From NCBI GenBank assembly GCA_016790515.1, contig JAEUOY010000130.1, positions 1-64,000 of the forward strand: a DNA stretch of 64,000 nucleotides. Reading direction: 5' to 3'. Each line of letters opens with the position of its first letter. The first letter of the stretch is position 1. This stretch comes from Burkholderiaceae bacterium (lineage in GTDB: Bacteria; Pseudomonadota; Gammaproteobacteria; Burkholderiales; Burkholderiaceae_C). Below, piece after piece: positions 1 to 64,000 of the stretch. The translations under genes and the position numbers were made by a program. The notes under the pieces were generated by a model. It had not been told where the DNA came from. It did not search any database and saw only the letters and a program-made list of their open reading frames with translations.

Positions 1-812
1 TCGAAGGCGTTGAAGAACTCCTCCTGCGTGCGGTCCTTGCCGGCGAAGAACTGCACGTCGTCGATCAGCAGCAGGTCGAGGTTGTGGTACTTGGCCTTCA
101 GCTCGTCGAAGGTCTTGCGCTGGTAGTTCTTGACCACGTCCGAAATGAACTGCTCGGCGTGCAGGTACAGCACCCGGGCCTCGGGCCGGTCCTTCAGCAG
201 CGCGTTGCCCACCGCATGGATCAGGTGGGTCTTGCCCAGGCCGACGCCACCGTAGATGAACAGCGGGTTGTACATCACGCCCGGCGCGCCGGCGACATGC
301 AGCGCCGCGGTGCGGGCCATCTGGTTGGCCCGGCCGGCGACCAGCGTGTCGAAGGTCAGCGCGGTGTTGAGCTTGTGGCTGTTGGCTGCCGGCGGCAGGT
401 GCTGGGCCGGCAGCGGCGCGCCGGCTTCGGCCACGCTTCGTCCGTTGCCGCCCGGGCGCACGCTGGTCGACGGCGCCAGCGCCTGGCCGTTGAGCAGCGC
501 GGCGGCTCGCACCGGGCCGTTGGCCGGCAGCGGCGCGCCGGCCGGCGCGCCCTCGCGGGCGGCGAGCGTCAGCTCGAGCCGAACCGGCACACCGGCCAGC
601 TCGGCCAGGATGCCCTCGATGCGGTGGGCGTACTGCGAGCGGATCCAGTCGAGCTTGAAGCGGTTCGGCACGCGCACCAGCGCCACCACCCCCGCCGGGC
701 CGTCATCGCGAAGCTCAGCAGCGGGCAGGGCGCGGATCCAGGTGTTGAACTGCTGTTCGGACAGTTCGGTGGCGAGCTGCTCGCAACCGCGCTGCCAGAG
801 GTCTGGGCTCAT
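1..812 (-). CDS. dnaA: Chromosomal replication initiator DnaA (5' part, cut by window start)
   Basis: This is the N-terminal 270 codons of the initiator that opens the origin and loads the DnaB helicase. The minus-strand protein begins MSPDLWQRGCEQL, the usual DnaA domain I. A low-complexity linker follows, then the start of the AAA+ domain with FDTLVAGRPNQMA, the Walker A GGVGLGKTHLMHA and the Walker B LLIDDVQFFAGK. The rest lies outside the window. The ATG at 810-812 is the natural start because domain I begins there. The gene is divergent from rpmH, the standard arrangement around the origin in beta- and gammaproteobacteria. Identification is certain from the motifs. Confidence 0.97.
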   Translation of the reverse strand, partial: MSPDLWQRGCEQLATELSEQQFNTWIRALPAAELRDDGPAGVVALVRVPNRFKLDWIRSQYAHRIEGILAELAGVPVRLELTLAAREGAPAGAPLPANGPVRAAALLNGQALAPSTSVRPGGNGRSVAEAGAPLPAQHLPPAANSHKLNTALTFDTLVAGRANQMARTAALHVAGAPGVMYNPLFIYGGVGLGKTHLIHAVGNALLKDRPEARVLYLHAEQFISDVVKNYQRKTFDELKAKYHNLDLLLIDDVQFFAGKDRTQEEFFNAF

Positions 813-1122
813 TGTGGACAAATCGTTCTTCTGAGCGCCGGCATTGTAGGCCTGTCGGCCAGCGCGGGGCGAGTTATCCACAGTTACAAACCCTTCCGCG
901 GCCACCCCGCCAAGCCACGGTTTGTGGTGCAAGTGTTTGACCGTAAAGGCGCTTTTTGCTCTAATAGTGGGTTTCCCCAACGCGCAAGCCACCGGCGGCA
1001 CGGGCCGGGGAGGACCCGGGGAGGACCCGGGGAATGCCGGTGAAAGAATGCCGGTGAATGCCGGTGAAAGCCGGTCAGACCCAGCGCGAAGCCACGCGAA
1101 CTCCCATCACCAGGAACAGATC
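813..1122. other. dnaA-rpmH intergenic region, candidate part of oriC, with DnaA boxes
   Basis: This non-coding stretch between the divergent dnaA and rpmH genes holds a perfect DnaA box TTATCCACA at 874-882. A one-mismatch box lies in reverse orientation at 814-822 (TTGTCCACA on the minus strand). It also contains the promoters of both genes. An A/T-rich patch around 940-975 stands out in an otherwise GC-rich background. Only two good boxes are visible, so this may be just part of the origin or a dnaA autoregulatory region. The origin role is inferred from gene order. Confidence 0.55.
1007..1068. repeat. Short tandem repeats upstream of rpmH
   Basis: GGGGAGGACCC occurs twice back to back (1007-1017 and 1018-1028). 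It is followed by three overlapping or adjacent copies of AATGCCGGTGAA (starting at 1033, 1047 and 1057). They lie between the DnaA box region and the rpmH start. Slippage polymorphism is likely; no function can be assigned. Confidence 0.7.
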
Positions 1123-1260
1123 ATGAAGCGCACCTACCAGCCTTCCAAGACCCGCCGCGCGCGAACGCACGGCTTTCTCGTGCGCATGAAGACCCGCGGC
1201 GGCCGCGCCGTGATCGCGGCGCGGCGCGCCAAGGGCCGCAAGCGCCTTTCGCAGGTCTGA
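1123..1260 (+). CDS. rpmH: 50S ribosomal protein L34
   Basis: This 45-residue, strongly basic protein of the large ribosomal subunit has the family hallmark [18 protein letters not shown] at its start and ends RKRLSQV. The length is exactly typical for L34. The ATG at 1123 is preceded by a weak purine stretch (AGGAACAG). It heads the conserved rpmH-rnpA-yidD-yidC-mnmE run and is probably cotranscribed with rnpA. Confidence 0.98.
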
Positions 1261-1357
1261 GGCCCGTCTGAGCGCCTGCGCAGGCCTGGCCGCTGCTGCC
1301 CTCGTGGCCCTCGGCGCCGGTCGCTCGACACGAGCCCGATTGCACGCCCGCCCGAGC

Positions 1358-1843
1358 ATGGTCGCTCGACTGCTGCGGTCGGCGGACTTCCAGCGTGTGC
1401 TGTCGCTGCCGCCCTGCTCGCGAAGTGCCCACTTCGCGGCGCATCACCTGCCGGCGTGCCCCAGTCTGCCGGCCGGCAGAGTGGCCAGGCCAGGGGGCGA
1501 GGAGTTATCCACAGCTGATGCACCAGCTTGCCCACTGCCTGTGGACGACTCTGCCGCACGGTCCCCCGGCGAATCCTGGGCCGGCCGGCCCAGCGGGCAT
1601 TGGCTGGGTCTGGTCGTGCCCAAACGACACGCAAGGCGCTCGGTCACGCGCAACCTGCTGAAGCGCCAGATGCGCTCGCTGATGGCGGCGCAGGCCGGCG
1701 CGTTGGAGCCTGGCCTGTGGGTGCTGCGGCTGAAGGCGCCGTTCGACCGCGCCCGGTTCGTCAGTCCGGCGTCCGACCAGCTGCGCGAGGCAGCGCGCGC
1801 CGAGCTCGCGCTGCTGTTGCAGCGTGCCGCCGCGCGCGCCTGA
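1358..1843 (+). CDS. rnpA: Ribonuclease P protein component
   Basis: RnpA is the protein subunit of RNase P, which matures the 5' ends of tRNAs. The 161-residue protein starts VARLLRSADFQRVL after the Met, matching the usual N-terminus. It contains LGLVVPKRHARRSVTRNLLKRQMR, the conserved RNA-binding arginine/lysine segment (written here only as a landmark around residues 86-108). An in-frame GTG at 1304 would add 18 residues with no family resemblance, so the ATG at 1358 is preferred. Oddity: a proline/alanine-rich insertion of about 40 residues separates the first strand from the conserved core, and its DNA contains a perfect DnaA box (1505-1513). Confidence 0.93.
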   Translation: MVARLLRSADFQRVLSLPPCSRSAHFAAHHLPACPSLPAGRVARPGGEELSTADAPACPLPVDDSAARSPGESWAGRPSGHWLGLVVPKRHARRSVTRNLLKRQMRSLMAAQAGALEPGLWVLRLKAPFDRARFVSPASDQLREAARAELALLLQRAAARA

Positions 1844-1864
1844 GCCGTCCGCGGCCCCGCCACG

Positions 1865-2155
1865 ATGTCGCTGCCCGACACGCTCCAGGACCTGCCCCGC
1901 AGGCTGCTGATCGGCGCGGTGCGGGGCTACCGCTTCCTGCTGAAGCCCTGGCTCGGCAATGCCTGCCGCTTCGAACCCACCTGCTCGGCCTATGCGATGG
2001 CCGCGCTGCAGCAGCATGGCGCGGCCGCCGGCAGCTACCTGGCCGCGCGGCGCATCCTGCGCTGCCATCCCTGGTGTGACGGCGGCATCGATCCGGTGCC
2101 GACCGATCCGCCTGCCCTGTTCACCCGCTTGCCTTCTTCGAAGACCCGCCCATGA
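1865..2155 (+). CDS. yidD: Membrane protein insertion efficiency factor YidD
   Basis: The 96-residue protein contains the YidD (DUF37) signature: an amphipathic start, GYRFLLKPWLGNACRFEPTCS around residues 20-40, then a Cys-containing RCHPW motif. YidD is thought to assist YidC-dependent insertion of inner-membrane proteins at the membrane surface. It sits between rnpA and yidC as in most proteobacteria. Its stop overlaps the yidC start (ATGA), indicating translational coupling. Confidence 0.95.
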   Translation: MSLPDTLQDLPRRLLIGAVRGYRFLLKPWLGNACRFEPTCSAYAMAALQQHGAAAGSYLAARRILRCHPWCDGGIDPVPTDPPALFTRLPSSKTRP

Positions 2156-3825
2156 CCGACCTGCGCCGCACCATCCTGTGGGTGGTGTTCTCCGTCTCGC
2201 TCGTCCTGTTGTGGGACGCCTGGCAAAAGCACAACGGCCATCCGTCGATGTTCAGCCCGGTCCCGCCGAAGCCGGCGGCCACCACCGGCGCGGCGCCCGG
2301 CGCCTCGGCCGCGCTGCCGGCCGGCGTGCCCACTGCCGCGGCAGGCGGCGCAACCGCCGCCGCGGCGGCGGTGCCCACCGCGCCGGTGCCGGTGGCCACC
2401 GAGAAGCTCACGATCACCACCGACGTGGTCAAGGCCACCTTCGACAGCAAGGGCGCCGACCTGGTGCGCCTGGAACTGCTGAAGTACGCCGACGCGGTCG
2501 ACCCGAAACAGAACGTGGTGCTGTTCGATCAGTCGGCGCAGCGGGTGTACCTGGCGCAGACCGGCCTGGTCACCTCGCAGGCCGGCACCAGCCTGCCGAA
2601 CCACTTCACGGTGATGCAGCCGGTGCCCGGCGAGCGCGCGCTGAAGGACGGCGCCCAGGCACTGGATGTCAGCTTCGAGTCGCCCGAGATCGGCGGCGTC
2701 AAGCTGGTCAAGACCTACACCTTCCGTCGCGGCGAGTACACCGTGGCCGTCAAGCACGAGGTGCGCAATGCCTCGGCGGCGGCGGTCTCGCCGCAGCTGT
2801 ACCTGCAGCTCACCCGCGACGGCAATCCGCCGCCGGGCGAATCGAGCTTCTACTTCACCTTCACCGGCCCGGCGATGTACACCGAGGCCAGCAAGTTCCA
2901 CAAGATCGAGTTCAAGGACATCGAGAAGGGCAAGGCCGAGCACGACAAGGCGTCCGACAACGGCTGGGTGGCGATGGTGCAGCATTACTTCGCCAGTGCC
3001 TGGCTGGTGACCGACAAGGCGCAGCGCGCCTTCAGCACCAGCAAGGTCAGCGACAACCTTTACGCGATCTCGATGGTGCTGCCGCTGGGCGAGCTGGCGC
3101 CGGGCCAGACCCGGGTTCACCAGGCCACGCTGTTCGCCGGCCCGCAGGAGGAGAAGAAGCTCGAGGCGCTGGCGCCCGGGCTCGAGCTGGTCAAGGACTA
3201 CGGCTGGCTGACGATCCTGTCCAAGCCGCTGTTCTGGCTGCTCGACCAGCTGCACAAGCTGCTCGGCAACTGGGGCTGGGCGATCGTCGCGCTGGTGGTG
3301 CTGCTGAAGATCGCGTTCTATGCGCTGAACGCCCACGCCTACAAGTCGATGGCCAAGATGAAGGCCATCAACCCCAAGGTGATGGAGATGCGCGAGCGCT
3401 ACAAGGACAAGCCGCAGCAGATGCAGCAGGAGATGATGCGCATCTACCGCGAGGAGAAGGTCAACCCGCTGGGCGGCTGCCTGCCGATCTTCGTGCAGAT
3501 GCCGTTCTTCATCGCGCTGTACTGGGTGCTGCTGTCCACCGTCGAGATGCGCAACGCGCCGTGGATAGGCTGGATCGCCGACCTGTCGACCAAGGACCCG
3601 TACTTCATCCTGCCGCTGCTGATGACCGCATCGACGATGTTCCAGACCTGGCTGAACCCGACCCCGCCCGACCCGGTGCAGGCCAAGATGATGTGGATCA
3701 TGCCGCTGATGTTCTCGGTGATGTTCTTCTTCTTCCCGGCCGGCCTGGTGCTGTACTGGCTGACCAACAACATCCTGGGCATCGCCCAGCAGTGGTTCAT
3801 CAACAAGCGGCTCGGCGTCGGCTGA
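2152..3825 (+). CDS. yidC: Membrane protein insertase YidC
   Basis: YidC inserts and folds inner-membrane proteins, alone or with SecYEG. The 557-residue protein has the Gram-negative layout. A first transmembrane helix (about residues 6-22) is followed by an Ala/Pro-rich linker with a run of alanines and threonines. The large periplasmic beta domain comes next (roughly 80-340), then the conserved five-helix Oxa1 core with GCLPIFVQMPFFIALYWVL and a C-terminal NNILGIAQQWFIN. It overlaps yidD by 4 bases. The following 298 bases before mnmE show no gene. Confidence 0.98.
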   Translation: MTDLRRTILWVVFSVSLVLLWDAWQKHNGHPSMFSPVPPKPAATTGAAPGASAALPAGVPTAAAGGATAAAAAVPTAPVPVATEKLTITTDVVKATFDSKGADLVRLELLKYADAVDPKQNVVLFDQSAQRVYLAQTGLVTSQAGTSLPNHFTVMQPVPGERALKDGAQALDVSFESPEIGGVKLVKTYTFRRGEYTVAVKHEVRNASAAAVSPQLYLQLTRDGNPPPGESSFYFTFTGPAMYTEASKFHKIEFKDIEKGKAEHDKASDNGWVAMVQHYFASAWLVTDKAQRAFSTSKVSDNLYAISMVLPLGELAPGQTRVHQATLFAGPQEEKKLEALAPGLELVKDYGWLTILSKPLFWLLDQLHKLLGNWGWAIVALVVLLKIAFYALNAHAYKSMAKMKAINPKVMEMRERYKDKPQQMQQEMMRIYREEKVNPLGGCLPIFVQMPFFIALYWVLLSTVEMRNAPWIGWIADLSTKDPYFILPLLMTASTMFQTWLNPTPPDPVQAKMMWIMPLMFSVMFFFFPAGLVLYWLTNNILGIAQQWFINKRLGVG

Positions 3826-4123
3826 GCGACGGCGCACGCGCCGGCGTGAAGGCGTGCACGCGCGCGGCCGGCGCATCCCTCAACCCGGGGTGTCGCAACC
3901 CGGCCGACCGGCCGATGATGCAGGTGTCGGGGCGCTTCACGGCATGAACCGCGAAGCCATCGACACCGGTCAATGCGGGGCCACCCCGGCGCCGACCAGC
4001 GCCGGCCCTGGGGCGTAAGGCGGGAACTCACGCGAGCTCTCCCGCGCTCCACCCCGCGCCATCTTCGGGTGCCGCTCGGCGGCAGCTCCGCCGGGCGGCA
4101 CCCGTTGGACCACAATCCACCGG

Positions 4124-5548
4124 GTGCCGCTGCACCAGCAACAGGATCCGATCGTCGCGATCGCCACCGCCCCCGGGCGCGGCGCGGTCGGCATCGTCCG
4201 CGTCTCGGGCCGCGGCCTGGCGCCGCTGGTGCAGGCGCTGTGCGGCCGGCCGCTGCCGCCGCGCCAGGCCTGCTACTTGCCGTTCGAGGCCGCCGACGGC
4301 CAGGCCATCGACCAGGGGCTGGCGATCTGGTTTCCGGCGCCGCGCTCCTTCACCGGCGAGGACGTGCTGGAACTGCAGGCCCACGGCGGCCCGGTGGTGC
4401 TGCAGCTGCTGCTGGCGCGCTGCCTGGAGGCCGCGGCCGAGCCTGACCCGGTCACCGGCGCCGAACGCCTGCCCGGCCTGCGGCTGGCCGGCCCGGGCGA
4501 ATTCACCCAGCGCGCCTTCCTCAACGACAAGCTCGACCTGGCCCAGGCCGAGGCGGTGGCCGACCTGATCGAGGCCAGCACCGAAGCCGCCGCACGATCG
4601 GCCGGCCGCTCGCTGTCAGGGGCCTTCTCGCGCGAGGTCGAGACGCTGCGCCAGCACATCGTGCGGCTGCGCACGCTGGTCGAGGCGACGCTGGATTTCC
4701 CCGAGGAGGAGATCGACTTCCTGCAGCGCGCCGATGCGCAGGGCCAGCTCGGCACCATCGACCAGGGCCTCGCCGCGGTGATGGCCCGGGCGCGCCAGGG
4801 CGCACTGCTGCGCGAAGGGCTGCAGGTGGTGCTGGCCGGCCAGCCCAACGTCGGAAAGAGCTCGCTGCTGAACGCGCTGGCCGGCGCCGAGCTGGCGATC
4901 GTCACCGCGATCCCCGGCACCACCCGCGACAAGGTCAGCGAGACGATCCAGATCGAGGGCGTGCCGCTGCACGTGATCGACACCGCCGGCCTGCGCGGCG
5001 AGCACGAGACCGGCGACGAGGTCGAGCGCATCGGCATCGCCCGCAGCTGGGCGGCAATCGCCGAGGCCGACGCGGTGATCTTCCTGCACGACCTGACGCG
5101 CCGCGGCCAGCCCGACTACGAGGCGGCCGAAACGGCGATCGCCGCGCGGCTGCACGTCGACGACCCGGGGCGCATCCTGCAGGTGCACAACAAGGCCGAC
5201 AGCGTGCCGGAGACGCGGCTGGCCGCTCTGGTCGACGGCGAGATCGCGCTGTCGGCCCGCACCGGCGCCGGACTGGACGCGCTGCGCCGGGCGCTGATGC
5301 AGCGCGCGGGCTGGCAGGCCGGCGCCGAAGGCGTGTTCATCGCCCGCAAGCGCCATGTACAGGCACTGCAGCGCTGCGCCGCGCACCTGCGCTCGGCGCA
5401 CGACCAGGCGTCAGCGGGCGATGCCGCGCTGGAGCTGTTCGCCGAAGACCTGCGGCTCGCGCACGAGGCGCTGGGCGAGATCACCGGGGCGTTCACGGCC
5501 GATGACCTGCTGGGGGAGATCTTCGGCAAGTTCTGTATCGGGAAGTAG
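4124..5548 (+). CDS. mnmE: tRNA uridine-5-carboxymethylaminomethyl modification GTPase MnmE
   Basis: With MnmG, MnmE makes the cmnm5 modification at U34 of several tRNAs. The 474-residue protein has the N-terminal folate-binding domain beginning [22 protein letters not shown]. The helical domain is interrupted by a G domain with P-loop GQPNVGKSS (about residues 239-247), GTTRDK and DTAGLRG. The protein ends in the catalytic FCIGK (C-terminal Cys at 471). The start is GTG at 4124; no ATG fits the conserved N-terminus. A genomic island begins about 110 bases after its stop and does not damage the gene. Confidence 0.97.
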
Positions 5549-5659
5549 AGTTGCGTCCAACACGGTCCACCGGGGTCGTAGAAGCGCCGCCAAGTCCTTG
5601 TCAGTCAAGCGCTTCATCGTCCACCGGTGTCCGGTTGGACCCAGCGGCAGCCGGTATCT

Positions 5660-5685
5660 GCCGGGTCCAAGTTCAGGTCCAAGTC
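5660..5685 (+). repeat. Left direct repeat, candidate attL of the mnmE-linked island
   Basis: A 26-bp stretch here matches 24 of 26 bases at 15405-15430, differing only at the central two. Each copy contains GGTCCAAGT twice. It lies between the mnmE stop and the integrase start, the expected place for an attachment site. The exact crossover core is not defined by the sequence alone. Confidence 0.65.
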
Positions 5686-5720
5686 CTCACTTGGACCCGA
5701 CTTCGTGGTTTACTTGGACC
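5664..5720. repeat. Cluster of direct and inverted GGTCCAAGT repeats before the integrase
   Basis: GGTCCAAGT occurs at 5664-5672 and 5676-5684, and its inverse ACTTGGACC at 5689-5697 and 5712-5720. The four sites in 57 bases end 13 bases before the integrase ATG. Two more direct copies lie at the right boundary (15409-15417, 15421-15429). The pattern suits integrase arm or core binding sites, or an operator controlling the integrase. Confidence 0.7.
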
Positions 5721-5733
5721 CAGCGAGGCACAC

Positions 5734-6945
5734 ATGGCACTTACCGACACTGCACTGAAGGCACTGAAGCCGAAGGACAAGCCCTACACCGTGGCCGACC
5801 AGCGCGGCCTGTACGTGGAGGTGTTCCCGACCGGCGGCATCGTCTGGCGCTACCGCTACCGCATCGGCACGCGGCGCGAGAAGCTGACGCTGGGCAAGTA
5901 CCCCGCACTGACGTTGAAGAACGCCCGCCTGAAGCGCGACGAGGCGGCGCAGGCGGCTGCGATGGACAAGTCGCCCGCGCAGCAGAAGCAGTTGGCCAAG
6001 CGCGCGGCGGCCGAGGCGACCACGGTGGCCGAGTTCGGCGAGCGGTTCTTCCGCGAGATCGTCAACAAGGACCGGGCCGACACCACCATTCCGCGCCGGT
6101 ACTTCGACAAGAACATCGTGCCGGCCATCGGTGCCAAGCCGGTGCGCGACGTGACCACCGAAGACGTGCGCGCCATCATCTGGAAGAAGAAGGACGAGGG
6201 CTTTGACGCTGCCGCTGGGCAGGTGCGCGGCGTGTTGAAGCGCCTCTTCGACTATGCGATGACCGCCGGCCTGGTGTCGGTGAACCCGGTGCTGGCGCTG
6301 CCGATGCGCCATGTGCACCGAGCGAAGTCACGCGACCGCGCGCTGTCTCCTGACGAGATTCGCCTGTTCCTGCGCGCAGCTATCGAGTCAAACATCCGGC
6401 GGCAGTTCAAGCTGGCGCTGCATCTGATCCTGCTGACGCTGGTGCGCAAGTCGGAACTGCTGCTGGCCAAGTGGGAGCACGTGGACTTCGACGCGGCCGA
6501 GTGGCATATCCCGGCCGAGCACTCGAAGACCGGCAAGCCGCACATCGTCTTCCTGTCCCGGCAGTCGCTGGTTATGTTCCGCGAACTCAAGGCGCTGGCT
6601 GGCGGCAGCGAATTCGTGCTGCCCAGCCGCAGCAGCCTGGCCCAGCCCTTTGCCAAGAACGCGCTGAACAACGCGCTGAAAATATCGCTGATCGGCCAGG
6701 ACATTCCCGCCTTCACCATCCACGACCTGCGCCGCACGGCCTCGACGCTGCTGCACGAAAACGGCTGGCCATCCGACGTGGTCGAGAAGGCGCTGAACCA
6801 CACCATCGGTGGCGTGCGTGGTGTCTACAACCGGGCCGAGTACGAACCGCAGCGGCGCGAGATGCTGCAGTTCTGGGGCGACTACATCGAGCAGTTGATG
6901 AGCACCGGCAAAGTCATCCTCGGTCGGTTCAAGCAGGTCGCATGA
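5734..6945 (+). CDS. Tyrosine-type site-specific integrase (P4-like)
   Basis: This recombinase probably inserts and excises the island. The 403-residue protein starts MALTDTALKALKPKDKPYTVAD, the N-terminal domain of P4-type integrases (written only to mark the start). A SAM-like core-binding domain follows at about 100-190. The catalytic domain shows Arg in LVRKSELLLAKWEH, HDLRRTASTLLHE, LNHTIGG and a terminal Tyr in GVYNRAEY. Upstream in-frame codons to 5551 run through the repeat region and lack family similarity, so the ATG at 5734 is chosen. It lies immediately inside the left repeat. Confidence 0.93.
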   Translation: MALTDTALKALKPKDKPYTVADQRGLYVEVFPTGGIVWRYRYRIGTRREKLTLGKYPALTLKNARLKRDEAAQAAAMDKSPAQQKQLAKRAAAEATTVAEFGERFFREIVNKDRADTTIPRRYFDKNIVPAIGAKPVRDVTTEDVRAIIWKKKDEGFDAAAGQVRGVLKRLFDYAMTAGLVSVNPVLALPMRHVHRAKSRDRALSPDEIRLFLRAAIESNIRRQFKLALHLILLTLVRKSELLLAKWEHVDFDAAEWHIPAEHSKTGKPHIVFLSRQSLVMFRELKALAGGSEFVLPSRSSLAQPFAKNALNNALKISLIGQDIPAFTIHDLRRTASTLLHENGWPSDVVEKALNHTIGGVRGVYNRAEYEPQRREMLQFWGDYIEQLMSTGKVILGRFKQVA

Positions 6946-6966
6946 CCGGTTCTTGATCGGGCGGCG

Positions 6967-9645
6967 CTATCCTCGGGTGACGACGCCCTGGCACTGGCCG
7001 GCCGTTGCTGCCAACAACTGCGCCCGCACGTCGCGCCCCAGTTCGTCGCGCACCTGTGCCATGAGAAACAGGCCCTTGCCCTGACTCTTGGCTGCCCACA
7101 ACTCCCCGATGTTGGTCTTCTCGCGGCTGTCGTCATTGGTGACATACGGCTCGCCCTTGTACTCCACGACAAAGACGCGTCCGTCGTGCAGTTGGGCCAC
7201 GAAGTCAGGATAGAAGCGGTCTGTCGAGGTCGGCAGCCAGAACGAGGTCTGCGGGCGTGTCGAGAGGTTGCGAAGCCAATACTTGACGGTCGGCAAGGTG
7301 TCGAGCGCCTTTGCGCACTCGAACTCGTCGCCCTTGTTGTCCAGTTCACCGACGCTGCCGAAGAAGTGCTTCTTGAACTGGTACGCGCCGGAGTAGTTCC
7401 AGTTGGCCGGGTAAGGGCGGTTGTCGAATGCGAAGCCGTCGGCGAAGCTGGTTTCGACATGGGCGTCCGGTGCCAGCAGGTAAGTCTGATAGCTCAGTGC
7501 GTAGGCTTGTTGCCGGTAGGCGGCAATCTTCTGCTGCACGGCCTTGGCGAGCTGGTACTTGAAGCGCAGCAAATCATTCAATGCCAAGCCGCGCCGCGTT
7601 GTCAGGTCGGCGATGACCTTGCGACAAAACTCGAGCCGCACGGGCTGGATGATGTCGTTCGGCTTGACGTCGATTGCAAGGGTCGCTCCATCAAGCCAGC
7701 GCGACAACTGCAGGTCTGTCCAGTCGAGCTTGAGTAGCCCGATTTCAAGCTGGGCGTTCTGCTCCAAGTGCTTGTACGTGACTTTCTCGCCCTGCAAGTC
7801 CACTTCCCAGCGTTCGGCGGTTTCGTGGATGCTGAACTCCTGCGGTGTCAGCGTGGCGGCGAACTCATTCAGCGTCCAGCCGCCCAGGTCGAGCAACAAT
7901 TCCTTCTCGGCCAGGTCGAGCGTGCCTTGCTCGTCCACCACAAACAGGCGCGGCACGGCGAACTTCTCGCCGCGCTCCGCCGGGGCGATGCTGTTGCGGT
8001 GCGTGACGCGATGCCGCTGCACGGCGGCGCGGACGCGCTCCTGCCGCTCCGGCTGCATGCTGTCCACCAAGCGCTGTTCCAACTCGGCGGTGATCTCGCC
8101 CTGCACGGTGACGGTCACGGTGCCGTCGTCGCGCGCTTCCAACTGGACGCGCTCGGCCACCTCCGGCGCAAGCCCGGTCAAGTCGGGTACGGTGTCGAGC
8201 GTTTCCAGCAGCACCGGCGCATGGTTGAACAGGTCGGGATTGGTGCCGATGCCGGGCAAGGTGGCCTGCCGTTGTTGCACCGCCTCGGCGGCTTCATCCG
8301 GCTGAAAGCCCATCTTCTCGATAAGCGTGTCTTTCAGCGCCTCGGCACCAGCGCCGAAGCGCGGGCTGGACACATGGGCATAGGCGCGGTTCAGCGCGGG
8401 CTGGCTGCGGGTCTGGGCGTAGGGCATCCGCAGCACACGGCCAAGCAACTGCTCGATATCGGTGGCGCTGCCGATGTTGGACACCGAGCACAGCACATAG
8501 GCGAAGGAACAGTCCCAGCCTTCCTTGAGCGCTTCCACGGTGATGATGAAGTCCACCAGGCATTGCGGGTCGAACAGGTTGATGCTGTCGAGCTCCCGCT
8601 GTTCGCCCGTGGCGACGGCGATCCTGTCTGCCGTGATGTTCTCGTTGTCGATGAGGTACTTCTTCAGCACATCGACGGTCACTTCCTGCCCCTTGTCCTG
8701 CGCTTGGAACAGCGTCAGCGGGCGGATGTAGCCCCTCGTATCATCCTTGGCCGTCTCGGCCAGGCGCGCGCGCGTCTCAATGGCGTCATGCACGGCCGCG
8801 CGCCAGTCGGGGTGCTCGGTCAGCACGATGGGCAGCTTGATCATCTGCGCTTCCTTCACCTCGGCGGCAGAAGCGCGGTACAGCACGTTGCTGCCGTTGC
8901 GGGCGTCCGTGCTGGGCGTCGCGGTGAACTCCACGATGCAGGCGGGCTTCAGCGCGGTCAGCATGTCGAACGATAGGCTAGTGCCCGCCTTGTGCGCCTC
9001 GTCCACGATGACCAGCGGGCGGTGGAACGCCATGAGGTTGACGAAGGAGAACTTCAGGCTGCCGTCCTCGGCGCGCTCCAGGCCGGGCGTGCCGGCCGGG
9101 ATATGGGCGAAGTGCGGTTCATAGTTCTCCGAGTGCGCGTAGGCCTTGCGCCCGTCGGTGTTGCTGGTGCGCAGGCTCTGGATGGTGATGACGATGACCG
9201 TGACGCGCTCGGTCAGGTCTTGCGGCCGGATTTGGGCAATCTCGGCGGCGTCGAACACCGACACGCGCCCGTCGAAGGCCTCGTCCAGCGCTGCGCGGTA
9301 CGGGTGGCCGGGCTTCTTCAGCGCCTCGGCGGTCTGAACGCGGATGGTGTTTGTTGGCACCATCCACAGCACGACAGGGTACTCACGTTCCAGGTAGTGG
9401 CGGCCAGCCACGGCGACAGTATGCGCGGCCAGCAGGGTCTTGCCGCCGCCGGTCGGCAGCCGCAGGCAGACGTTCGGCACGCCGGGCAATCCGGCGATCG
9501 CCCTGTAGGGCGGCGGGGTCTTGTCGGGGTTGCGCTCCTGCCATACCGCCGTGAAGGCCTGTTCAGGGTTGGCGGTGACGCGGGCGCGCTGCAGGTAGGT
9601 GGTGAGGGTGTCGAGCGCGGTTCGCTGAAATTTCTTGAGTTCCAT
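6967..9645 (-). CDS. Type III restriction endonuclease-like subunit (DEAD/DEAH helicase plus PD-(D/E)XK nuclease)
   Basis: The 892-residue Res-type protein should translocate along and cut DNA left unmodified by the neighbouring methyltransferase. It has a superfamily 2 helicase core with Walker A LPTGGGKT (Lys69 in GGGKT 66-70), DEAH in IVDEAHKAG (about 217-222), FTATPS (motif III) and a motif VI region LLGRVLRMP. Near the C-terminus PDFV...VVEYKG gives Asp814, Glu828 and Lys830, a PD-(D/E)XK nuclease signature. It is 13 bases downstream of the methyltransferase, forming a mod-res operon. Classic type III Res proteins have the same order of domains; the assignment to type III rather than a lone restriction helicase rests on the adjacent beta-class methyltransferase. 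Confidence 0.88.
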   Translation of the reverse strand: MELKKFQRTALDTLTTYLQRARVTANPEQAFTAVWQERNPDKTPPPYRAIAGLPGVPNVCLRLPTGGGKTLLAAHTVAVAGRHYLEREYPVVLWMVPTNTIRVQTAEALKKPGHPYRAALDEAFDGRVSVFDAAEIAQIRPQDLTERVTVIVITIQSLRTSNTDGRKAYAHSENYEPHFAHIPAGTPGLERAEDGSLKFSFVNLMAFHRPLVIVDEAHKAGTSLSFDMLTALKPACIVEFTATPSTDARNGSNVLYRASAAEVKEAQMIKLPIVLTEHPDWRAAVHDAIETRARLAETAKDDTRGYIRPLTLFQAQDKGQEVTVDVLKKYLIDNENITADRIAVATGEQRELDSINLFDPQCLVDFIITVEALKEGWDCSFAYVLCSVSNIGSATDIEQLLGRVLRMPYAQTRSQPALNRAYAHVSSPRFGAGAEALKDTLIEKMGFQPDEAAEAVQQRQATLPGIGTNPDLFNHAPVLLETLDTVPDLTGLAPEVAERVQLEARDDGTVTVTVQGEITAELEQRLVDSMQPERQERVRAAVQRHRVTHRNSIAPAERGEKFAVPRLFVVDEQGTLDLAEKELLLDLGGWTLNEFAATLTPQEFSIHETAERWEVDLQGEKVTYKHLEQNAQLEIGLLKLDWTDLQLSRWLDGATLAIDVKPNDIIQPVRLEFCRKVIADLTTRRGLALNDLLRFKYQLAKAVQQKIAAYRQQAYALSYQTYLLAPDAHVETSFADGFAFDNRPYPANWNYSGAYQFKKHFFGSVGELDNKGDEFECAKALDTLPTVKYWLRNLSTRPQTSFWLPTSTDRFYPDFVAQLHDGRVFVVEYKGEPYVTNDDSREKTNIGELWAAKSQGKGLFLMAQVRDELGRDVRAQLLAATAGQCQGVVTRG

Positions 9646-9658
9646 TGTTCTTGTTCTC

Positions 9659-11218
9659 CTAGCGCGCTTTGATTTCGTAGGGGATTTGCCGGAAGGTGAT
9701 GCCCTCGGTCTGCAGGCGCTCGGCGCTCAAGCGGCAGCCCTCGCCGAAGATGACCTTCGCACCGTCGTGCGGCGGCAGGCTGGCCAGCACCTTGCCGGTC
9801 AGCACGTTGCCGCCTTCAGGGCGTTTGTCCCCCAAGATGCCGTTGTAGAGCAGGAAGTAGCCCACCCCTTCGTGCGCCCCAAGGAAGGGCGAAGTCGCCC
9901 GCCCCGTGTAGGGGATGCCGGTCGAGACGAACCACAGGTGCGCGGCCAGCGGCGCGAAGCGGATGCCCGGTGAGACGTGGCCGTTCTCGTCGAACACGGG
10001 CACACCCAGGCGGTAGAAGCGGAAGCCGCCGCCGCCCTGCCAGCCGACGACGTCGGAAATGCCGCCTTGCTCGCCCGCGATGACCTTCTGCAGCCGTGGC
10101 ACACAGTGGGTCATGGCGTGGCCGCCCATCTCGATGCCGATGTAGCGCCGCCCCATCTTCTGCGCGACCGCTGCGGTCGTGCCCGAGCCGAGGAAGCTGT
10201 CGAGCACCAGGTCGCCGGGGTTGGTGGCGATCTCAAGAATACGCTTCATGAGACCTTCCGGCTTAGGAGTCTCGAACGACGCCTTTTCCCCGAACAGTAG
10301 TTCAAGCTCTCTTGCGGCGTGCTGGTTTAGGCCAACGTCTGACCAGATGCTTGGAGCCGACATGCCGCTCTTTGCTTCGACCTTGAAGAGCTTACGCATG
10401 GGCGTCGTTGCCGTACCGTTCACGCCCCAATAGAGCCGCTTGTCGGCCTGCAAACGTGCCATCTCGTCTTTGTTGTGACGCCAGCATGTGCCGGCGCGCG
10501 GCAAGACCTCCTGCTTGGTGTAGGGGTTGATGATCGGATAGACCAGACTGGCCACCATGCGACCGCCCTTGCCGTTGGCCGTGGTATCAATCTTCCGAAA
10601 TGGGCCGCGTGGGTCCGGACCGTCAGGCTCGGAAAAGACGCGGTACTGAGCATCGGCCTTCTCCGTTCGCTCCATGAGATTGAATCTCTCTTCGGCGACC
10701 GTCTTCTTGGATGTGCTGTTGCGACTCCTGGCCCAGATCAACACATGGTCATGAATGAGGCCGATCTTGCGGTCGTTCGGTGGCCCGTCTCGCTTTTGCC
10801 ACGATAGGTCGATGATGAAATTGGCGCGGCCAAAGACTTCGTCGCCGATGACCTTCATGTAGTGCGCCTGGTTGTCATCGAGCGTGACCCATATGCTTCC
10901 GTCTAGCGCAAGAAAGTCGCGCAGCAGCTCCAGGCGGGGATACATCAGCGCCAGCCATTGCGCGTGCTCCAGGTTGTCGTCGTAGTGCTCGAAGGCGCTG
11001 CGCGTGTTGTAGGGCGGGTCGATGAAGATGCACTTCACCTTGCCCGCGTAGTAGGGCAACAGCGCTTTCAAGGCGTCGAGGTTGTCGCCTTGAATGAGCA
11101 TGTTCCCGGTGTTGGGGTCGCCGTGCGAGTGCGCAGATACCTGCTCAAGCAAACGGTAGGGCGTGCGCGTCGCCGCGTGAATGTCTTGCTCGCGGGTCAG
11201 CCAGTGAAGCAGGGGCAT
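9659..11218 (-). CDS. Type III-like DNA methyltransferase (Mod)
   Basis: This amino-methyltransferase would protect host DNA from the Res partner. From the ATG at 11218 it is 519 residues. Catalytic motif IV is DPPY (67-70, in FIDPPYNTRSAF). SAM-binding motif I is the FLGSGTTAAVAQ segment in the second half, so the order IV then I marks a beta-class (N4/N6) enzyme like type III Mod and related site-specific methylases. A longer frame up to 11356 exists, but it would overlap the divergent gene and lacks conserved sequence. The roughly 100-bp gap to the divergent gene at 11316 is a likely promoter region. Confidence 0.88.
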   Translation of the reverse strand: MPLLHWLTREQDIHAATRTPYRLLEQVSAHSHGDPNTGNMLIQGDNLDALKALLPYYAGKVKCIFIDPPYNTRSAFEHYDDNLEHAQWLALMYPRLELLRDFLALDGSIWVTLDDNQAHYMKVIGDEVFGRANFIIDLSWQKRDGPPNDRKIGLIHDHVLIWARSRNSTSKKTVAEERFNLMERTEKADAQYRVFSEPDGPDPRGPFRKIDTTANGKGGRMVASLVYPIINPYTKQEVLPRAGTCWRHNKDEMARLQADKRLYWGVNGTATTPMRKLFKVEAKSGMSAPSIWSDVGLNQHAARELELLFGEKASFETPKPEGLMKRILEIATNPGDLVLDSFLGSGTTAAVAQKMGRRYIGIEMGGHAMTHCVPRLQKVIAGEQGGISDVVGWQGGGGFRFYRLGVPVFDENGHVSPGIRFAPLAAHLWFVSTGIPYTGRATSPFLGAHEGVGYFLLYNGILGDKRPEGGNVLTGKVLASLPPHDGAKVIFGEGCRLSAERLQTEGITFRQIPYEIKAR

Positions 11219-11315
11219 GGCGTCCTTGTCGGTCGTTCGGTGCGGCCAGCCGGCCGTCCAACTTCGTACATTAGCGGCCAACAGCACCATATTGTGAGGT
11301 GCGCAGGGGTGGCGA

Positions 11316-12545
11316 TTGGCGCAGCAGTATTCGAGCAAGGACTTCTTCCGCCGCATGCCGAACGTGCTGCTGGCGCGGTACTTTCAGGGTCAGGGGCTGT
11401 TCGCCGAGCTGGACTTCGGCGCGATGAAGGAGACACAGCCCGAAGCGCTGATTGCGGCATGGGCTGACCTGCCGGACGAGCGCCGGGCGGCGCTGGAGGC
11501 GGAACTTCGCGCTGTGCACGACCTGGGGAACAAGAAGGGGCTGCTCGCCATCCAGGACGCTGCCCGCACTGTGCTGGACTGCGACCCCGACGCGCTGGTC
11601 AGCCTGCTCAGCAAGCTGGCGGCGCTGGACGACCATGCCAGCCAAGCGATGACCGCCTTCCTGGACCACCGCGAGCTGTGGCTTTGGGCTGAGCGCTTTC
11701 ACCATGCCGACCGGCTGGCCCACTGGAAGAAACGCAAGAATCTGCCGCAGGTGCTGCCGGCGGCGGACGCCGACAGCTTGACGCACCTGGCGACGTTGAT
11801 GAAGGACCACTTCACCAAGGCCGAGGGCCGCGGACGGAACTGTGTGGTCGAGCACTATCGGCGCGGCGACAAGGACTACTTCTTCGCCTTCCCGGAAGAC
11901 CACGCAGCGCGCGCCGTAGAGTGGGTGAACGGCGCCTTCGACGCGCGCCCGCACAACCCAGCCTTCGAGATCGTGTTCGTCTACTGCCGTGCCTATGGCA
12001 CGCTGGACCTGTTCTGCCGCGGTGCAAACAAGGCCGTGGTGCCTCTGCAGGAGATGTTCGCCCGCGCCATCCTAAAGTGCGACGACCTGTCGCCCGACCC
12101 GAAGGACCAGAAGGTCTACAACCTCAATCCGCTGATGAAGCCGGGCTTTGAGTTCGTGCACGCGCCGGGCGGCGGCATTTCATCGGTGGCGGTGAAACGA
12201 TTGCGGTTGTCGTCGAAGCTGCGCGCAGGCGACCGGGTGACGCTGGAGGCGAACCCCGAAGGCAATCCACAGGCGATCTACGAACTGTTGGAGCAGGTGA
12301 GAAAGGCGCTGCCGCTCCACCAGTACCACGTGACCCAGGTGGAGCTGTCGGCGTCGGTCTGGGCAGGCATGGGCCGGCCGCCGAAGAAGGTGAGCTTCAC
12401 GGTTACGCATCCGAATTCCTGCTCGTTGCGACACGACGCGCTGGACGACACCTTGCGCGACATGCTTGTCGCTTCGGGCATCGAACCGAAGGTACCGTCC
12501 GACCTGCCGCCGGCCACCCCGGTTCTCCCCGAGCCCGACTTCTGA
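11316..12545 (+). CDS. Unrecognised 409-residue protein divergent from the type III R-M operon
   Basis: I cannot assign a function. The protein is soluble, without membrane helices or signal peptide, and well composed along its full length. An N-terminal segment SSKDFFRRMPNVLLARYF precedes a charged helical region. A middle part contains EHYRRGDKDYFFAFPED and a more beta-rich C-terminal half. The proposed TTG start at 11316 keeps the conserved-looking SSKDFF segment; an ATG at 11355 would delete it. It is followed 7 bases later by another unknown gene, so the two form an operon. Its place beside mod-res suggests an accessory or regulatory role in the defence locus, which is inference only. 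Confidence 0.72.
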   Translation: MAQQYSSKDFFRRMPNVLLARYFQGQGLFAELDFGAMKETQPEALIAAWADLPDERRAALEAELRAVHDLGNKKGLLAIQDAARTVLDCDPDALVSLLSKLAALDDHASQAMTAFLDHRELWLWAERFHHADRLAHWKKRKNLPQVLPAADADSLTHLATLMKDHFTKAEGRGRNCVVEHYRRGDKDYFFAFPEDHAARAVEWVNGAFDARPHNPAFEIVFVYCRAYGTLDLFCRGANKAVVPLQEMFARAILKCDDLSPDPKDQKVYNLNPLMKPGFEFVHAPGGGISSVAVKRLRLSSKLRAGDRVTLEANPEGNPQAIYELLEQVRKALPLHQYHVTQVELSASVWAGMGRPPKKVSFTVTHPNSCSLRHDALDDTLRDMLVASGIEPKVPSDLPPATPVLPEPDF

Positions 12546-12552
12546 CGCGCCG

Positions 12553-13374
12553 ATGGTGGACGGGCTGCTCGCCGATGTTCTGAACCGGCTGCAGGTTGCA
12601 CCAGCGGGCGCCGTGGAGTTGTCTGGGGCTGAGCTGGAACGCTGCGCGGCGGACAGTGCGGGCGCGCTGCGCGCTGCGGGGCTGCTGGTGCCGGGTCGTC
12701 CTGCGGATGGGATCGTCTGTCCAGGCTGCGAACAGGCTTGCGCGATGCCGGTCGAACAGGTGCCACGTGCCGGTCGTGAGCCGCTGCTGTTCATCGTCTG
12801 CGACAAGCGCGACGACATGGCCAGTGTGCCGGTGCCAGGCGCGGCGCTGGAGCGCTGGCGACTCACCGACGCCGGCCTGGCCGATGTGCTGTCGCGGCTG
12901 CTCGCCGGCGGTGCGGCGACGCTGACTGCCAGCAGCGAACCGAAGTACCGGCTGGGCATCGTCGCCGGCCGGCAGCGGAAGGACGTGGCCTATCTTGCCC
13001 GCCAGCGCGATGCGCTGGTGTTGCTGCTCGCTGGGCATGCGCTGGACCTGCTGACGGTGCTGCGACTGCAGGACGGCCGGGTGACGCTGGACGACAAGCT
13101 GCTGCAGCGCACGGTGGACGCGCCGGCCGGGATCGGGGAACCGGTCGAGCAGCCCGAAGAGCGCCGGCAGCGGCTGTTGGCACTCGTGGCGGCCGAGAAG
13201 AAGCGCAACCCGCAAAAGTTCCTGCAGGCTGCCGCCGACAAGGAAGGCATCTCCGTGTTCGCGCTGAAGCAGGTGATCTATCGCAAGCCGAAAGCCCTGC
13301 CCGCCGACACGATGGCCGACATGGCGCGCACGCTCGCCAGCCCTATCCCGCAGACGCCGAAACCGAAACGCTGA
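12553..13374 (+). CDS. Unrecognised 273-residue protein with a single CPGC motif and C-terminal HTH-like segment
   Basis: I do not recognise the family. It contains CPGCEQAC around residues 55-62, which could be half of a zinc site. A central region of about 100 residues contains RLGIVAGRQRKDVAYLARQR. The C-terminal basic segment EKKRNPQKFLQAAADKEG followed by SVFALKQVIYRKP resembles a helix-turn-helix. It starts 7 bases after the preceding unknown gene and is clearly cotranscribed with it. The pair is divergent from the R-M operon. Functional coupling with the upstream gene is likely; DNA binding is a guess from the C-terminus. Confidence 0.7.
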   Translation: MVDGLLADVLNRLQVAPAGAVELSGAELERCAADSAGALRAAGLLVPGRPADGIVCPGCEQACAMPVEQVPRAGREPLLFIVCDKRDDMASVPVPGAALERWRLTDAGLADVLSRLLAGGAATLTASSEPKYRLGIVAGRQRKDVAYLARQRDALVLLLAGHALDLLTVLRLQDGRVTLDDKLLQRTVDAPAGIGEPVEQPEERRQRLLALVAAEKKRNPQKFLQAAADKEGISVFALKQVIYRKPKALPADTMADMARTLASPIPQTPKPKR

Positions 13375-13464
13375 CGCGGGCTTCCCGCGCATCCGTCGAG
13401 ACAGGTTGCAGCACAGCCCCCTGTCTCGCGCCCACTGGCACCCTTCGACCAACGAGGTGCCACG

Positions 13465-13728
13465 ATGCCCAACACGCTCCTGAGACTTCCCGCCGTCAAG
13501 GCCCGCAACGGCCTGAGCCGCAGCACGGTGTACCTGCGCATCAGCCAGGGCCTGTGGACCCACCCGGTGAACCTGGGCGGCCGCGCGGTGGCCTGGCCGG
13601 CCGACGAGGTGGACGCACTGAACGCTGCGCGCATTGCTGGCCACACCGACGAGCAGGTGCGCGGCCTGGTGCGCCGCCTCGAAGCCGCGCGCACGAAGGC
13701 GGCGGGTGGCATCGGCGCCGCGGAGTAG
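13465..13728 (+). CDS. AlpA-like small DNA-binding regulator
   Basis: The 87-residue protein begins with LLRLPAVKARNGLSRSTVYLRI, the winged-helix excisionase/AlpA pattern, with a WPADEVDALNAARIAG recognition-wing segment. AlpA proteins usually control integrase expression or excision in integrated elements. It is the first of three closely spaced genes ending in the second recombinase (13465-15334). It therefore probably regulates, or serves as directionality factor for, one of the two integrases. Confidence 0.85.
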   Translation: MPNTLLRLPAVKARNGLSRSTVYLRISQGLWTHPVNLGGRAVAWPADEVDALNAARIAGHTDEQVRGLVRRLEAARTKAAGGIGAAE

Positions 13729-13731
13729 CTT

Positions 13732-14208
13732 GTGCCGTCGTCGCCGCCGAACCCGCAGCTCGCAAAGCGCTACATCAGCTACACCGTGGACGACATCGCG
13801 CGCCTGTTCGGCATCCACCGCCACACGGTGCGCGAGTGGATCAAGCGCGGCCTGCCGGTGATCGACAAGCAGCGGCCGTTGCTGGTGCAGGGCGCCGACC
13901 TGGCCGAGTTCCTGCGCAAGCGCCGCGATGCCCGGAAGCAGTCGTGCGCGCCCGGCCAGTTGTTCTGCCTGCGCTGCCGCGTGCCGCGCGAGCCGGCCGG
14001 CTGGCAGGTGGTGTACCGCCCGCTGACAGCCACGCAGGGCACGCTGAACGGGCTGTGCGGAACCTGCTCGGCGCGCATGTGCCGGCGCGTCAGCTTGGCC
14101 AAGCTGACCGCTGCTGCGGGCAATCTGGCCATCACGACCACGCAGGCTGGCGAGCACATAGACGAGTGCCCGACACCCATCGTGAACCGTGACTTCAAGG
14201 AGGGCTGA
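13732..14208 (+). CDS. Helix-turn-helix protein with a Cys-rich C-terminal half
   Basis: The 158-residue protein starts at GTG 13732, 3 bases after the alpA-like stop. The N-terminal part contains YTVDDIARLFGIHRHTVREW (residues about 17-36), a clear MerR/excisionase-type helix-turn-helix. Further on, CLRCRVPREP and CGTCSARMC make a four-cysteine pattern likely to bind zinc. The third gene, a recombinase, begins 5 bases after its stop, with the AAGGAGG ribosome site (14197-14203) inside this gene. It is probably an accessory regulator of the recombinase; its exact family is not known to me. Confidence 0.78.
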   Translation: MPSSPPNPQLAKRYISYTVDDIARLFGIHRHTVREWIKRGLPVIDKQRPLLVQGADLAEFLRKRRDARKQSCAPGQLFCLRCRVPREPAGWQVVYRPLTATQGTLNGLCGTCSARMCRRVSLAKLTAAAGNLAITTTQAGEHIDECPTPIVNRDFKEG

Positions 14209-14212
14209 GCCC

Positions 14213-15334
14213 ATGCCCAAGTACAACCCCGCCAACGAGCGCATCAAGCGCGACTACTTCAGCTTCCTCAAGGAGGCGAGGGGCCAGAGCGCCGACACCG
14301 TGGATGCGGTCGCGCAGGCCCTGGCGCGCTTCGAGGCCGACACCCAGCACAAGGACTTCCGCACGTTCCGTAAGGAGCAGGCCACCGCCTTCAAGCGGCA
14401 CCTGGCCGACCGCGACAGCCGCGCCACCGGTGGCAAGCTCAGCAAGGCCACCCAGCTCGCCACGCTGGCGCACCTGAAGCGGTTCTTCCAGTGGCTGGCC
14501 ATGCAGCCGGGCTACCGGTCGAAGATCCAATGGGCGGATGCGGAGTACTTGAACTTCTCGGACAAGGACACCCGCATCGCCACTGCCCGCCGGCCGCCGC
14601 GCGTCCCCACGCTGGAACAGGTGCTGCACGTCATTCGCACGATGCCGGCGGCGACCGAGCTGGAGCAGCGCGACCGCGCGTTGATCGCTTTCGCCCTGCT
14701 GACCGGTGCGCGTGATTCGGCGCTTGCGTCGATGCGCCTCGGCCATGTGGACCTGAAGGACGGCAGCGTGTTCCAGGACGCACGCACGGTGAAGACCAAG
14801 TTCAGCAAGACTTTCACGACCTTCTTCTTCCCGGTCGGCGACGATGTGCGGGCCATCTTCGACGACTGGGTGCGCCACCTGCGGGCGGTGAGACTGTGGG
14901 GCAACGACGACCCGCTCTTTCCGGCGACGCGCGTCGAGCCGGGCGCCGACCTGCAGTTCCAGGCGGTCGGCCTGGACCGCGCTGGCTGGGACACGGCCGG
15001 GCCGATCCGCATGATCTTCAAGCGCGCTTTCAAGGCGGCGGGCCTGCCGTACTACAACCCGCACAGCCTGCGGAAGACGCTGGTGCTGCTGGGCCAGCAG
15101 GTGTGCCGAACGCCCGAAGAGTTCAAGTCGTGGAGCCAGAACCTCGGGCACGAAGGAGTGCTGACCACGTTCGCCAGCTATGGCGAGGTGGCGCTGGGGC
15201 GGCAGGGTGACCTGATGCGGGCGCTGGCCAAGCCGGCGGCGGTGGCGTCTTCGGCCGACAATCCCGATGTGCGCGGCGCCCTGGCGCTGCTGGTGAAGCA
15301 GCTTGGCCTGGATACCGACCGGGTGCTGCGCTAG
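14213..15334 (+). CDS. Second tyrosine recombinase at the right end of the island
   Basis: The 373-residue recombinase is unrelated in sequence to the left-end integrase. A SAM-like core-binding domain (about 10-115) is followed by a catalytic domain. That domain has Arg in LLTGARDSALASMR, the HSLRKT box, LGHEGVLTTF and the candidate nucleophile Tyr in ASYGEVA. The ATG at 14213 has a strong AAGGAGG site overlapping the end of the previous gene. Its operon partners are the AlpA-like and Cys-rich HTH proteins. Two different integrases in one island suggest either a composite element or that this three-gene module is itself an independent mobile unit. Confidence 0.88.
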   Translation: MPKYNPANERIKRDYFSFLKEARGQSADTVDAVAQALARFEADTQHKDFRTFRKEQATAFKRHLADRDSRATGGKLSKATQLATLAHLKRFFQWLAMQPGYRSKIQWADAEYLNFSDKDTRIATARRPPRVPTLEQVLHVIRTMPAATELEQRDRALIAFALLTGARDSALASMRLGHVDLKDGSVFQDARTVKTKFSKTFTTFFFPVGDDVRAIFDDWVRHLRAVRLWGNDDPLFPATRVEPGADLQFQAVGLDRAGWDTAGPIRMIFKRAFKAAGLPYYNPHSLRKTLVLLGQQVCRTPEEFKSWSQNLGHEGVLTTFASYGEVALGRQGDLMRALAKPAAVASSADNPDVRGALALLVKQLGLDTDRVLR

Positions 15335-15404
15335 AGATTGGCAGCGAGCCGGTAAAGGTGCAGCGGCTGCACTGTTCGTCCGTCCGCGGCGGTGAAGTGA
15401 CGCG

Positions 15405-15430
15405 GCCGGGTCCAAGTTTGGGTCCAAGTC
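15405..15430 (+). repeat. Right direct repeat, candidate attR of the mnmE-linked island
   Basis: This matches the left repeat at 5660-5685 at 24 of 26 positions and contains two GGTCCAAGT copies (15409-15417, 15421-15429). It lies 70 bases after the second recombinase stop and about 100 bases before the 3' end of apt, exactly where accessory genes give way to housekeeping genes. Confidence 0.65.
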
Positions 15431-15535
15431 GAGCGCCGCTATTGCGGAAGTGCAGCCGCGATAGGTATTTACGCGGGCTTCTCATGTTCTGTATCGAAGT
15501 GATGGCGATCTGCGCGTCCGCCCGTCGACGCCGTC

Positions 15536-16096
15536 TCAATGCCCCTCGAAGTCCACCAACGTGAACAGCGGCAACCCCGCCTTGCGCAGCTTCTGCGACC
15601 CGCCGAGTTCGGGCAGGTCGACGATCGCCGCACCCTCGAGCACCGTGGCGCCCAGCTTCTCCAGCAGCCGCTTGCCGGCCAGCATCGTGCCGCCGGTGGC
15701 GATCAGGTCGTCGATCAGCACGACCCGGTCGCCGGGCTTGACCGCATCGGTGTGCAGTTCCACCGTCGCGCTGCCGTATTCGAGCTCGTAGCTTTCGGCC
15801 ACCGTGGTGAACGGCAGCTTGCCCTTCTTGCGGATCGGCACGAAGCCGACGTTCAGCTCGTACGCCACCACCGCGCCGAGGATGAAGCCGCGGGCGTCCA
15901 GCCCGGCGATGGCGTCGGGGCGGACGTCGAAGTAGCGGTGCACGAACTCGTCGACCAGCACGCGGAACACCTTGGGGTTCTGCAGCAGCGGCGTGATGTC
16001 GCGGAACTGCACGCCCGGGCTCGGCCAGTCGGGCACGGTGCGGATGTGCGCGCGGATGTAGTCGGCGTGCAGCGCATGCGGGGCTTCGGTGGGCAT
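15536..16096 (-). CDS. apt: Adenine phosphoribosyltransferase
   Basis: Apt salvages adenine with PRPP to form AMP in the cytoplasm. The 186-residue protein starts [19 protein letters not shown] and has FRDITPLL near residue 31 and [10 protein letters not shown] (65-74). The PRPP-binding motif [13 protein letters not shown] spans 125-137. The length is typical. It is the first chromosomal gene after the island and ends about 100 bases from the right repeat. The surrounding gene order on the other side is not disrupted. Confidence 0.96.
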
Positions 16097-16169
16097 CGTA
16101 CGGTCTCCTCGGGCCGCGATCGTTCGGGCGGACGCCGCGGATTCTGGGCCAGGCCGCGCGGCCGCCCGC

Positions 16170-16745
16170 TCAGCCGCGTGCCGCAGCGTCGATGCGGCCC
16201 AGCCGCAGCACGCGCACGCCGCCGTCGGGCTGGCGTTCGCCGCGCAGTACCAGGGCCTCGCCCATCGCCGTGCTCTCGCCGGCCAGCGCGCTGATGTTGA
16301 CCTGGTGCGTGACCCAGGCCTGCACCTCGCCGGGCGCCAGCGCGAGCAGCGCCTCGCGCAGCGCCGCCGTCTGCGCCGGCTCCCGGCTGCGGTCGTCGAA
16401 GAACGAGTCCAGCGCCGGCCAGGGCTCGGCGCCGCCGAAGGCCAGCCGGCCGGTGTCCAGGCAGCGGCACCAGCGGCTGGACCGCACCCGCGCCGGCCGC
16501 AGGCCCTGCGCGGCCAGTACCGCGCCGAGGCGCTGCGCCTGGGCGCGGCCTTCGGCGCTCAGGTTGCGCTGGCTGCCGCAGTCGTCCAGCCGCCAGCCCG
16601 GCGGGTCGCCGACGCCCGGCTCGGTCAGGGCGTGGCGCAGCATCACCACCAGGCCGTGGCTGCGCGCGTCGAAAACAGCGCCCAGCGCCGGCCGCGCCAG
16701 GCCCAGCCCGGCTGCGCCGGCCAGCAGCCGACGTCGATCGATCAT
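16170..16745 (-). CDS. Exported histidine phosphatase family protein
   Basis: The 191-residue protein has a Tat-like signal [22 protein letters not shown] at the N-terminus (two adjacent arginines plus a hydrophobic run). It is followed by a phosphoglycerate-mutase-like core with [16 protein letters not shown], a variant of the catalytic RHG box in which Ala replaces Gly. The C-terminal part has [11 protein letters not shown], which carries the second conserved His. Members of this periplasmic group have unknown substrates. It lies 3 bases downstream of the antiporter gene on the same strand, so the two are probably cotranscribed. Confidence 0.82.
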
Positions 16746-16748
16746 GGT

Positions 16749-18746
16749 TCAGCCCTTCAACAGCTTGGCCTCGGCCAGCAACAGCGGCTCGGGCAGGCCC
16801 GAGAGCACCAGCGTGTCGCCGGCGCCCAGCACCAGCGCATCATCGCCGTCGACGACGCGGCCGTTGGCCTGGCGCACCGAGACCACGTGGACGCCGATGG
16901 CATGCAGCGCCTGCGCCGCCAGCGGCTGGCCCAGGCAGGCCGCGGCCGCCGGCAGCGACACGCTGGCCAGCCGGGCCTGCGAACGCTCTTCCATCGTGTC
17001 GTCGTCGGCGCCGTGGAAGTAGCCGCGCAGCAGGTGGTAGCGGGCGTTGCGGGCGTCGTGGGTCAGGCGGATCACCCGCGCCATCGGCACGCCCACCAGC
17101 GCCAGCGCCTGCGCGGCAAGCATCAGCGAGCCCTCGATCGCCTCGGGCACCACCTCGGTGGCGCCGGCGTCGCGCAGCTTCTCGAGATCGGTGTCGTCGA
17201 TCGTGCGCACGATCACCGGCACCCGCGGCGCATGCGATCGCACCAGCTGCAGGATCTTCAGCGCCGAGGGCGTGTCGTGGTAGCTGATGACCACCGCGCT
17301 GGCGCGGCCCAGGCCCGCGGCCATCAGGCTGGGCAGCCGCGCCGCGTCGCCGAAGACCACGCTCTGGCCGGCCGCGGCGGCCTGGCGCACGCGGTCGGGG
17401 TCGAGGTCCAGCGCCATGTAGGGGATGCGCTCCTTGTCGAGCAGCCGTGCCAGGTTCTGGCCGCTGCGGCCGTAGCCGGCGATGATCACGTGGGCCTCGG
17501 TCTTGATCGACTTCTTGGCGATCGTCGTGAGCTGCACCGACTGCATCAGCCATTCGTTGGCCGACAGCTTCATCACGATGCGGTTCGAATACATCACGAT
17601 GAAGGGGGTGGCCAGCATCGACATCACCATGCAGGCCAGCACCGGGCTGACCCATTTCGGGTCGACCAGGCCGCGGTCGGCGCCCAGCGTCAGCAGCACG
17701 AAGCCGAATTCACCAGCCTGCGCCAGGTACAGCCCGGTGCGTATCGCCACCCCCGGCGTCGCACGGAAGGCCCAGGCCAGCCCGGCGACCAGCGTTGCCT
17801 TGGCCAGCACCGGCAGCAGCACCAGCAGCAGCACCAGGAACCACTCGTCGAGCACCGGCCGCCAGTCCAGCTTCATGCCGATGGTGATGAAGAACAGCCC
17901 CAGCAGCACGTCGTGGAAGGGCCGGATGTCGGTCTCGACCTGGTGCTTGAACTCGGTCTCGGCCACCAGCATGCCGGCGACGAAGGCGCCCAGCGCCAGC
18001 GACAGGCCGGCATGCTCGGTCAGCCAGGCCAGGCCCAGCGTGATCAGCAGCAGGTTCAGCACGAACAGCTCTTCGCTCTTGCGCCGCGCGACGATCGTCA
18101 GCCACCAGCGCATCACGCGCTGGCCGCCGACCAGCAGCAGGGTCAGCAGCACGGCGGCCTTCAGCAGCGCCAGCGCGAGCGCGCGGGCCATGTTCTCGCC
18201 GCTGTCGCCGAGCGCCGGGATCAGCACCAGCAGCGGTACCACCGCCAGGTCCTGGAACAGCAGCACGCCCATCACGCGGCGGCCGTGCTCGCTCTCGAGT
18301 TCGAGCCGCTCGGCCATCAGCTTGACGACGATCGCGGTCGACGACATCGCGAACGCCGCGCCGAGCACCACCGCGCCCTGCCAGCCCAGGTCCCAGGGGC
18401 CGACCAGCCAGCCGTAGACCCAGGTCAGCAGCGCGTTGCCGGCCACCGCGCCGATCACCGTCAGCACCACCTGCGACAGCCCCAGCCCGAACACCAGCGT
18501 GCGCATGCTGCGCAGCTTGGGCAGGTTGAACTCGAGCCCGATCACGAACATCAGGAACACGACGCCGAACTCGGCCAGGTACTTGACGCCGGCGGTGTCC
18601 CTGGCCAGCGCCAGCGCGTTGGGGCCGATCAGCACGCCCACCACCAGGTAGCCCAGCATCGGCGGCAGGCGCAGCAGCCGGCAGACCACCACGCCCAGCA
18701 CGGCGGCCACGAGGTAGAGCAAGGCGAGTTCGAGGGTGGTGGCCAT
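16749..18746 (-). CDS. Kef-type monovalent cation:proton antiporter with TrkA-N and TrkA-C domains
   Basis: The 665-residue protein starts with about 12 hydrophobic helices of the CPA2 family (residues 1-390). A cytosolic Rossmann RCK/TrkA-N domain follows with VIIAGYGRSGQNLARLL near 415, then a TrkA-C domain near 560-650. Such proteins exchange K+ or Na+ for protons and are gated by nucleotides or glutathione conjugates. Architecture and length fit KefB/KefC/YbaL. I do not choose among them, so no symbol is given. It is divergent from kdsD across a short gap. Confidence 0.9.
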   Translation of the reverse strand: MATTLELALLYLVAAVLGVVVCRLLRLPPMLGYLVVGVLIGPNALALARDTAGVKYLAEFGVVFLMFVIGLEFNLPKLRSMRTLVFGLGLSQVVLTVIGAVAGNALLTWVYGWLVGPWDLGWQGAVVLGAAFAMSSTAIVVKLMAERLELESEHGRRVMGVLLFQDLAVVPLLVLIPALGDSGENMARALALALLKAAVLLTLLLVGGQRVMRWWLTIVARRKSEELFVLNLLLITLGLAWLTEHAGLSLALGAFVAGMLVAETEFKHQVETDIRPFHDVLLGLFFITIGMKLDWRPVLDEWFLVLLLVLLPVLAKATLVAGLAWAFRATPGVAIRTGLYLAQAGEFGFVLLTLGADRGLVDPKWVSPVLACMVMSMLATPFIVMYSNRIVMKLSANEWLMQSVQLTTIAKKSIKTEAHVIIAGYGRSGQNLARLLDKERIPYMALDLDPDRVRQAAAAGQSVVFGDAARLPSLMAAGLGRASAVVISYHDTPSALKILQLVRSHAPRVPVIVRTIDDTDLEKLRDAGATEVVPEAIEGSLMLAAQALALVGVPMARVIRLTHDARNARYHLLRGYFHGADDDTMEERSQARLASVSLPAAAACLGQPLAAQALHAIGVHVVSVRQANGRVVDGDDALVLGAGDTLVLSGLPEPLLLAEAKLLKG

Positions 18747-18847
18747 GCCGTGCGCGCTTGTCGGCGGCCGTCCGGGGCCGCGCCTAGAATCGAAAAACTC
18801 CCGGCGATGCTAAGTCAGCACGCACCGCCGACCCCGGGGCCCACGAA

Positions 18848-19849
18848 GTGACCACCTCCTCCCGACCCAGTCCCGGCTTCGACGCCCGGCGCGCCCTGCA
18901 GCTGGCCGCGCAGACTTTCGAGATCGAGGCCCGCGCGCTGCTCGGCCTGGCCGCGCGCCAGGGCGACGGCTTTGCCGGCGCGGTGGCGGCGATGCTGGCC
19001 TGCCGCGGCCGGGTCGTCGTGATGGGCATGGGCAAGAGCGGCCATGTCGGACGCAAGATCGCGGCCACCCTGGCCTCGACCGGCACGCCGGCGTTCTTCG
19101 TCCACCCCGCCGAGGCCAGCCACGGCGATCTGGGCATGGTGCAGCGCGGCGACGTGGTGCTGGCGATCTCCAACAGCGGCGAGAGCGACGAGCTCGCCGC
19201 CGTCGTGCCGGCGCTGCGCCGGCTCGGCGTCACGCTGGTGGCGATGACCGGAAAGCCCGACTCGACCCTGGCCCGCCACGCCGACCGGGTGATCAGCAGC
19301 GCGGTCGACCAGGAGGCCTGCCCGCTGAACCTGGCGCCCACCGCCAGCACCCCCGCGCAGATGGCGCTGGGCGATGCGCTGGCCGTCGCGCTGCTCGATG
19401 CGCGCGGCTTCAGGGAAGAGGATTTCGCCCGTTCGCACCCCGGCGGGGCGCTCGGCCGCAAGCTGCTGGTGCATGTGGCCGACCTGATGGTGCAGGGCGA
19501 CGCATTGCCGCTGGTGGCCGCCGACACCCCGTTCATCGAGATGATGCGCACGATGTCGGCCAAGGGCCTGGGCGCGGCGCTGGTGGTCGACGGCGAGCGG
19601 CGCCTGCTGGGCATCTTCACCGACGGCGACCTGCGCCGCCAGGTCGAGCGCGGCGCCGACCTGAGGCTGCTCAGCGCCGGCGAGGTGATGCATCCGCGGC
19701 CCAAGACGATCCGCGACGACGCGCTGGCGGTGGCCGCGGCCGAGCTGATGGAGCAGCACCGCATCACCTCGGTCGCGGTGCTCGGCGCCGGCGATGTGCT
19801 GGTCGGCATGCTGACGATCGGCGACCTGATGCGTGCGAAGGTGGTGTGA
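18848..19849 (+). CDS. kdsD: Arabinose-5-phosphate isomerase
   Basis: KdsD converts ribulose 5-phosphate to arabinose 5-phosphate, the first step to KDO for lipopolysaccharide. The 333-residue protein has an N-terminal SIS sugar-isomerase domain with VVMGMGKSGHVGRKIA near residue 57 and SNSGESDE. Two CBS domains follow in the last 120 residues. The start is GTG at 18848. Its last bases overlap the kdsC start (GTGTGA), so the enzymes are translationally coupled. Confidence 0.95.
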   Translation: MTTSSRPSPGFDARRALQLAAQTFEIEARALLGLAARQGDGFAGAVAAMLACRGRVVVMGMGKSGHVGRKIAATLASTGTPAFFVHPAEASHGDLGMVQRGDVVLAISNSGESDELAAVVPALRRLGVTLVAMTGKPDSTLARHADRVISSAVDQEACPLNLAPTASTPAQMALGDALAVALLDARGFREEDFARSHPGGALGRKLLVHVADLMVQGDALPLVAADTPFIEMMRTMSAKGLGAALVVDGERRLLGIFTDGDLRRQVERGADLRLLSAGEVMHPRPKTIRDDALAVAAAELMEQHRITSVAVLGAGDVLVGMLTIGDLMRAKVV

Positions 19850-20418
19850 CCGGCGCCCCGGACTTTTCACCGGAACTGCTGCTGCGCGCCCAGTGCGGCG
19901 GTCTGGGCGCGCGCGCGGCGATCTTCGACGTCGACGGCGTGCTGACCGATGGCCGGCTCTACATCGGCGAGCAGGGCGAGGTCTTCAAGGCCTTCCACGT
20001 GCTCGACGGCCATGGCCTGAAACTGCTGGCGCGCTGCGGCATCACGCCGCTGGTGATCACCGGCCGCGACTCGGCCGCGGTGCGCCGGCGCGTCGCCGAC
20101 CTGGGGCTGGCCGAGGCCCACTTCGGTGTCGCCGACAAGCTCGCGGTGGCCGACCGGCTGCTGGCCGTGCGCGGCCTGGCCTGGCCCGAAGTGGCGGTGA
20201 TCGGCGACGACTGGCCCGACCTGCCCTTGCTGGCCCGCGCCGGTTTCGCCTGCGCCCCGGCCAACGCCCATGCCGAGGCCCGGGCGCTGGCGCACCATGT
20301 CACCGCTGCGCGCGGCGGCGAGGGCGCGGCGCGCGAGTTCTGCGACCTGCTGCTGATGGCCGGCGGCCACTACGCCCGGCTGCTGGCCGACCACCAGGGC
20401 ACGCTGGATGGCCGTTGA
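19846..20418 (+). CDS. kdsC: 3-deoxy-D-manno-octulosonate 8-phosphate phosphatase
   Basis: KdsC removes phosphate from KDO 8-phosphate. The 190-residue HAD-family protein has the nucleophile motif IFDVDGVLTDG (Asp28 and Asp30), VITGRDSAAVRRR and the late IGDDWPDLPLL acidic motif. It has no cap domain, as expected of the tetrameric KdsC group. It starts at GTG 19846, overlapping kdsD by 4 bases, and is followed by lptC. Confidence 0.95.
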   Translation: MTGAPDFSPELLLRAQCGGLGARAAIFDVDGVLTDGRLYIGEQGEVFKAFHVLDGHGLKLLARCGITPLVITGRDSAAVRRRVADLGLAEAHFGVADKLAVADRLLAVRGLAWPEVAVIGDDWPDLPLLARAGFACAPANAHAEARALAHHVTAARGGEGAAREFCDLLLMAGGHYARLLADHQGTLDGR

Positions 20419-20436
20419 CGCCGGCGGCGCGGGCCG

Positions 20437-21210
20437 ATGACCGTCCACCCGCGGCCCGAACTGCACCTGCCGGATCTGCCCGAGATCCCGGTCCAGCTGG
20501 GCCTGCCGACGCTGGGCGGGGACGAGCCGCCTGCCGCCGGCCAGCCGCCGCGGCCGGCGCTGTCCTGGGGCTGGCGGCTGCGCCAGGCGCTGTCGACCTA
20601 TCTGCCGCTGCTGCTGATGGCAATGCTGGCGATCTTCACCTCGTGGCTGGTCAGGAACACGCCGCAGCCCGGCGACGCGCGCAGCGAGGCGCCACCCCGG
20701 GTCGCGCCCGACTACACGATGAACGGCTTCTCGATCACCCGCTTCTCGCCCGACGGCCAGGTGGTGCTGCACATCGCCGGCGACGTGCTGCGTCACTTCC
20801 CGGCCACCGACGTGCTGGAGATCGAAGGCGTGCGCATCCACGCGATTTCCGCCGACGGCCGCAGCACCGACGCCAGCGCCCGCCGCGCACTGGCCAACGG
20901 CGACGGCAGCGAGGTGCAGCTGCTCGGCGGTGCCCAGGTCCTCAGCCGGCTGACCGGCGCCGAAACGCTGGAGGTGCAGGGCGAGTTCCTGCATGCCTTC
21001 CTGCGCTTCGAGCGGCTGCGCTCGCACCTGCCGGTGCGCCTGCACTACGGCAACACCGAGACCCGCGCCGGCGGGCTCGAATACGACCACCTGCAGCAGC
21101 AGCTGCGGCTCGACGGGCCGGTGCGCGCCACGATGACGCCGCTGCCGCGCGGCAAGCCGCCCGCGCGTGCCGCCGCCGCGTCGGCCGCCAACGTGGAGCC
21201 GCGCCGATGA
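20437..21210 (+). CDS. lptC: LPS export ABC transporter periplasmic protein LptC
   Basis: LptC is a bitopic inner-membrane protein that accepts lipopolysaccharide from LptBFG and passes it to LptA. The 257-residue protein has an unusually long proline-rich cytoplasmic start (about 45 residues). One transmembrane helix (around 50-66, TYLPLLLMAMLAIFTSWLV) follows, then a beta-jellyroll periplasmic domain. Position after kdsC supports the call. The usual next genes lptA and lptB are absent here; a short-chain dehydrogenase follows instead, overlapping by 4 bases. Confidence 0.85.
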   Translation: MTVHPRPELHLPDLPEIPVQLGLPTLGGDEPPAAGQPPRPALSWGWRLRQALSTYLPLLLMAMLAIFTSWLVRNTPQPGDARSEAPPRVAPDYTMNGFSITRFSPDGQVVLHIAGDVLRHFPATDVLEIEGVRIHAISADGRSTDASARRALANGDGSEVQLLGGAQVLSRLTGAETLEVQGEFLHAFLRFERLRSHLPVRLHYGNTETRAGGLEYDHLQQQLRLDGPVRATMTPLPRGKPPARAAAASAANVEPRR

Positions 21211-21986
21211 CACCGTCGCCGCTGGTCTTCATCACCGGCGCGTCCAGCGGCATCGGCCAGGCGCTGGCGCTGCGTTACCACCGCGCCGGCTGGCGGCTGG
21301 CGCTGGTGGCGCGGCGTGGCGACGAACTGCGCCAGTGGGCCAGCGCGCAGGGCATCCCGTCCGACCGGCTGGGCGTCCATGCGGCCGACGTGCGCGACAT
21401 CGACGCCATCACCGCGGCCGGCCGCGCCTGCATCGCCGCGCAGGGCCTGCCCGATGTGGTGATCGCCAACGCCGGCATCAGCGTGGGCATGGACACCGCC
21501 GACTTCGCCGACCTCGAGGTGATGCGCGCCACGCTGGAGACCAACGTGCTCGGCATGGCCGCGACCTTCCAGCCCTTCGTCGCGGCGATGGCCGATCGCG
21601 GCAGCGGCGCGCTGGTGGGCATCGCCAGCGTGGCCGGCATCCGCGGCCTGCCGGGCCACGGCGCCTACTGCGCCAGCAAGGCGGCGGTGATCAGCTATTG
21701 CGAAAGCCTGCGCGGCGAGTGCCGGGCCTGCGGCGTCAAGGTCGTGACGATCGCGCCGGGCTACATCGACACCCCGCTGACGCGGCGCAACCGCTACCGC
21801 ATGCCCTTCCTGATGAGCGCCGAGGCCTTTGCCGACCGCGCCTTCGAGCACATCGCCGCCGGCGCCAGGCTGCGCTTCATCCCCTGGCAGATGGGCGTGG
21901 TGGCGGGCCTGCTGCGGGTCCTGCCCGGCGCGCTGTTCGACCGCCTGCTGGCCGGCCGGCCGCGCAAGCGGCGGCGCCACGAATAA
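21207..21986 (+). CDS. SDR family NAD(P)-dependent oxidoreductase
   Basis: The 259-residue classical short-chain dehydrogenase starts with a Rossmann GxxxGxG in FITGASSGIGQALAL (residues 8-22). NAG appears in IANAGIS, the catalytic Ser sits in GIASVAGIRG, and YCASK supplies Tyr and Lys. The substrate is unknown. The ATG overlaps the lptC stop, so it is read with the kdsD-kdsC-lptC operon. A link to the cell envelope is possible from context only. An intrinsic terminator for the opposite strand lies just after it. Confidence 0.9.
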   Translation: MTPSPLVFITGASSGIGQALALRYHRAGWRLALVARRGDELRQWASAQGIPSDRLGVHAADVRDIDAITAAGRACIAAQGLPDVVIANAGISVGMDTADFADLEVMRATLETNVLGMAATFQPFVAAMADRGSGALVGIASVAGIRGLPGHGAYCASKAAVISYCESLRGECRACGVKVVTIAPGYIDTPLTRRNRYRMPFLMSAEAFADRAFEHIAAGARLRFIPWQMGVVAGLLRVLPGALFDRLLAGRPRKRRRHE

Positions 21987-21997
21987 CCGGCGGCAAG

Positions 21998-22020
21998 AAA
22001 AAAAGGCGCCGCAAGGCGCC
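21998..22020 (-). terminator. Intrinsic terminator of the RRM protein gene
   Basis: Read on the minus strand, a GC-rich hairpin (GGCGCC, loop TTGC, GGCGCC; 22005-22020) is followed by seven T (21998-22004). It lies about 40 bases after the minus-strand RRM gene stop. It may also halt plus-strand transcription from the SDR operon less efficiently. Confidence 0.85.
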
Positions 22021-22057
22021 TTCGTCGATCCGGCCGGCCCGGACCGGGTGGGTCGGG

Positions 22058-22579
<522 letters not shown>

Positions 22580-22833
22580 GGCGGGAAGCTCCTTCTGAAG
22601 AAAAGTAAACCATGTGGAGCTTCTACCCAGCGTGAAACACTCAAGCTACAGGCGCCGTCTCCAGACACGGGCCGAGGGCGCAGACACCCCCTCGGATCAT
22701 TATGGTGGCAAACGCCGCGCCACCGCCAGCGCGCCGAAACAGGTGCTAACCCGCAAGTATCATGAGTGTTGTCGTGCGGGTACAACCCGGCGCTCCGCCG
22801 GTCTGGCCCGGCGCCATTTCACAGCCCGCACCG

Positions 22834-23478
22834 ATGGACCTGCTCAAGCCGCTGATCGCCCTGCTGGCCATCGTCAACCCGATCGGCGCGGTGCCGTTCT
22901 TCCTTGCCTTCACCCAGGGTTTCAGCCGCGAGCAGCGCCGGCGCACGTTGCGCGTCAGCGCGTTCTCGGCCTTCTGCGTGATCGCGATCAGCGGCCTGGC
23001 CGGGCTGCACATCATCAACTTCTTCGGCATCTCGATCGCCTCGTTCCAGGTCGGCGGCGGCATGCTGCTGCTGATCTCGTCGCTGCACATGCTCAACGCC
23101 CAGCCGGCCGAGAGCGGCAAGGACGACCTCGTCGAGGGTCAGAGCAAGGCCGACGCCGGCGCCAGCGTCGCGGTGGTGCCGCTGACGATCCCGCTGCTGA
23201 CCGGCCCGGCGACGATCTCGACGATGGTGATCTATGCCGAGAAGACACGCACCTTCTTCGAGCACGCGCTGCTGGTCGGCTACGGCGTCGTGATCGGTGC
23301 GGCCACCTGGGCGGCATTCGCCGCGTCGGGGCGCATCGCCCGCGTGCTGGGCAGCACCGGCATCAACGTGATGACCCGGCTGATGGGTCTGATCCTCGCG
23401 GCGATGGCCGTCGAACTGCTCGCCGACGGGCTGGTCAAGCTGTTCCCGATCCTGGCCAGCCCGACCCTGCACCGCTGA
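22834..23478 (+). CDS. MarC family inner-membrane protein
   Basis: The 214-residue protein has six predicted membrane helices. It contains family motifs such as LIALLAIVNPIGAVPFFLAF near the start and PLTIPLLTGPATIST in the middle. The function of MarC/YhgN proteins is unknown; early links to multiple antibiotic resistance were not confirmed. The ATG at 22834 is chosen because an earlier in-frame ATG at 22762 would add a non-conserved hydrophilic segment before the first helix. It is followed 6 bases later by the GMC oxidoreductase gene. Confidence 0.9.
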   Translation: MDLLKPLIALLAIVNPIGAVPFFLAFTQGFSREQRRRTLRVSAFSAFCVIAISGLAGLHIINFFGISIASFQVGGGMLLLISSLHMLNAQPAESGKDDLVEGQSKADAGASVAVVPLTIPLLTGPATISTMVIYAEKTRTFFEHALLVGYGVVIGAATWAAFAASGRIARVLGSTGINVMTRLMGLILAAMAVELLADGLVKLFPILASPTLHR

Positions 23479-23484
23479 CGCGCG

Positions 23485-25170
23485 ATGTCCGCCGCGTCCG
23501 CCCCCTTCACCCACATCGTCGTCGGCGCCGGCACCGCCGGCTGCCTGCTGGCCAACCGGCTGTCGGCCGACGCCGCCAACCGCGTGCTGCTGATCGAGGC
23601 CGGCGGCAACGACGACTACCTGTGGGTGCACATCCCGGTGGGCTACCTGTACTGCATCGGCAACCCGCGCACCGACTGGCTGTACTTCACCGAGCCCGAC
23701 CCCGGGCTGAACGGGCGCAAGCTGCGCTACCCGCGCGGCAAGGTGCTGGGCGGCTGCTCCAGCATCAACGGCATGATCTACATGCGCGGCCAGCGCCGCG
23801 ACTACGACGGCTGGGCGCAGGCCTGCGGCGATCCGCGCTGGCGCTGGGACGACTGCCTGCGCTACTTCAGGCAGCACGAGGACCACTGGCGCGGTGCCAG
23901 CGCGCTGCACGGCGGCGACGGCTTCGACCCGACCGGCGCGCGGGCCGGCGGCGAATGGCGGGTCGAGCGACAGCGCCTGTCCTGGGAGATCCTCGACGCC
24001 TTCGCCGCTGCGGCGCAGCAGGCCGGCGTCCCGGCGACCGACGATTTCAACCGCGGCGACAACGAGGGCGTCGGCTATTTCGAGGTCAACCAGCGCCGGG
24101 GCGTGCGCTGGAACGCGACCAAGGCCTTCCTGCGCCCGGTTCAGCGGCGGCCGAACCTGCAGCTGTGGACCGGAGCCCAGGTCACCCAGCTGATCAGCGT
24201 GCGCGACGAGCAGGGGCTGCGCGCGACCGGCGTCGAGGTGCGTCCCGAGGGCCGCGACCACCGCCGCGGCGCGCCGCTGATCGCCAGGCTGTGCGACGGC
24301 GGCGAGGTGGTGATGGCCGCCGGAGCGGTCGGCACGCCGCAGATCCTGCAGCTGTCGGGCATCGGCCCGGGCGCGCTGCTGCAGCGCCATGGCATCAGCG
24401 TGGTGCACGACCTGCCCGGCGTCGGCGAGAACCTGCAGGGCCACCTGCAGATCCGCGCGGTGTTCGAGGTCCAGGGTGTCAGGACGCTGAACACGATGGC
24501 CCACAGCCTGTGGGGCAAGGGCCTGATCGGGCTCGAATACCTGCTGCGCCGCAGCGGGCCGATGAGCATGGCGCCGTCGCAGCTGGGCTGCTTCACCCGC
24601 TCGGCACCCGGCTTCGAATGGCCGAACGTCGAATACCACGTGCAGCCGCTGAGCCTGGACGCCTTCGGCGAGCCGCTGCACCGCTTCAACGCCTTCACCG
24701 CCAGCGTCTGCAACCTCAACCCGACCTCGCGCGGCACGGTGCGCATCCGCTCGCCGCGACCGGAGGATGCGCCGGCGATCATGGCCAACTACCTGTCGAC
24801 CGATGCCGATCGCCGGGTCGCCGCCGATTCGCTGCGCTTGACGCGCCGCATCGCCGCGCAGAGCGCGCTGGCGAAGTACCGGCCGAAGGAAGTGAAGCCC
24901 GGCGTGCAGTTCCAGACCGACGACGAGCTGGCGCGCCTGGCCGGCGACATCGGCACGACGATCTTCCACCCGGTGGGCACCTGCAGGATGGGCGCGGCCG
25001 ACGACCCGCTGGCGGTGGTCGATCCGCAGCTGCGCGTGCGCGGCGTGGCCGGCCTGCGCATTGCCGACGCCAGCGTGATGCCGACGATCACCAGCGGCAA
25101 CACCAATGCGCCGACGCTGATGATCGCCGAGCGGGCGGCCGAGTGGCTGCGCGCGGCCGCCGCGCGCTGA
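23485..25170 (+). CDS. GMC family FAD-dependent oxidoreductase (choline/alcohol dehydrogenase type)
   Basis: The 561-residue protein starts with an ADP-binding GxGxxG in VVGAGTAGCLLANRLS (residues 12-27). The GMC signature GGCSSINGMIYMRGQ lies near 90. A second signature GAVGTPQILQLSGIGP is near 285. The catalytic His is in HPVGTCRMG, and SGNTNAPTLMIAERAAEW closes the protein. Such enzymes oxidise primary alcohols or choline with a flavin; the substrate is not evident. The gap to MarC is only 6 bases, so cotranscription is likely. A 399-base non-coding stretch follows. Confidence 0.92.
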   Translation: MSAASAPFTHIVVGAGTAGCLLANRLSADAANRVLLIEAGGNDDYLWVHIPVGYLYCIGNPRTDWLYFTEPDPGLNGRKLRYPRGKVLGGCSSINGMIYMRGQRRDYDGWAQACGDPRWRWDDCLRYFRQHEDHWRGASALHGGDGFDPTGARAGGEWRVERQRLSWEILDAFAAAAQQAGVPATDDFNRGDNEGVGYFEVNQRRGVRWNATKAFLRPVQRRPNLQLWTGAQVTQLISVRDEQGLRATGVEVRPEGRDHRRGAPLIARLCDGGEVVMAAGAVGTPQILQLSGIGPGALLQRHGISVVHDLPGVGENLQGHLQIRAVFEVQGVRTLNTMAHSLWGKGLIGLEYLLRRSGPMSMAPSQLGCFTRSAPGFEWPNVEYHVQPLSLDAFGEPLHRFNAFTASVCNLNPTSRGTVRIRSPRPEDAPAIMANYLSTDADRRVAADSLRLTRRIAAQSALAKYRPKEVKPGVQFQTDDELARLAGDIGTTIFHPVGTCRMGAADDPLAVVDPQLRVRGVAGLRIADASVMPTITSGNTNAPTLMIAERAAEWLRAAAAR

Positions 25171-25569
25171 CCCGCGCCGGGCCGTCAGGACGGCAAGACC
25201 GGCACTTCTGTTGCAAGCGCAGCGAAACGGCGGGTTAACCCGGGCTGACGCGCGCCGGCACGGTCTCTACATTGCGCGCACTCGGTGCCCGCAGCCGCCT
25301 CATGCCGGCCGCCAGCGCCTGGGGGACTGAGGAGACACGGACGACACGACATCAGCAGGTGACTGACCCGGCGCCAAAGACCACAACAGCGCCACCGCGG
25401 CAGTCTCCCACTCGACGACGCCAGGCCATGCCCTGGCGTCTTTTTTTCCGCGGCCCGAAAAGCACTGCCGCCGCCGGTCGAATCGCGGCATCGGCGGGCG
25501 CCCGCGGCAGCTAGCCTTGGGTCTTGTCCGGTTCCCCTGCCGGCCGCGAACCGCGGCGGCCTCCATGCC
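25171..25569. other. Intergenic region ending in an orphan intrinsic terminator, possible small RNA
   Basis: No credible protein is seen here. A strong intrinsic terminator lies at 25417-25447, about 250 bases beyond the GMC gene stop, farther than expected for a simple 3' end. The stretch 25200-25416 could therefore encode a small RNA, or be a long 3' UTR. No known RNA family was recognised by eye. Confidence 0.4.
25417..25447 (+). terminator. Rho-independent terminator
   Basis: A perfect 9-bp stem GACGCCAGG/CCTGGCGTC (25417-25425 with 25432-25440) and a 6-base loop are followed by seven T (25441-25447) on the plus strand. It ends the transcript coming from the GMC gene or from a small RNA in the intergenic region. 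Confidence 0.92.
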
Positions 25570-26391
25570 ATGTCCGTCGACCCGCAACTTCGCACGCTCG
25601 AGATCGACATCCCGGCCAAGCCCGATGCGCTGGTCAAGCTGTCGCTGCTGCTCGCCGACGACGATGTCAACCAGCAGGCCATCGCCGCGCTGGTCGAATC
25701 GGACATGGCGCTGGCCGCGGCGGTGCTGAAGGCGGTCAACTCATCGCTGTACGGCCTGTCGGGCTGGGTGCAGAGCGTGCAGCAGGCGATCACCTACCTG
25801 GGCACGCGCGAGATCGCCGGCATCACCTTCGAGATGGGGCTGCGCGCAGCCTTCCCGCCGGCGCCCGAGCTCGAGCCGATCTGGCAGCGCGCCGCCCGCC
25901 GCGGCATGCTGATGGGCCGGCTGGCCCAGGCGCTGGGCCTGGACGCCTGGGGGGCGCATTCGGCCGGGCTGTTCGAGGAGTGCGGCAAGGCGGTGCTGTT
26001 CCGCCACACGCCCGACCACTACCGCGCGATGCTGCGCGCCGTCGCCAGCGACGCCGAGCTGTGCCAGCTCGAGCACACCGGGTTCGGCGTCAGCCACGAT
26101 GCGCTGGGCGCGGCGCTGTGCGAAAGCTGGGGCCTGGGCGCTGCCGCGGTGACCAGCGTGCGCCACCATGTGGTGGCCCAGGGCCTGCTCGAACTGCCGG
26201 TGCCGCCGGCGCGCCGCCCGGTGCTGGCGCTGTCGGTGATCGCCGCGGCGCTCGTCGCCGAGCCACCGTCGGTCGACGAGGTGGTGCCGCGGATCGCGCC
26301 GCAGGCCGACCTCGACGCCACGCTGGCGCTGCGCGCGGCGCGCCGCCTGCTCGAACAGCTCGAGCAGGCGCATTCGCACGGTCGGGATTGA
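25570..26391 (+). CDS. HDOD domain protein
   Basis: The 273-residue protein consists of one HDOD domain. It shows VKLSLLLADDDVNQQAIAALVE, then LKAVNSSLYGL and QAITYLGTREIAGITF, as in signalling output proteins linked to chemotaxis and second-messenger pathways. The HD catalytic residues are not preserved, as is usual for HDOD. No partner sensor or GGDEF domain is adjacent. The start at ATG 25570 gives a compact N-terminus. It probably forms its own transcript after the terminator at 25447. Confidence 0.9.
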   Translation: MSVDPQLRTLEIDIPAKPDALVKLSLLLADDDVNQQAIAALVESDMALAAAVLKAVNSSLYGLSGWVQSVQQAITYLGTREIAGITFEMGLRAAFPPAPELEPIWQRAARRGMLMGRLAQALGLDAWGAHSAGLFEECGKAVLFRHTPDHYRAMLRAVASDAELCQLEHTGFGVSHDALGAALCESWGLGAAAVTSVRHHVVAQGLLELPVPPARRPVLALSVIAAALVAEPPSVDEVVPRIAPQADLDATLALRAARRLLEQLEQAHSHGRD

Positions 26392-26501
26392 CCGGCGACA
26401 AGCGGCGTCCGACCCTCTCCTCGAAACCCCCCCTGGGCAGGGCGCGGGCGGGCGACTACCCTCGCGACCGTCACAGCACCAGGTCCGGAAAGGGTTTGCC
26501 C

Positions 26502-28208
26502 ATGCGCCACGTTCCCGTCGATGCCTCGCAGCTGGCATTGCAGCGCCTCTACCACTGGGAGCAGACCGCGCCGTCGCGGGTGATCCTGACCCAGCCGATG
26601 GGCGGCGGCGCGGTGCAGGACTTCACCTGGGCGCAGGTGATGGACCAGAGCCGCCGCATTGCCGCGCACCTGGTGGCGCAGGGCCTGAAGCCGGGCGAGC
26701 GGGTCGCGCTGATCTCGAAGAACACCGCCTGGTGGCTGATGGCCGACTTCGCGATCTGGCTGGCCGGCGGTGTCTCGGTGCCGCTGTACCCGACGCTGGC
26801 GGCCGAGACGATCCGCCAGATCCTCGCGCACAGCGAGGCCACGCGGCTGTTCATCGGCAAGCTCGACGGCTGGGCCGGCATGAAGCCCGGCGTGCCGGCG
26901 GGGCTGCGCTGCATCCGCATGCCGCTGGCGCCGCCGCTGGCCGAGATGCCACCGGACACCGAAGACTGGGATGCGATCGTCAAACGCACGCCGCCGCTGG
27001 CCGGCGACCCGGTGCGCGACGGCGACGAGCTGTCGACCATCATGTACACCTCGGGCACCACCGGCGCGCCCAAGGGCGTGATGCACAGCTTCGGCACCTT
27101 CGCCTGGTCGGTCGAATCGGGCCTGAAGCGCCTGCCCGACATCGACCAGAACTCGCGCATGCTCAGCTACCTGCCGCTGTCGCACGTGGCCGAGCGCACG
27201 CTGGTCGAGCACGGCCTGCTGTTCACCGGCATGCATGTGTTCTTCGCCGAGAGCCTGGACACCTTCGCGCAGGACCTGCAGCGCGCGCGCCCGACGGCGT
27301 TCTTCTCGGTGCCGCGGCTGTGGGTCAAGTTCCAGCAGGGCGTGTCGGCCAAGATGCCGCCGGCCAAGCTGGCGCGGCTGCTGAAGATCCCGATCCTCAA
27401 CAACATCGTGCGCAGGAAGATCCTGTCGGCGCTCGGGCTGGACCAATGCAAGTTCGCCGCCGGCGGCGCCGCGCCGATGCCGCCCGAGCTGCTGAACTGG
27501 TATGCGAAGCTGGGGCTGCCGATCGTCGAGGTCTACGGCATGACCGAGAACTGCGGCGTCTCGCACGCCACGCTGCCCGGCGTGCAGCGCCCCGGCACCG
27601 TGGGCCAGCCCTACGAGGGCGTGCAATGCCGGCTCGACCCGGCCAACGGCGAGATCCAGGTCAAGAGCCACGGCCTGATGCTGGGCTACTACAAGGAGCC
27701 CGAGCTGACGCGCGAGGCCTTCACCGCCGACGGCTGGCTGCACACCGGCGACAAGGGCTCGATCGACGTCGAGGGCAACCTGAAGATCACCGGCCGGGTC
27801 AAGGACCTTTTCAAGACCAGCAAGGGCAAGTACGTCGCGCCGGCGCCGATCGAGGACCGGCTGGTGATGCACACCGCGGTCGAGGCCTGCTGCGTCACCG
27901 GCGCCAACCTGGGCCAGCCGCTGGCGGTGCTGATGCTCAACGCCGAGGCGGTGGCCCGCGCGGCCGACCCGGCCGGCCGCAGCGAGCTCGAGAACTCGCT
28001 GGCCGCGCACCTGTCGACCGTCAACGCGGCGCTCGATCCGCACGAGCAGCTCGACTGCCTGGTGCTGGTGACCGAGCCCTGGTCGGTGGACAACGGCATC
28101 ATCACGCCGACCTTCAAGGTCAAGCGCAACCGCATCGAGGAGATCTACGCCGCCTCGTACGAGCGCTGGGTCGGCGCGCGCAAGCCGGTGGTCTGGATGA
28201 CGCGCTGA
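26502..28208 (+). CDS. AMP-binding long-chain fatty acid:CoA ligase-like protein
   Basis: The 568-residue adenylate-forming enzyme has the P-loop YTSGTTGAPKGVMHS (182-196), VEVYGMTENCG (A5 motif), HTGDKGSIDVEGNLKITGR (A7/A8) and a late KTSKGKYVAP segment containing the catalytic Lys. It would activate fatty or related carboxylic acids as acyl-AMP and then acyl-CoA. It resembles the eukaryote-like FadD15 group. The ATG at 26502 opens directly into conserved sequence. Its 3' end overlaps by 64 bases with the convergent hydrolase gene. Confidence 0.9.
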   Translation: MRHVPVDASQLALQRLYHWEQTAPSRVILTQPMGGGAVQDFTWAQVMDQSRRIAAHLVAQGLKPGERVALISKNTAWWLMADFAIWLAGGVSVPLYPTLAAETIRQILAHSEATRLFIGKLDGWAGMKPGVPAGLRCIRMPLAPPLAEMPPDTEDWDAIVKRTPPLAGDPVRDGDELSTIMYTSGTTGAPKGVMHSFGTFAWSVESGLKRLPDIDQNSRMLSYLPLSHVAERTLVEHGLLFTGMHVFFAESLDTFAQDLQRARPTAFFSVPRLWVKFQQGVSAKMPPAKLARLLKIPILNNIVRRKILSALGLDQCKFAAGGAAPMPPELLNWYAKLGLPIVEVYGMTENCGVSHATLPGVQRPGTVGQPYEGVQCRLDPANGEIQVKSHGLMLGYYKEPELTREAFTADGWLHTGDKGSIDVEGNLKITGRVKDLFKTSKGKYVAPAPIEDRLVMHTAVEACCVTGANLGQPLAVLMLNAEAVARAADPAGRSELENSLAAHLSTVNAALDPHEQLDCLVLVTEPWSVDNGIITPTFKVKRNRIEEIYAASYERWVGARKPVVWMTR

Positions 28209-29164
28209 ACCTCGCCGGGCGCTGCAGCGCCCAGCGCGCGACGCAGGAAGTCGAGCTCCAACGCGGCGCCGCGCTCGAGCCAGGCGCCGCGGTAGATGTC
28301 GAAGTGGCCGCAGGCCCAGCGATGCAGTTCGCAGTGCGCGCCCAGGCGGCGCGCCGTCTCCAGGGCGGCCGAGGCCGGCGCCACGCTGTCGTCGGCGACG
28401 ATCAGCAGCGCCGGGCAGCGCACCCGGCGGGCCAGCCGCAGCGGACGGTAGAACGCCAGCCCCAGCGCGAAGCGGGCGCAGATCGCGTTGACCCAGTCGC
28501 GGCCGACGATCGCGCGGTAGCCGGGCTCGGCGTCGGCCGTGGTCATCGCCGCCAGCGTGCCGGGCGCGCCGACCAGCGGCAGCATCACCGGCGGCTTGCC
28601 CGACAGCGCGGCTGCGGCGTCTCGAAGGCCGCGCAGCGCCAGCCGCAGCAGCTGGCCGATGCCGGCGTAGCGCAGGATGTTCAGCGTCGCCGCCAGCCCG
28701 TCCATCATCGGTCCCTGGGCACACAGCGCGGCCACGCGCTCGTCGCGCGCCGCCGTCACCAGCACATGGCCGCCCGAGAACGAGCTGCCCCACAGCGCGA
28801 TGCGGTCGGGGTCGACCCCCGGCTGGCCGCGGGCGAAGGCCACCGCGGCGGCCCAGTCGGCGAGCTGGCGGCGCACCGACACCCATTGCCGCGGCTGGCC
28901 GTCGCTGGCGCCGAAGTGCCGGTAGTCGAACAGCAGCACCGCGAAGCCGGCCTCGGCGAAGCGCCGCGCATAGGGCTCGAGGCCGGCGCTGCGCAGGCCG
29001 CCCAGGCCATGGGCCATCACGATGCAGCCGCCGCGGCCGTTGGCAGAACCCGGGTACCACCAGCCGCGGCACAGTGTGCCGGCGCTGGCGAACTCGGCAT
29101 CGCAGCGGCCCGGCGGCGGCAGGGTGGGCGTTGGCGGGGCTGGCAGCGGGTCGTCGAGGGCCAT
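28145..29164 (-). CDS. Alpha/beta hydrolase
   Basis: The 339-residue protein begins near residue 35 with a strand then VMAHGLGGLRSAGLEPYARRF (oxyanion HG). The nucleophile elbow is ALWGSSFSGGHVLV (GxSxSGG) and a late acid/His pair lies in VADDSVAP and CGHFDIY. It resembles X-Pro dipeptidyl-peptidase-like or acetyl-xylan-esterase-like hydrolases; the substrate is unknown. The ATG at 29162-29164 is used because upstream in-frame sequence is antisense to the next gene. Its C-terminus runs 64 bases into the convergent acyl-CoA ligase. Confidence 0.85.
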   Translation of the reverse strand: MALDDPLPAPPTPTLPPPGRCDAEFASAGTLCRGWWYPGSANGRGGCIVMAHGLGGLRSAGLEPYARRFAEAGFAVLLFDYRHFGASDGQPRQWVSVRRQLADWAAAVAFARGQPGVDPDRIALWGSSFSGGHVLVTAARDERVAALCAQGPMMDGLAATLNILRYAGIGQLLRLALRGLRDAAAALSGKPPVMLPLVGAPGTLAAMTTADAEPGYRAIVGRDWVNAICARFALGLAFYRPLRLARRVRCPALLIVADDSVAPASAALETARRLGAHCELHRWACGHFDIYRGAWLERGAALELDFLRRALGAAAPGEVQRVIQTTGLRAPTQRSYEAA

Positions 29165-29293
29165 CGTCGTGTCCTGCGGGCGGGAGGCGTGACCCAGGTA
29201 CGGCCCGTCGGCGGCGGCGGATGCAGGGCAGGGCTGCCGGCGGCGTCGGCGGCGCCGTGCATCCGCGCGGCCGCCGGCGCCGTACACCGCAGC

Positions 29294-29722
29294 ATGAATC
29301 GCCGACCCCGCCTGATCGTCCCGGTGACGCTGCCGGCGGCGGCTGCCCGCGCGCTGCGGCGACGCCTGCTCGAGCGCGTCGCCGATGCCGACGCCAGCCA
29401 CCTGACCATCGCCGCCGACCAGGGTGCCTGGCAGCCCTTCCTCGACGGGGTGGCGATCAAGGTGCTGCGCGAGCATGATGGCCGCATGTCCTACCTGCTT
29501 CGCCTGGCGCCGGGCGCCAGCCTGCCGCCGCACCGCCACCGCGCCGACGAGGAGTGCATCGTGCTCGACGGCGAGCTGTGCGTGGGCAGCCGCATCAGGC
29601 TGGGCCCCGGCGGCTACCACCTGGCCCACCGCGGTGCGCTGCATGCCCGCCTGGCCAGCGCCACCGGCGCGACGGTGTTCCTGCACGGCGCGACGCCCGA
29701 GGCCGGCGATGTCCTCGAATGA
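29294..29722 (+). CDS. Single-domain cupin protein (ChrR C-terminal-like)
   Basis: The 142-residue protein carries one cupin barrel with metal ligands in LPPHRHRADEECIVLDGEL (His80, His82, Glu86/87) and a second His in GALHARLASATGA. It is similar to the cupin half of ChrR-type anti-sigma factors but lacks their zinc anti-sigma domain. Its 3' end overlaps the following alpha/beta hydrolase start by 14 bases. A second, related cupin is found at 31563-32513 next to a sigma factor, suggesting paralogy. Confidence 0.82.
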   Translation: MNRRPRLIVPVTLPAAAARALRRRLLERVADADASHLTIAADQGAWQPFLDGVAIKVLREHDGRMSYLLRLAPGASLPPHRHRADEECIVLDGELCVGSRIRLGPGGYHLAHRGALHARLASATGATVFLHGATPEAGDVLE

Positions 29723-30617
29723 CAGCGCCCTGCGTGCGTGGCTCGCCCACCGCCCGCGCGTGCGGGGCCTGGCGATGCTGACCGGCACCGTGCTGGCGAT
29801 CGCCCTGGCGCTGGTGCTGGCGCTGGCGGCAGCGGTCTGGTGGGGCCAGGAGCGGCTGATCTTCCACCCCAGCCCGCTGCCGCCCGAGCACCGGTTCGGC
29901 CTCGGCGCCGACGTGCACGAGGTGAACGTCGAGGTGCCCGGCGCCCGCCTGAACGCGCTGCACCTGCGCCTGGCGCGGCCCGACGCCCTGGTCTTCTACC
30001 TGCACGGCAATGCCGGCAACCTGGCGAGCTGGTTCGTCAACGCCGACTTCTACCGGGCGATGAACGTCGACCTGTTCATGCTCGACTACCGCGGCTACGG
30101 CAAGAGCAGCGGCCGCATCGCCAGCGAGGCTCAGCTGCTGGCCGACGTGCAGGCGGCCTGGGCGCAGGTGGCGCCGGCCTATGCCGGGCGGCCGGTGGTG
30201 TTCATCGGGCGATCGCTGGGCACCGGCCTGGCAGCGCGGCTGGCCGCCTCGCTGGCGCCGGCGCAGCGGCCCGAGCTGCTGCTGCTGGTCTCGCCCTACC
30301 GCAGCCTGCAGGCGCTGGCGGCCGAGCACTATCCGCTGCTGGCCGGCGCCGGTCTGCTGCGCTACCCGCTGCGCACCGACCTGGCGCTGCAGACTCTGGC
30401 GCAGGACCGGCCCGCTGCCGGCCAGACGCGCGTGCTGCTGCTGCACGGCGATCGCGACGCGCTGATCCCGCCGGCGCACAGCGACGCGCTGGCCGCGCTG
30501 GTGCCGGGCGTGTCGGTGCAGCGCATCGCCGGAGCGGGGCACAACGACCTGCAGGACTTCCCCGCCTACCTGGCGGCGATCCGCAAGGCGGTCGAGGCCT
30601 TGCGCAGCGGCCGCTGA
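29709..30617 (+). CDS. Membrane-anchored alpha/beta hydrolase
   Basis: The 302-residue protein has an N-terminal hydrophobic anchor (about residues 20-44, GTVLAIALALVLALAAAVWW). It continues with FHPSPLP, VFYLHGNAGNLASW, LDYRGYGKSSG, the nucleophile motif FIGRSLGTGLAARLA, and late acid/His residues in LHGDRDALIPPAHS and GAGHNDLQDFP. It belongs to the YfhR/BEM46 group of serine hydrolases. The start overlaps the cupin gene, implying coupling. The substrate is unknown. Confidence 0.88.
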   Translation: MSSNDSALRAWLAHRPRVRGLAMLTGTVLAIALALVLALAAAVWWGQERLIFHPSPLPPEHRFGLGADVHEVNVEVPGARLNALHLRLARPDALVFYLHGNAGNLASWFVNADFYRAMNVDLFMLDYRGYGKSSGRIASEAQLLADVQAAWAQVAPAYAGRPVVFIGRSLGTGLAARLAASLAPAQRPELLLLVSPYRSLQALAAEHYPLLAGAGLLRYPLRTDLALQTLAQDRPAAGQTRVLLLHGDRDALIPPAHSDALAALVPGVSVQRIAGAGHNDLQDFPAYLAAIRKAVEALRSGR

Positions 30618-30752
30618 TGCAGAACTTGCCGTCGCCATGCATCCGGATCATCATCGGCGCCGTATGTGGATCGGACCCGGCGACGGCGCTGCAGTGGCCG
30701 CAGCGGCGGCCGGCCCGAGCCGGCTCAAACGCATTGCGCAGAAGGTGGCCGC

Positions 30753-31541
30753 ATGAATGCCACGACCGAACAGCTGGACTCCACGCTGCCACCGCGCCGG
30801 CCGGGCGGCGCGGCGCTGGGGGCCCTTCACGATGTCCATGATGAACCCGGCGATCGCGACGACGACGACTCGGCCGAAGGCGCGCACGGCGAGGCGCCGG
30901 CCGACGATGCCGACGCCGCGGCGGCCGGGCCCTGGCCCGCGCAGCGCCGCGCGCGCAGCAGCGCCGCCGACGACGCCCAGCTCGCCCAGTGGCTGGCGCA
31001 GATCGTCGAGCGCGACGAGCGCGCGCTGGCGGCGCTGTACGACCACACGCTGTCGCGGGTCTACGGGCTGGTGCTGCGCATCGTTCGCCAGCCGGCCTGT
31101 GCCGAGGAAGTCGTCGAAGAGACCTACTTCCAGGTCTGGCGCCAGGCGCCACGCTTCGACCCGGCGCGCGGCCGGGCGCTGAGCTGGCTGCTGGCGGTGG
31201 CCCGGTCGCGGGCGATCGACGCGCTGCGCCACGAGGCCCGCTTCGCGCACGACCTGCTCGACGGCGACGACGGGCCCGCGACCCCGGCCGACGGCGCCGA
31301 CTGCGCGGCCGACCTGATCGACGGCGGCCGCGGCCGGGCCCTTCTGCAGCGCGCGCTGCTCGAGCTGGGCGCGCAGCCGCGCCAACTGGTTGCGCTGGCC
31401 TTCTTCCGCGGCCTGAGCCACGAGGAGATCGCCGCGCAGACCGCCTTGCCGCTGGGCACCGTCAAGTCGCAGATCCGCCGCTCGCTGATCACGCTGCGCG
31501 AGGCGCTGGGTCGTTCAGGCCTGCAGGCCTGGGCCCGCTGA
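30753..31541 (+). CDS. ECF-type RNA polymerase sigma factor with acidic N-terminal extension
   Basis: The 262-residue protein has a sigma-2 region from about 85 (ERDERALAALYDHTLSRVYG; EEVVEETYFQVWRQAP). Sigma-4 includes GLSHEEIAAQTALPLGTVKSQIRRSL near the C-terminus. It resembles the RpoE/SigK group paired with cupin-type anti-sigma factors. About 75 residues rich in Asp, Glu and Ala precede sigma-2, longer than typical for ECF factors. The ATG at 30753 follows AGAAGG. The following double-cupin gene starts 21 bases after the stop and is its probable regulator. Confidence 0.88.
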   Translation: MNATTEQLDSTLPPRRPGGAALGALHDVHDEPGDRDDDDSAEGAHGEAPADDADAAAAGPWPAQRRARSSAADDAQLAQWLAQIVERDERALAALYDHTLSRVYGLVLRIVRQPACAEEVVEETYFQVWRQAPRFDPARGRALSWLLAVARSRAIDALRHEARFAHDLLDGDDGPATPADGADCAADLIDGGRGRALLQRALLELGAQPRQLVALAFFRGLSHEEIAAQTALPLGTVKSQIRRSLITLREALGRSGLQAWAR

Positions 31542-31562
31542 GGCCCGAAACGACCAGCGCCG

Positions 31563-32513
31563 ATGCCTACGCCGCCCAAGGAACCCCGTCCCGACATGAG
31601 CCCGCTCACCCCCAACCCCCCGATGCCCGTCGTGCCGCCGCCGAGACCGGTCGACGAGGATCTCGAACTGCTGCTGGCCGAGCCCTTCGCCAGCGGCTGG
31701 GCCCTGGCCGCGCCACCCGGCGAGGCCGGCGCACCGCTGCACGATCGGCTGGCGGCGCGGCTGGCCGCGCGGCTGCAGTCCAGCCGGCAGGCCGAGGCCG
31801 GCTTCACCACCGTGCGGCGCCGCGGCGCGCCGCGCCAGGCGCTGGGGGCGGGCGTCACGGCCCAGTGGCTGTACAGGACGGCAGCGCTGCACACCCCGGC
31901 CGGACCGCCGGCACAGCGTTGCGGCGAGCCCTGGCGCGCGCTGCTGATCGAGCTGGCGCCGGGCGCGAGGTTCCTGGGCGACGGCCAGCTGGCCGGGCTG
32001 GACGCGGCCGGGCTGCAGCGTGAATGGCTGCTGCTGTCGGGCAGCGCCAGCGTGGTGATCGCCGGCGCGGCGTCGTGGCTGTCGCAGCGCGACTACCTGG
32101 TCGTGCCGCCGGGGCAGCCGCCGTTGCCCTGGTCCAGCGAAAACGGCGCGTTGCTGTTCCTGCGCGAATCGTGGCAGCCGACGACCGCCGGCGCGGCCCC
32201 GGTCATCGTGCGCGATGCCGAGGCCGGCTGGCCGGATTTCGCACCGGGCATCCGGCGCCGGGTGCTGTGGCAGCAGGGGGGCGAGGCGGCGATGCTGTAC
32301 CACGCCGATCCGGGCGCCCAGGTGCCGGGCCACCGCCACGGCCACGACGAGGAATGCCTGATGGTGCAGGGCGAGCTGTTTCTCGACGACCTGCTGCTGC
32401 AGACCGGCGACTACCAGCTGGCCCCGGCCGGCAGCGGCCACCGCATCACCGAGACCGACACCGGGGTGGTGATCTACGCGCACGGCGATCTGGATCTGCA
32501 GTTCGTCGGATGA
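31563..32513 (+). CDS. Double-cupin protein, putative regulator of the adjacent ECF sigma factor
   Basis: The 316-residue protein has two cupin folds. The first (about 95-190) has lost the His ligands; the second has them in PGHRHGHDEECLMVQGEL near 250. ChrR-type anti-sigma factors have a zinc-binding N-terminal domain (HxxxCxxC) and a C-terminal cupin. Here the N-terminal 90 residues lack paired cysteines, so classic zinc-dependent sigma inhibition is not supported. Position 21 bases after the sigma gene still argues for functional pairing. It may sense oxidants or another ligand through the metal cupin. Confidence 0.8.
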   Translation: MPTPPKEPRPDMSPLTPNPPMPVVPPPRPVDEDLELLLAEPFASGWALAAPPGEAGAPLHDRLAARLAARLQSSRQAEAGFTTVRRRGAPRQALGAGVTAQWLYRTAALHTPAGPPAQRCGEPWRALLIELAPGARFLGDGQLAGLDAAGLQREWLLLSGSASVVIAGAASWLSQRDYLVVPPGQPPLPWSSENGALLFLRESWQPTTAGAAPVIVRDAEAGWPDFAPGIRRRVLWQQGGEAAMLYHADPGAQVPGHRHGHDEECLMVQGELFLDDLLLQTGDYQLAPAGSGHRITETDTGVVIYAHGDLDLQFVG

Positions 32514-32698
32514 CGGCCGAGTTCACTCGGCCTTGCCGAACGATCGGGGTCGAGCCGGCGCCGCCACTGGCGCGTGTTGAAATCGGCTTTCATCGACTCC
32601 GCTGCAGCCGGGACTGCTTGGCGCTGCGCCCAGCAATCACTGCGTGCGGTTCGCACATGTCGTGATGAGCCTCGCGGGACCGCCCGGAGACATTCGTT

Positions 32699-33571
32699 AT
32701 GAAACTCGAGATCAGGCGACTCGACGCCTCCACGATGGGCAGCGACGAGTTCTTTCGAACCTATTACGTGCCGGAGGTACCGGTGATCATCGAGCGCTGC
32801 AGTGTCGGCGATCAGATCACGCCGGCATTCCTGAAGAGCCGGTACATGAAGGCGGAACGTCGCGACATCGGCTGGTACGACGCCCCGCTCCCGGCGCAAG
32901 ACGATTCCGCCATCGTTCTTCCGCGCCTGGTGAGGGAAGTCTTCGCCCGATCGGATATCGCCTGCCGTCCGCTGCCGATGAGGGTATGGCTGCAGCCGGG
33001 CGGGCATCGGACCCTGCTGCACTACGACGGCAACAGCCTGTCCGGACTCAACCTGCAGGTCATGGGCCGAAAGCGCTGGACGCTGATTTCGCCCGACGCG
33101 CGGCTCCACTGCCTGCCCTTCAATTTCGTGCTGATGGCAAACGAGAACTTCGAGCCCGACGTCGATGCGTACGACACCTACCGCTTCGAGACCGGACCCG
33201 GCGACATGTTGTACCTGCCTCGCTACTGGATCCACGGCGTCGAGTCGCTGGGCGAGGTCAATGTCAATGTCAATTGGGTGTGGACGCCCAGGCACCCCAA
33301 CACGAAACACCGGCTGGGCCGACGAGAGGTCGAGTTGCTCCGGCTGCGGCGACTTCTGCCCTGGCTGAATCGCATCACCGGGGACAATGCCCGGTCTTAC
33401 GGTGGTGCCGGCCAGATCATCATCGACGAATACGTGCAGGGCGTCGGCCGTTGGCAGGCGCTGCGTCGACTGCTCGGCGAGGTTTCGTCGGCGCCGCGTC
33501 TGATCGGCCTGGTTCCCAGCATCCTCCGGCAGGTCCGGGCCTTCGACCGGAACAATTTCAATGTGCAATGA
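32699..33571 (+). CDS. Cupin-like (JmjC-type) oxygenase protein
   Basis: The 290-residue protein shows the 2-oxoglutarate/Fe(II) JmjC-like pattern. It has LLHYDGN giving His108-x-Asp110, a Lys/Arg-rich GRKRWTLI strand, and WIHGVESLG giving His179, with PGDMLYLPRYW before it. These three would bind iron. Such cupin-like proteins can hydroxylate ribosomal proteins or small molecules; the target is unknown. Base composition is visibly less GC-rich than in the neighbours, suggesting later acquisition. It stands alone between the sigma/cupin pair and a convergent Bug receptor. Confidence 0.82.
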   Translation: MKLEIRRLDASTMGSDEFFRTYYVPEVPVIIERCSVGDQITPAFLKSRYMKAERRDIGWYDAPLPAQDDSAIVLPRLVREVFARSDIACRPLPMRVWLQPGGHRTLLHYDGNSLSGLNLQVMGRKRWTLISPDARLHCLPFNFVLMANENFEPDVDAYDTYRFETGPGDMLYLPRYWIHGVESLGEVNVNVNWVWTPRHPNTKHRLGRREVELLRLRRLLPWLNRITGDNARSYGGAGQIIIDEYVQGVGRWQALRRLLGEVSSAPRLIGLVPSILRQVRAFDRNNFNVQ

Positions 33572-33607
33572 GCCTGGTGGGCCTGGCGCGTGGGAAACCG
33601 CCGAGGA

Positions 33608-34606
33608 TCAGTCCACCTTGGCGTTGGCGGTCTTCACCACGGCCGCCCACTTGGTGGACTCGGCGGCGATGAACTTCGCGAAGTCGGCGCTGCTGATCCC
33701 GCCGGGGATCGCGCCCTGGGCCAGCAGCCGCTCCTTCAGCGCCGGGCTGGCCAGGGCCTTGGCGGTTTCCTGCTGCAGCCGGGCGACGATCTCGGGCGCG
33801 GTGCCGGCAGGCGCCAGCAGGCCGAACCACGAGCTGGCCTCGTAGCCCTTGAGCGCCGCGGCGCCGGCCTCGGCGATGGTCGGCAGGTCGATCGCGTCGG
33901 AGCGCTTCGCGCTGGTCACCGCCAGCGGCTTGAGCTTGCCGGCCTTGATCTGCGGCAGAGCCGAGGGCAGGTTGTCGAACATCAGGTCGACGCTGCCGCC
34001 CATCAGGTCGATCAGCGCCGGGCCCGAGCCGCGGTACGGAAAGTGGACCATGTAGGTGCCGGTCATGCTCTTGAACAGCTCGCCGGCCAGGTGGATCGAG
34101 GTGCCGTTGCCCGAGCTGGCCATGTTGAACCTACCCGGGTTGGCCTTGGCCGCGCGCACCAGGTCGGCGACCGAGTCGATCTTGTACTTCTCGGCGAACC
34201 TCGGGTTCAGCACCAGCACGTTGGGCACGCTGGCGACCAGCGTGACCGGCACGAAGTCCTTGACCGGATCGAACGGCAGCTTGGGGTACAGCGCGGCGTT
34301 GATCGCGTGCGTGCCGACGGTGCCCATCAGCAGGTGGTGGCCGTCGTTGGACGACTTGGCGACGTCGGCCGCGCCGCTGTTGCCGCCGGCGCCGGGCTTG
34401 TTGTCGACGACGAAGGGCTGGCCGAAGGCCTTCTGCAGCTCCGGCGCCAGCGCGCGGGCCAGGATGTCGGTGGTGCCGCCGGCGGCGAACGGCACGACGA
34501 TGCGCACCGCCTTGCTCGGCCAGGCGGCCTGGGCGGCGGCGAGCGCGGGCGCGATCAGGGCCAGGGACAGGGCGGCACGGCCGAACAGGCGGCGTTGTCG
34601 GTTCAT
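33608..34606 (-). CDS. Bug family tripartite tricarboxylate (TTT) substrate-binding protein
   Basis: The 332-residue periplasmic protein has a signal peptide ([21 protein letters not shown]) followed by [20 protein letters not shown], the Bug family start. It also has [17 protein letters not shown] and later [16 protein letters not shown]. Bug proteins bind carboxylates or other small acids; expanded families are typical of Burkholderiales. No TctAB membrane genes are adjacent, as is common. It is downstream of an ABC operon on the same strand but probably independent. Confidence 0.93.
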
Positions 34607-34682
34607 CGCGGGAGTCTCCAGGGGTTGTCGGCCGGCGCCTCGCGGCGGCGCCGGAAGGGAGTGTGCACCGCAGCACTGCCCG

Positions 34683-36368
34683 TCATGCCGCAGGGGCCAC
34701 CCAGCCGCGCGGCACCGCTGCCAGCAGCCGCCGGGTGTAGTCCTGCTGCGGCGCGGCCAGGATCTGCGCCGCGGGGGCCTGCTCGACGACCTGGCCGTCC
34801 TTCATCACCAGCACCTCGTCGCTGATGAAGCGCACCACCGCGAGGTCGTGGCTGATGAAGACGTAGGCCAGGCCCAGCTCGTCCTGCAGGTCGCGCAGCA
34901 GGTTCAGCACCTGGGCCTGCACGCTGACGTCGAGTGCGCTGACCGCTTCGTCGAGCACCAGCACCTCGGGCTCCAGCGTCAGGCAGCGGGCGATCGCCAC
35001 CCGCTGGCGCTGGCCGCCGGAGAACTCGTGCGGATACTTGGCCATGGCGTCGGCGCCGAGCCCCACCCTGACCAGCAGCGCGCGGGCCCGCGCCTCGCGC
35101 TCGGCGGGGTCGGCGCCGATGCCGTGGATCGCCATCGGCTCGACCAGCGTCTGGCCGATCGTGAAGCGCGGGTTCAGGCTGGCATAGGGGTTCTGGAACA
35201 CGATCTGGATCCGCCGGCGCATCGCCTGGCGCTGCCGGTCGTCCAGCGTCAGCAGGTTGCGGCCGTCGAAGATCACTTCGCCGGCGGTGGGCTCGTGCAG
35301 CCGCAGCAACGTCAGCCCCATCGTCGTCTTGCCCGAGCCCGATTCGCCGACCACGCCCAGCGTGTGGCCGCGCCGCAGCGCGAAGCTCACGCCCTGCACC
35401 GCCTTGAACTCGCGCCGGCCGAACAGCCCCTGCTTCAGGAAGAAGCTCTTGGCCAGCGCGCGCACTTCCAGCACCACCGGCGCCGCCGGGTCCTTGGCCT
35501 TCGGCGGCGCGGCGGCGGCGGGGGTCGCGGTGCCGGCGATGTGCTCGTCGATCACCGTCAGCCGCGCCGGCACGTCGCCCAGGCGGGGCCGGCAGGCCAG
35601 CAGCGCGCGGGTGTAGGCGTCCTGCGGCGCGCTGAAGATCTGCGCCACCGGGCCCTGCTCGCGCACCGTGCCCCGGCGCATCACGACCACCCGGTCGGCG
35701 ATCTCGCCGACCACGCCGAGGTCATGGCTGATGAACAGCACGCTCATGCGCAGCCGCTGCTTCAGCGCGCCGATCAGCTCGAGGATCTGGCGCTGGATCG
35801 TCACGTCCAGCGCGGTGGTCGGCTCGTCGGCGATCAGCAGCCTGGGCTCGCAGGCCAGCGCCATCGCGATCATCACCCGCTGCTGCTGGCCGCCCGAGAG
35901 TTCATGCGGATAGGCCGCGAGGCGCCGCTTCGGCTCGGGCATGCCGACTTCGGCCAGCAGTTCCCCGGCCCGCGCCAGCGCGGCACGCCGGCCCAGCCCC
36001 AGGTGCCTGATCAGCGGCTCGCACAGCTGCATGCCGACCGTGAGCACCGGGTTCAGCGAGCTCATCGGGTCCTGGAACACGCAGGCGATCTCGCGCCCGC
36101 GCAGCGCCAGCAGCTCGGCGCGGGGGGCGGCGCCCAGGTCGCGGCCCTGCCACAGGATGCGGCCCGAGCGCTGGGCGTTGTCCGGCAGCAGGTCGAGGAT
36201 GGACATCGCGGTGACGCTCTTGCCCGAGCCCGATTCTCCGACCAGCGCCAGCGTGGTGTTTTCCTCGATGTCGAAGCTGACGCCCCTGACTGCCGGCACC
36301 AGGGTCTTCGCGCCGCGCTCGCCGAGGCGGAAGGCGACCTGCAGGTCCTGGATGCGCAACAAAGTCAT
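34683..36368 (-). CDS. Peptide ABC transporter, fused double ATP-binding protein (YejF-like)
   Basis: The 561-residue protein contains two complete ABC ATPases. The first has [15 protein letters not shown] (about 40-54), [15 protein letters not shown] and [14 protein letters not shown]. The second begins near 280 with [30 protein letters not shown] and [12 protein letters not shown]. Both carry the oligopeptide/dipeptide C-terminal extension. The ATG overlaps the stop of the upstream permease (ATGA). With the two permeases and the divergent binding protein it makes a full peptide importer resembling YejABEF. Confidence 0.93.
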
Positions 36369-37414
36369 TCCGCACCCCGCAGCTTCGGGTCCAGCGCATC
36401 GCGCCAGGCGTCGGTCATCAGCGAGAACGCGGTGACGAACAGCGCCATGAAGGCGGTGGCGGCGGCCAGCTGCCACCAGTGGCCGAGCAGCAGCTCGTTC
36501 TGCGCCTCGGCCAGCATCGTGCCCCAGCTGACCTGGTCGACCCGCACGCCCAGCCCCAGGTACGACAGGATCACCTCGCTCTTGATGAAGGCGACCACCA
36601 TCAGGCTCATGCGCACCAGGATCACGTGGCTGACGTTGGGCAGGATGTGGCGGAACATCCGGCTCGCGCGGGTCGCGCCGATCGCCTCGGCCGCGCGCAC
36701 GTATTCGCGGCCGGCATGCTTCATGAACTCGGCGCGCACCTGGCGGTACATGCCGGTCCAGCCGGTCAGCGCCAGGATCACGACCACGCTCTCGACGCCG
36801 CGCCCGACCACCGCGGCGAAGGCGAAGATCAGCAGGATGTTGGGGATGCTCTCGAACACGTTGTAGACCCATTCCAGGCCGTCGCCGACCCTGCCGCCGA
36901 AGAAGCCGCCGCAGGCGCCCATCGCCACGCCGATCGCGGTGGCCACCAGCGCGGCCATCACGCCGACGAAGACGCTGATCTCGGTGCCCTTGATCGTCTT
37001 GGCCAGCACGTCGCGGCCGAGCCGGTCGGCGCCCAGCGGCAGCGTCTGCGCCTTCGCGCCTTCGCTGGTGCGGAACTGCTTCGCGCGCTCGGCCCAATCG
37101 GCGTAGCGCGGCGCCAGCGGGTCGATGTCCGACAGGTCGACGTTCGCGCCGGCCGGCTGCGCGATGGCGTCCGGCGCGGTCGAAGGCCGCGCGCCGATCA
37201 CCGTGGGCGGGGCATTCGGCACGGCGACCTCGTCCTGCCAGCGCTGGGCGACCCAGCCGAGCGCAGACAGCGCGATCAGCGCGACGAACGCGGCCACGAC
37301 CACCAGCGAGGCCACGCCGACCCGGTCGCCCCGGTAGCGGCGCCAGGCGGTGCGCCAGACGCCTTCGGAGCGCTGCGCCGCCGGCGGCGACGGTGAAGCC
37401 AGGACCGCACTCAT
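36365..37414 (-). CDS. Peptide ABC transporter permease (YejE/DppC-like)
   Basis: The 349-residue permease has an N-terminal cytoplasmic segment, a helix near 35, and a large periplasmic loop. A binding-protein-dependent transport domain then contains the EAA-like motif EAIGATRASRMFRHILPN (cytoplasmic contact to the ATPase). It is transcribed between the first permease and the ATPase; start and stop codons overlap on both sides. YejE-type permeases have this longer loop, as seen here (roughly residues 60-150). Confidence 0.9.
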   Translation of the reverse strand: MSAVLASPSPPAAQRSEGVWRTAWRRYRGDRVGVASLVVVAAFVALIALSALGWVAQRWQDEVAVPNAPPTVIGARPSTAPDAIAQPAGANVDLSDIDPLAPRYADWAERAKQFRTSEGAKAQTLPLGADRLGRDVLAKTIKGTEISVFVGVMAALVATAIGVAMGACGGFFGGRVGDGLEWVYNVFESIPNILLIFAFAAVVGRGVESVVVILALTGWTGMYRQVRAEFMKHAGREYVRAAEAIGATRASRMFRHILPNVSHVILVRMSLMVVAFIKSEVILSYLGLGVRVDQVSWGTMLAEAQNELLLGHWWQLAAATAFMALFVTAFSLMTDAWRDALDPKLRGAE

Positions 37415-38349
37415 CGCAGCACCACCCGGGGGTCGACGACCGTGTAGGCCAGGTCGGTCAGCAGGTTGACCGCCATCGTCAGCGCCGCGAGGTAGATCGT
37501 CACCGCCTGGATCACCGGGAAGTCGCTGCGGTTGACGGCCAGCAGCACCTCGCGGCCCAGCCCGGGGATCGAGAAGAAGACCTCGATCAGGAAGCTGCCG
37601 ACGAAGATGCCGGGCAGCTGCAGGCCGATGTTGGTCAGGATCGGGATCAGCGCGTTGCGCAGCACATGACGGAACAGCACCACGCCCTCGCCCATGCCCT
37701 TGGCGCGCGCGGTGCGCACGTAGTCGTGGCCCAGTTCGTCGAGCAGGAAGCTGCGGTACAGCCGGGTCTGCGGCGCCAGCCCGACCATCACCGCCAGCAG
37801 CACCGGCAGCGGCGCGTAGGTGACGAGGTTGGTCCACAGGCTGTCGCTCCAGCCCTGCACCGGGAACCAGCCGAGCTGGAAGCCGAACAGGTACTGGCCG
37901 ACGATCACGTAGACCAGCAGGCTGATCGACAGCGCCACCGTGGTCACCACCATCAGCGCGCGGTCGCTCAGGCTGCCGCGGCGGTAGGCCACCCACATCG
38001 CGATCGGCAGCGCCAGCAGCACGTCCAGCACCAGGATCGGCCCCATCACCGTCAGCGTGGCCGGCAGGCGGGTCGCGAACAGGTGGCTCACCGCCTCGTT
38101 GGTGGCCCAGCTGCGGCCCCAGTCGAAGGTGACGATCTGCTCGACGAAGCGCCACAGCTGGACCCACACCGGCTGGTCGAGCCCCAGCGACTGGCGGATC
38201 GCGGCGATCTGCTCGGGGCTGGCGTTCAGGCCGCCCAGCACCTCGGCCGGGTCGCCGCCGAAGGCCTTGAAGAGGAAGAACACCAGCAGCACCACGCCCC
38301 CCAGGGTGGGGACCATCTGCCAAAGGCGGCGGATCAGGTAGGCGGCCAT
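37411..38349 (-). CDS. Peptide ABC transporter permease (YejB/DppB-like)
   Basis: The 312-residue permease starts MAAYLIRRLWQMVPTLGGVV, the typical first helix of DppB/YejB proteins. It contains the EAA motif RTARAKGMGEGVVLFRHVLRN. The ATG at 38349 is preferred over a 66-base longer frame because family N-termini begin at this helix. The gene is first in the minus-strand operon and diverges from the solute-binding protein gene. The 119-base gap holds the two promoters. Confidence 0.92.
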   Translation of the reverse strand: MAAYLIRRLWQMVPTLGGVVLLVFFLFKAFGGDPAEVLGGLNASPEQIAAIRQSLGLDQPVWVQLWRFVEQIVTFDWGRSWATNEAVSHLFATRLPATLTVMGPILVLDVLLALPIAMWVAYRRGSLSDRALMVVTTVALSISLLVYVIVGQYLFGFQLGWFPVQGWSDSLWTNLVTYAPLPVLLAVMVGLAPQTRLYRSFLLDELGHDYVRTARAKGMGEGVVLFRHVLRNALIPILTNIGLQLPGIFVGSFLIEVFFSIPGLGREVLLAVNRSDFPVIQAVTIYLAALTMAVNLLTDLAYTVVDPRVVLR

Positions 38350-38468
38350 CGATCGGGGCTCCCGCGGGGCGGCGCGGATCGGAAACTCGGGAGCCGCGAG
38401 TCTAGACTTCGCCACCGCGCCGTCACGCCTCGAGCGCCCCGCGAAAACCCCGACGAGAGAGCGAGCCG

Positions 38469-40331
38469 ATGAAAACGACCCTGCGAACGCTGGCCCGGGC
38501 CGCGACGCTGCTGGCCGCCCTGGCCGTCCAGGCCGGCGCCTGGTCGCAGACCGATCCTGCGAAGATGCCGGCGGCGCAGCCCTCGAAGGTGCTGCGCTAC
38601 GCCTTCCGCGTCGCCGAGACCGGCTTCGACCCGGCGCAGATCACCGACCTGTACTCGCGCACCGTCGCGATGGGCTTCTTCGAGGCGCCCTACGAATATG
38701 CCTTCATGGCCCGGCCGGCGCGCATGCGGCCGGCCACCGCCGCGGCGATGCCCGAGGTCTCGGCCGACTACAAGACCTTCACGGTGCGCATCAAGCCCGG
38801 CATCTACTTCGCCGACGACCCGGCGTTCAAGGGCCGCAGGCGCGAGCTGACCGCCGAGGACTACGTCTACAGCATCAAGCGCCACTACGACCCGCGCTGG
38901 AAGAGCGGCGGGCTGTACGTGTTCGAGAACGCCAGGATCCTGGGCCTGAGCGAACTGCGCCGCAAGGCGATCGACACCAGGCAGCCGTTCGACTACGACA
39001 CCCCGGTCGAGGGGCTGCGCACGCTCGACCGCTACACGCTGCAGGTCAGGCTCGGCGAAGCGTCGCCGCGCTTCGCCAGCACGCTGGCCGACGGTTCCTT
39101 CACCGGCGCGCTGGCGCGCGAGGTGGTCGAGTTCTACGGCGACAAGATCGGCGAGCACCCGGTGGGCACCGGCCCGTTCCGGCTGGCGGCCTGGAAGCGC
39201 AGCTCGCGCATCGTGCTGGCGCGCAACCCCGGCTACCGCGAGGTGCTCTACGACGAATCACCGCCCGCCGGCGACGGCGCCGAAGCGCGCCGCCTGCAGG
39301 TCGCCGCGCAGCAGCTGAAGGGCCGCCGGCTGCCGCTGGTCGACGAGGTCCACATCGCGATCATCGAGGAGAACCAGCCGCGCTGGCTGAGCTTCCTGAG
39401 CGCCGAGGCCGACGTGCTGGAGGAACTGCCGGCCGACTTCGCCAGCGTGGCGATCCCGAACAACCGGCTGGCGCCGAACCTGGCCAAGCAGGGCATCCAG
39501 ATGGTGCGCTACCCGCGCGCCGACGTGTCCGTCTCCTACTTCGGCATGGAGAACCCGGTGGTCGGCGGCAACGAGCCGCACAAGGTGGCGCTGCGCCGGG
39601 CGATCGCGCTGGCGGTCGACGTCGAACGCGAGATCCGCCTGGTGCGCCGTGGTCAGGCGATCCCCGCGCAGGGCCCGATCGCCCCCGAGACCACCGCCTA
39701 CGACCCGAAGTTCAAGAGCGAGATGGGCGACTTCGACCGCGCCCGCGCCAAGGCCCTGCTCGACCTGTACGGCTGGGTCGACAAGGACGGCGACGGCTGG
39801 CGCGACCAGCCCGACGGCAAGCCGCTGGTGCTCGAGTACGCGACCCAGCCCGACCAGCAGAACCGCCAGCTGATCGAGCAGTGGCAGAAGAACATGGATG
39901 CGATCGGCATCCGCATCGAGTTCCGCACCGCCAAGTGGCCCGAGAACCTGAAGGCCAGCCGCGCCGGCAAGCTGATGATGTGGGGCGTGGGCTGGTCGGG
40001 CGGGCCCGACAGCGACACCTTCCTGGCGCTGGGCTACGGCCCGAACAAGGGCCAGGCCAACCACGCGCGCTTCAGCCTGCCGGCCTTCGACAAGCTCTAC
40101 GAGCAGCAGCGCGGCATGCCCGACGGCCCCGAGCGCAACGCGGTGATCGCCGACGCGGCGCGGCTGATGGTCGCCTACATGCCCTACAAGGTGCATGTGC
40201 ACCGCATCTTCACCGACCTGGCCCAGCCCTGGGTGCTGGGCTACCACCGCAACATCTTCGTGCGCGACTTCTGGAAGTACGTCGACGTCGACCCGGCGCG
40301 GCAGAAGGGCCGCATCGGGGCCGACTCCTGA
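38469..40331 (+). CDS. Peptide/oligopeptide ABC transporter substrate-binding protein (YejA-like, family 5)
   Basis: The 620-residue periplasmic protein has a signal peptide ending LAVQAGAWSQ (about residue 27). The solute-binding family 5 fold follows, with VLRYAFRVAETGFDPAQI, AEDYVYSIKRHYDP and PVGTGPFRLAAW. Length and the insertion of a binding-protein gene divergent from permease genes are like YejA. It would deliver peptides to the minus-strand permease-ATPase operon. RBS GAGAGAGCGA lies just before the ATG. Confidence 0.92.
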   Translation: MKTTLRTLARAATLLAALAVQAGAWSQTDPAKMPAAQPSKVLRYAFRVAETGFDPAQITDLYSRTVAMGFFEAPYEYAFMARPARMRPATAAAMPEVSADYKTFTVRIKPGIYFADDPAFKGRRRELTAEDYVYSIKRHYDPRWKSGGLYVFENARILGLSELRRKAIDTRQPFDYDTPVEGLRTLDRYTLQVRLGEASPRFASTLADGSFTGALAREVVEFYGDKIGEHPVGTGPFRLAAWKRSSRIVLARNPGYREVLYDESPPAGDGAEARRLQVAAQQLKGRRLPLVDEVHIAIIEENQPRWLSFLSAEADVLEELPADFASVAIPNNRLAPNLAKQGIQMVRYPRADVSVSYFGMENPVVGGNEPHKVALRRAIALAVDVEREIRLVRRGQAIPAQGPIAPETTAYDPKFKSEMGDFDRARAKALLDLYGWVDKDGDGWRDQPDGKPLVLEYATQPDQQNRQLIEQWQKNMDAIGIRIEFRTAKWPENLKASRAGKLMMWGVGWSGGPDSDTFLALGYGPNKGQANHARFSLPAFDKLYEQQRGMPDGPERNAVIADAARLMVAYMPYKVHVHRIFTDLAQPWVLGYHRNIFVRDFWKYVDVDPARQKGRIGADS

Positions 40332-40365
40332 CCGATGACGGCGTGATGCGCCGCGGCGCCGCCGC

Positions 40366-40506
40366 TCACTTCTTCTTCTTGCCGCGCTCGGGAATCACGG
40401 TGGTGATCGGCGCCGCGACCGCACCGGGCGACAGCGGCTTGGCGGTGCCGGCGTCCTTCTTCGGCTTCTTGGCTTCCTTGGTGCTGCGCATCTGACCTTT
40501 GGCCAT
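40366..40506 (-). CDS. Small lysine-rich protein of 46 residues
   Basis: The protein MAKGQMRSTKEAKKPKKDAG (start) is basic and ends ERGKKKK. The ATG at 40506 is preceded by a good AGGAGAA ribosome site, and codon use is regular, so it is probably real. Similar small Lys-rich proteins without known function occur in Burkholderiales. Nucleic-acid binding is a reasonable guess from charge but unproven. Confidence 0.7.
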   Translation of the reverse strand: MAKGQMRSTKEAKKPKKDAGTAKPLSPGAVAAPITTVIPERGKKKK

Positions 40507-40663
40507 GGAGTTCTCCTGTTCGAGGGTTGTGCCGCCGTGCGCGACATCGGACACGCGCGGTGCGGCGACGCTGCATTGTCGGCCCGCAGGATCGGCGGTC
40601 CGCGGACCGGGCTGTCACCTGGTGGACCCGGCGCAGCGCCGAGGCAATGCCACACTGAGGATC

Positions 40664-41572
40664 ATGAGCCCCACGCCCCCCATCCTGCTGCTGGCCGACC
40701 CGGCCATGGTCGCGCCGCTGGTCGCCGAGATCGCGGCCCAGGCGCCCGAACTGACGCTGCTGCCCTACAGCCGCAGCCTGGACGAGACCACGCTGGCCGG
40801 CATCGAGGTGGCGCTGGGCTGGCGCTTCCCGCCGGGCGTGGCCGGCAGGATGCCGGCGCTGCGCTGGGTCTTCGCGATGGCCGCCGGGGTCGACAAGCTG
40901 CTGGTGCCCGACCTCGCGCCGCAGGTCGCCGTCTCGCGCATGGTCGACCCCGACCAGGCGCTGGGCATCGCGCAGTTCGTCGCGGCGATGACGCTGCACC
41001 ATGTGCGCGAGCTGTCGCGCTACGAGGCCCAGCAGCTGCAGCGGCAATGGCTGCGGCACCCGATGGGTGCGTCGCATGCCCGGGTGCTGGTGCTCGGCTG
41101 GGGCAGCGTCGGCCGTGAATGCGGCCGCGTGCTGGCGGCGCTGGGCTTCCCGGCGCGCGGCTGGCGGCGCAACGACGAAGCGCTGCACGCGGCGCTGGCC
41201 GAGGCCCAGATCGTCGTCAACGCGCTGCCGCTGACGCCGCAGACCGAGCGCCTGCTCGATGCCGCCGCGTTCGCCGCGATGCCGCGCGGCGCCTACCTGA
41301 TCAACATCGCGCGCGGCGGCCATCTGGTCGAGCCCGACCTGATCGCCGCGGTTCGGTCGGGCCACCTGGCCGGCGCGGCGCTGGACGTGCAGGCGATCGA
41401 GCCGATGAATGCCGACGACCCGCTGTGGGCGGTGCCCGGCATCACGATCACGCCGCACATCGCCGGGCAGTCGTCGCCCGCGGTGGTGGCCGCGCAGTTC
41501 ATCGCCGGGCTGCGCGCGCTCCGGGCCGGCCAGCCGCTGCCCAACCCGGTCGACCGCCAGGCCGGCTACTGA
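40664..41572 (+). CDS. D-2-hydroxyacid dehydrogenase (glyoxylate/hydroxypyruvate reductase type)
   Basis: The 302-residue NAD(P)-dependent enzyme has a Rossmann motif LGWGSVGRECGRVL (about 143-156) and the catalytic Arg region NIARGGHLVEPDL. The C-terminal His is in TPHIAGQSS. The short N-terminal half resembles GhrA. It would reduce 2-oxoacids such as glyoxylate or hydroxypyruvate. It is separate from the following nitroreductase by about 110 bases. Confidence 0.9.
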   Translation: MSPTPPILLLADPAMVAPLVAEIAAQAPELTLLPYSRSLDETTLAGIEVALGWRFPPGVAGRMPALRWVFAMAAGVDKLLVPDLAPQVAVSRMVDPDQALGIAQFVAAMTLHHVRELSRYEAQQLQRQWLRHPMGASHARVLVLGWGSVGRECGRVLAALGFPARGWRRNDEALHAALAEAQIVVNALPLTPQTERLLDAAAFAAMPRGAYLINIARGGHLVEPDLIAAVRSGHLAGAALDVQAIEPMNADDPLWAVPGITITPHIAGQSSPAVVAAQFIAGLRALRAGQPLPNPVDRQAGY

Positions 41573-41642
41573 AGCGGCGGCCACCGCCGCACCCCCTCGA
41601 CCACTCCGGCGGCATCGCCGCAGGCGCTTGCGCGGCCATTTG

Positions 41643-41656
41643 GTTCAACGTTAAAC
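41643..41656. promoter_or_regulatory. Palindrome before the nitroreductase gene, probable MarR operator
   Basis: GTTCAACGTTAAAC is a 14-bp palindrome with one mismatched pair (ideal GTTTAACGTTAAAC). It stands in an unusually A/T-rich patch 34-47 bases before the start codon, where promoter elements are expected. A MarR-family regulator is the next gene downstream, and such palindromes are typical MarR sites. Confidence 0.65.
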
Positions 41657-41689
41657 TAAATCCATCGCCACCTGAAGGAGCTCTCCGTG

Positions 41690-42868
41690 ATGCAACGCCG
41701 TCGATTCATCCGCCTGGCCGGGGGTGGCCTGGTCGCTGCCGCGGTGGCCGGCCCGCTGGCCGCTTGCTCGGCCTTCGAGGTGCCGCCCGGCGCGGTGGCG
41801 GCCTGGCAGCCGCCCGCAGCGGACACCGAGCTGCGCCGCTGGCTGCTGGCCCATGCGCTGCTGGCGCCGAACCCGCACAACATGCAGCCCTGGCTGGCCG
41901 ACCTGCGCACGCCCGGCGAGATCACGCTGCGGCTCGACCCGCAGCGCCTGCTGCCGGCCACCGACCCCTATGGCCGGCAGATCCTGATGGGTGCCGGCGC
42001 CTTCCTCGAACTGCTGCTGATGGCCGCGGCCGAGCGCGGCCAGCGCGCCGAACTGGCGCTGTTCCCCGACGGCGAGCCGGCCGAGCGGCTGGACGGGCGG
42101 GCCTTCGCCCGGGTGCGTCTGGCGGCCGACGCCGGGGTGCCGCGCGATCCGCTGTTCGCACAGGTCTTGCGCCGCCGCACCGACCGCCGCGCCTACGACC
42201 CGGCGCGCCCGCCATCGGTCGCCGATGGGCAGGCGCTGCAGGCCGCGGCAGCGCCGTTCGCGCTGCGCTTCGGCCTGGCCGGCAGCACGGCGGCCGATGC
42301 GCCGCGGCTGCAGGCGATCCGCACGATCGCCCGCGAGGCCTGGCGGCTGGAACTGACGACCGAGGCGCCGATGATGGAATCGATGAAGGTGCTGCGCATC
42401 GGCGCGGCCGAGATCGACCGGCACCGCGACGGCATCACGATCACCCGGCCGCTGCTGGTGGCGCTGGCGCGCACCGGCTTGTTCGACCGCAGCCGGTTTC
42501 CGGCGCCCGATTCGCAGGCCACGCAGGGCCAGATCGACGAGTTCGACGCGGTCACCGCGGCGACGCCGGCCTACCTGTGGCTGGTGAGCGAAGGCAACCG
42601 GCGCGCGCAGCAGGTCGACGCCGGCCGCGCCTATGTGCGCGTCAACCTCGCCGGCAGCGCGGTCGGCCTGGCGATGCACCCGAACCAGCAGTCGCTGCAG
42701 GAGTACCCCGAGGTGGCCGGCCCCTACCGGGCGATCCACGAGCTGCTCGGCGCCCCGGCGCCGAAGTTCACCGTGCAGATGCTGGCGCGCGTCGGCCACC
42801 TGCCGGCCGGCACGGCCGCGCAGCCGCCGGCACCGCGGCGCGGGCTGGCGCGCCAGTTCGGCGCTTGA
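41690..42868 (+). CDS. Exported nitroreductase-like FMN oxidoreductase (Acg family)
   Basis: The 392-residue protein has an Arg-rich signal QRRRFIRLAGGG plus hydrophobic region and a lipobox-like PLAACS, so it is probably exported by Tat and lipidated at Cys25. The mature part holds a degenerate repeated nitroreductase fold with NPHNMQPWLADL near 65 and LRRRTDRRAYDP. It would bind FMN. GTG 41687 is an alternative start; AGGAG precedes both. A MarR regulator follows 35 bases later and probably controls the pair. Confidence 0.82.
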   Translation: MQRRRFIRLAGGGLVAAAVAGPLAACSAFEVPPGAVAAWQPPAADTELRRWLLAHALLAPNPHNMQPWLADLRTPGEITLRLDPQRLLPATDPYGRQILMGAGAFLELLLMAAAERGQRAELALFPDGEPAERLDGRAFARVRLAADAGVPRDPLFAQVLRRRTDRRAYDPARPPSVADGQALQAAAAPFALRFGLAGSTAADAPRLQAIRTIAREAWRLELTTEAPMMESMKVLRIGAAEIDRHRDGITITRPLLVALARTGLFDRSRFPAPDSQATQGQIDEFDAVTAATPAYLWLVSEGNRRAQQVDAGRAYVRVNLAGSAVGLAMHPNQQSLQEYPEVAGPYRAIHELLGAPAPKFTVQMLARVGHLPAGTAAQPPAPRRGLARQFGA

Positions 42869-42903
42869 TCGGGCATCGATCCTTCACTGAGACACTGCGG
42901 CCC

Positions 42904-43380
42904 ATGGCCCGCCCCGAACGACCCCCGCCCGCGCACCCCCCGACCGCCGACGACCCGCTGGCGTTCCAGGTGCTCAACGAGGTGGGCATCATCAGCCAGC
43001 TGTCGTCGAACCTGGCTGCGCGGCTGCTGGCGCCGGGGCTGAACCTGTCGCAGTTCAGCCTGCTGAACCACTTCTGCCGGCTAGGCGGCGAGCGCTCGTT
43101 GGCGCAGCTGGCCAGCGCGATGCAGGTGACCAAGGGGGCGATGACCAACACCGTCGCGCGGCTGCAGGCCAAGGGCCTGCTGGCGGTTCAGCCCGACCCG
43201 CAGGACGGCCGCGGCAAGCGGGTGAGCCTGACCCCGGCCGGCCGGGCGGCGCGCCAGCAGGCGGTGCAGCAACTCGGCCAGGGCCTGGCGGCCATCGGCT
43301 CGGCGGTCAGCGCCGACGAACTGGCCGCCGCGCTGGTGGGGCTGCGCAAGCTGCGGGTCTGGTTCGACGCCAACCGCTGA
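42904..43380 (+). CDS. MarR family transcriptional regulator
   Basis: The 158-residue winged-helix regulator has SQFSLLNHFCRLGG, then the HTH SLAQLASAMQVTKGAMTNTVARLQAKG. The wing is DPQDGRGKRVSLTPAGRAA. It is cotranscribed with the nitroreductase gene, and the palindrome at 41643-41656 is its most likely operator. MarR proteins usually release DNA on binding phenolic or oxidising compounds; the ligand here is unknown. Confidence 0.9.
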   Translation: MARPERPPPAHPPTADDPLAFQVLNEVGIISQLSSNLAARLLAPGLNLSQFSLLNHFCRLGGERSLAQLASAMQVTKGAMTNTVARLQAKGLLAVQPDPQDGRGKRVSLTPAGRAARQQAVQQLGQGLAAIGSAVSADELAAALVGLRKLRVWFDANR

Positions 43381-43386
43381 GCCGGC

Positions 43387-43809
43387 TCAGCCGGCCAGCG
43401 CGACGATCTGCGCTGCCGGCAGCGCGCCCGACTGGCGGCGCCGTTCGACACCGCCCTGCAGCCGCACCAGCGTCGGGATGCTGCGGATCGCGAACTTCGC
43501 CGAGGTCTCGGGGCTGTCGTCGCTGTTGACCTTGGCCAGCAGCGCGCGCCCCTTCAACTGCCGCGCGGCGGCCTCGAACTGCGGCGCCATCTGGCGGCAG
43601 GGGCCGCACCAGGGCGCCCAGAAGTCGACCAGCACCGGCAGCGTGCTCTGGCGGACGAAGGCGTCGAAGCTGCGGTCGTCGAGCTCGATCACGCCGCCGT
43701 CGAGCAGCGGGCGGTGGCAGCGACCGCAATCGGGGTCGTCGCCGAGACGGGCCGCCGGCAGGCGGTTGACGGCGCCGCAGTGGGCGCAGCTGACGTGGTG
43801 AAAGTCCAT
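43387..43809 (-). CDS. trxC: Thioredoxin 2
   Basis: The 140-residue protein has the TrxC layout. An N-terminal zinc domain with Cys8, Cys11, Cys28 and Cys31 (CAHC...CGRC) is followed by a thioredoxin fold with active site WCGPC (67-71), SIPTLVRLQGG and the usual cis-Pro. It reduces protein disulfides in the cytoplasm, often under oxidative stress. It is convergent with marR, 6 bases apart, and lies downstream of a LysR gene on the same strand. Confidence 0.94.
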   Translation of the reverse strand: MDFHHVSCAHCGAVNRLPAARLGDDPDCGRCHRPLLDGGVIELDDRSFDAFVRQSTLPVLVDFWAPWCGPCRQMAPQFEAAARQLKGRALLAKVNSDDSPETSAKFAIRSIPTLVRLQGGVERRRQSGALPAAQIVALAG

Positions 43810-43853
43810 ATCGAGGACATGGGTGCAAGGTCGAGCGAATCAAGCCCCGCGGG

Positions 43854-44786
43854 TCAGGCCGCCGGCGCCGCCAGCCGTGCCGCCACCGCGTCGCCGACAT
43901 GCTGCATGAAGACCCGCACCCGGGCGGTCTGGCGCAGGTCGGGGTGGGTCAGCATCCACACCGGCACCGACAGCTCGGGGATCTCGTCGGACACCGGCAG
44001 CAGGTCCGGCAGGTTCGCGGCCATGAAGGTCGGCAGGATCCCCACCGCCACGCCGGTGTGCAGCATCGCCGCCACCGCGTTGAAGATGTCCACCCGCAGC
44101 CGCACCTGGGCGTTGGCCAGGTGCTTGCGCATCCACTGGTCGTAGACCCGGGCCTGGCTGTCGCGCTCGAAGGCGACCCAGGGCGCGTCGCGCAGCAGCG
44201 CGGCCAGCGGCTGCACGGCCTGCGGCAGACCCGGCGCGCCACGCCGGGCGTAGACCCGGCAATGGGTGGTCCCCAGCGGCCGGCCGACCAGGTGGTCGGC
44301 GACCTGTGGGCTCAGCCGCAGCGCGACGTCGGCCTCGCGCCGTGCCCAGGAGGCCGATTCGTCGGCGTGGCGCCGGCTCAGGTCGAGCAGGAAGGCGTTC
44401 TCGACCACCTCGACCTCGATGCCCGGGTAGGCGAGCGCAAAGTCGGCCAGCGGCGCCGGCAGCAGGTGCTCCATCACGACGAAGGCGGTGGTCACGCGCA
44501 GCGCTCCGGTCAGCTCGCGGTCGCGGCCGGCCACCCGGCGCTCGATCTCGTCGGCCTGGTCGGCCATCCGGCGCGCCCGCTCGAGCACCAGCGCGCCGGC
44601 CTCGGTAGGCAGGTAGCCGCCGCGCGAGCGCTCGAACAGCCGCGCGCCCAGCCGCGCCTCCAGCGCGTCGAGCCGGCGCAGCACGGTGGTGTGGTTCACC
44701 CCCAGCTGGCGTGCCGCCGTCGCCAGCCCGCCGGTGCTGCCCACCGCCAGCGCGTAGCGCAGGTCGCTCCAGTCGAGTTCGGCCAT
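43854..44786 (-). CDS. LysR family transcriptional regulator
   Basis: The 310-residue protein starts MAELDWSDLRYALAVGSTGG. The helix-turn-helix is LATAARQLGVNHTTVLRRLDALE, and a two-lobe periplasmic-binding-like effector domain makes up the rest. The longer frame to 44843 lacks conserved sequence, so ATG 44786 is used. The effector is unknown. It is upstream of trxC on the same strand with a 44-base gap, and divergent from the next sigma factor across a comparatively A/T-rich 158-base spacer. Confidence 0.9.
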   Translation of the reverse strand: MAELDWSDLRYALAVGSTGGLATAARQLGVNHTTVLRRLDALEARLGARLFERSRGGYLPTEAGALVLERARRMADQADEIERRVAGRDRELTGALRVTTAFVVMEHLLPAPLADFALAYPGIEVEVVENAFLLDLSRRHADESASWARREADVALRLSPQVADHLVGRPLGTTHCRVYARRGAPGLPQAVQPLAALLRDAPWVAFERDSQARVYDQWMRKHLANAQVRLRVDIFNAVAAMLHTGVAVGILPTFMAANLPDLLPVSDEIPELSVPVWMLTHPDLRQTARVRVFMQHVGDAVAARLAAPAA

Positions 44787-44944
44787 CTGAAGGGTCTCCG
44801 TGCGGCTCGGCTTCGCTGCGATTTGCAGCCTGCAATTTTGCAATTATGGTGCGCACAGGATTGCAGGGTCTGCAGCGATCGGAGCGCCGGCGCCGGCCCG
44901 CGCGGTGACAGGAATAATCGCCCGGCGCCGCCCGTAATCCCATC

Positions 44945-45478
44945 GTGCACGCCCCCGAGAGCTTCCGCCGCCAGCTGCTGGCCGCCGTGCCGCGCTTGCG
45001 TCGCTATGCCCGCTCGCTTAACTTCGACACCGGCACCGCCGACGACCTGGTGCAGACGGCGCTGGAGCGGGCGCTCTCGCACTGGCACCAGTTCGACCAG
45101 CGGCGCGACATGCTGGTCTGGCTGCTGTCGATCGCCCACAACGCCTTCCTCGACCAGCGCCGGCGCGACAGCCGGCTGGCCATCGTCGATCCGGCGCAGG
45201 CCGACGCCCAGCAGGATGCGCGGCGCTGCGACCCCGGCGCCGATGTCGGCCTGCGGCTGGACCTGATCGCCGCGCTGGCGATGCTGCCGCTGGAGCAGCG
45301 TGAGCCGCTGCTGCTGGTCGGCGTCGAGCAGCTGAGCTATGCCGAATGCGCCGAGGCGCTGGGCATCCCGATCGGCACCGTGATGTCGCGCGTCTCGCGC
45401 GGGCGTGTCGCCCTGCGCGCCCTTCTCGACGGCCGCGGCCGCGCCGATACCGTGCGCACGCTGCGGCGGGTGATCTGA
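44945..45478 (+). CDS. ECF RNA polymerase sigma factor
   Basis: The 177-residue protein has sigma-2 (FRRQLLAAVPRLRRYARSL, DDLVQTALERALSHWHQF) and sigma-4 (LLVGVEQLSYAECAEALGIPIGTVMSRVSRGR). The start is GTG 44945. It is followed 2 bases after its stop by a membrane-bound anti-sigma-like gene, the typical ECF operon. The signal is unknown. Confidence 0.92.
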   Translation: MHAPESFRRQLLAAVPRLRRYARSLNFDTGTADDLVQTALERALSHWHQFDQRRDMLVWLLSIAHNAFLDQRRRDSRLAIVDPAQADAQQDARRCDPGADVGLRLDLIAALAMLPLEQREPLLLVGVEQLSYAECAEALGIPIGTVMSRVSRGRVALRALLDGRGRADTVRTLRRVI

Positions 45479-45480
45479 CC

Positions 45481-46389
45481 ATGAACACGACCGCCACCCC
45501 GCCCCCCGATCGCCCCGACGAGACCCGGCTGTCGGCCTGGGTCGACGGTGAACTCGACGGCGCGGCGCGCGCCGAGGTCGAGGCCTGGCTGCGCGACCAC
45601 CCCGAGGACGCCGCCCTGGTGCGGCTGTGGGCCGCCGACCGCGACGCGCTGCGCGCCCGCTTCGGCCCGGTGGCCGACGAGCCGGTCCCGCCGGCGCTGC
45701 GGCAGCTGGTGCAGCGCGGCGGCCGCGACGCCGAAGCGCCGCGCGCGCCGTGGCGACGGGTGGCGATGGCCGCTGGGCTGCTGCTCGTCGGCAGCCTTTT
45801 CGGCGGCTGGATAGCCGCCTCGCTGGTCGGCAGCGAGTCGCCGCTGCTGGCCGCGCTGCCGCTGCCCGGGTCGGCCGACGGCGCCCAGGTGCGCGCCGGT
45901 GGCTGGCTGCATCGCGCCGCGGTGGCCCATGCGGTGTACGCGCCCGAGCTGCGCCATCCGGTCGAGGTCAACGTCGCGCAGGGCAGCGCGGCCGAGCAGC
46001 GCGCGCAGGAGGAGCACCTGACGCGCTGGCTGAGCAAGCGGCTGGACATGCCGGTGCCGCTGTTCGACCTGCGCGCGCAAGGCTTCGAGCTGGTCGGCGG
46101 CCGCCTGCTGCCCGACGCCAACGGTCCCAGCGCGCAGCTGATGTACCAGAACGGCAGCGGCCAGCGGGTCACCGTCTACCTGCGCCGTCCACCCGCCGGC
46201 AGCCAGGCAGCGTTCCGCTACCAGCGCGACGGCGAGCTGGGACTGTTCTACTGGGTCGAGGACGGCTTCGGCTGCGCGCTGGTCGGCAAGCTGCCGCGCG
46301 AGCAGCTGCTGGCGCTGGCCGAGGCGGTCTACAAGCAGGCCGAGGCCGGCCTCCCGCCGGCGCCCGCGACGAAGCCGCCGGCCTCCTGA
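45481..46389 (+). CDS. Membrane anti-sigma factor for the preceding ECF sigma
   Basis: The 302-residue protein has an N-terminal helical domain with RLSAWVDGELDGAARAEVEAWL (anti-sigma fold, no zinc cysteines). One transmembrane helix is near 98-121 (MAAGLLLVGSLFGGWIAAS), followed by an extracytoplasmic domain of about 180 residues. That layout suits a RsiW/RskA-like anti-sigma, released by regulated proteolysis. It follows the sigma gene by 2 bases. Confidence 0.88.
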   Translation: MNTTATPPPDRPDETRLSAWVDGELDGAARAEVEAWLRDHPEDAALVRLWAADRDALRARFGPVADEPVPPALRQLVQRGGRDAEAPRAPWRRVAMAAGLLLVGSLFGGWIAASLVGSESPLLAALPLPGSADGAQVRAGGWLHRAAVAHAVYAPELRHPVEVNVAQGSAAEQRAQEEHLTRWLSKRLDMPVPLFDLRAQGFELVGGRLLPDANGPSAQLMYQNGSGQRVTVYLRRPPAGSQAAFRYQRDGELGLFYWVEDGFGCALVGKLPREQLLALAEAVYKQAEAGLPPAPATKPPAS

Positions 46390-46427
46390 CCCCAGGCCGC
46401 CGCGGGCCGGCTTCCTAGAATGCGCCG

Positions 46428-48023
46428 ATGCCCGATCACCTCCCCGCGCGGCCCGCGTCCTCCGGATGGGCCGCCTACCGCCTGCTGGTGGTCGCGATCC
46501 TCGGCTTCGCCAGCGGCCTGCCGCTGGCGCTGACCGGCCAGGCGCTGCAGGCCTGGCTCAGCCAGGACGGCGTCGACATCGCCACCATCGGCTTCCTGAG
46601 CCTGGTCGGCCTGCCCTACACCTTCAAGTTCCTGTGGGCGCCGCTGATGGACCGCTTCGAGTTCTGGCCGCGGCTGGGCCGGCGCCGCGGCTGGCTGGTG
46701 CTGACGCAGCTGGCGCTGGCGCTGGCGCTGTGGGCGCTGGCGGCCACCTCGCCCAGGGGCGCGCTGCAGGCCTTCGCGCTGCTGGCGGTGGCGGTGGCCT
46801 TCATCTCGGCGTCGCAGGACGTGGTGATCGACGCCTACCGCACCGACCTGCTGCCGCCGGCCGAGCGCGGCCTGGGCGCGTCGCTGAACGTGCTGGGCTA
46901 CCGGCTGGCGATGATCGTCTCGGGCGGCGTCGCGCTGATCTGGACCGACGCGGTCCAGGGCAGCGGCTGGAGCTGGCCGCAGGTCTACCGGCTGATGGCC
47001 GCGATCATGGCCGGCGCGGCGCTGCTGTCGGCGCTGGCGCTGCCGCGGCTGCCGCTGGTCGGCGACGCCGCCACGCCGCGCAGCAGCGCCCGCAACGACC
47101 TGCTCGGCTTCGGCGCCGTGCTGCTGGCGGTGGCGGTGGGCTACCTCGCGACGCTGCACGCCTTCACCCCGCTGGCGCAGGCGCTGCTGGGGCCCTGGCT
47201 GGCCGGCGGCGCGCTGGCCGCCGCGCTGCAGGCGCGCTGGATCGACCTGCTGGCGCTGCTGATGGGGCTGGCCTTCACGCTGCCGCTGGCCTCGTGGGCG
47301 GCGCGGCGCGCCCGCTTCGAGACGCTGCTGGGCGGCCTGCGCGGCTACTTCTCGCAGCCGGGCGCGGCGGCCTTCCTGGGCTTCATCGTGCTCTACAAGC
47401 TCGGCGACGCGTTCGCCGGCGCACTGATGACGCCGTTCCTGCTGAAGGCAATGGCCTTCGCGTCGGCCGAGGTCGGCGTCGTCAACAAGATCATCGGCCT
47501 GTGGCTGACGCTGGGCGGCGCGCTGCTCGGCGGCCTGCTGATGCTCAAGCTGGGGCTGTGGCGGTCGCTGCTGGTCTTCGGCTTGCTGCAGGCGCTGAGC
47601 AACCTGGGCTTCTGGTGGCTGGCCAGGCACGGCAAGGGCAGCCTGCCGGGGCTCGAGATCCCGGCCTTCGACTGGGGCTTCGTCGCGCTGACCCACGCCA
47701 CCCCGGTCGACGGCGGCCTGCTGATGGTGATCGCCTTCGAGAACCTGTCCGGCGGCATGGGCACCGCGGCCTTCCTGGCCTTCCTGATGAGCCTGACGCA
47801 GCAGCGCTTCACCGCGACGCAGTTCGCGATGCTCAGCGCCTTCGCGTCGATCGGCCGGGTCTGGGTCGGGCCGCTGGCCGGCGTGCTGGCCGAATCGATC
47901 GGCTGGCCGAGCTTCTTCGTCGTCTCCACCGTGCTCGCGCTGCCGGCGCTGTGGATGCTGTGGGCGATGCGCGCGGCGGTGCGGCGGCTGGAGGTGGTGC
48001 CCGGCGCGCCACGCGATGATTGA
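46428..48023 (+). CDS. AmpG-like MFS permease
   Basis: The 531-residue protein has 12-14 predicted helices. Motifs of the AmpG muropeptide permease family include GFASGLPLALTGQALQAWLS at the start, GLPYTFKFLWAPLMDRF and SASQDVVIDAYRTDLL near 130. AmpG imports anhydro-muropeptides for cell-wall recycling; the call fits well but other MFS sugar permeases share parts. It is separate from the anti-sigma operon by 38 bases, which may still be cotranscribed. Confidence 0.88.
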   Translation: MPDHLPARPASSGWAAYRLLVVAILGFASGLPLALTGQALQAWLSQDGVDIATIGFLSLVGLPYTFKFLWAPLMDRFEFWPRLGRRRGWLVLTQLALALALWALAATSPRGALQAFALLAVAVAFISASQDVVIDAYRTDLLPPAERGLGASLNVLGYRLAMIVSGGVALIWTDAVQGSGWSWPQVYRLMAAIMAGAALLSALALPRLPLVGDAATPRSSARNDLLGFGAVLLAVAVGYLATLHAFTPLAQALLGPWLAGGALAAALQARWIDLLALLMGLAFTLPLASWAARRARFETLLGGLRGYFSQPGAAAFLGFIVLYKLGDAFAGALMTPFLLKAMAFASAEVGVVNKIIGLWLTLGGALLGGLLMLKLGLWRSLLVFGLLQALSNLGFWWLARHGKGSLPGLEIPAFDWGFVALTHATPVDGGLLMVIAFENLSGGMGTAAFLAFLMSLTQQRFTATQFAMLSAFASIGRVWVGPLAGVLAESIGWPSFFVVSTVLALPALWMLWAMRAAVRRLEVVPGAPRDD

Positions 48024-48075
48024 GAATGTTGCGCAGCCCCTTGCAGAACCCGCCCGGCCCCCCAAGTTGCCGCCG

Positions 48076-48999
48076 ATGAGCCGATCCGCCTTCCACACCG
48101 CCGCCGATGTCGCCGAACCCGCGCTGGCCCACGGGCGGGGCTGCCGCTGCGCGCTGCATGCGCGGCGCCGGCTCGGCGGGGCGCTGATCGGCAGCGGCGC
48201 GCTGGCGGCGCTGGGCCTGCCCGGCCCGGCCGCGGCGCAGGACGACGAGTGCAAGGTCTCGGCCTTCACCAAGATCGTCTCGCCCGAGCAGATCGAGCAG
48301 GCCGCCGGCCAGCAGTACGTGCAGATGCTGCAGCAGGCCTCGAAGCAGCGCGCGCTGGGCCCGGCCGACAACGGCCAGGTGCAGCGCCTGCGCTACATCG
48401 CCCAGCGCATCATCCCGTTCACGGCCGGCTGCAACCCGCGCGCCCGGCAATGGCGCTGGGAGGTCAACCTGATCGGCTCGCAGGAGCTCAACGCCTTCTG
48501 CATGCCCGGCGGCAAGATCGCCTTCTATTACGGCATCCTGGCCAAGCTCAAGCTCGACGACGACGAGGTCGCGACGATCATGGGCCACGAGGTCGCGCAT
48601 GCGCTGCTCGAGCATTCGCGCGAGCGCATGGCCAAGACCATGGCCACCCGCGGCGCGATCGAGCTCGGCGCGGCGCTGTTCGGGCTCGGCGGCGTGGGCC
48701 AGACGGTGGCCGGCATGGGCGGCCAGCTGCTGACGCTGAGCTTCTCGCGCAGCGACGAATCCGAGGCCGACGCGCTCGGCCTGGTGCTGTCGGCCAAGGC
48801 CGGCTACAAGCCCGCGGCCGGCGTCTCGCTGTGGCACAAGATGGCCGCCGCCAGCAAGGGGGCGCCGCCGCAGTGGCTGAGCACCCACCCGTCCAGCGAT
48901 ACCCGCATCCGCGAGATCGAGGCCCGGCTGGCGAAGCTCGAGCCGGTCTACACGCAGGCGGCCAAGCCCGACCGCCGCTTCGCCCCGCCCACCGCTTGA
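48076..48999 (+). CDS. Exported M48 family zinc metallopeptidase
   Basis: The 307-residue protein has an Arg-rich signal region (HARRRLGGALIGSG..., cleavage near AAAQ at about 58). It carries the zinc motif HEVAH in TIMGHEVAHALLEHS near 176, and a third ligand Glu in ESEADALG. It resembles LoiP/YcaL-type periplasmic or outer-membrane peptidases acting on misfolded envelope proteins. Start chosen at ATG 48076; an earlier in-frame ATG at 48016 would overlap the AmpG gene. The downstream kinase starts within its stop codon. Confidence 0.9.
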   Translation: MSRSAFHTAADVAEPALAHGRGCRCALHARRRLGGALIGSGALAALGLPGPAAAQDDECKVSAFTKIVSPEQIEQAAGQQYVQMLQQASKQRALGPADNGQVQRLRYIAQRIIPFTAGCNPRARQWRWEVNLIGSQELNAFCMPGGKIAFYYGILAKLKLDDDEVATIMGHEVAHALLEHSRERMAKTMATRGAIELGAALFGLGGVGQTVAGMGGQLLTLSFSRSDESEADALGLVLSAKAGYKPAAGVSLWHKMAAASKGAPPQWLSTHPSSDTRIREIEARLAKLEPVYTQAAKPDRRFAPPTA

Positions 49000-50792
49000 G
49001 CATCACCGCCGCGTCCGCCGCCGACCTGTCCACGCCGGGCCTGCCGGCGCTCGACTCGGGCACGCTGGCCGAGCGGGTCGACGCGCTGCGGCTGCAGCTG
49101 GTCAGCCAGACCATGCTGCGGGTGCCGGCGATCCTGCTGGTGTCGAACCTGTTCTCGGCCTGGCTGCTGTGGCGCACCGGCTGGGAGCGGCTGGCGCCGG
49201 TCTGGTTCGTGGCGATGAGCGCGGTGCACTTCGGCCGCTGGTGGCAGGTCAAGCGCTGGCAGCACCAGCCGCCGGCCACGCCGGCCGCGGGCAACCGGGT
49301 GCTGGCCTGGGCGGTGATGGGCGTCGGCGTGATGCAGTCGCTGCTGGTCGTCGGCGTGTTCGCCGGGCCGCACACGGTCGAGCATTACCTGGTCACCACC
49401 CACTGTGCCGGCGTCGCCGCCTACGCGGTGGTGGCCACCGGCTGGCGGCCGAAGCTGCTGGCGCAGTGGATCGCGCTGGTCGGCGGCGTGCTGGTCGCCG
49501 GCTGGCTGCTCCAGGCCGACCTGATCGGCGTCGCGATGGCGCTGATGACCGTCAGCATGCTGGCCACGCTGCTGGCGCAGGCCGCCGAGCAGGAACGCGC
49601 GCTGCACCGCTCGGTTTCGCTGGCCTGGGACAACGAGCAGCTCGCCGCGTCGCTGCGCGTCGAGCGCGACCGCGCCCAGGCGGCCAGCGAATCGAAGACG
49701 CGCTTCTTCGCCGCCGCCAGCCACGACCTGCGCCAGCCGCTGCACGCGCTGTCGATCAACGCCTTCGCGCTGGCGATGCTGGCGCGGCGCCATGGCGAAC
49801 CGAAGATCGTCAAGCTGTCCGACAGCATCGAGCGCGCGCTGCGCCAGAGCACCGGGCTGCTCGACGGCCTGCTCGACGTCTCGCGGCTGGACGCCGGCTC
49901 GGTGCAGGCCCACTGGAGCGACATCGACCTCGGCCCGCTGCTCGACGGCATCGCCAGCGAGTTCCGCCCGCTGGCCGCGCAGGGTGGACTGGCGCTGACG
50001 GTCGAACGCCCCGATGCGCCGCTGGTGGTGCGCAGCGACGCCGACCTGCTGCGCCGGGTGCTGACCAACCTGCTCGGCAACGCGCTGAAGTTCACCCGCC
50101 AGGGCGGCGTCACGCTGATCGCGCGTGCCGACGGCGAACGCGTGCTGCTGGCGGTCGAGGACACCGGCATCGGCATCTCGGTGGCCGACCAGGGGCGGGT
50201 GTTCGAGGAGTTCTACCAGGCCGACAACCCGGCGCGCGACCGCAGCCAGGGTCTGGGCCTGGGGCTGTCGATCGTGCGCCGCATCGCGGCGCTGCTGGAC
50301 ATCGAGCTGCAGCTCGACAGCGAGAGTTGCCGCGGCACCCGCATCACGCTGCGGCTGCCGCCGGGCGCAGCGATCGGCGTCGCGCAGCCGTTCGCCGCCG
50401 AGGCCGGCGTGATCGACGCCGCCGGGCTGCCGACGGGCCTGCGGGTGCTGGTGATCGACGACGAGGCCGACATCCGCGACTCAATGCAGGCGCTGCTCGA
50501 GCAGTTGGGTTGCGAGCCGGTCTGCGTCGAGGACCTCGCCGCGGCGCAGGCCCGCGTGCGCGGCGGCTTCGCGCCGCAGCTGCTGCTGGCCGACCACCGC
50601 CTGCGCCAGGGCGACGGCCTGGCCGCGCTGGCAGCGCTGCGCGCCGAACTGGGGCCGCTGCCGGCGATGCTGGTCACCGGCGACACCGCACCGGCGACCC
50701 TGGCGGCGCTGGCCGCCAGCGGCCACCGGGTGCTGCACAAGCCGCTGGACGGCGCCACGCTGGCGCAGGCGCTGCGCGAGCTTGGGGGCTGA
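48996..50792 (+). CDS. Hybrid sensor histidine kinase/response regulator
   Basis: The 598-residue protein has six N-terminal hydrophobic helices (about 35-190) and a coiled-coil linker. The H-box is FFAAASHDLRQPLHAL (phosphoacceptor His near 247), then LLGNALKFTRQ (N), DTGIGIS (G1) and GLGLGLSIV (G2). The C-terminal receiver domain has LRVLVIDDEADIRDS and phosphoacceptor Asp in LLADHRLRQGDG. No DNA-binding output is attached. The start is TTG 48996, overlapping the M48 stop; other starts would cut the first helix region. The signal is unknown; coupling with the M48 peptidase suggests envelope stress sensing. Confidence 0.87.
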   Translation: MSITAASAADLSTPGLPALDSGTLAERVDALRLQLVSQTMLRVPAILLVSNLFSAWLLWRTGWERLAPVWFVAMSAVHFGRWWQVKRWQHQPPATPAAGNRVLAWAVMGVGVMQSLLVVGVFAGPHTVEHYLVTTHCAGVAAYAVVATGWRPKLLAQWIALVGGVLVAGWLLQADLIGVAMALMTVSMLATLLAQAAEQERALHRSVSLAWDNEQLAASLRVERDRAQAASESKTRFFAAASHDLRQPLHALSINAFALAMLARRHGEPKIVKLSDSIERALRQSTGLLDGLLDVSRLDAGSVQAHWSDIDLGPLLDGIASEFRPLAAQGGLALTVERPDAPLVVRSDADLLRRVLTNLLGNALKFTRQGGVTLIARADGERVLLAVEDTGIGISVADQGRVFEEFYQADNPARDRSQGLGLGLSIVRRIAALLDIELQLDSESCRGTRITLRLPPGAAIGVAQPFAAEAGVIDAAGLPTGLRVLVIDDEADIRDSMQALLEQLGCEPVCVEDLAAAQARVRGGFAPQLLLADHRLRQGDGLAALAALRAELGPLPAMLVTGDTAPATLAALAASGHRVLHKPLDGATLAQALRELGG

Positions 50793-50882
50793 CCGGCATC
50801 ATGAGTCGACGAAGGGCCGCTCCCGAGTTGACTCAACCCCCTCGGGGGGCGGCGGCGGGCGTTTGCCGACGCCTGGGGGCGC

Positions 50883-51524
50883 TCACCAGCGCTGCGGCAG
50901 CGGCCTGGTCAGCACGAAGCGATGGTCCTGCACCTGCAGGTAGCCGCCGCGCTCCAGATCCTTCATCAGCCGGCTGACCATCTCGCGCGAGCAGCCGAGC
51001 CGGTGGGCCATCTCCTGGTGGGTCAGGCGCTCGGTGCTGCCGGCCTCGTTCAGCGCCAGCAGCAAGGCGCGCAGCCGGCCGTAGACATCCTCGAGCGCCA
51101 GCTGGCGGGCGTTCAGCGTCGCGACGCGGGCGCGGCGGATCACCTTGGCCAGCAGCTCGAACGCGAACTCCGGCCGCCCGGCGATGAACTGCTCGAGCGT
51201 GCGGCGCGTCACCACCGCGCAGGTGCAGGGCTCCAGCGTGATCACGCTGGCCGAGCGCGGGCCGCCGTCCAGGCTCAGCTCGCCCAGGTACTCGCCGGGG
51301 CCGTAGACGCCGTAGGTGATCTCGCGCTCGCCGTGGCCGCTGCTGCTGAAGGCGCGCATGCGGCCTTCGAGGATCACGTACAAGGTGTCGCCGGTGTCGC
51401 CTTCCTGGATCAGCAGCGTGCCCTTGCGGTAGCGGCGGATCTCGCCGCGCCCGACCAGCGCCTGCAGCGCGTCGGACATCGCGGCGCCGGCCGCCCCGAC
51501 CACCGGCTCAGGTGCCGGCGACAT
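50883..51524 (-). CDS. Crp/Fnr family transcriptional regulator
   Basis: The protein of about 213 residues has a cyclic-nucleotide-binding fold with GTLLIQEGDTGDTLYVILEG and GEYLGELSLDGGPRSASV. A C-terminal winged helix contains LTHQEMAHRLGCSREMVSRLMKDLERGG. It lacks the FNR iron-sulfur cysteines, so it is of the Crp-like type. The start may be ATG 51524 (used here, overlapping the MBL gene by 17 bases) or ATG 51479; neither has a clear ribosome site. It lies just downstream of the MBL hydrolase gene on the same strand. Confidence 0.88.
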   Translation of the reverse strand: MSPAPEPVVGAAGAAMSDALQALVGRGEIRRYRKGTLLIQEGDTGDTLYVILEGRMRAFSSSGHGEREITYGVYGPGEYLGELSLDGGPRSASVITLEPCTCAVVTRRTLEQFIAGRPEFAFELLAKVIRRARVATLNARQLALEDVYGRLRALLLALNEAGSTERLTHQEMAHRLGCSREMVSRLMKDLERGGYLQVQDHRFVLTRPLPQRW

Positions 51525-52146
51525 AGGGGTTGGTCCGGCGTTCACGGCCGAAGCTGCTCTCGGGGCCATGGCCCGGGATGAACACCGTGGCGTCGCCCAT
51601 CGGCCACAACCGCCCGGTGATGCTGGCGATCAGCGTGTCGTGGTCGCCGCCGGGGAAGTCGGTGCGGCCGATGCTGCCGGCGAACAGCACGTCGCCGACG
51701 AAGGCGCGGCCGGCCTCGGCGCTGTGGAACACCACATGGCCGGGCGTGTGGCCGGGGCAGTGGCGCACGCTCAGCACGCTGCGACCGACGGTCACGGTGT
51801 CGCCGTCGCGCAGCCAGCGCGTCGGCGCGAAGGGCTCGGCCGGCGCGAAGCCGAACATCTTCGCCTGCTCGGCCAGGCCGTCGATCCAGAACTGGTCGCC
51901 CGGGTGCGGGCCGATCACCGGCAGGCCCAGCTCGCGCGCCAGCGTGCCGGTGCCGCCGGCATGGTCGATGTGGGCGTGGGTCAGCAGGATCTGCTTCAGC
52001 GTCACGCCGAGCCGCGCCACCTCGGCCTCGATCCTCGGCAGGTCGCCGCCGGGGTCGATCACCGCGGCCTCGCGGGTCTCGTCGCACCAGACGATCGAGC
52101 AGTTCTGCTGGAACGGGGTGACGGGGAGGGTGAGGTAATGCAGCAT
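51508..52146 (-). CDS. MBL-fold hydrolase (glyoxalase II-like)
   Basis: The 212-residue protein has the metal motif THAHIDHAGG (His57, His59, Asp61, His62). It also has RHCPGHTPGH, GDVLFAGSIGRTDFPGG and IPGHGPESSFG, as in short glyoxalase II/YcbL proteins that hydrolyse thioesters such as lactoylglutathione. The ATG at 52146 opens straight into conserved sequence. It marks the last clearly chromosomal gene before the second accessory region. Confidence 0.92.
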   Translation of the reverse strand: MLHYLTLPVTPFQQNCSIVWCDETREAAVIDPGGDLPRIEAEVARLGVTLKQILLTHAHIDHAGGTGTLARELGLPVIGPHPGDQFWIDGLAEQAKMFGFAPAEPFAPTRWLRDGDTVTVGRSVLSVRHCPGHTPGHVVFHSAEAGRAFVGDVLFAGSIGRTDFPGGDHDTLIASITGRLWPMGDATVFIPGHGPESSFGRERRTNPYVAGT

Positions 52147-52537
52147 CGTGGTATCTCTTGTCCTTTGGCAACTCAGTGTCGAATTTCGCCGCTCTGTGTC
52201 GACTCGCGACACCCTTTGGCGAAGGCGACGTTGAAACTCTGTGTCGACAAGGGCCGGATCCATGACCGCCGGGTCACTGGAAAGGCGCCTGTAGCCACGC
52301 CGAAGGAACTCACGCTTTGCATCCTCCATCCGAAGGTCAATACGCACCGCCACGGCAAACTTGGTCGCCTTGCCTTCAACCTGCTCGGCGCTGGCGGGTG
52401 CCGTTGATTGTGGTGGCAAGATTGCACCACAAGGAGAAGGTCTTCCGGCTGCATCCGCGAATACTCTGACCGCTGCCCCAACGTAGGGCTGCGTCAGGGG
52501 AGAAGGCTCGCGGGGGCCGAATCGACCAAGCGGAGGC
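52147..52537. repeat. Gene-poor junction with three direct repeats of CTCTGTGTCGA type
   Basis: CTCAGTGTCGA (52172-52182) and exact copies of CTCTGTGTCGA (52192-52202 and 52237-52247) stand in the same direction just after the MBL gene. The rest of the 391 bases holds no convincing gene. A minus-strand open frame crosses it but shares no recognised motif. Grouped short repeats at the border of an accessory region resemble the transposase-binding sites near ends of Tn7-like or IS21-like elements. A remnant end is the best guess. Confidence 0.5.
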
Positions 52538-53362
52538 ATGAGCCAAAACACATCTACGGAATCACGCGTCGCCGTTCTGGTGGACTGCGACAACACCTCT
52601 CCCGAGGTCCTTGAACACGCCCTGAAGGTCGTCGCCCAGTTCGGCCGGGTAGTCCTCCGCCGTGGCTACGGCAACCACGGAACGCTGGCCAACAAGTGGC
52701 AGGAAGCACTGGTGCGGCTGGCCTTCACACCCTGCCTGCAGTACCAGTACGCCTCCGGCAAGAACACCTCGGACATCGCCCTCGCGCTCGACGCCCTGGA
52801 GGCCCTGTTCGACAGGCGGGCCGATACCTTCTGCCTGGTCACCAGCGACTCCGACTTCGCTTACCTCTGCCGCAAGTTGCGCGAGCGTGGGGCCACGGTG
52901 CATATCGTTGGCGAAGCGAAGTCCCCTGACGCGCTGCGCAATGCCAGCGACCAGTTCTTTGAATGGGTGAAGCCTGCAAGCGCCCCAGAGCCGACAACAC
53001 AGGGCGCAGCGCCTGCGCTGAAGCCCGCCGACACAAAGCCCGCAGCGCCCAAGGCCGAACCTGCCAAGCCCGCCCAGAAACGCCGGCCGCTCATGGTCGT
53101 GGAAGCCGTCAAGCTGATGGCGGCTGACACTGCGGAGGGAAAAGTTCATCTCGGGCCGCTGGGGCAATACCTGAAGCGCACCGACCCAGCCTTCTCGCCG
53201 CAGACCTATGGCCATTCCGGCCTGCTGGACATGCTGCGCACCTACGACCTGCTGACCGTGCAGCAGGAAACCGGCGGCTACTGGACGGTGCGGCTCGCCC
53301 CCGCGCATGAAGCCGCTGCCGCCGCCGTCTTCTCCGACATCGTCAAAGCCAACGGCGAATGA
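52538..53362 (+). CDS. NYN (PIN-like) nuclease-type protein with C-terminal OST-HTH/LOTUS domain
   Basis: The 274-residue LabA-like protein has conserved acidic residues of the NYN domain: Asp16 and Asp18 in VLVDCDNTS, Asp79 in TSDIALALDA, and Asp104/Asp106 in LVTSDSDFAYL. A Pro/Ala/Lys linker (about 150-185) leads to a LOTUS-like winged helix (RRPLMVVEAVKLMAAD to the end). Such proteins are RNA-binding ribonuclease candidates. It lies 9 bases before the hsdM remnant, so it was probably part of the type I R-M operon and may have had a defence role. Confidence 0.87.
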   Translation: MSQNTSTESRVAVLVDCDNTSPEVLEHALKVVAQFGRVVLRRGYGNHGTLANKWQEALVRLAFTPCLQYQYASGKNTSDIALALDALEALFDRRADTFCLVTSDSDFAYLCRKLRERGATVHIVGEAKSPDALRNASDQFFEWVKPASAPEPTTQGAAPALKPADTKPAAPKAEPAKPAQKRRPLMVVEAVKLMAADTAEGKVHLGPLGQYLKRTDPAFSPQTYGHSGLLDMLRTYDLLTVQQETGGYWTVRLAPAHEAAAAAVFSDIVKANGE

Positions 53363-53371
53363 TCCCAACCC

Positions 53372-53890
53372 ATGGCCATCAAGAAGTCTGACCTCTACTC
53401 CTCCCTCTGGGCCAGCTGCGACCAACTGCGCGGCGGCATGGATGCCAGCCAGTACAAGGACTACGTCCTGTTCATGCTGTTCATCAAGTACATCAGCGAC
53501 AAGTACGCCGACAGCGATGACTTCGCGCCGCCGGTGGTCATTCCCCAGGGCGCCAGCTTCAAGGACATGGTGGCGCTGAAGGGCAAGCCGGACATCGGCG
53601 ACAAGATCAACACGCAGATCATCCAGCCGTTGATCGACAAGAACGCCCGCCTGGCCCGCAGCGACTTCCCCAACTTCAACGACCCGGAGAAGCTGGGTAC
53701 CGGCGCCGAGATGGTGGAGCGGCTGGCCAACCTGATCAGCATCTTCCAGAAGCCGGAACTGGACTTCTCGAAGAACCGCGCCGAGCACGACGACATCCTC
53801 GGCGACGCCTACGAATACCTGATGCGCCACTTCGCCACCGAGAGTGGCAAGAGCAAGGGGCAGTTCTACACGCCGTCCGAGGTGAGGTGA
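53372..53890 (+). pseudogene. hsdM: Truncated type I restriction-modification DNA methyltransferase HsdM
   Basis: The 172-residue open frame matches the N-terminal domain of HsdM, with SDLYSSLWASCDQLRGGMDASQYKDYVLFML and ending AYEYLMRHFA...KGQFYTPSEV. In intact HsdM (about 500 residues) the SAM-binding and NPPF/Y catalytic motifs follow. Here the frame stops directly after PSEV, and repeats typical of a mobile-element end begin 40 bases later. No specificity or restriction subunit is seen. The gene is therefore dead as a methyltransferase. Confidence 0.92.
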
Positions 53891-53929
53891 TGCTGGACAC
53901 GCTGGCCTACGACAAGTACCCGCGATAGT

Positions 53930-54016
53930 TGTCGCAGTGTGACCACGCCTTTGAGTGCTGCTGTCGCAGCCTGCGATAGGGGCCCCCAGCGCGACCTCTT
54001 CTGAGGTACTGCGACA
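53930..54016. repeat. TGTCGCAG repeat cluster, candidate transposon end
   Basis: TGTCGCAG occurs at 53930-53937 and 53962-53969 in direct orientation, and inverted (CTGCGACA) at 54009-54016. The first copy follows the broken hsdM by 40 bases. Tn7- and Tn5053-like elements start with TGT and have several such short transposase-binding repeats inside each end. tniQ-type genes lie downstream, which fits. The opposite end is not in the window. Confidence 0.5.
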
Positions 54017-54097
54017 GAAGAAGAACCGGAGGTCTGACCTTGCCCCCGAAAACCGGATCCCTTGCTGAGTGATTCAATCCATGCAAGGAGAACGAAA

Positions 54098-54391
54098 GTG
54101 ACGAAGGCAACGAGAGCGCGGTACACGCTGGAGTTCAAGCTCGAGGCGGTGCGACTGGTCAAGGGCGGGCAGAGCATGGCGGCCACGGCCAAGATCCTGG
54201 GCATCGCCGAGCAGACGCTGCACAACTGGATCAAGGCGGACAAGGACGGTCGGCTGACGGGCGCTGGCACGAAGCCGGTGAGCCCCGAGCAGATGGAGAT
54301 CGCGCGGTTGCGCGCGGAGCTGGCGCGCGTGAAGATGGAGCGCGACATCCTGGGAAAAGCGACGGCGTACTTCGCGAAGGAGCGGGGGTGA
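54098..54391 (+). CDS. IS3-family transposase OrfA
   Basis: The 97-residue protein starts at GTG 54098 after AAGGAG (54085-54090). It has the HTH region YTLEFKLEAVRLVKGGQSMAATAKILGI and a leucine-zipper-like end with ARLRAELARVKMERDIL. It binds the IS ends. orfB begins within its last codons in the -1 frame, as in IS3 elements that make a fused transposase by frameshifting. Confidence 0.93.
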   Translation: MTKATRARYTLEFKLEAVRLVKGGQSMAATAKILGIAEQTLHNWIKADKDGRLTGAGTKPVSPEQMEIARLRAELARVKMERDILGKATAYFAKERG

Positions 54392-55269
54392 AGTACGCCT
54401 GGATCGAGCGGCACCGCCAGCACTGGCCGGTGTCGCTGGCCTGCGAGGTGCTGGGCGTGAGCGCCAGCGGATACCACGACCACAAGCTGCGATCGGCCAA
54501 ACCCCGGCGCAACCTCAGCGACGACGCGTTGCTGGTGCACATCCGTGCCATTCACGCCCAGTCGCGCGGCGAGTACGGCTGGCCACGGGTGTGGAAGGAA
54601 CTGCTCGCGCGCGGCATCCGTGTGGGCAAGGAGCGGGTGCGCAAGCTCATGAAGCTGCACGGCATCAAGGCCCGGGGCAAGCGCAAGTTCAAGGCGACCA
54701 CCGACAGCAACCATGGCTTGCCGGTGGCCGAGAACCTGCTCAACCGGGAGTTCACGCCGGCTGCACCCGATCGCGTCTGGACGAGCGACATCACCTACGT
54801 TGCCACCGAAGAGGGCTGGCTGTACCTGGCCGTGGTCATCAACCTGTTCAGCCGCCAGGTGGTGGGCTGGTCGATGAAGCCGCACATGCGCACCGAACTG
54901 GTCCTCGACGCCCTGCGCATGGCCTGGTTCCGGCGCAGGCCCGAGGCTGGTCTGATCTTCCACGCCGACCGCGGCAGCCAGTACTGCAGCGTGGAGTTCC
55001 AGAAGGCGCTGGCTGCCTACAGCATGCGCAGTTCGATGAGTCGCAAGGGCAACTGCTGGGACAATGCGCCCACCGAGAGCCTGTGGGGATCGCTGAAGGT
55101 CGGCAGGCTGCACGGGCGCCGCTTCGGGACCCGACGGGCAGCGATGGACGAGATCGTCGACTGGCTGACGTTCTACAACCACCGGCGACTGCATTCGTCG
55201 CTGGGCCACGTCAGCCCCATGAAGTTCGAGGGGCTATGGCTTGCCGCCCAGCAAAGGCAAGCCGCATGA
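54388..55269 (+). CDS. IS3-family transposase OrfB (DDE integrase)
   Basis: The 293-residue protein has the HTH_21 part (LVHIRAIHAQSRGEYGWPRV) and an rve catalytic core. Asp lies in VWTSDITYVATEEGW, Asp in IFHADRGSQYCS and Glu in NAPTESLWGSLK, the DDE triad with the IS3 spacing. It appears intact and may be active with OrfA. Confidence 0.95.
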   Translation: MKYAWIERHRQHWPVSLACEVLGVSASGYHDHKLRSAKPRRNLSDDALLVHIRAIHAQSRGEYGWPRVWKELLARGIRVGKERVRKLMKLHGIKARGKRKFKATTDSNHGLPVAENLLNREFTPAAPDRVWTSDITYVATEEGWLYLAVVINLFSRQVVGWSMKPHMRTELVLDALRMAWFRRRPEAGLIFHADRGSQYCSVEFQKALAAYSMRSSMSRKGNCWDNAPTESLWGSLKVGRLHGRRFGTRRAAMDEIVDWLTFYNHRRLHSSLGHVSPMKFEGLWLAAQQRQAA

Positions 55270-55315
55270 CAGTCTCAGCTATGGGATCCGGGAAACGCGG
55301 GCAAGGCCAGTCAAG

Positions 55316-56227
55316 ATGATTCCCCTGATACCGAAATACGCCACCATGCATTCCGTCCTCAGCGCTTGGGCTCGTTGCGGACAGGTCAACATCAAGACGC
55401 CGCAACATCGCGGCAATCGGGCCAGCTTGCTGGCCTTCGACTACACGCTAGGCGCGCATGCCCGGAAGCTGTCAGAGAGCGTGTTCAAAGGTGCCATCTG
55501 CGCGGACGACATCGTGGACTTCCACAGCCACGTGCCGATGTACGCGAGCTTTTTGACCGCGCTCCAGGCCTTCGGCTGGCGCGATCGCTTGACGGGCGGT
55601 GCGCCAGGGCGCGACACCATCGCCATGGGCATACGTCGCATGGGTGTGGTCGAGGCCGAAACTCTCAGGAAGTGTCCGACGTGTGTCCGCGAAGACCAGG
55701 TGAGATTCGGCTGCGGCCACTGGCGGCTCTTTCATCAGTGGCCGGCAGCTCGGCGCTGCGCCATCCACGGAGACGAACTGGTCACGCACTGTGCGCGGTG
55801 CAAAACGCCAGCCGTGCGTGGCAATGAGCCTTCACTGGCAGACGACCCGTGCTTGAACTGCGGGTGCGATGAGTGGGCGGCCGAACATCGCGATTCAACG
55901 ACGGGACATTGGCCGCTCATGCAGCTGATGTACCGCGCACTGAAGGGGCAAGCTCCCGAACTTTCAGCCCTCGTTCGCGCGCATCCATTGCTGCGCGCAC
56001 CGTCCTCGACCTGGGGCGACTTCGGCGCGGGCAAGGCTGATAGATCGCACCTACAGCATCTTTTCACGGCCTGGCACGTTGAGTCACCCGCGCACCTCGG
56101 CTCGGTGCTCGGCATGAACTGGAACTGGAGCGCCGATTCGAGTAGTGCTCCATCCATCGCGACCAGCCCATTCATGTTTCAGGCGGCCGTCTTGGCGGCT
56201 GAACCAGCCAGACAGTGCGCATCATGA
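55316..56227 (+). CDS. tniQ: TniQ family protein
   Basis: The 303-residue protein resembles TniQ/TnsD target-site proteins. The N-terminal segment is MIPLIPKYATMHSVLSAWAR. The zinc-finger block has CPTCVREDQVRFGCGHWRLFHQ, RRCAIHGDELVTHCARCK, and later a further CLNCGC. It begins 7 bases after the IS right end and could have lost upstream sequence or its promoter. Its TGA overlaps the ATG of the next small gene. In Tn7-like and Tn5053-like elements TniQ directs target choice. Here tniA/tniB are not in the window. A second, truncated copy lies at 56652-56933. Confidence 0.8.
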   Translation: MIPLIPKYATMHSVLSAWARCGQVNIKTPQHRGNRASLLAFDYTLGAHARKLSESVFKGAICADDIVDFHSHVPMYASFLTALQAFGWRDRLTGGAPGRDTIAMGIRRMGVVEAETLRKCPTCVREDQVRFGCGHWRLFHQWPAARRCAIHGDELVTHCARCKTPAVRGNEPSLADDPCLNCGCDEWAAEHRDSTTGHWPLMQLMYRALKGQAPELSALVRAHPLLRAPSSTWGDFGAGKADRSHLQHLFTAWHVESPAHLGSVLGMNWNWSADSSSAPSIATSPFMFQAAVLAAEPARQCAS

Positions 56228-56582
56228 AGCTCGATCGACACGATGGGACCAGGGAGCCAGGCGCGCTGGTCGACGCCGAAGAGTTCGCTCGGCGTCGGGG
56301 AGTTTCGCCCGAGCAGGTTGACGAACTGATGGCTCAACACCGCCTCTTCTCGCTGGAGCGCGATGGCAAGACGCTCTACCCGGCGTTCTTGCCCAACCGA
56401 CAGCCGACATCCGACGGCTAGAAGCGGTGTGTCGGCGTCTCGGGACATTGCCGGGCGGCAGCAAGTGGCAGTTCTTCGTGACGCCCAAGGCTTCTTTGGC
56501 GGGCCAAACACCGCTGGAAGCGCTACGCGACGGTCACGTGGCTTACGTAAACATCGCGGCGGACGGGTTCAGGGAGAGGTGA
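56224..56582 (+). pseudogene. First copy of small ParS/MbcA-like gene, broken by a frameshift
   Basis: The frame starts at ATG 56224 (overlapping the tniQ stop) and encodes VDAEEFARRRGVSPEQVDEL... up to YPAFLPN. It then hits a stop at 56419-56421. The -1 shifted frame continues the similarity (DIRRLEAVCRRLG...KWQFFVTPKASL...TPLEALRDG) to TGA 56580-56582. Compared with the intact copy at 56972-57331 exactly one base is missing near 56400; restoring it gives the same length. It is therefore an inactivated duplicate, unless a programmed shift occurs. Confidence 0.82.
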
Positions 56583-56651
56583 TCGCGCCAGCGAAGCTGC
56601 AGGACCTGCGGGAGCGAGATCACGTTTGCTGTTGATCGCTACAGTGCGCCC

Positions 56652-56933
56652 GCAGGCTCTTGGCCCCTTCTTTCCCGGCTCTACCGTGCGCTACAGGCGC
56701 AGGCCCCCGAACTTTCAACGCTTGCCTGTGCTCATTCATTGCAGCGCTCACCCAGAACTCGACGGAACGCGACAAGGTCGCCGACGTGCGATGACACCGC
56801 CCTGGAGCACCTGTTCGCGGCGTGGGACGTGCACTCTGTGGTCGAGATGAGTTCGTTGTTGGGTGCGAGCTGGTTCCAAAGCGACGAACCGGATGGTGTG
56901 CTGTCCGGCATGATGAGTCCGCCGATTCTGTAG
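56652..56933 (+). pseudogene. C-terminal remnant of a second tniQ copy
   Basis: The open frame ending at TAG 56933 matches the C-terminal third of the tniQ gene at 55316. It has SWPLLSRLYRALQAQAPELSTL (compare HWPLMQLMYRALKGQAPELSAL), then LEHLFAAWDVHS and SLLGASW. The N-terminal and zinc-finger parts are missing. It precedes the intact small gene just as full tniQ precedes the broken small gene, which shows a tandem duplication with deletion. Confidence 0.82.
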
Positions 56934-56971
56934 GCTGCGGTTTTCGCCGCGACTCCGGCATGTCGGTAGTC

Positions 56972-57331
56972 ATGAGGAAGGCTGAGAGACCCATGGCAAC
57001 GCTTCCGGATGGCTGGATTGACGCGGATGAGTTTGCTCGTCGCCGCGGCCTACCAACGGCAAGACTCGGCGAATTGGTTTCGCGACATCGGCTCTTCTCA
57101 ACGCAGTGGAGCGGCAAGGCGTGGTACCCAGCGTTCATGGCGGATCAGACCACCGACATCCGCAGCTTGGAGGCAGTCTGTCGGCGGCTCGGCCAACTGC
57201 CGGCGGGAAGCAAGTGGCAATTCTTCGTGACCCCAAAGGCCTCGCTGGGAGGGAAGACACCTCTGGAAGCTTTGCGCGAAGGCGGTGTGACTGCGGTCAG
57301 GCTTGCGGCCCATGGCAATAGGGAGCGATAG
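56972..57331 (+). CDS. Intact copy of the small ParS/MbcA/Xre-antitoxin-like protein
   Basis: The 119-residue protein starts at ATG 56972, chosen because it matches the first copy residue for residue in length. The N-terminal part GWIDADEFARRRGLPTARL looks like a helix-turn-helix. The C-terminal part has YPAF, WQFFVTPKASLGGKTPLEAL and a final short helix, resembling the toxin-binding domain of Xre/MbcA/ParS antitoxins. No RES or other toxin gene is adjacent. It lies 59 bases before the giant primase-RT gene and may regulate it; this is inference. Confidence 0.75.
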   Translation: MRKAERPMATLPDGWIDADEFARRRGLPTARLGELVSRHRLFSTQWSGKAWYPAFMADQTTDIRSLEAVCRRLGQLPAGSKWQFFVTPKASLGGKTPLEALREGGVTAVRLAAHGNRER

Positions 57332-57357
57332 CCTCGACGAACGTCTCTGATAACCTG

Positions 57358-57386
57358 CTCCCCACGAAGCTGAACGATGCGGGGAG
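57358..57386 (+). promoter_or_regulatory. Inverted repeat covering the ribosome-binding site of the giant gene
   Basis: CTCCCC (57358-57363) can pair with GGGGAG (57381-57386), leaving a 17-base loop. GGGGAG is the ribosome-binding site of the ATG at 57391. Such pairing would hide the site and lower translation unless something opens it. Stem length is only 6, so the effect is uncertain. Confidence 0.4.
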
Positions 57387-57390
57387 AACG

Positions 57391-60300
57391 ATGGAAGGTC
57401 GTTACGACGTTGGCGATTTGCTCGCCAAGCTGCCGCTGGAGGACGTGGTACAGCGCCTGGGCATAGCCACCGAACGGCGAGGCGCCACGATCCAAGCCCT
57501 GTGCCCATTTCACCAAGACACCCGACCGTCGCTGAACCTTTATCCGGCCGACGGCGCATCTACCGCGCACTACCACTGCTTTGCATGCGGCGCCCATGGC
57601 AGCGCCATCGATTTGGTCAAGAAAGTGCAGGGCTTGGAATTCTTGCCGGCCGTGCAATGGCTGGCTCAGCAATTCGGTATCAGGGCGCCGAGTCGGCAGT
57701 CCAGGCAACAGGCCGCCAAGGAGGCCACCAGCGAAACAGCACTGAGGTTTGCGCTGCGAATCTACGACGAGCAGCACGACGACCAGCGATTCAAGGCTTG
57801 GTGCGCAGAGCGCGACTTCGACCGAGATTTCCTACACGAGCAAGGCCTTCGCTGCATCACGCGTGGGGTGTTGGTGGAAGCCCTTCAGTCGAAAGGCGCA
57901 GGTGAGCGAGCCGAACTAACCGACGGCTTGCAGACTCTGGGTTTGGTCAAGCGTTTGCATCAGCGATCCGCGCCAGTGCAGGGCAAGCTGAATCTGCATG
58001 ATCAATTCCAGGACTGCTTTCATGACGGTCGCGTGGTCATCCCCATTCGTGGTGGCGCGGCCAGGCATCCCGAGGTGCTTGGCTTTGCAGGCCGCGCCTT
58101 GGAGGGCGTGCCGCCCGAGGGCGTGGCCAAGTACTTGCTCACCTCGGGCTTTGAAAAGGCCAAGGTCCTCTTTAATGAACCGGCAGCCTTCGAGGCGGTG
58201 AGACAGGCCCTGAAGGCCCATCTGCCGACTAGGCTGTATCTCGTTGAAGGCTTTCTAGATGCATTGCGCCTGCAGTCCCTTGGCCTGCCCGCAGTGGCGC
58301 TAATGGGCACTAGCCTGGGAAGAGAGCCTTTGGAGAGGCTGAAGAAGCTGGCAGAGGACTCAGAATCCAGTGCTGAGTTGGCGTACTGCCTGTTTCTCGA
58401 CAACGATCCGGCCGGGTTTGGAGGCGCCGATCGGCTGGTTCGCCGGTTGCTGGACCTGCGTGGGGTGAATCTACGTTGGATCGGCATGCCCTGGCGCAGC
58501 AAACCGGCCTTGGGCAAAGACCCTGACACCTGCTTGCGGGGTCTACATGCCGGAGAGCAAGCCACCGCCTGGCTGCAGCCCTTCGACTTGCCGGCCGAGG
58601 CAGTGTTATTGGTGCAAGCCCTGGGCGGGCAGGATGCGTCCGATCTGCAGCCCGAGCGATTTGGCCACTTGATGCCGACCGTGCGTGAACGCGCCTTGTT
58701 CCGGGTCGGAATGGCGCTCAGGCGCTTGTACGGCCGCCGCCCGGCTGAGGTCGCAGCGGCGCGTTTGAAGGCCTGCGCCTGGGATTGGGCCCAGGAACTG
58801 CATGCAGAGTTGGCGGTGTCAGAGACTGGCCAGCGCGCGCTGCCGACGCGTGGCCTGTACCTCGAAGAAAAGCTCCCGCGTGTGGCGCTGGCCCGCAGCC
58901 TAGCCCACCACGGAGCGCGCCGCGGCGAGTTGCCCTGCGATGAAGAGGCATGGCAGACCCTGGGCAGCAACGCCCGCCTGTTCGACCAGATTGCCTTGGA
59001 TCGTCTGCATGCCATGATGGCTGGTGACCGAGCCTGGAAGCAAGCTGCACCCTATGACGCGGTGCACCTGCCGCGCAAGCTGACATCCGACTCGAAGGTG
59101 CTGAATGATCCGCGCCGAAAGGTAATGCCGCACCCGGCCGATCTGCAAGTGCAGCAGATAGTGCTGAATGAACTGCTCAGCCAGCGGCATGACCGGCCAA
59201 GTGCCGCGGGCCAGGCCTTTTCAGACCGCATCCCCGCTGTGCGCTGGTATGCCTCGCGTCGAGAAGTACTGGTGACGGGCTTGAGCGCGCCGTTCAATGA
59301 GCTTGACGATGAATTGGATCTGCCCAAGACCCTGAGCTTTGGTTACCAGATCGACATGGACGTTCTTGAGGGCGACCAGACCCCGTCTGACCAAGGCATG
59401 TTTCGCCCATTTGGGCAGTGCTGGCGCGAGTTCATGGCCAGCCTCGCCAAGCAGTGTCATGCAATCGGGCCCCGCGTGCATGTGCTGCGCCTCGACGCCA
59501 AGCGCTATTACGACTCGATCCAGCGCTTTGTCGTACGCGATGCGCTGCTGACTCCACTGAACCGAGCTATGGCCGAGCATGGCGTGCCCGAGGGTTTTGG
59601 GCATGTCTTGGGCTTGCCAGAAGCCAACGCGATGTCCTGGGACGTCGCATTGGAGGCCAAGCTGGAGCGCCTGCTGGTTGGGCTGATCTTTCACCACGAA
59701 TACCGTGATCCCGACGCCGAGGGACGAACTCAGCGCAGCAGCGAGCTCGTGGGTATTCCACAGGGCCCTGTGATGTCCGCTTACATCGGAACCATTGCTT
59801 TGTTTCCGGTGGACGAGGAGGCACGCCGCTTCATTCACAGCACCGCTGCGAAAGGCCCCGATGACGCTTGGCGTCCGCGCGCAGGCTATGCGCGCTATGT
59901 GGACGACATTGTGCTGTTTGCCGACAGCGAAGACTTGCTCAGACAACTGCGTCAATTGCTGCAAGCCAAGGCCGCCGAACGTTCCATCGATCTCATCCAC
60001 AAGGGCGAACGTGTGCGTGCCGGATCGCCCCAACAGGTGATGCGGCAGCTCAACGACGGGCGTGGCCTAGCGCCGTCTGTGCCAGCCTGGGATCCACCCC
60101 TTGTGGGCGACGGCGAGACCGACTACAGCCTGGGCGGCGAACTGCCCGAAGTGGATCGCCAATGTGCTCTGCAGATGCTTCGACGCGTTGCGCTGATGCA
60201 TGAGCCCAGCGGAATCGCTGGCCAGGTCAAGGCTGTCTTGAGCGCGCCCGATCTGCGCTCAGGTGACCTTGGCCTGTGCGCACGCTGGCTGTGGTGGCAG

Positions 60301-63300
60301 GTCGCCGCCACAGCAGGCAGCGTGGCGACGCCAGAGAGCTTGTGGGAGCGCTTTTGGGACTTGTGGAACGAGGTTTGCGGTGAGCATCTCTGGGCCAGTG
60401 CGTTTGCGCAGCGTGGCTACCACTGGATGTTTGCAGTGGAAGGGTTGGACAAACTGCTGGACAACCATCCGTGGCAGGAGAGCGGCAGGCTTCTGAACGA
60501 GCGCGAGAGTGATCGCAAGTTGCGCCTAGCCCTGGCCAGCCAGGTGTGCGATCCGGCATTCATAGCTGCGGTAAAGCCCGCGACGAACAGTGATCATGTG
60601 CTGCGACGTGCACGGCTGGTGGTGCGCAAGGCACATCGCCTGTCGGGCGACCTAGGCGCCAAGTTGACACTGCCACCGCAGCAGGGCGGGCCGTTGACAG
60701 CCATCGAGTGGTTGTGCCTGGCAGGCCCCGGTCTGGAACAGCAGAACACCGCCCATCACCCCTTGAACGCACTGTTGAAGCGGCCACCACAAAGGTCGAG
60801 CGAGGATGGCTTGGCGCTCGCGCATGAGGTCATTGACCAACTGGTGCAACCCACTGATGACGGCACTGCTGCGCCGCCGAACGGCACTGCTTCGGATCGC
60901 GGACTGGCGATTGACTTCGTCATCAATAGTTCGCCACCGACGGGCCGGCTTGCCACCCTAGCAAATTGGTTCCCCCATCTGCTTTCACAATCTGGCGCCA
61001 ACAAGCAACTAATCCCTCACCTGCCGACTTTCAGTGAGATTGCCCCAGCCCTGTTCGCGATCGATGCTGAGACTAGCGTAGACGGGCGCGCTCTCTATCG
61101 ATACTCGGAGCGTGCGCCAGACTCAACGTCACCAGCGCCTGGATTCGATCGGCGGTTCGCGCAGGTGGTCATGCGCGCCGAGCCGCCTTGCCCAGCGGAC
61201 GAAGTGACGGTGCGCTTTGTCGAAGTGCAGGAGTCGGAAACTCAACGGCTTGTTGTTGAGAGGAGCGCAGAGCCAAGACCCTGGACTGAACTGGCACGCG
61301 CAGCGATCAGCGATCAGCATGCCCAAGTGCCTTCCACACGCCGGGCGGTGCGCCTCTACCACGCCTTGTTGGCTATGCACCAGATGACGGTGGACGACGA
61401 GCGCCGTCTGGCCTATGTGCCCTTCCGGCCACAATTGTTCCGACAAGGCCAGGGCGACGATTTGAGGCTCTACCTGGTGGCCGATCGCGTCAAGCGCGAC
61501 CAACTGGGCGTCAATGCCTGGTACCACGACCGGGACGACCGGGTGCAATCGGTGACAGTGCCCTTTGCGGGGGCCGATCTGTGGCGCGTGGGCTGGGCGG
61601 TGGCTGATGTGCTCGGCGTGGCCGCCGATATGTCCGGCGAAACCGGTGAGCGAGACGAGCAGCTCGATGAGCTCAAGACGCCGGGTGACGAAGCCGGCAG
61701 TGCAGAAGCCACCGAAGCCCATGCCAAGCGAGAACTTGAAGCATATGTGCTGCGCCAGCAACTGCGCAAACTGCAGGGCAGCTACCTATCTTCGGCCCGA
61801 ATTGACTCAATGGGCCGTACTGAGGCCAACCTGCCACGCGCCGTGACGCGGGCGTTGGCCCTACTGCAAGACTTTCCAGCGCACCAGGAGTTGGACGCCC
61901 AGGTGCGACATCTGTTGGCGGTGGAGGCCGAAAGCCGCGCCATGGCCCTGCGCCTTGAACTTGGCAGCGGCGATGACATGCGGCATGTTTTGCACCGGGT
62001 GTTCCCCGAGGCATTGAACAGGCTGCCTCTGTGGGTTCTGCAGGGCCTGCCCCTGCGGATCCCCGATGGCCAAGCCGCGCCTCTGCGCCCGGAGCTGGGC
62101 TTAGTGCTGGCGCTGTATCAGGCGCTGTACCCCGCCAGGGTCACCGTCCCCGAGGCCAACGCGGCGCCGTTGCGCATGGCGCTGGCACTGGCCGCCACCG
62201 GAATTGGGCTTCGCGGTAGTGTGGCTGCGCTCTGGGGCTATGCACAAGCTTCGGGTGCGGCCCGCATGCCCGAACGCCTGAACTTGCCGCCTCGTTGGGC
62301 CATGGCCGATATGGAGCGCCTGGACCCGCAAGGTGACTACAGTGTCATGCGTAAGCGCCTGCTTGATGGCGATTGGCCCGCGCTAAGCAAGGCCAGCCCG
62401 TGGCAGTGGATGCTGGCCCTGATCGGCTTGCTAGATGTCGGCTTGCCGCAGGCCTTCGACATTCCGGACTTGTTGCCGGTGTACCAAGCACTGGCACAGT
62501 GGCAGAGTAAGCCAGCAGAAGGGGGCGGCGAAGAGGATCGTGCTGCGGAACAGGAGGCGATTTGGCCCTTTGATGCCTTGCCCACGTTGACGCTGCAGCG
62601 TTGCGATGATGTGTTGGCCGCTTTGCCCAAGGCGCTGTGCGCGCTTGACGCCTTGCGTGGCATGCGTGTGGTGAACGAGCAAGGCCAGAAGTTTGGCCGC
62701 CTCCCGCACACCGATGAGTTCACAGATGCCAGTGGCGCAAGTTGGCAATTGAGCACGCCTCAATTCACAAGCTTGTTTGCCAATACCTTGCCGCAGCGGG
62801 TAGTCGGCCAGCGCAAGTTGACGCTCTGGTCTGAGACACGCCGCGTTGCTGACGATGAATTACTGGCCGTCCACACGCTGGACCACAAACTTGGCAAGTG
62901 GTTCAGCACTGAATATCTGACGCCTGCGGTGCTCCAGCCCGCGCCAACGCCTAACGGCAGGCCCGGCGATACCTATATCGAGCGGGCAATTGCAGCCGCG
63001 TCGGACGTGGCGCCACCTTCCATCCCTTCGCCTAGCGAAGATGGCAAACCGGCGCAGCGCGACCAAGCTGCTGGGCCTTCCGTGCCATCCTCCCCGGCGG
63101 CCCCTGCGGTTCCTGGTGGGGTGCGGGTTGATCGCTTGGATGAGTGGCAAAGGGACTCGTGGAACAAGCGCTTCGGCGCTGACAGAAGCACCGAAGGCGA
63201 AGACCTGACCGCACGTGGTCACCTGCGTGTCGCGCTATTCCAGTGGCGGGTCTATGACAGCTACAGCCACCCCATTGCTGAGGTTGGACTGGGCGGCCTT

Positions 63301-64000
63301 CCTTTGACCCCGGCAGCGCAGAAAGCACTGCAGGCGCATCTGGACGGCGACTTCAAGGTCGTGGACAAGGCAGCCAAGCGCGGTGTGGAGTTCCATTGGC
63401 AAGACGACCGGGAGGTCTTGTCTTGGCCCGAGCATCGGCGCCGCGTCCTCCTGGGCCAGGCTTTGCGCGCTTGCCACGAACTGAAGGTGCATCTCCTTGT
63501 GCTGCCCGAGGTGTCAGTTCGGCCGGACACGGTGGAGTGGTTGAAGGGTGAGTTGCGCCGCCACCCAGGCTTGGCTGTGTTGGCAGGTACCTTCCGTCAG
63601 TTCGAGGCGACGAGCAATCACCTGGAGCACCTAAAAGAGAAATTGACCCTTCTGTGGCAGCCTGCCAAAGCCGAAGCCTTTGGCTTGCAGGGCGATGCCC
63701 CGGTCATGCAGTTTCAGCGTGACAAGAAGTACCGAGCCGTGGCGGCGCACGAGCTGTTTCGCCCTGGCGGCGATGTACTGGCGCCCCTGTACCGAGAGGA
63801 GCGGGTACTGGATGAATTGCGCCGCCACTGGACTGGCGCACAGACCTTTGATCAGATCAAAGCGCTGATGCAGGCTCTCATTCATGGCCCTCAGAAGCTG
63901 CGTTACTGTATGGAGCTAATCTGCTCCGAACTGTTCCTGCTCACCAGCCCGGCCAACCGCAGGCCCTTACTGCAAGACCTTGCCAAGGTACTAAGGCAGT
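57391..64000 (+). CDS. Giant primase-TOPRIM-reverse transcriptase-nitrilase-like protein (5' part, open at window end)
   Basis: One frame of 2,203 codons runs without a stop to the window edge, from ATG 57391 behind GGGGAG. A CHC2 zinc finger like DnaG spans about 20-90 (Cys38, His41, Cys63, Cys66 in LCPFH...YHCFACGAHG). TOPRIM follows at about 205-365 (Glu286 in LYLVEGFLDAL; Asp337 and Asp339 in LFLDNDPAG). The reverse transcriptase lies at about 640-900, with motif A LRLDAKRYYDS (Asp702), GIPQGPVMSA and YVDD (836-839). About 1,000 residues I do not recognise come next. A nitrilase-like domain from about 1945 has Glu2040 in LVLPEVSV, Lys2112/2113 and Cys2178 in LICSELF. RT-nitrilase fusions occur in defence RTs of the UG/DRT families. 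With tniQ genes and broken R-M genes nearby, anti-phage defence is the leading hypothesis. Confidence 0.88.
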   Translation, partial: MEGRYDVGDLLAKLPLEDVVQRLGIATERRGATIQALCPFHQDTRPSLNLYPADGASTAHYHCFACGAHGSAIDLVKKVQGLEFLPAVQWLAQQFGIRAPSRQSRQQAAKEATSETALRFALRIYDEQHDDQRFKAWCAERDFDRDFLHEQGLRCITRGVLVEALQSKGAGERAELTDGLQTLGLVKRLHQRSAPVQGKLNLHDQFQDCFHDGRVVIPIRGGAARHPEVLGFAGRALEGVPPEGVAKYLLTSGFEKAKVLFNEPAAFEAVRQALKAHLPTRLYLVEGFLDALRLQSLGLPAVALMGTSLGREPLERLKKLAEDSESSAELAYCLFLDNDPAGFGGADRLVRRLLDLRGVNLRWIGMPWRSKPALGKDPDTCLRGLHAGEQATAWLQPFDLPAEAVLLVQALGGQDASDLQPERFGHLMPTVRERALFRVGMALRRLYGRRPAEVAAARLKACAWDWAQELHAELAVSETGQRALPTRGLYLEEKLPRVALARSLAHHGARRGELPCDEEAWQTLGSNARLFDQIALDRLHAMMAGDRAWKQAAPYDAVHLPRKLTSDSKVLNDPRRKVMPHPADLQVQQIVLNELLSQRHDRPSAAGQAFSDRIPAVRWYASRREVLVTGLSAPFNELDDELDLPKTLSFGYQIDMDVLEGDQTPSDQGMFRPFGQCWREFMASLAKQCHAIGPRVHVLRLDAKRYYDSIQRFVVRDALLTPLNRAMAEHGVPEGFGHVLGLPEANAMSWDVALEAKLERLLVGLIFHHEYRDPDAEGRTQRSSELVGIPQGPVMSAYIGTIALFPVDEEARRFIHSTAAKGPDDAWRPRAGYARYVDDIVLFADSEDLLRQLRQLLQAKAAERSIDLIHKGERVRAGSPQQVMRQLNDGRGLAPSVPAWDPPLVGDGETDYSLGGELPEVDRQCALQMLRRVALMHEPSGIAGQVKAVLSAPDLRSGDLGLCARWLWWQVAATAGSVATPESLWERFWDLWNEVCGEHLWASAFAQRGYHWMFAVEGLDKLLDNHPWQESGRLLNERESDRKLRLALASQVCDPAFIAAVKPATNSDHVLRRARLVVRKAHRLSGDLGAKLTLPPQQGGPLTAIEWLCLAGPGLEQQNTAHHPLNALLKRPPQRSSEDGLALAHEVIDQLVQPTDDGTAAPPNGTASDRGLAIDFVINSSPPTGRLATLANWFPHLLSQSGANKQLIPHLPTFSEIAPALFAIDAETSVDGRALYRYSERAPDSTSPAPGFDRRFAQVVMRAEPPCPADEVTVRFVEVQESETQRLVVERSAEPRPWTELARAAISDQHAQVPSTRRAVRLYHALLAMHQMTVDDERRLAYVPFRPQLFRQGQGDDLRLYLVADRVKRDQLGVNAWYHDRDDRVQSVTVPFAGADLWRVGWAVADVLGVAADMSGETGERDEQLDELKTPGDEAGSAEATEAHAKRELEAYVLRQQLRKLQGSYLSSARIDSMGRTEANLPRAVTRALALLQDFPAHQELDAQVRHLLAVEAESRAMALRLELGSGDDMRHVLHRVFPEALNRLPLWVLQGLPLRIPDGQAAPLRPELGLVLALYQALYPARVTVPEANAAPLRMALALAATGIGLRGSVAALWGYAQASGAARMPERLNLPPRWAMADMERLDPQGDYSVMRKRLLDGDWPALSKASPWQWMLALIGLLDVGLPQAFDIPDLLPVYQALAQWQSKPAEGGGEEDRAAEQEAIWPFDALPTLTLQRCDDVLAALPKALCALDALRGMRVVNEQGQKFGRLPHTDEFTDASGASWQLSTPQFTSLFANTLPQRVVGQRKLTLWSETRRVADDELLAVHTLDHKLGKWFSTEYLTPAVLQPAPTPNGRPGDTYIERAIAAASDVAPPSIPSPSEDGKPAQRDQAAGPSVPSSPAAPAVPGGVRVDRLDEWQRDSWNKRFGADRSTEGEDLTARGHLRVALFQWRVYDSYSHPIAEVGLGGLPLTPAAQKALQAHLDGDFKVVDKAAKRGVEFHWQDDREVLSWPEHRRRVLLGQALRACHELKVHLLVLPEVSVRPDTVEWLKGELRRHPGLAVLAGTFRQFEATSNHLEHLKEKLTLLWQPAKAEAFGLQGDAPVMQFQRDKKYRAVAAHELFRPGGDVLAPLYREERVLDELRRHWTGAQTFDQIKALMQALIHGPQKLRYCMELICSELFLLTSPANRRPLLQDLAKVLRQ

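Follow-up and report, generated by a model that had tools for sequence, protein, structure and literature searches.

A UG29 reverse transcriptase carrying DnaG-type primase and nitrilase-fold domains as a possible single-gene, DRT1-like anti-phage system

The 64,000-nt window analysed here, from contig JAEUOY010000130.1 of a Burkholderiaceae bacterium, ends within a gene whose product, judged from its sequence, is a member of the UG29 group of reverse transcriptases (RTs). Along the chain, a DnaG-type primase is followed by the RT, a helical region, and a nitrilase, with conserved catalytic residues. We assign a probability of roughly one half to the reading that this gene alone makes up a class 3 anti-phage system resembling DRT1, in which a self-primed RT adduct restrains the nitrilase until a phage factor frees it.

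The UG29 gene, its relatives, and its neighborhood

The gene forms a single open frame of 2203 codons at 57391–64000 of the forward strand, in agreement with the more than 2,200 uninterrupted codons reported in the initial annotation. The contig extends past the window end to 66593, and following it located the stop codon at contig positions 64999–65001; the full protein is thus 2536 aa, of which residues 1–2203 lie in the window. The PADLOC model RT_UG29 (PDLC03767) has 2280 positions, more than any other RT model that PADLOC listed here, and it aligned over practically its full length (profile positions 3–2278, protein residues 4–2515, 2690.2 bits). A 2023 library already contained a full-length model of the group, so the novelty is lower than the initial annotation implied. 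In the literature searched, we found neither a described mechanism for UG29 nor a phage challenge of any of its members. Class 3 UG/Abi RTs are defined by an RT joined, within a single polypeptide, to a nitrilase or a phosphohydrolase domain (PMC13275509), and the predicted folds and conserved residues indicate an RT and a nitrilase domain in the present chain.

The relatives were collected with two peptide patterns located just before the RT, so that the 49 genome loci obtained are a lower bound and the conservation at residues 649–656 and 671–678 is partly due to the selection itself. The same layout was present in one uninterrupted frame in 40 of the 49 loci, as well as in a 59% identical copy on the Polaromonas plasmid pPNAP05; a distant copy was present on a Sphingomonas plasmid. 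The alignment used to count conservation has 43 proteins, which come from several phyla, share the same single frame, and form 39 clusters at 90% identity: 40 related proteins longer than 2300 aa, the window protein, L024, and L025, the last being cut by the start of its own circular record. Partial or split proteins were excluded (L037, L039, L045, L053, L057, L062, L067, L071, and L074; the loci of L039, L057, L071, and L074 are interrupted or truncated), and L078 and L079, carrying the same DNA as L036 and L040, were removed after alignment. Alignments A2 and A3 additionally omitted L068, which is 99.5% like L059. Relatives occur in Simplicispira and Pseudomonas, and in Pseudoalteromonas a natural two-gene split of the UG29 protein was observed.

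A search of 398 genomes with RT_UG29 matched 379 of them; however, the matches listed after the window's own cover only about profile positions 3–473, the DnaG part, and therefore say little about the spread of the group. Alignment A1, made without the primase, was used after this result. Among the viral contigs, there was no match for the whole protein, and A1 gave a single short match, L076, confined to the RT part.

No conserved flank was found within 300 bp of the gene. Identity fell outside the gene in nine aligned sequences (the window and eight near relatives), with values of 0.10–0.48 at 50–300 bp upstream across the eight comparisons, and no Rfam family matched at the gathering score. 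The drop in flank identity and the lack of an Rfam match tentatively speak against a close-by non-coding RNA partner of the DRT2/3/9 kind, though not against a distant or fast-changing one. A small upstream ORF (169 aa, 56822–57331, forward strand; weak Pfam match, 0.0027) had no tblastn relative at E up to 0.01 in loci L024 and later, and probably lies outside the system. The downstream ORF (190 aa, contig 65190–65762) has one likely membrane helix, judged by eye, and no PADLOC, Pfam, or plasmid match; tblastn hit no other UG29 locus, the sole match (L077) being the same place refetched. Both ORFs were rejected as conserved partners. In some relatives, Drt1b-like or 3′-5′ exonuclease genes are neighbors, the exonuclease gene being alphaproteobacterial, and in L052 (1.1e-40) and L053 (7.8e-49) a Drt1b-like gene overlaps the 3′ end of the UG29 gene. 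These neighbors come from a scan confined to the UG29 loci. Of 616 mechanical ORFs, 112 were selected by script and 74 of these were scanned, likely shadow ORFs being left out by eye; 25 of the 118 matched PADLOC families were listed.

The primase and reverse transcriptase domains

The CHC2 zinc-binding domain of DnaG type occupies 57391–57693 (residues 1–101; Pfam CHC2, Zn_ribbon_DnaG, 8.3e-18) and is followed by the DnaG RNA-polymerase (TOPRIM) domain at 57718–58821 (residues ~110–477; Toprim_2, 3.2e-6), which carries E286, D290, D337, D339, and D377-P378. The RT domain lies at 58864–60075 (residues ~492–895; RVT_1, 4.1e-7). The zinc ligands Cys38, His41, Cys63, and Cys66, the TOPRIM residues Glu286, Asp337, and Asp339, and the RT residues Asp702 and YVDD (836–839) were identical in all 43 aligned proteins, the window protein included, and D377 was likewise unchanged in 43 of 43. 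The primase and RT domains proposed in the initial annotation, with the active-site positions it had named, were thus borne out by Pfam, by the predicted folds, and by conservation; in the primase, the CHC2 ligands, the TOPRIM Glu and Asp-x-Asp, and the fold all agree with DnaG.

The fold match to DnaG stops at residue 476, and that to RT starts at 492–494. Since only about 15 residues separate them, there is no space for a separate helicase-binding domain; unlike in bacterial DnaG, the RT occupies the place of the helicase-binding tail. The protein scored 145.5 bits against the NCBIfam dnaG model, far under the cut-off of 283.6, and a housekeeping primase was rejected on this basis. Two other carriers, whose genomes have a listed completeness of 100%, encode a separate DnaG; a search of the incomplete assembly to which the window belongs found none. 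We also rejected the TOPRIM as an OLD-like nuclease or a retron-Eco2-type effector, given the CHC2 domain, D377-P378, a weak match to the DnaG N-subdomain, and DnaG ranking first in the fold comparison. Retron-Eco2, like UG29, is reported to have an RT and a TOPRIM fold on a single polypeptide; however, in Retron-Eco2 the TOPRIM is the effector and works with an ncRNA, whereas in UG29 it belongs to a DnaG primase that includes a CHC2 zinc domain, and the nitrilase is the likely effector.

The nitrilase-fold domain, the post-RT loop, and the kinship with DRT1

Behind the RT lies a low-confidence linker (60055–60156, residues 889–922; pLDDT below 50 at residues 891–919), and then a long, mostly helical middle region (60157–62880, residues ~923–1830) with a small beta-sheet part at its end; residues 1191 to ~1350 fall between the two structure models. 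The nitrilase-fold domain begins at 63193, reaches the window end at 64000, and continues past it (residues ~1935–2351; E2040, K2112, C2178, E2180). No sequence library searched named this domain: Pfam, searched with an E limit of 1, gave no nitrilase family, and when PDB chains were searched with a sequence profile built from the C-terminal half, no nitrilase was among the matches. Its identity was confirmed by fold alone, in a comparison of predicted structures, and the predicted fold together with the Glu-Lys-Cys triad places it in the nitrilase superfamily; the model of the second half has a pTM of 0.57, which leaves domain placement within that half unsure. The DRT1 structure 9YFD did not appear among the Foldseek or VIA matches listed, an absence without weight because the library searched closes in April 2026. 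Glu2040, Cys2178, and E2180 were each conserved in 43/43. For the lysine, two adjacent positions had been put forward; 2112 is the candidate catalytic residue, because all 43 proteins have K there, whereas at 2113 K is present in 34 and replaced by R in the other 9.

The likeness to DRT1 (PDB 9YFD) lies in the order of RT, helical region, and nitrilase and in the nitrilase Glu-Lys-Cys. However, DRT1 proteins are ~1,230–1,300 aa long and have no primase, whereas the UG29 protein has 2536 aa and includes one. In hhalign, the RT profile matched DRT1 with 97.5% probability (8.9e-12) and the nitrilase more weakly (67%, 5.1e-5); the Drt1a profile, of 1176 positions, covered only residues 680–848 (29.8 bits). 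The kinship to defense RTs suggested by the initial annotation is supported by the RT_UG29 classification, by the RT profile and, weakly, the nitrilase profile, and by the Drt1b-like overlaps in two relatives. Its statement that some UG groups carry primase-like domains was right in kind but for another primase family: according to the passages available, UG10/DRT7 is associated with an AE_Prim_S_like domain (PMC8934634). DRT7 resembles UG29 in that a single polypeptide carries both a primase-type and an RT domain; however, by its name that primase is of the archaeal-eukaryotic and not the DnaG/TOPRIM type, and the same passages name no nitrilase.

DRT1 is reported to prime without a template on S402, in an unresolved loop directly after the RT, and to require both RT and nitrilase for immunity; S402 is not conserved among other class 3 DRTs (PMC13275509). 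In UG29 proteins, the low-confidence loop at a comparable position carries a conserved Ser/Tyr: at residue 896 (codon 60076–60078), a 40-row alignment has S in 35 rows and Y in the other 5, and a second alignment of 43 rows has S in 38, Y in 4, and E in 1. The Pseudomonas relatives L038, L044, and L046 are among those with Tyr. We consider S896 a candidate priming residue equivalent to S402 by position only, as the profile alignment ends before both loops.

A proposed mechanism and its alternatives

In the mechanism that we favor, the RT of an uninfected cell would prime DNA synthesis on a side chain of its own, with S896 the most likely site (a Tyr in some relatives), and, like DRT1, would produce short DNA without a template. 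The resulting adduct would determine how the nitrilase oligomerizes and hold it in check; upon infection, a phage replication factor would perturb the adduct, and the released nitrilase would attack an essential metabolite and stop the cell. The primase would probably lay short RNA primers on the single-stranded product, with the same chain making the duplex, a role assigned by analogy to the PrimPol-RT fusion DRT7 as far as its partial description goes. A more elaborate form, in which the RT starts on Ser/Tyr 896, DnaG primes the strand, the RT makes the duplex, and gain or loss of the duplex during infection switches the nitrilase, is possible but on balance unlikely. If true, it would be, as far as found, the first TOPRIM (bacterial-type) primase coupled in cis to an RT, and would fuse the DRT7 and DRT1 modes.

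It is doubtful that the primase instead primes the RT directly on single-stranded nucleic acid, whether foreign or of the host, with DnaG laying RNA primers on phage ssDNA, the RT extending them, and the product, not an adduct, controlling the nitrilase. The unchanged zinc ligands and acidic residues of the primase and the abutting folds, with no helicase-binding domain between them, are in line with this; however, the conserved Ser/Tyr of the post-RT loop and the kinship with protein-primed DRT1 are not. Primases bind parts of the replisome, which counts in favor of a primase that is chiefly a sensor, docking on the replication forks or the helicase of the phage, with its own catalysis secondary. 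The escape mutants of DRT1 point the same way, as they fall in the phage T4 helicase Dda (PMC13275509), but a pure sensor needs no invariant CHC2 ligands, E286, D337, D339, and D377, and we regard this reading as improbable. That the protein serves the replication or upkeep of plasmids and mobile elements, and not defense, is more improbable still: the two plasmid copies agree with it, but the separate DnaG in the two complete carriers does not, and we know of no replication role that fits the nitrilase or the Drt1b-like neighbors. Although the relative L053 has the protein divided into two genes, a fusion of distinct genes by misassembly or frameshift, named beforehand as a possible refutation, is refuted by the single frame shared among the relatives and has next to no probability.

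UG29 combines three enzymes in a way whose mechanism is not described in the literature searched. Given their conservation, E286, YVDD, S896, and C2178 offer clean sites for separation-of-function mutants, and the Pseudoalteromonas split should allow the primase-RT and nitrilase halves to be purified separately. The system bears on whether a DnaG-type primase can feed an RT in immunity, and on the role of the nitrilase in class 3 systems.

Gene structure and classification

The frame of the giant UG29 protein starts with the ATG at 57391 on the forward strand and runs without interruption to the end of the window, as the initial annotation had stated. Extension along the contig (C93, which ends at 66593) located the stop codon at 64999–65001, giving a protein of 2536 aa. 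The source assembly comprises 5.0 Mb in 176 contigs and is 82% complete.

The PADLOC model RT_UG29 spanned the whole window protein (2690 bits, profile positions 3–2278 of 2280), and the runner-up RT model, RT_UG19, scored 37 bits. CHC2, RVT_1 and Toprim_2 exceeded the Pfam cut-offs, no Pfam match to the nitrilase family was found in the protein, and the NCBIfam dnaG score (145.5 bits) was below its cut-off of 283.6. Taken together, these profile matches identify the protein as a UG29 reverse transcriptase. The initial observation was real and correctly read, and the protein is a member of an already catalogued group, present in the 2023 library and reportedly named by Mestre et al. in 2022. 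Our literature search found no paper about UG29; the searched passages of papers on RTs combined with nitrilase, DnaG or primase did not mention it, and none of these papers treated its architecture in the text available. The 550-aa RTasDnaG-like model of PADLOC matched residues 1162–2515 (window 60874 onward), which reach almost to the C terminus, as well as the primase part; this model may contain pieces from both UG29 ends.

Upstream of the gene, the interval 53372–55269 contains an HsdM N-terminal fragment (172 aa) and, less than 200 bp after it, two paired transposase ORFs with IS3-like domains; the type I methylase gene seems truncated there. A TniQ-like ORF slightly below the Pfam cut-off (55241–56227) lies between this pair and the UG29 gene. 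The same assembly contains a second RT (contig C87, 79462–80232; RVT_1 119 bits, in a frame of 576 aa). DNAG_N had no match in this assembly, probably because of its incompleteness.

In eight comparisons of the window with near relatives, identity was 0.62–0.86 within the gene's first 50 bp, 0.38–0.66 in the last 50 bp upstream and 0.10–0.48 further upstream, to 300 bp. Downstream, it dropped at the stop codon in the nearest relatives too, and in more distant ones the gene end itself was already poorly conserved. Because flank identity was low and Rfam gave no match at gathering score in 11.6 kb, these data make an ncRNA partner close to the gene less likely.

Active-site residues and relation to DRT1

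Conservation was counted in 43 aligned proteins including that of the window (relatives 21–80% identical; 39 clusters at 90%), which was a fair test since most residues had been picked from a single sequence without an alignment. The proposed CHC2 ligands (C38, H41, C63, C66), TOPRIM residues (E286, D337, D339) and RT motifs (D702 and YVDD, Y836, V837, D838, D839) were identical in 43/43, as were D377 and P378 of the primase; position 379 was Asp in 37 proteins and Asn in the other 6. In the proposed nitrilase set, E2040, K2112 and C2178 were likewise invariant, together with E2180, and only the alternative lysine at 2113 did not hold (K in 34, R in 9). For comparison, 54 columns were invariant in the 1190-residue N-terminal alignment (n = 40) and 40 in the C-terminal one (n = 39).

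The DRT1 reference set consisted of four full-length relatives from the 7 of 398 genomes matched by the Drt1a profile at 1e-60. The hhalign comparison linked the DRT1 and UG29 RTs (97.5%, 8.9e-12); the link between the two nitrilases was weak (67%, 5.1e-5). According to the passages available on DRT1, its immunity requires both RT and nitrilase, it forms quiescent filaments dependent on DNA, its activation requires a phage helicase, and drt1b adjoins about 18% of drt1 genes (PMC13275509).

The primer residue of protein-primed systems is described, in the passages available, as Ser in DRT1 (PMC13275509) and Tyr in DRT4 and DRT9 (PMC13213688, PMC13314766). In UG29, the loop 891–919 (pLDDT below 50) contains S896, a position that is Ser in 35 of 40 rows and Tyr in the other 5; in a second alignment (n = 43) it is Ser in 38, Tyr in 4 and Glu in 1. 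We predict S896 to be the priming residue of the UG29 RT. It lies 57 residues past D839; DRT1 S402, within a T-S-S run, lies 77 past D325 as counted on the alignment. Conservation of S402 is described as not extending to the other class 3 DRTs (PMC13275509).

Distribution and neighbouring genes

When the aligned non-primase part served as query, one scan of 84,980 genomes yielded at least 49 loci, 40 of which encoded an uninterrupted protein of more than 2300 aa; artificial joining of separate genes by misassembly or frameshift was thereby dismissed. Full-length UG29 was found on the Polaromonas plasmid pPNAP05 (59% identical), and a further copy on a Sphingomonas aerolata plasmid (29%). Only 3 of 199 relatives of the window's genome matched, its own genome counted; therefore, the spread among them is patchy. 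In a quick tree built from the N-terminal halves of 40 proteins, in which many long branches make the deep order unsure, the four Bacillota grouped together. Sphaerotilaceae, Burkholderiaceae, Methylococcaceae and Pseudomonadaceae were intermixed in one clade of seven (SH-aLRT 100), which suggests transfer of the gene, if only tentatively.

Several copies were broken or cut. The Aureimonas copy (L071:813–8549) occupies one frame with in-frame TAG codons at 2064 and 6069, one between the primase and RT parts and one ahead of the nitrilase part, reflecting decay or a natural split. A Stenotrophomonas metagenome copy (L039:8322–15832) is in five pieces, and a Lachnospiraceae copy (L074:4357–7152) is without the middle, residues about 675–2217. 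A fragment 72.6% identical to residues 773–1216, in a record titled Cyanobacteria phage AS-1 contig_3 (DQ115810.1), adjoins an ISL3-type transposase, judged by eye; the record looks like bacterial DNA carrying a phage name. In a Rhodoferax metagenome genome (L027:15952–17785), the UG29 end precedes opposite-strand L17-like and RNA-polymerase-alpha-like genes (identified by eye), and the site may be an insertion spot.

Two loci, Psychromonas L052 and Pseudoalteromonas L053, have a Drt1b-like gene that overlaps UG29 at its 3' end. In the latter, the chain is split into a primase-RT gene (profile 3–1072) and a helical-nitrilase gene (1095–2264) sharing an ATGA overlap, with the Drt1b-like gene next; the three form an overlapping operon (L053:8342–16645). 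Of the 11 loci fetched from Alphaproteobacteria, 9 have a DEDDh 3'-5' exonuclease gene adjoining UG29. It lies upstream of UG29 in L061, and downstream of it in L058, L059, L064, L066, L068, L070, L073 and L025, the last called from the annotation of its continuation, L088; none was found at L065 and L071. The L066 exonuclease matched the NCBIfam 3'-5' exonuclease PRK09182. Among the matches listed for 74 selected neighbour ORFs, type I and IV restriction, Avs, JetA and HerA families occurred as single matches.

Possible role of the primase

The primase may make second-strand primers. This idea follows from DRT7, an RT with a primase-polymerase, whose product is given as palindromic, A/T-rich, duplex-like DNA in a review table citing preprints (PMC13213688; see also PMC13314766, PMC13174585); the DRT7 primase-polymerase belongs to another family than the UG29 primase. 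The domain may instead serve mainly as a replication sensor, with catalysis secondary; this is the less likely of the two readings, and the present data fit both. No test of the three-enzyme logic of the UG29 group was found in the literature; the relatives compared here indicate the exact residues and the natural splits with which it can be probed.
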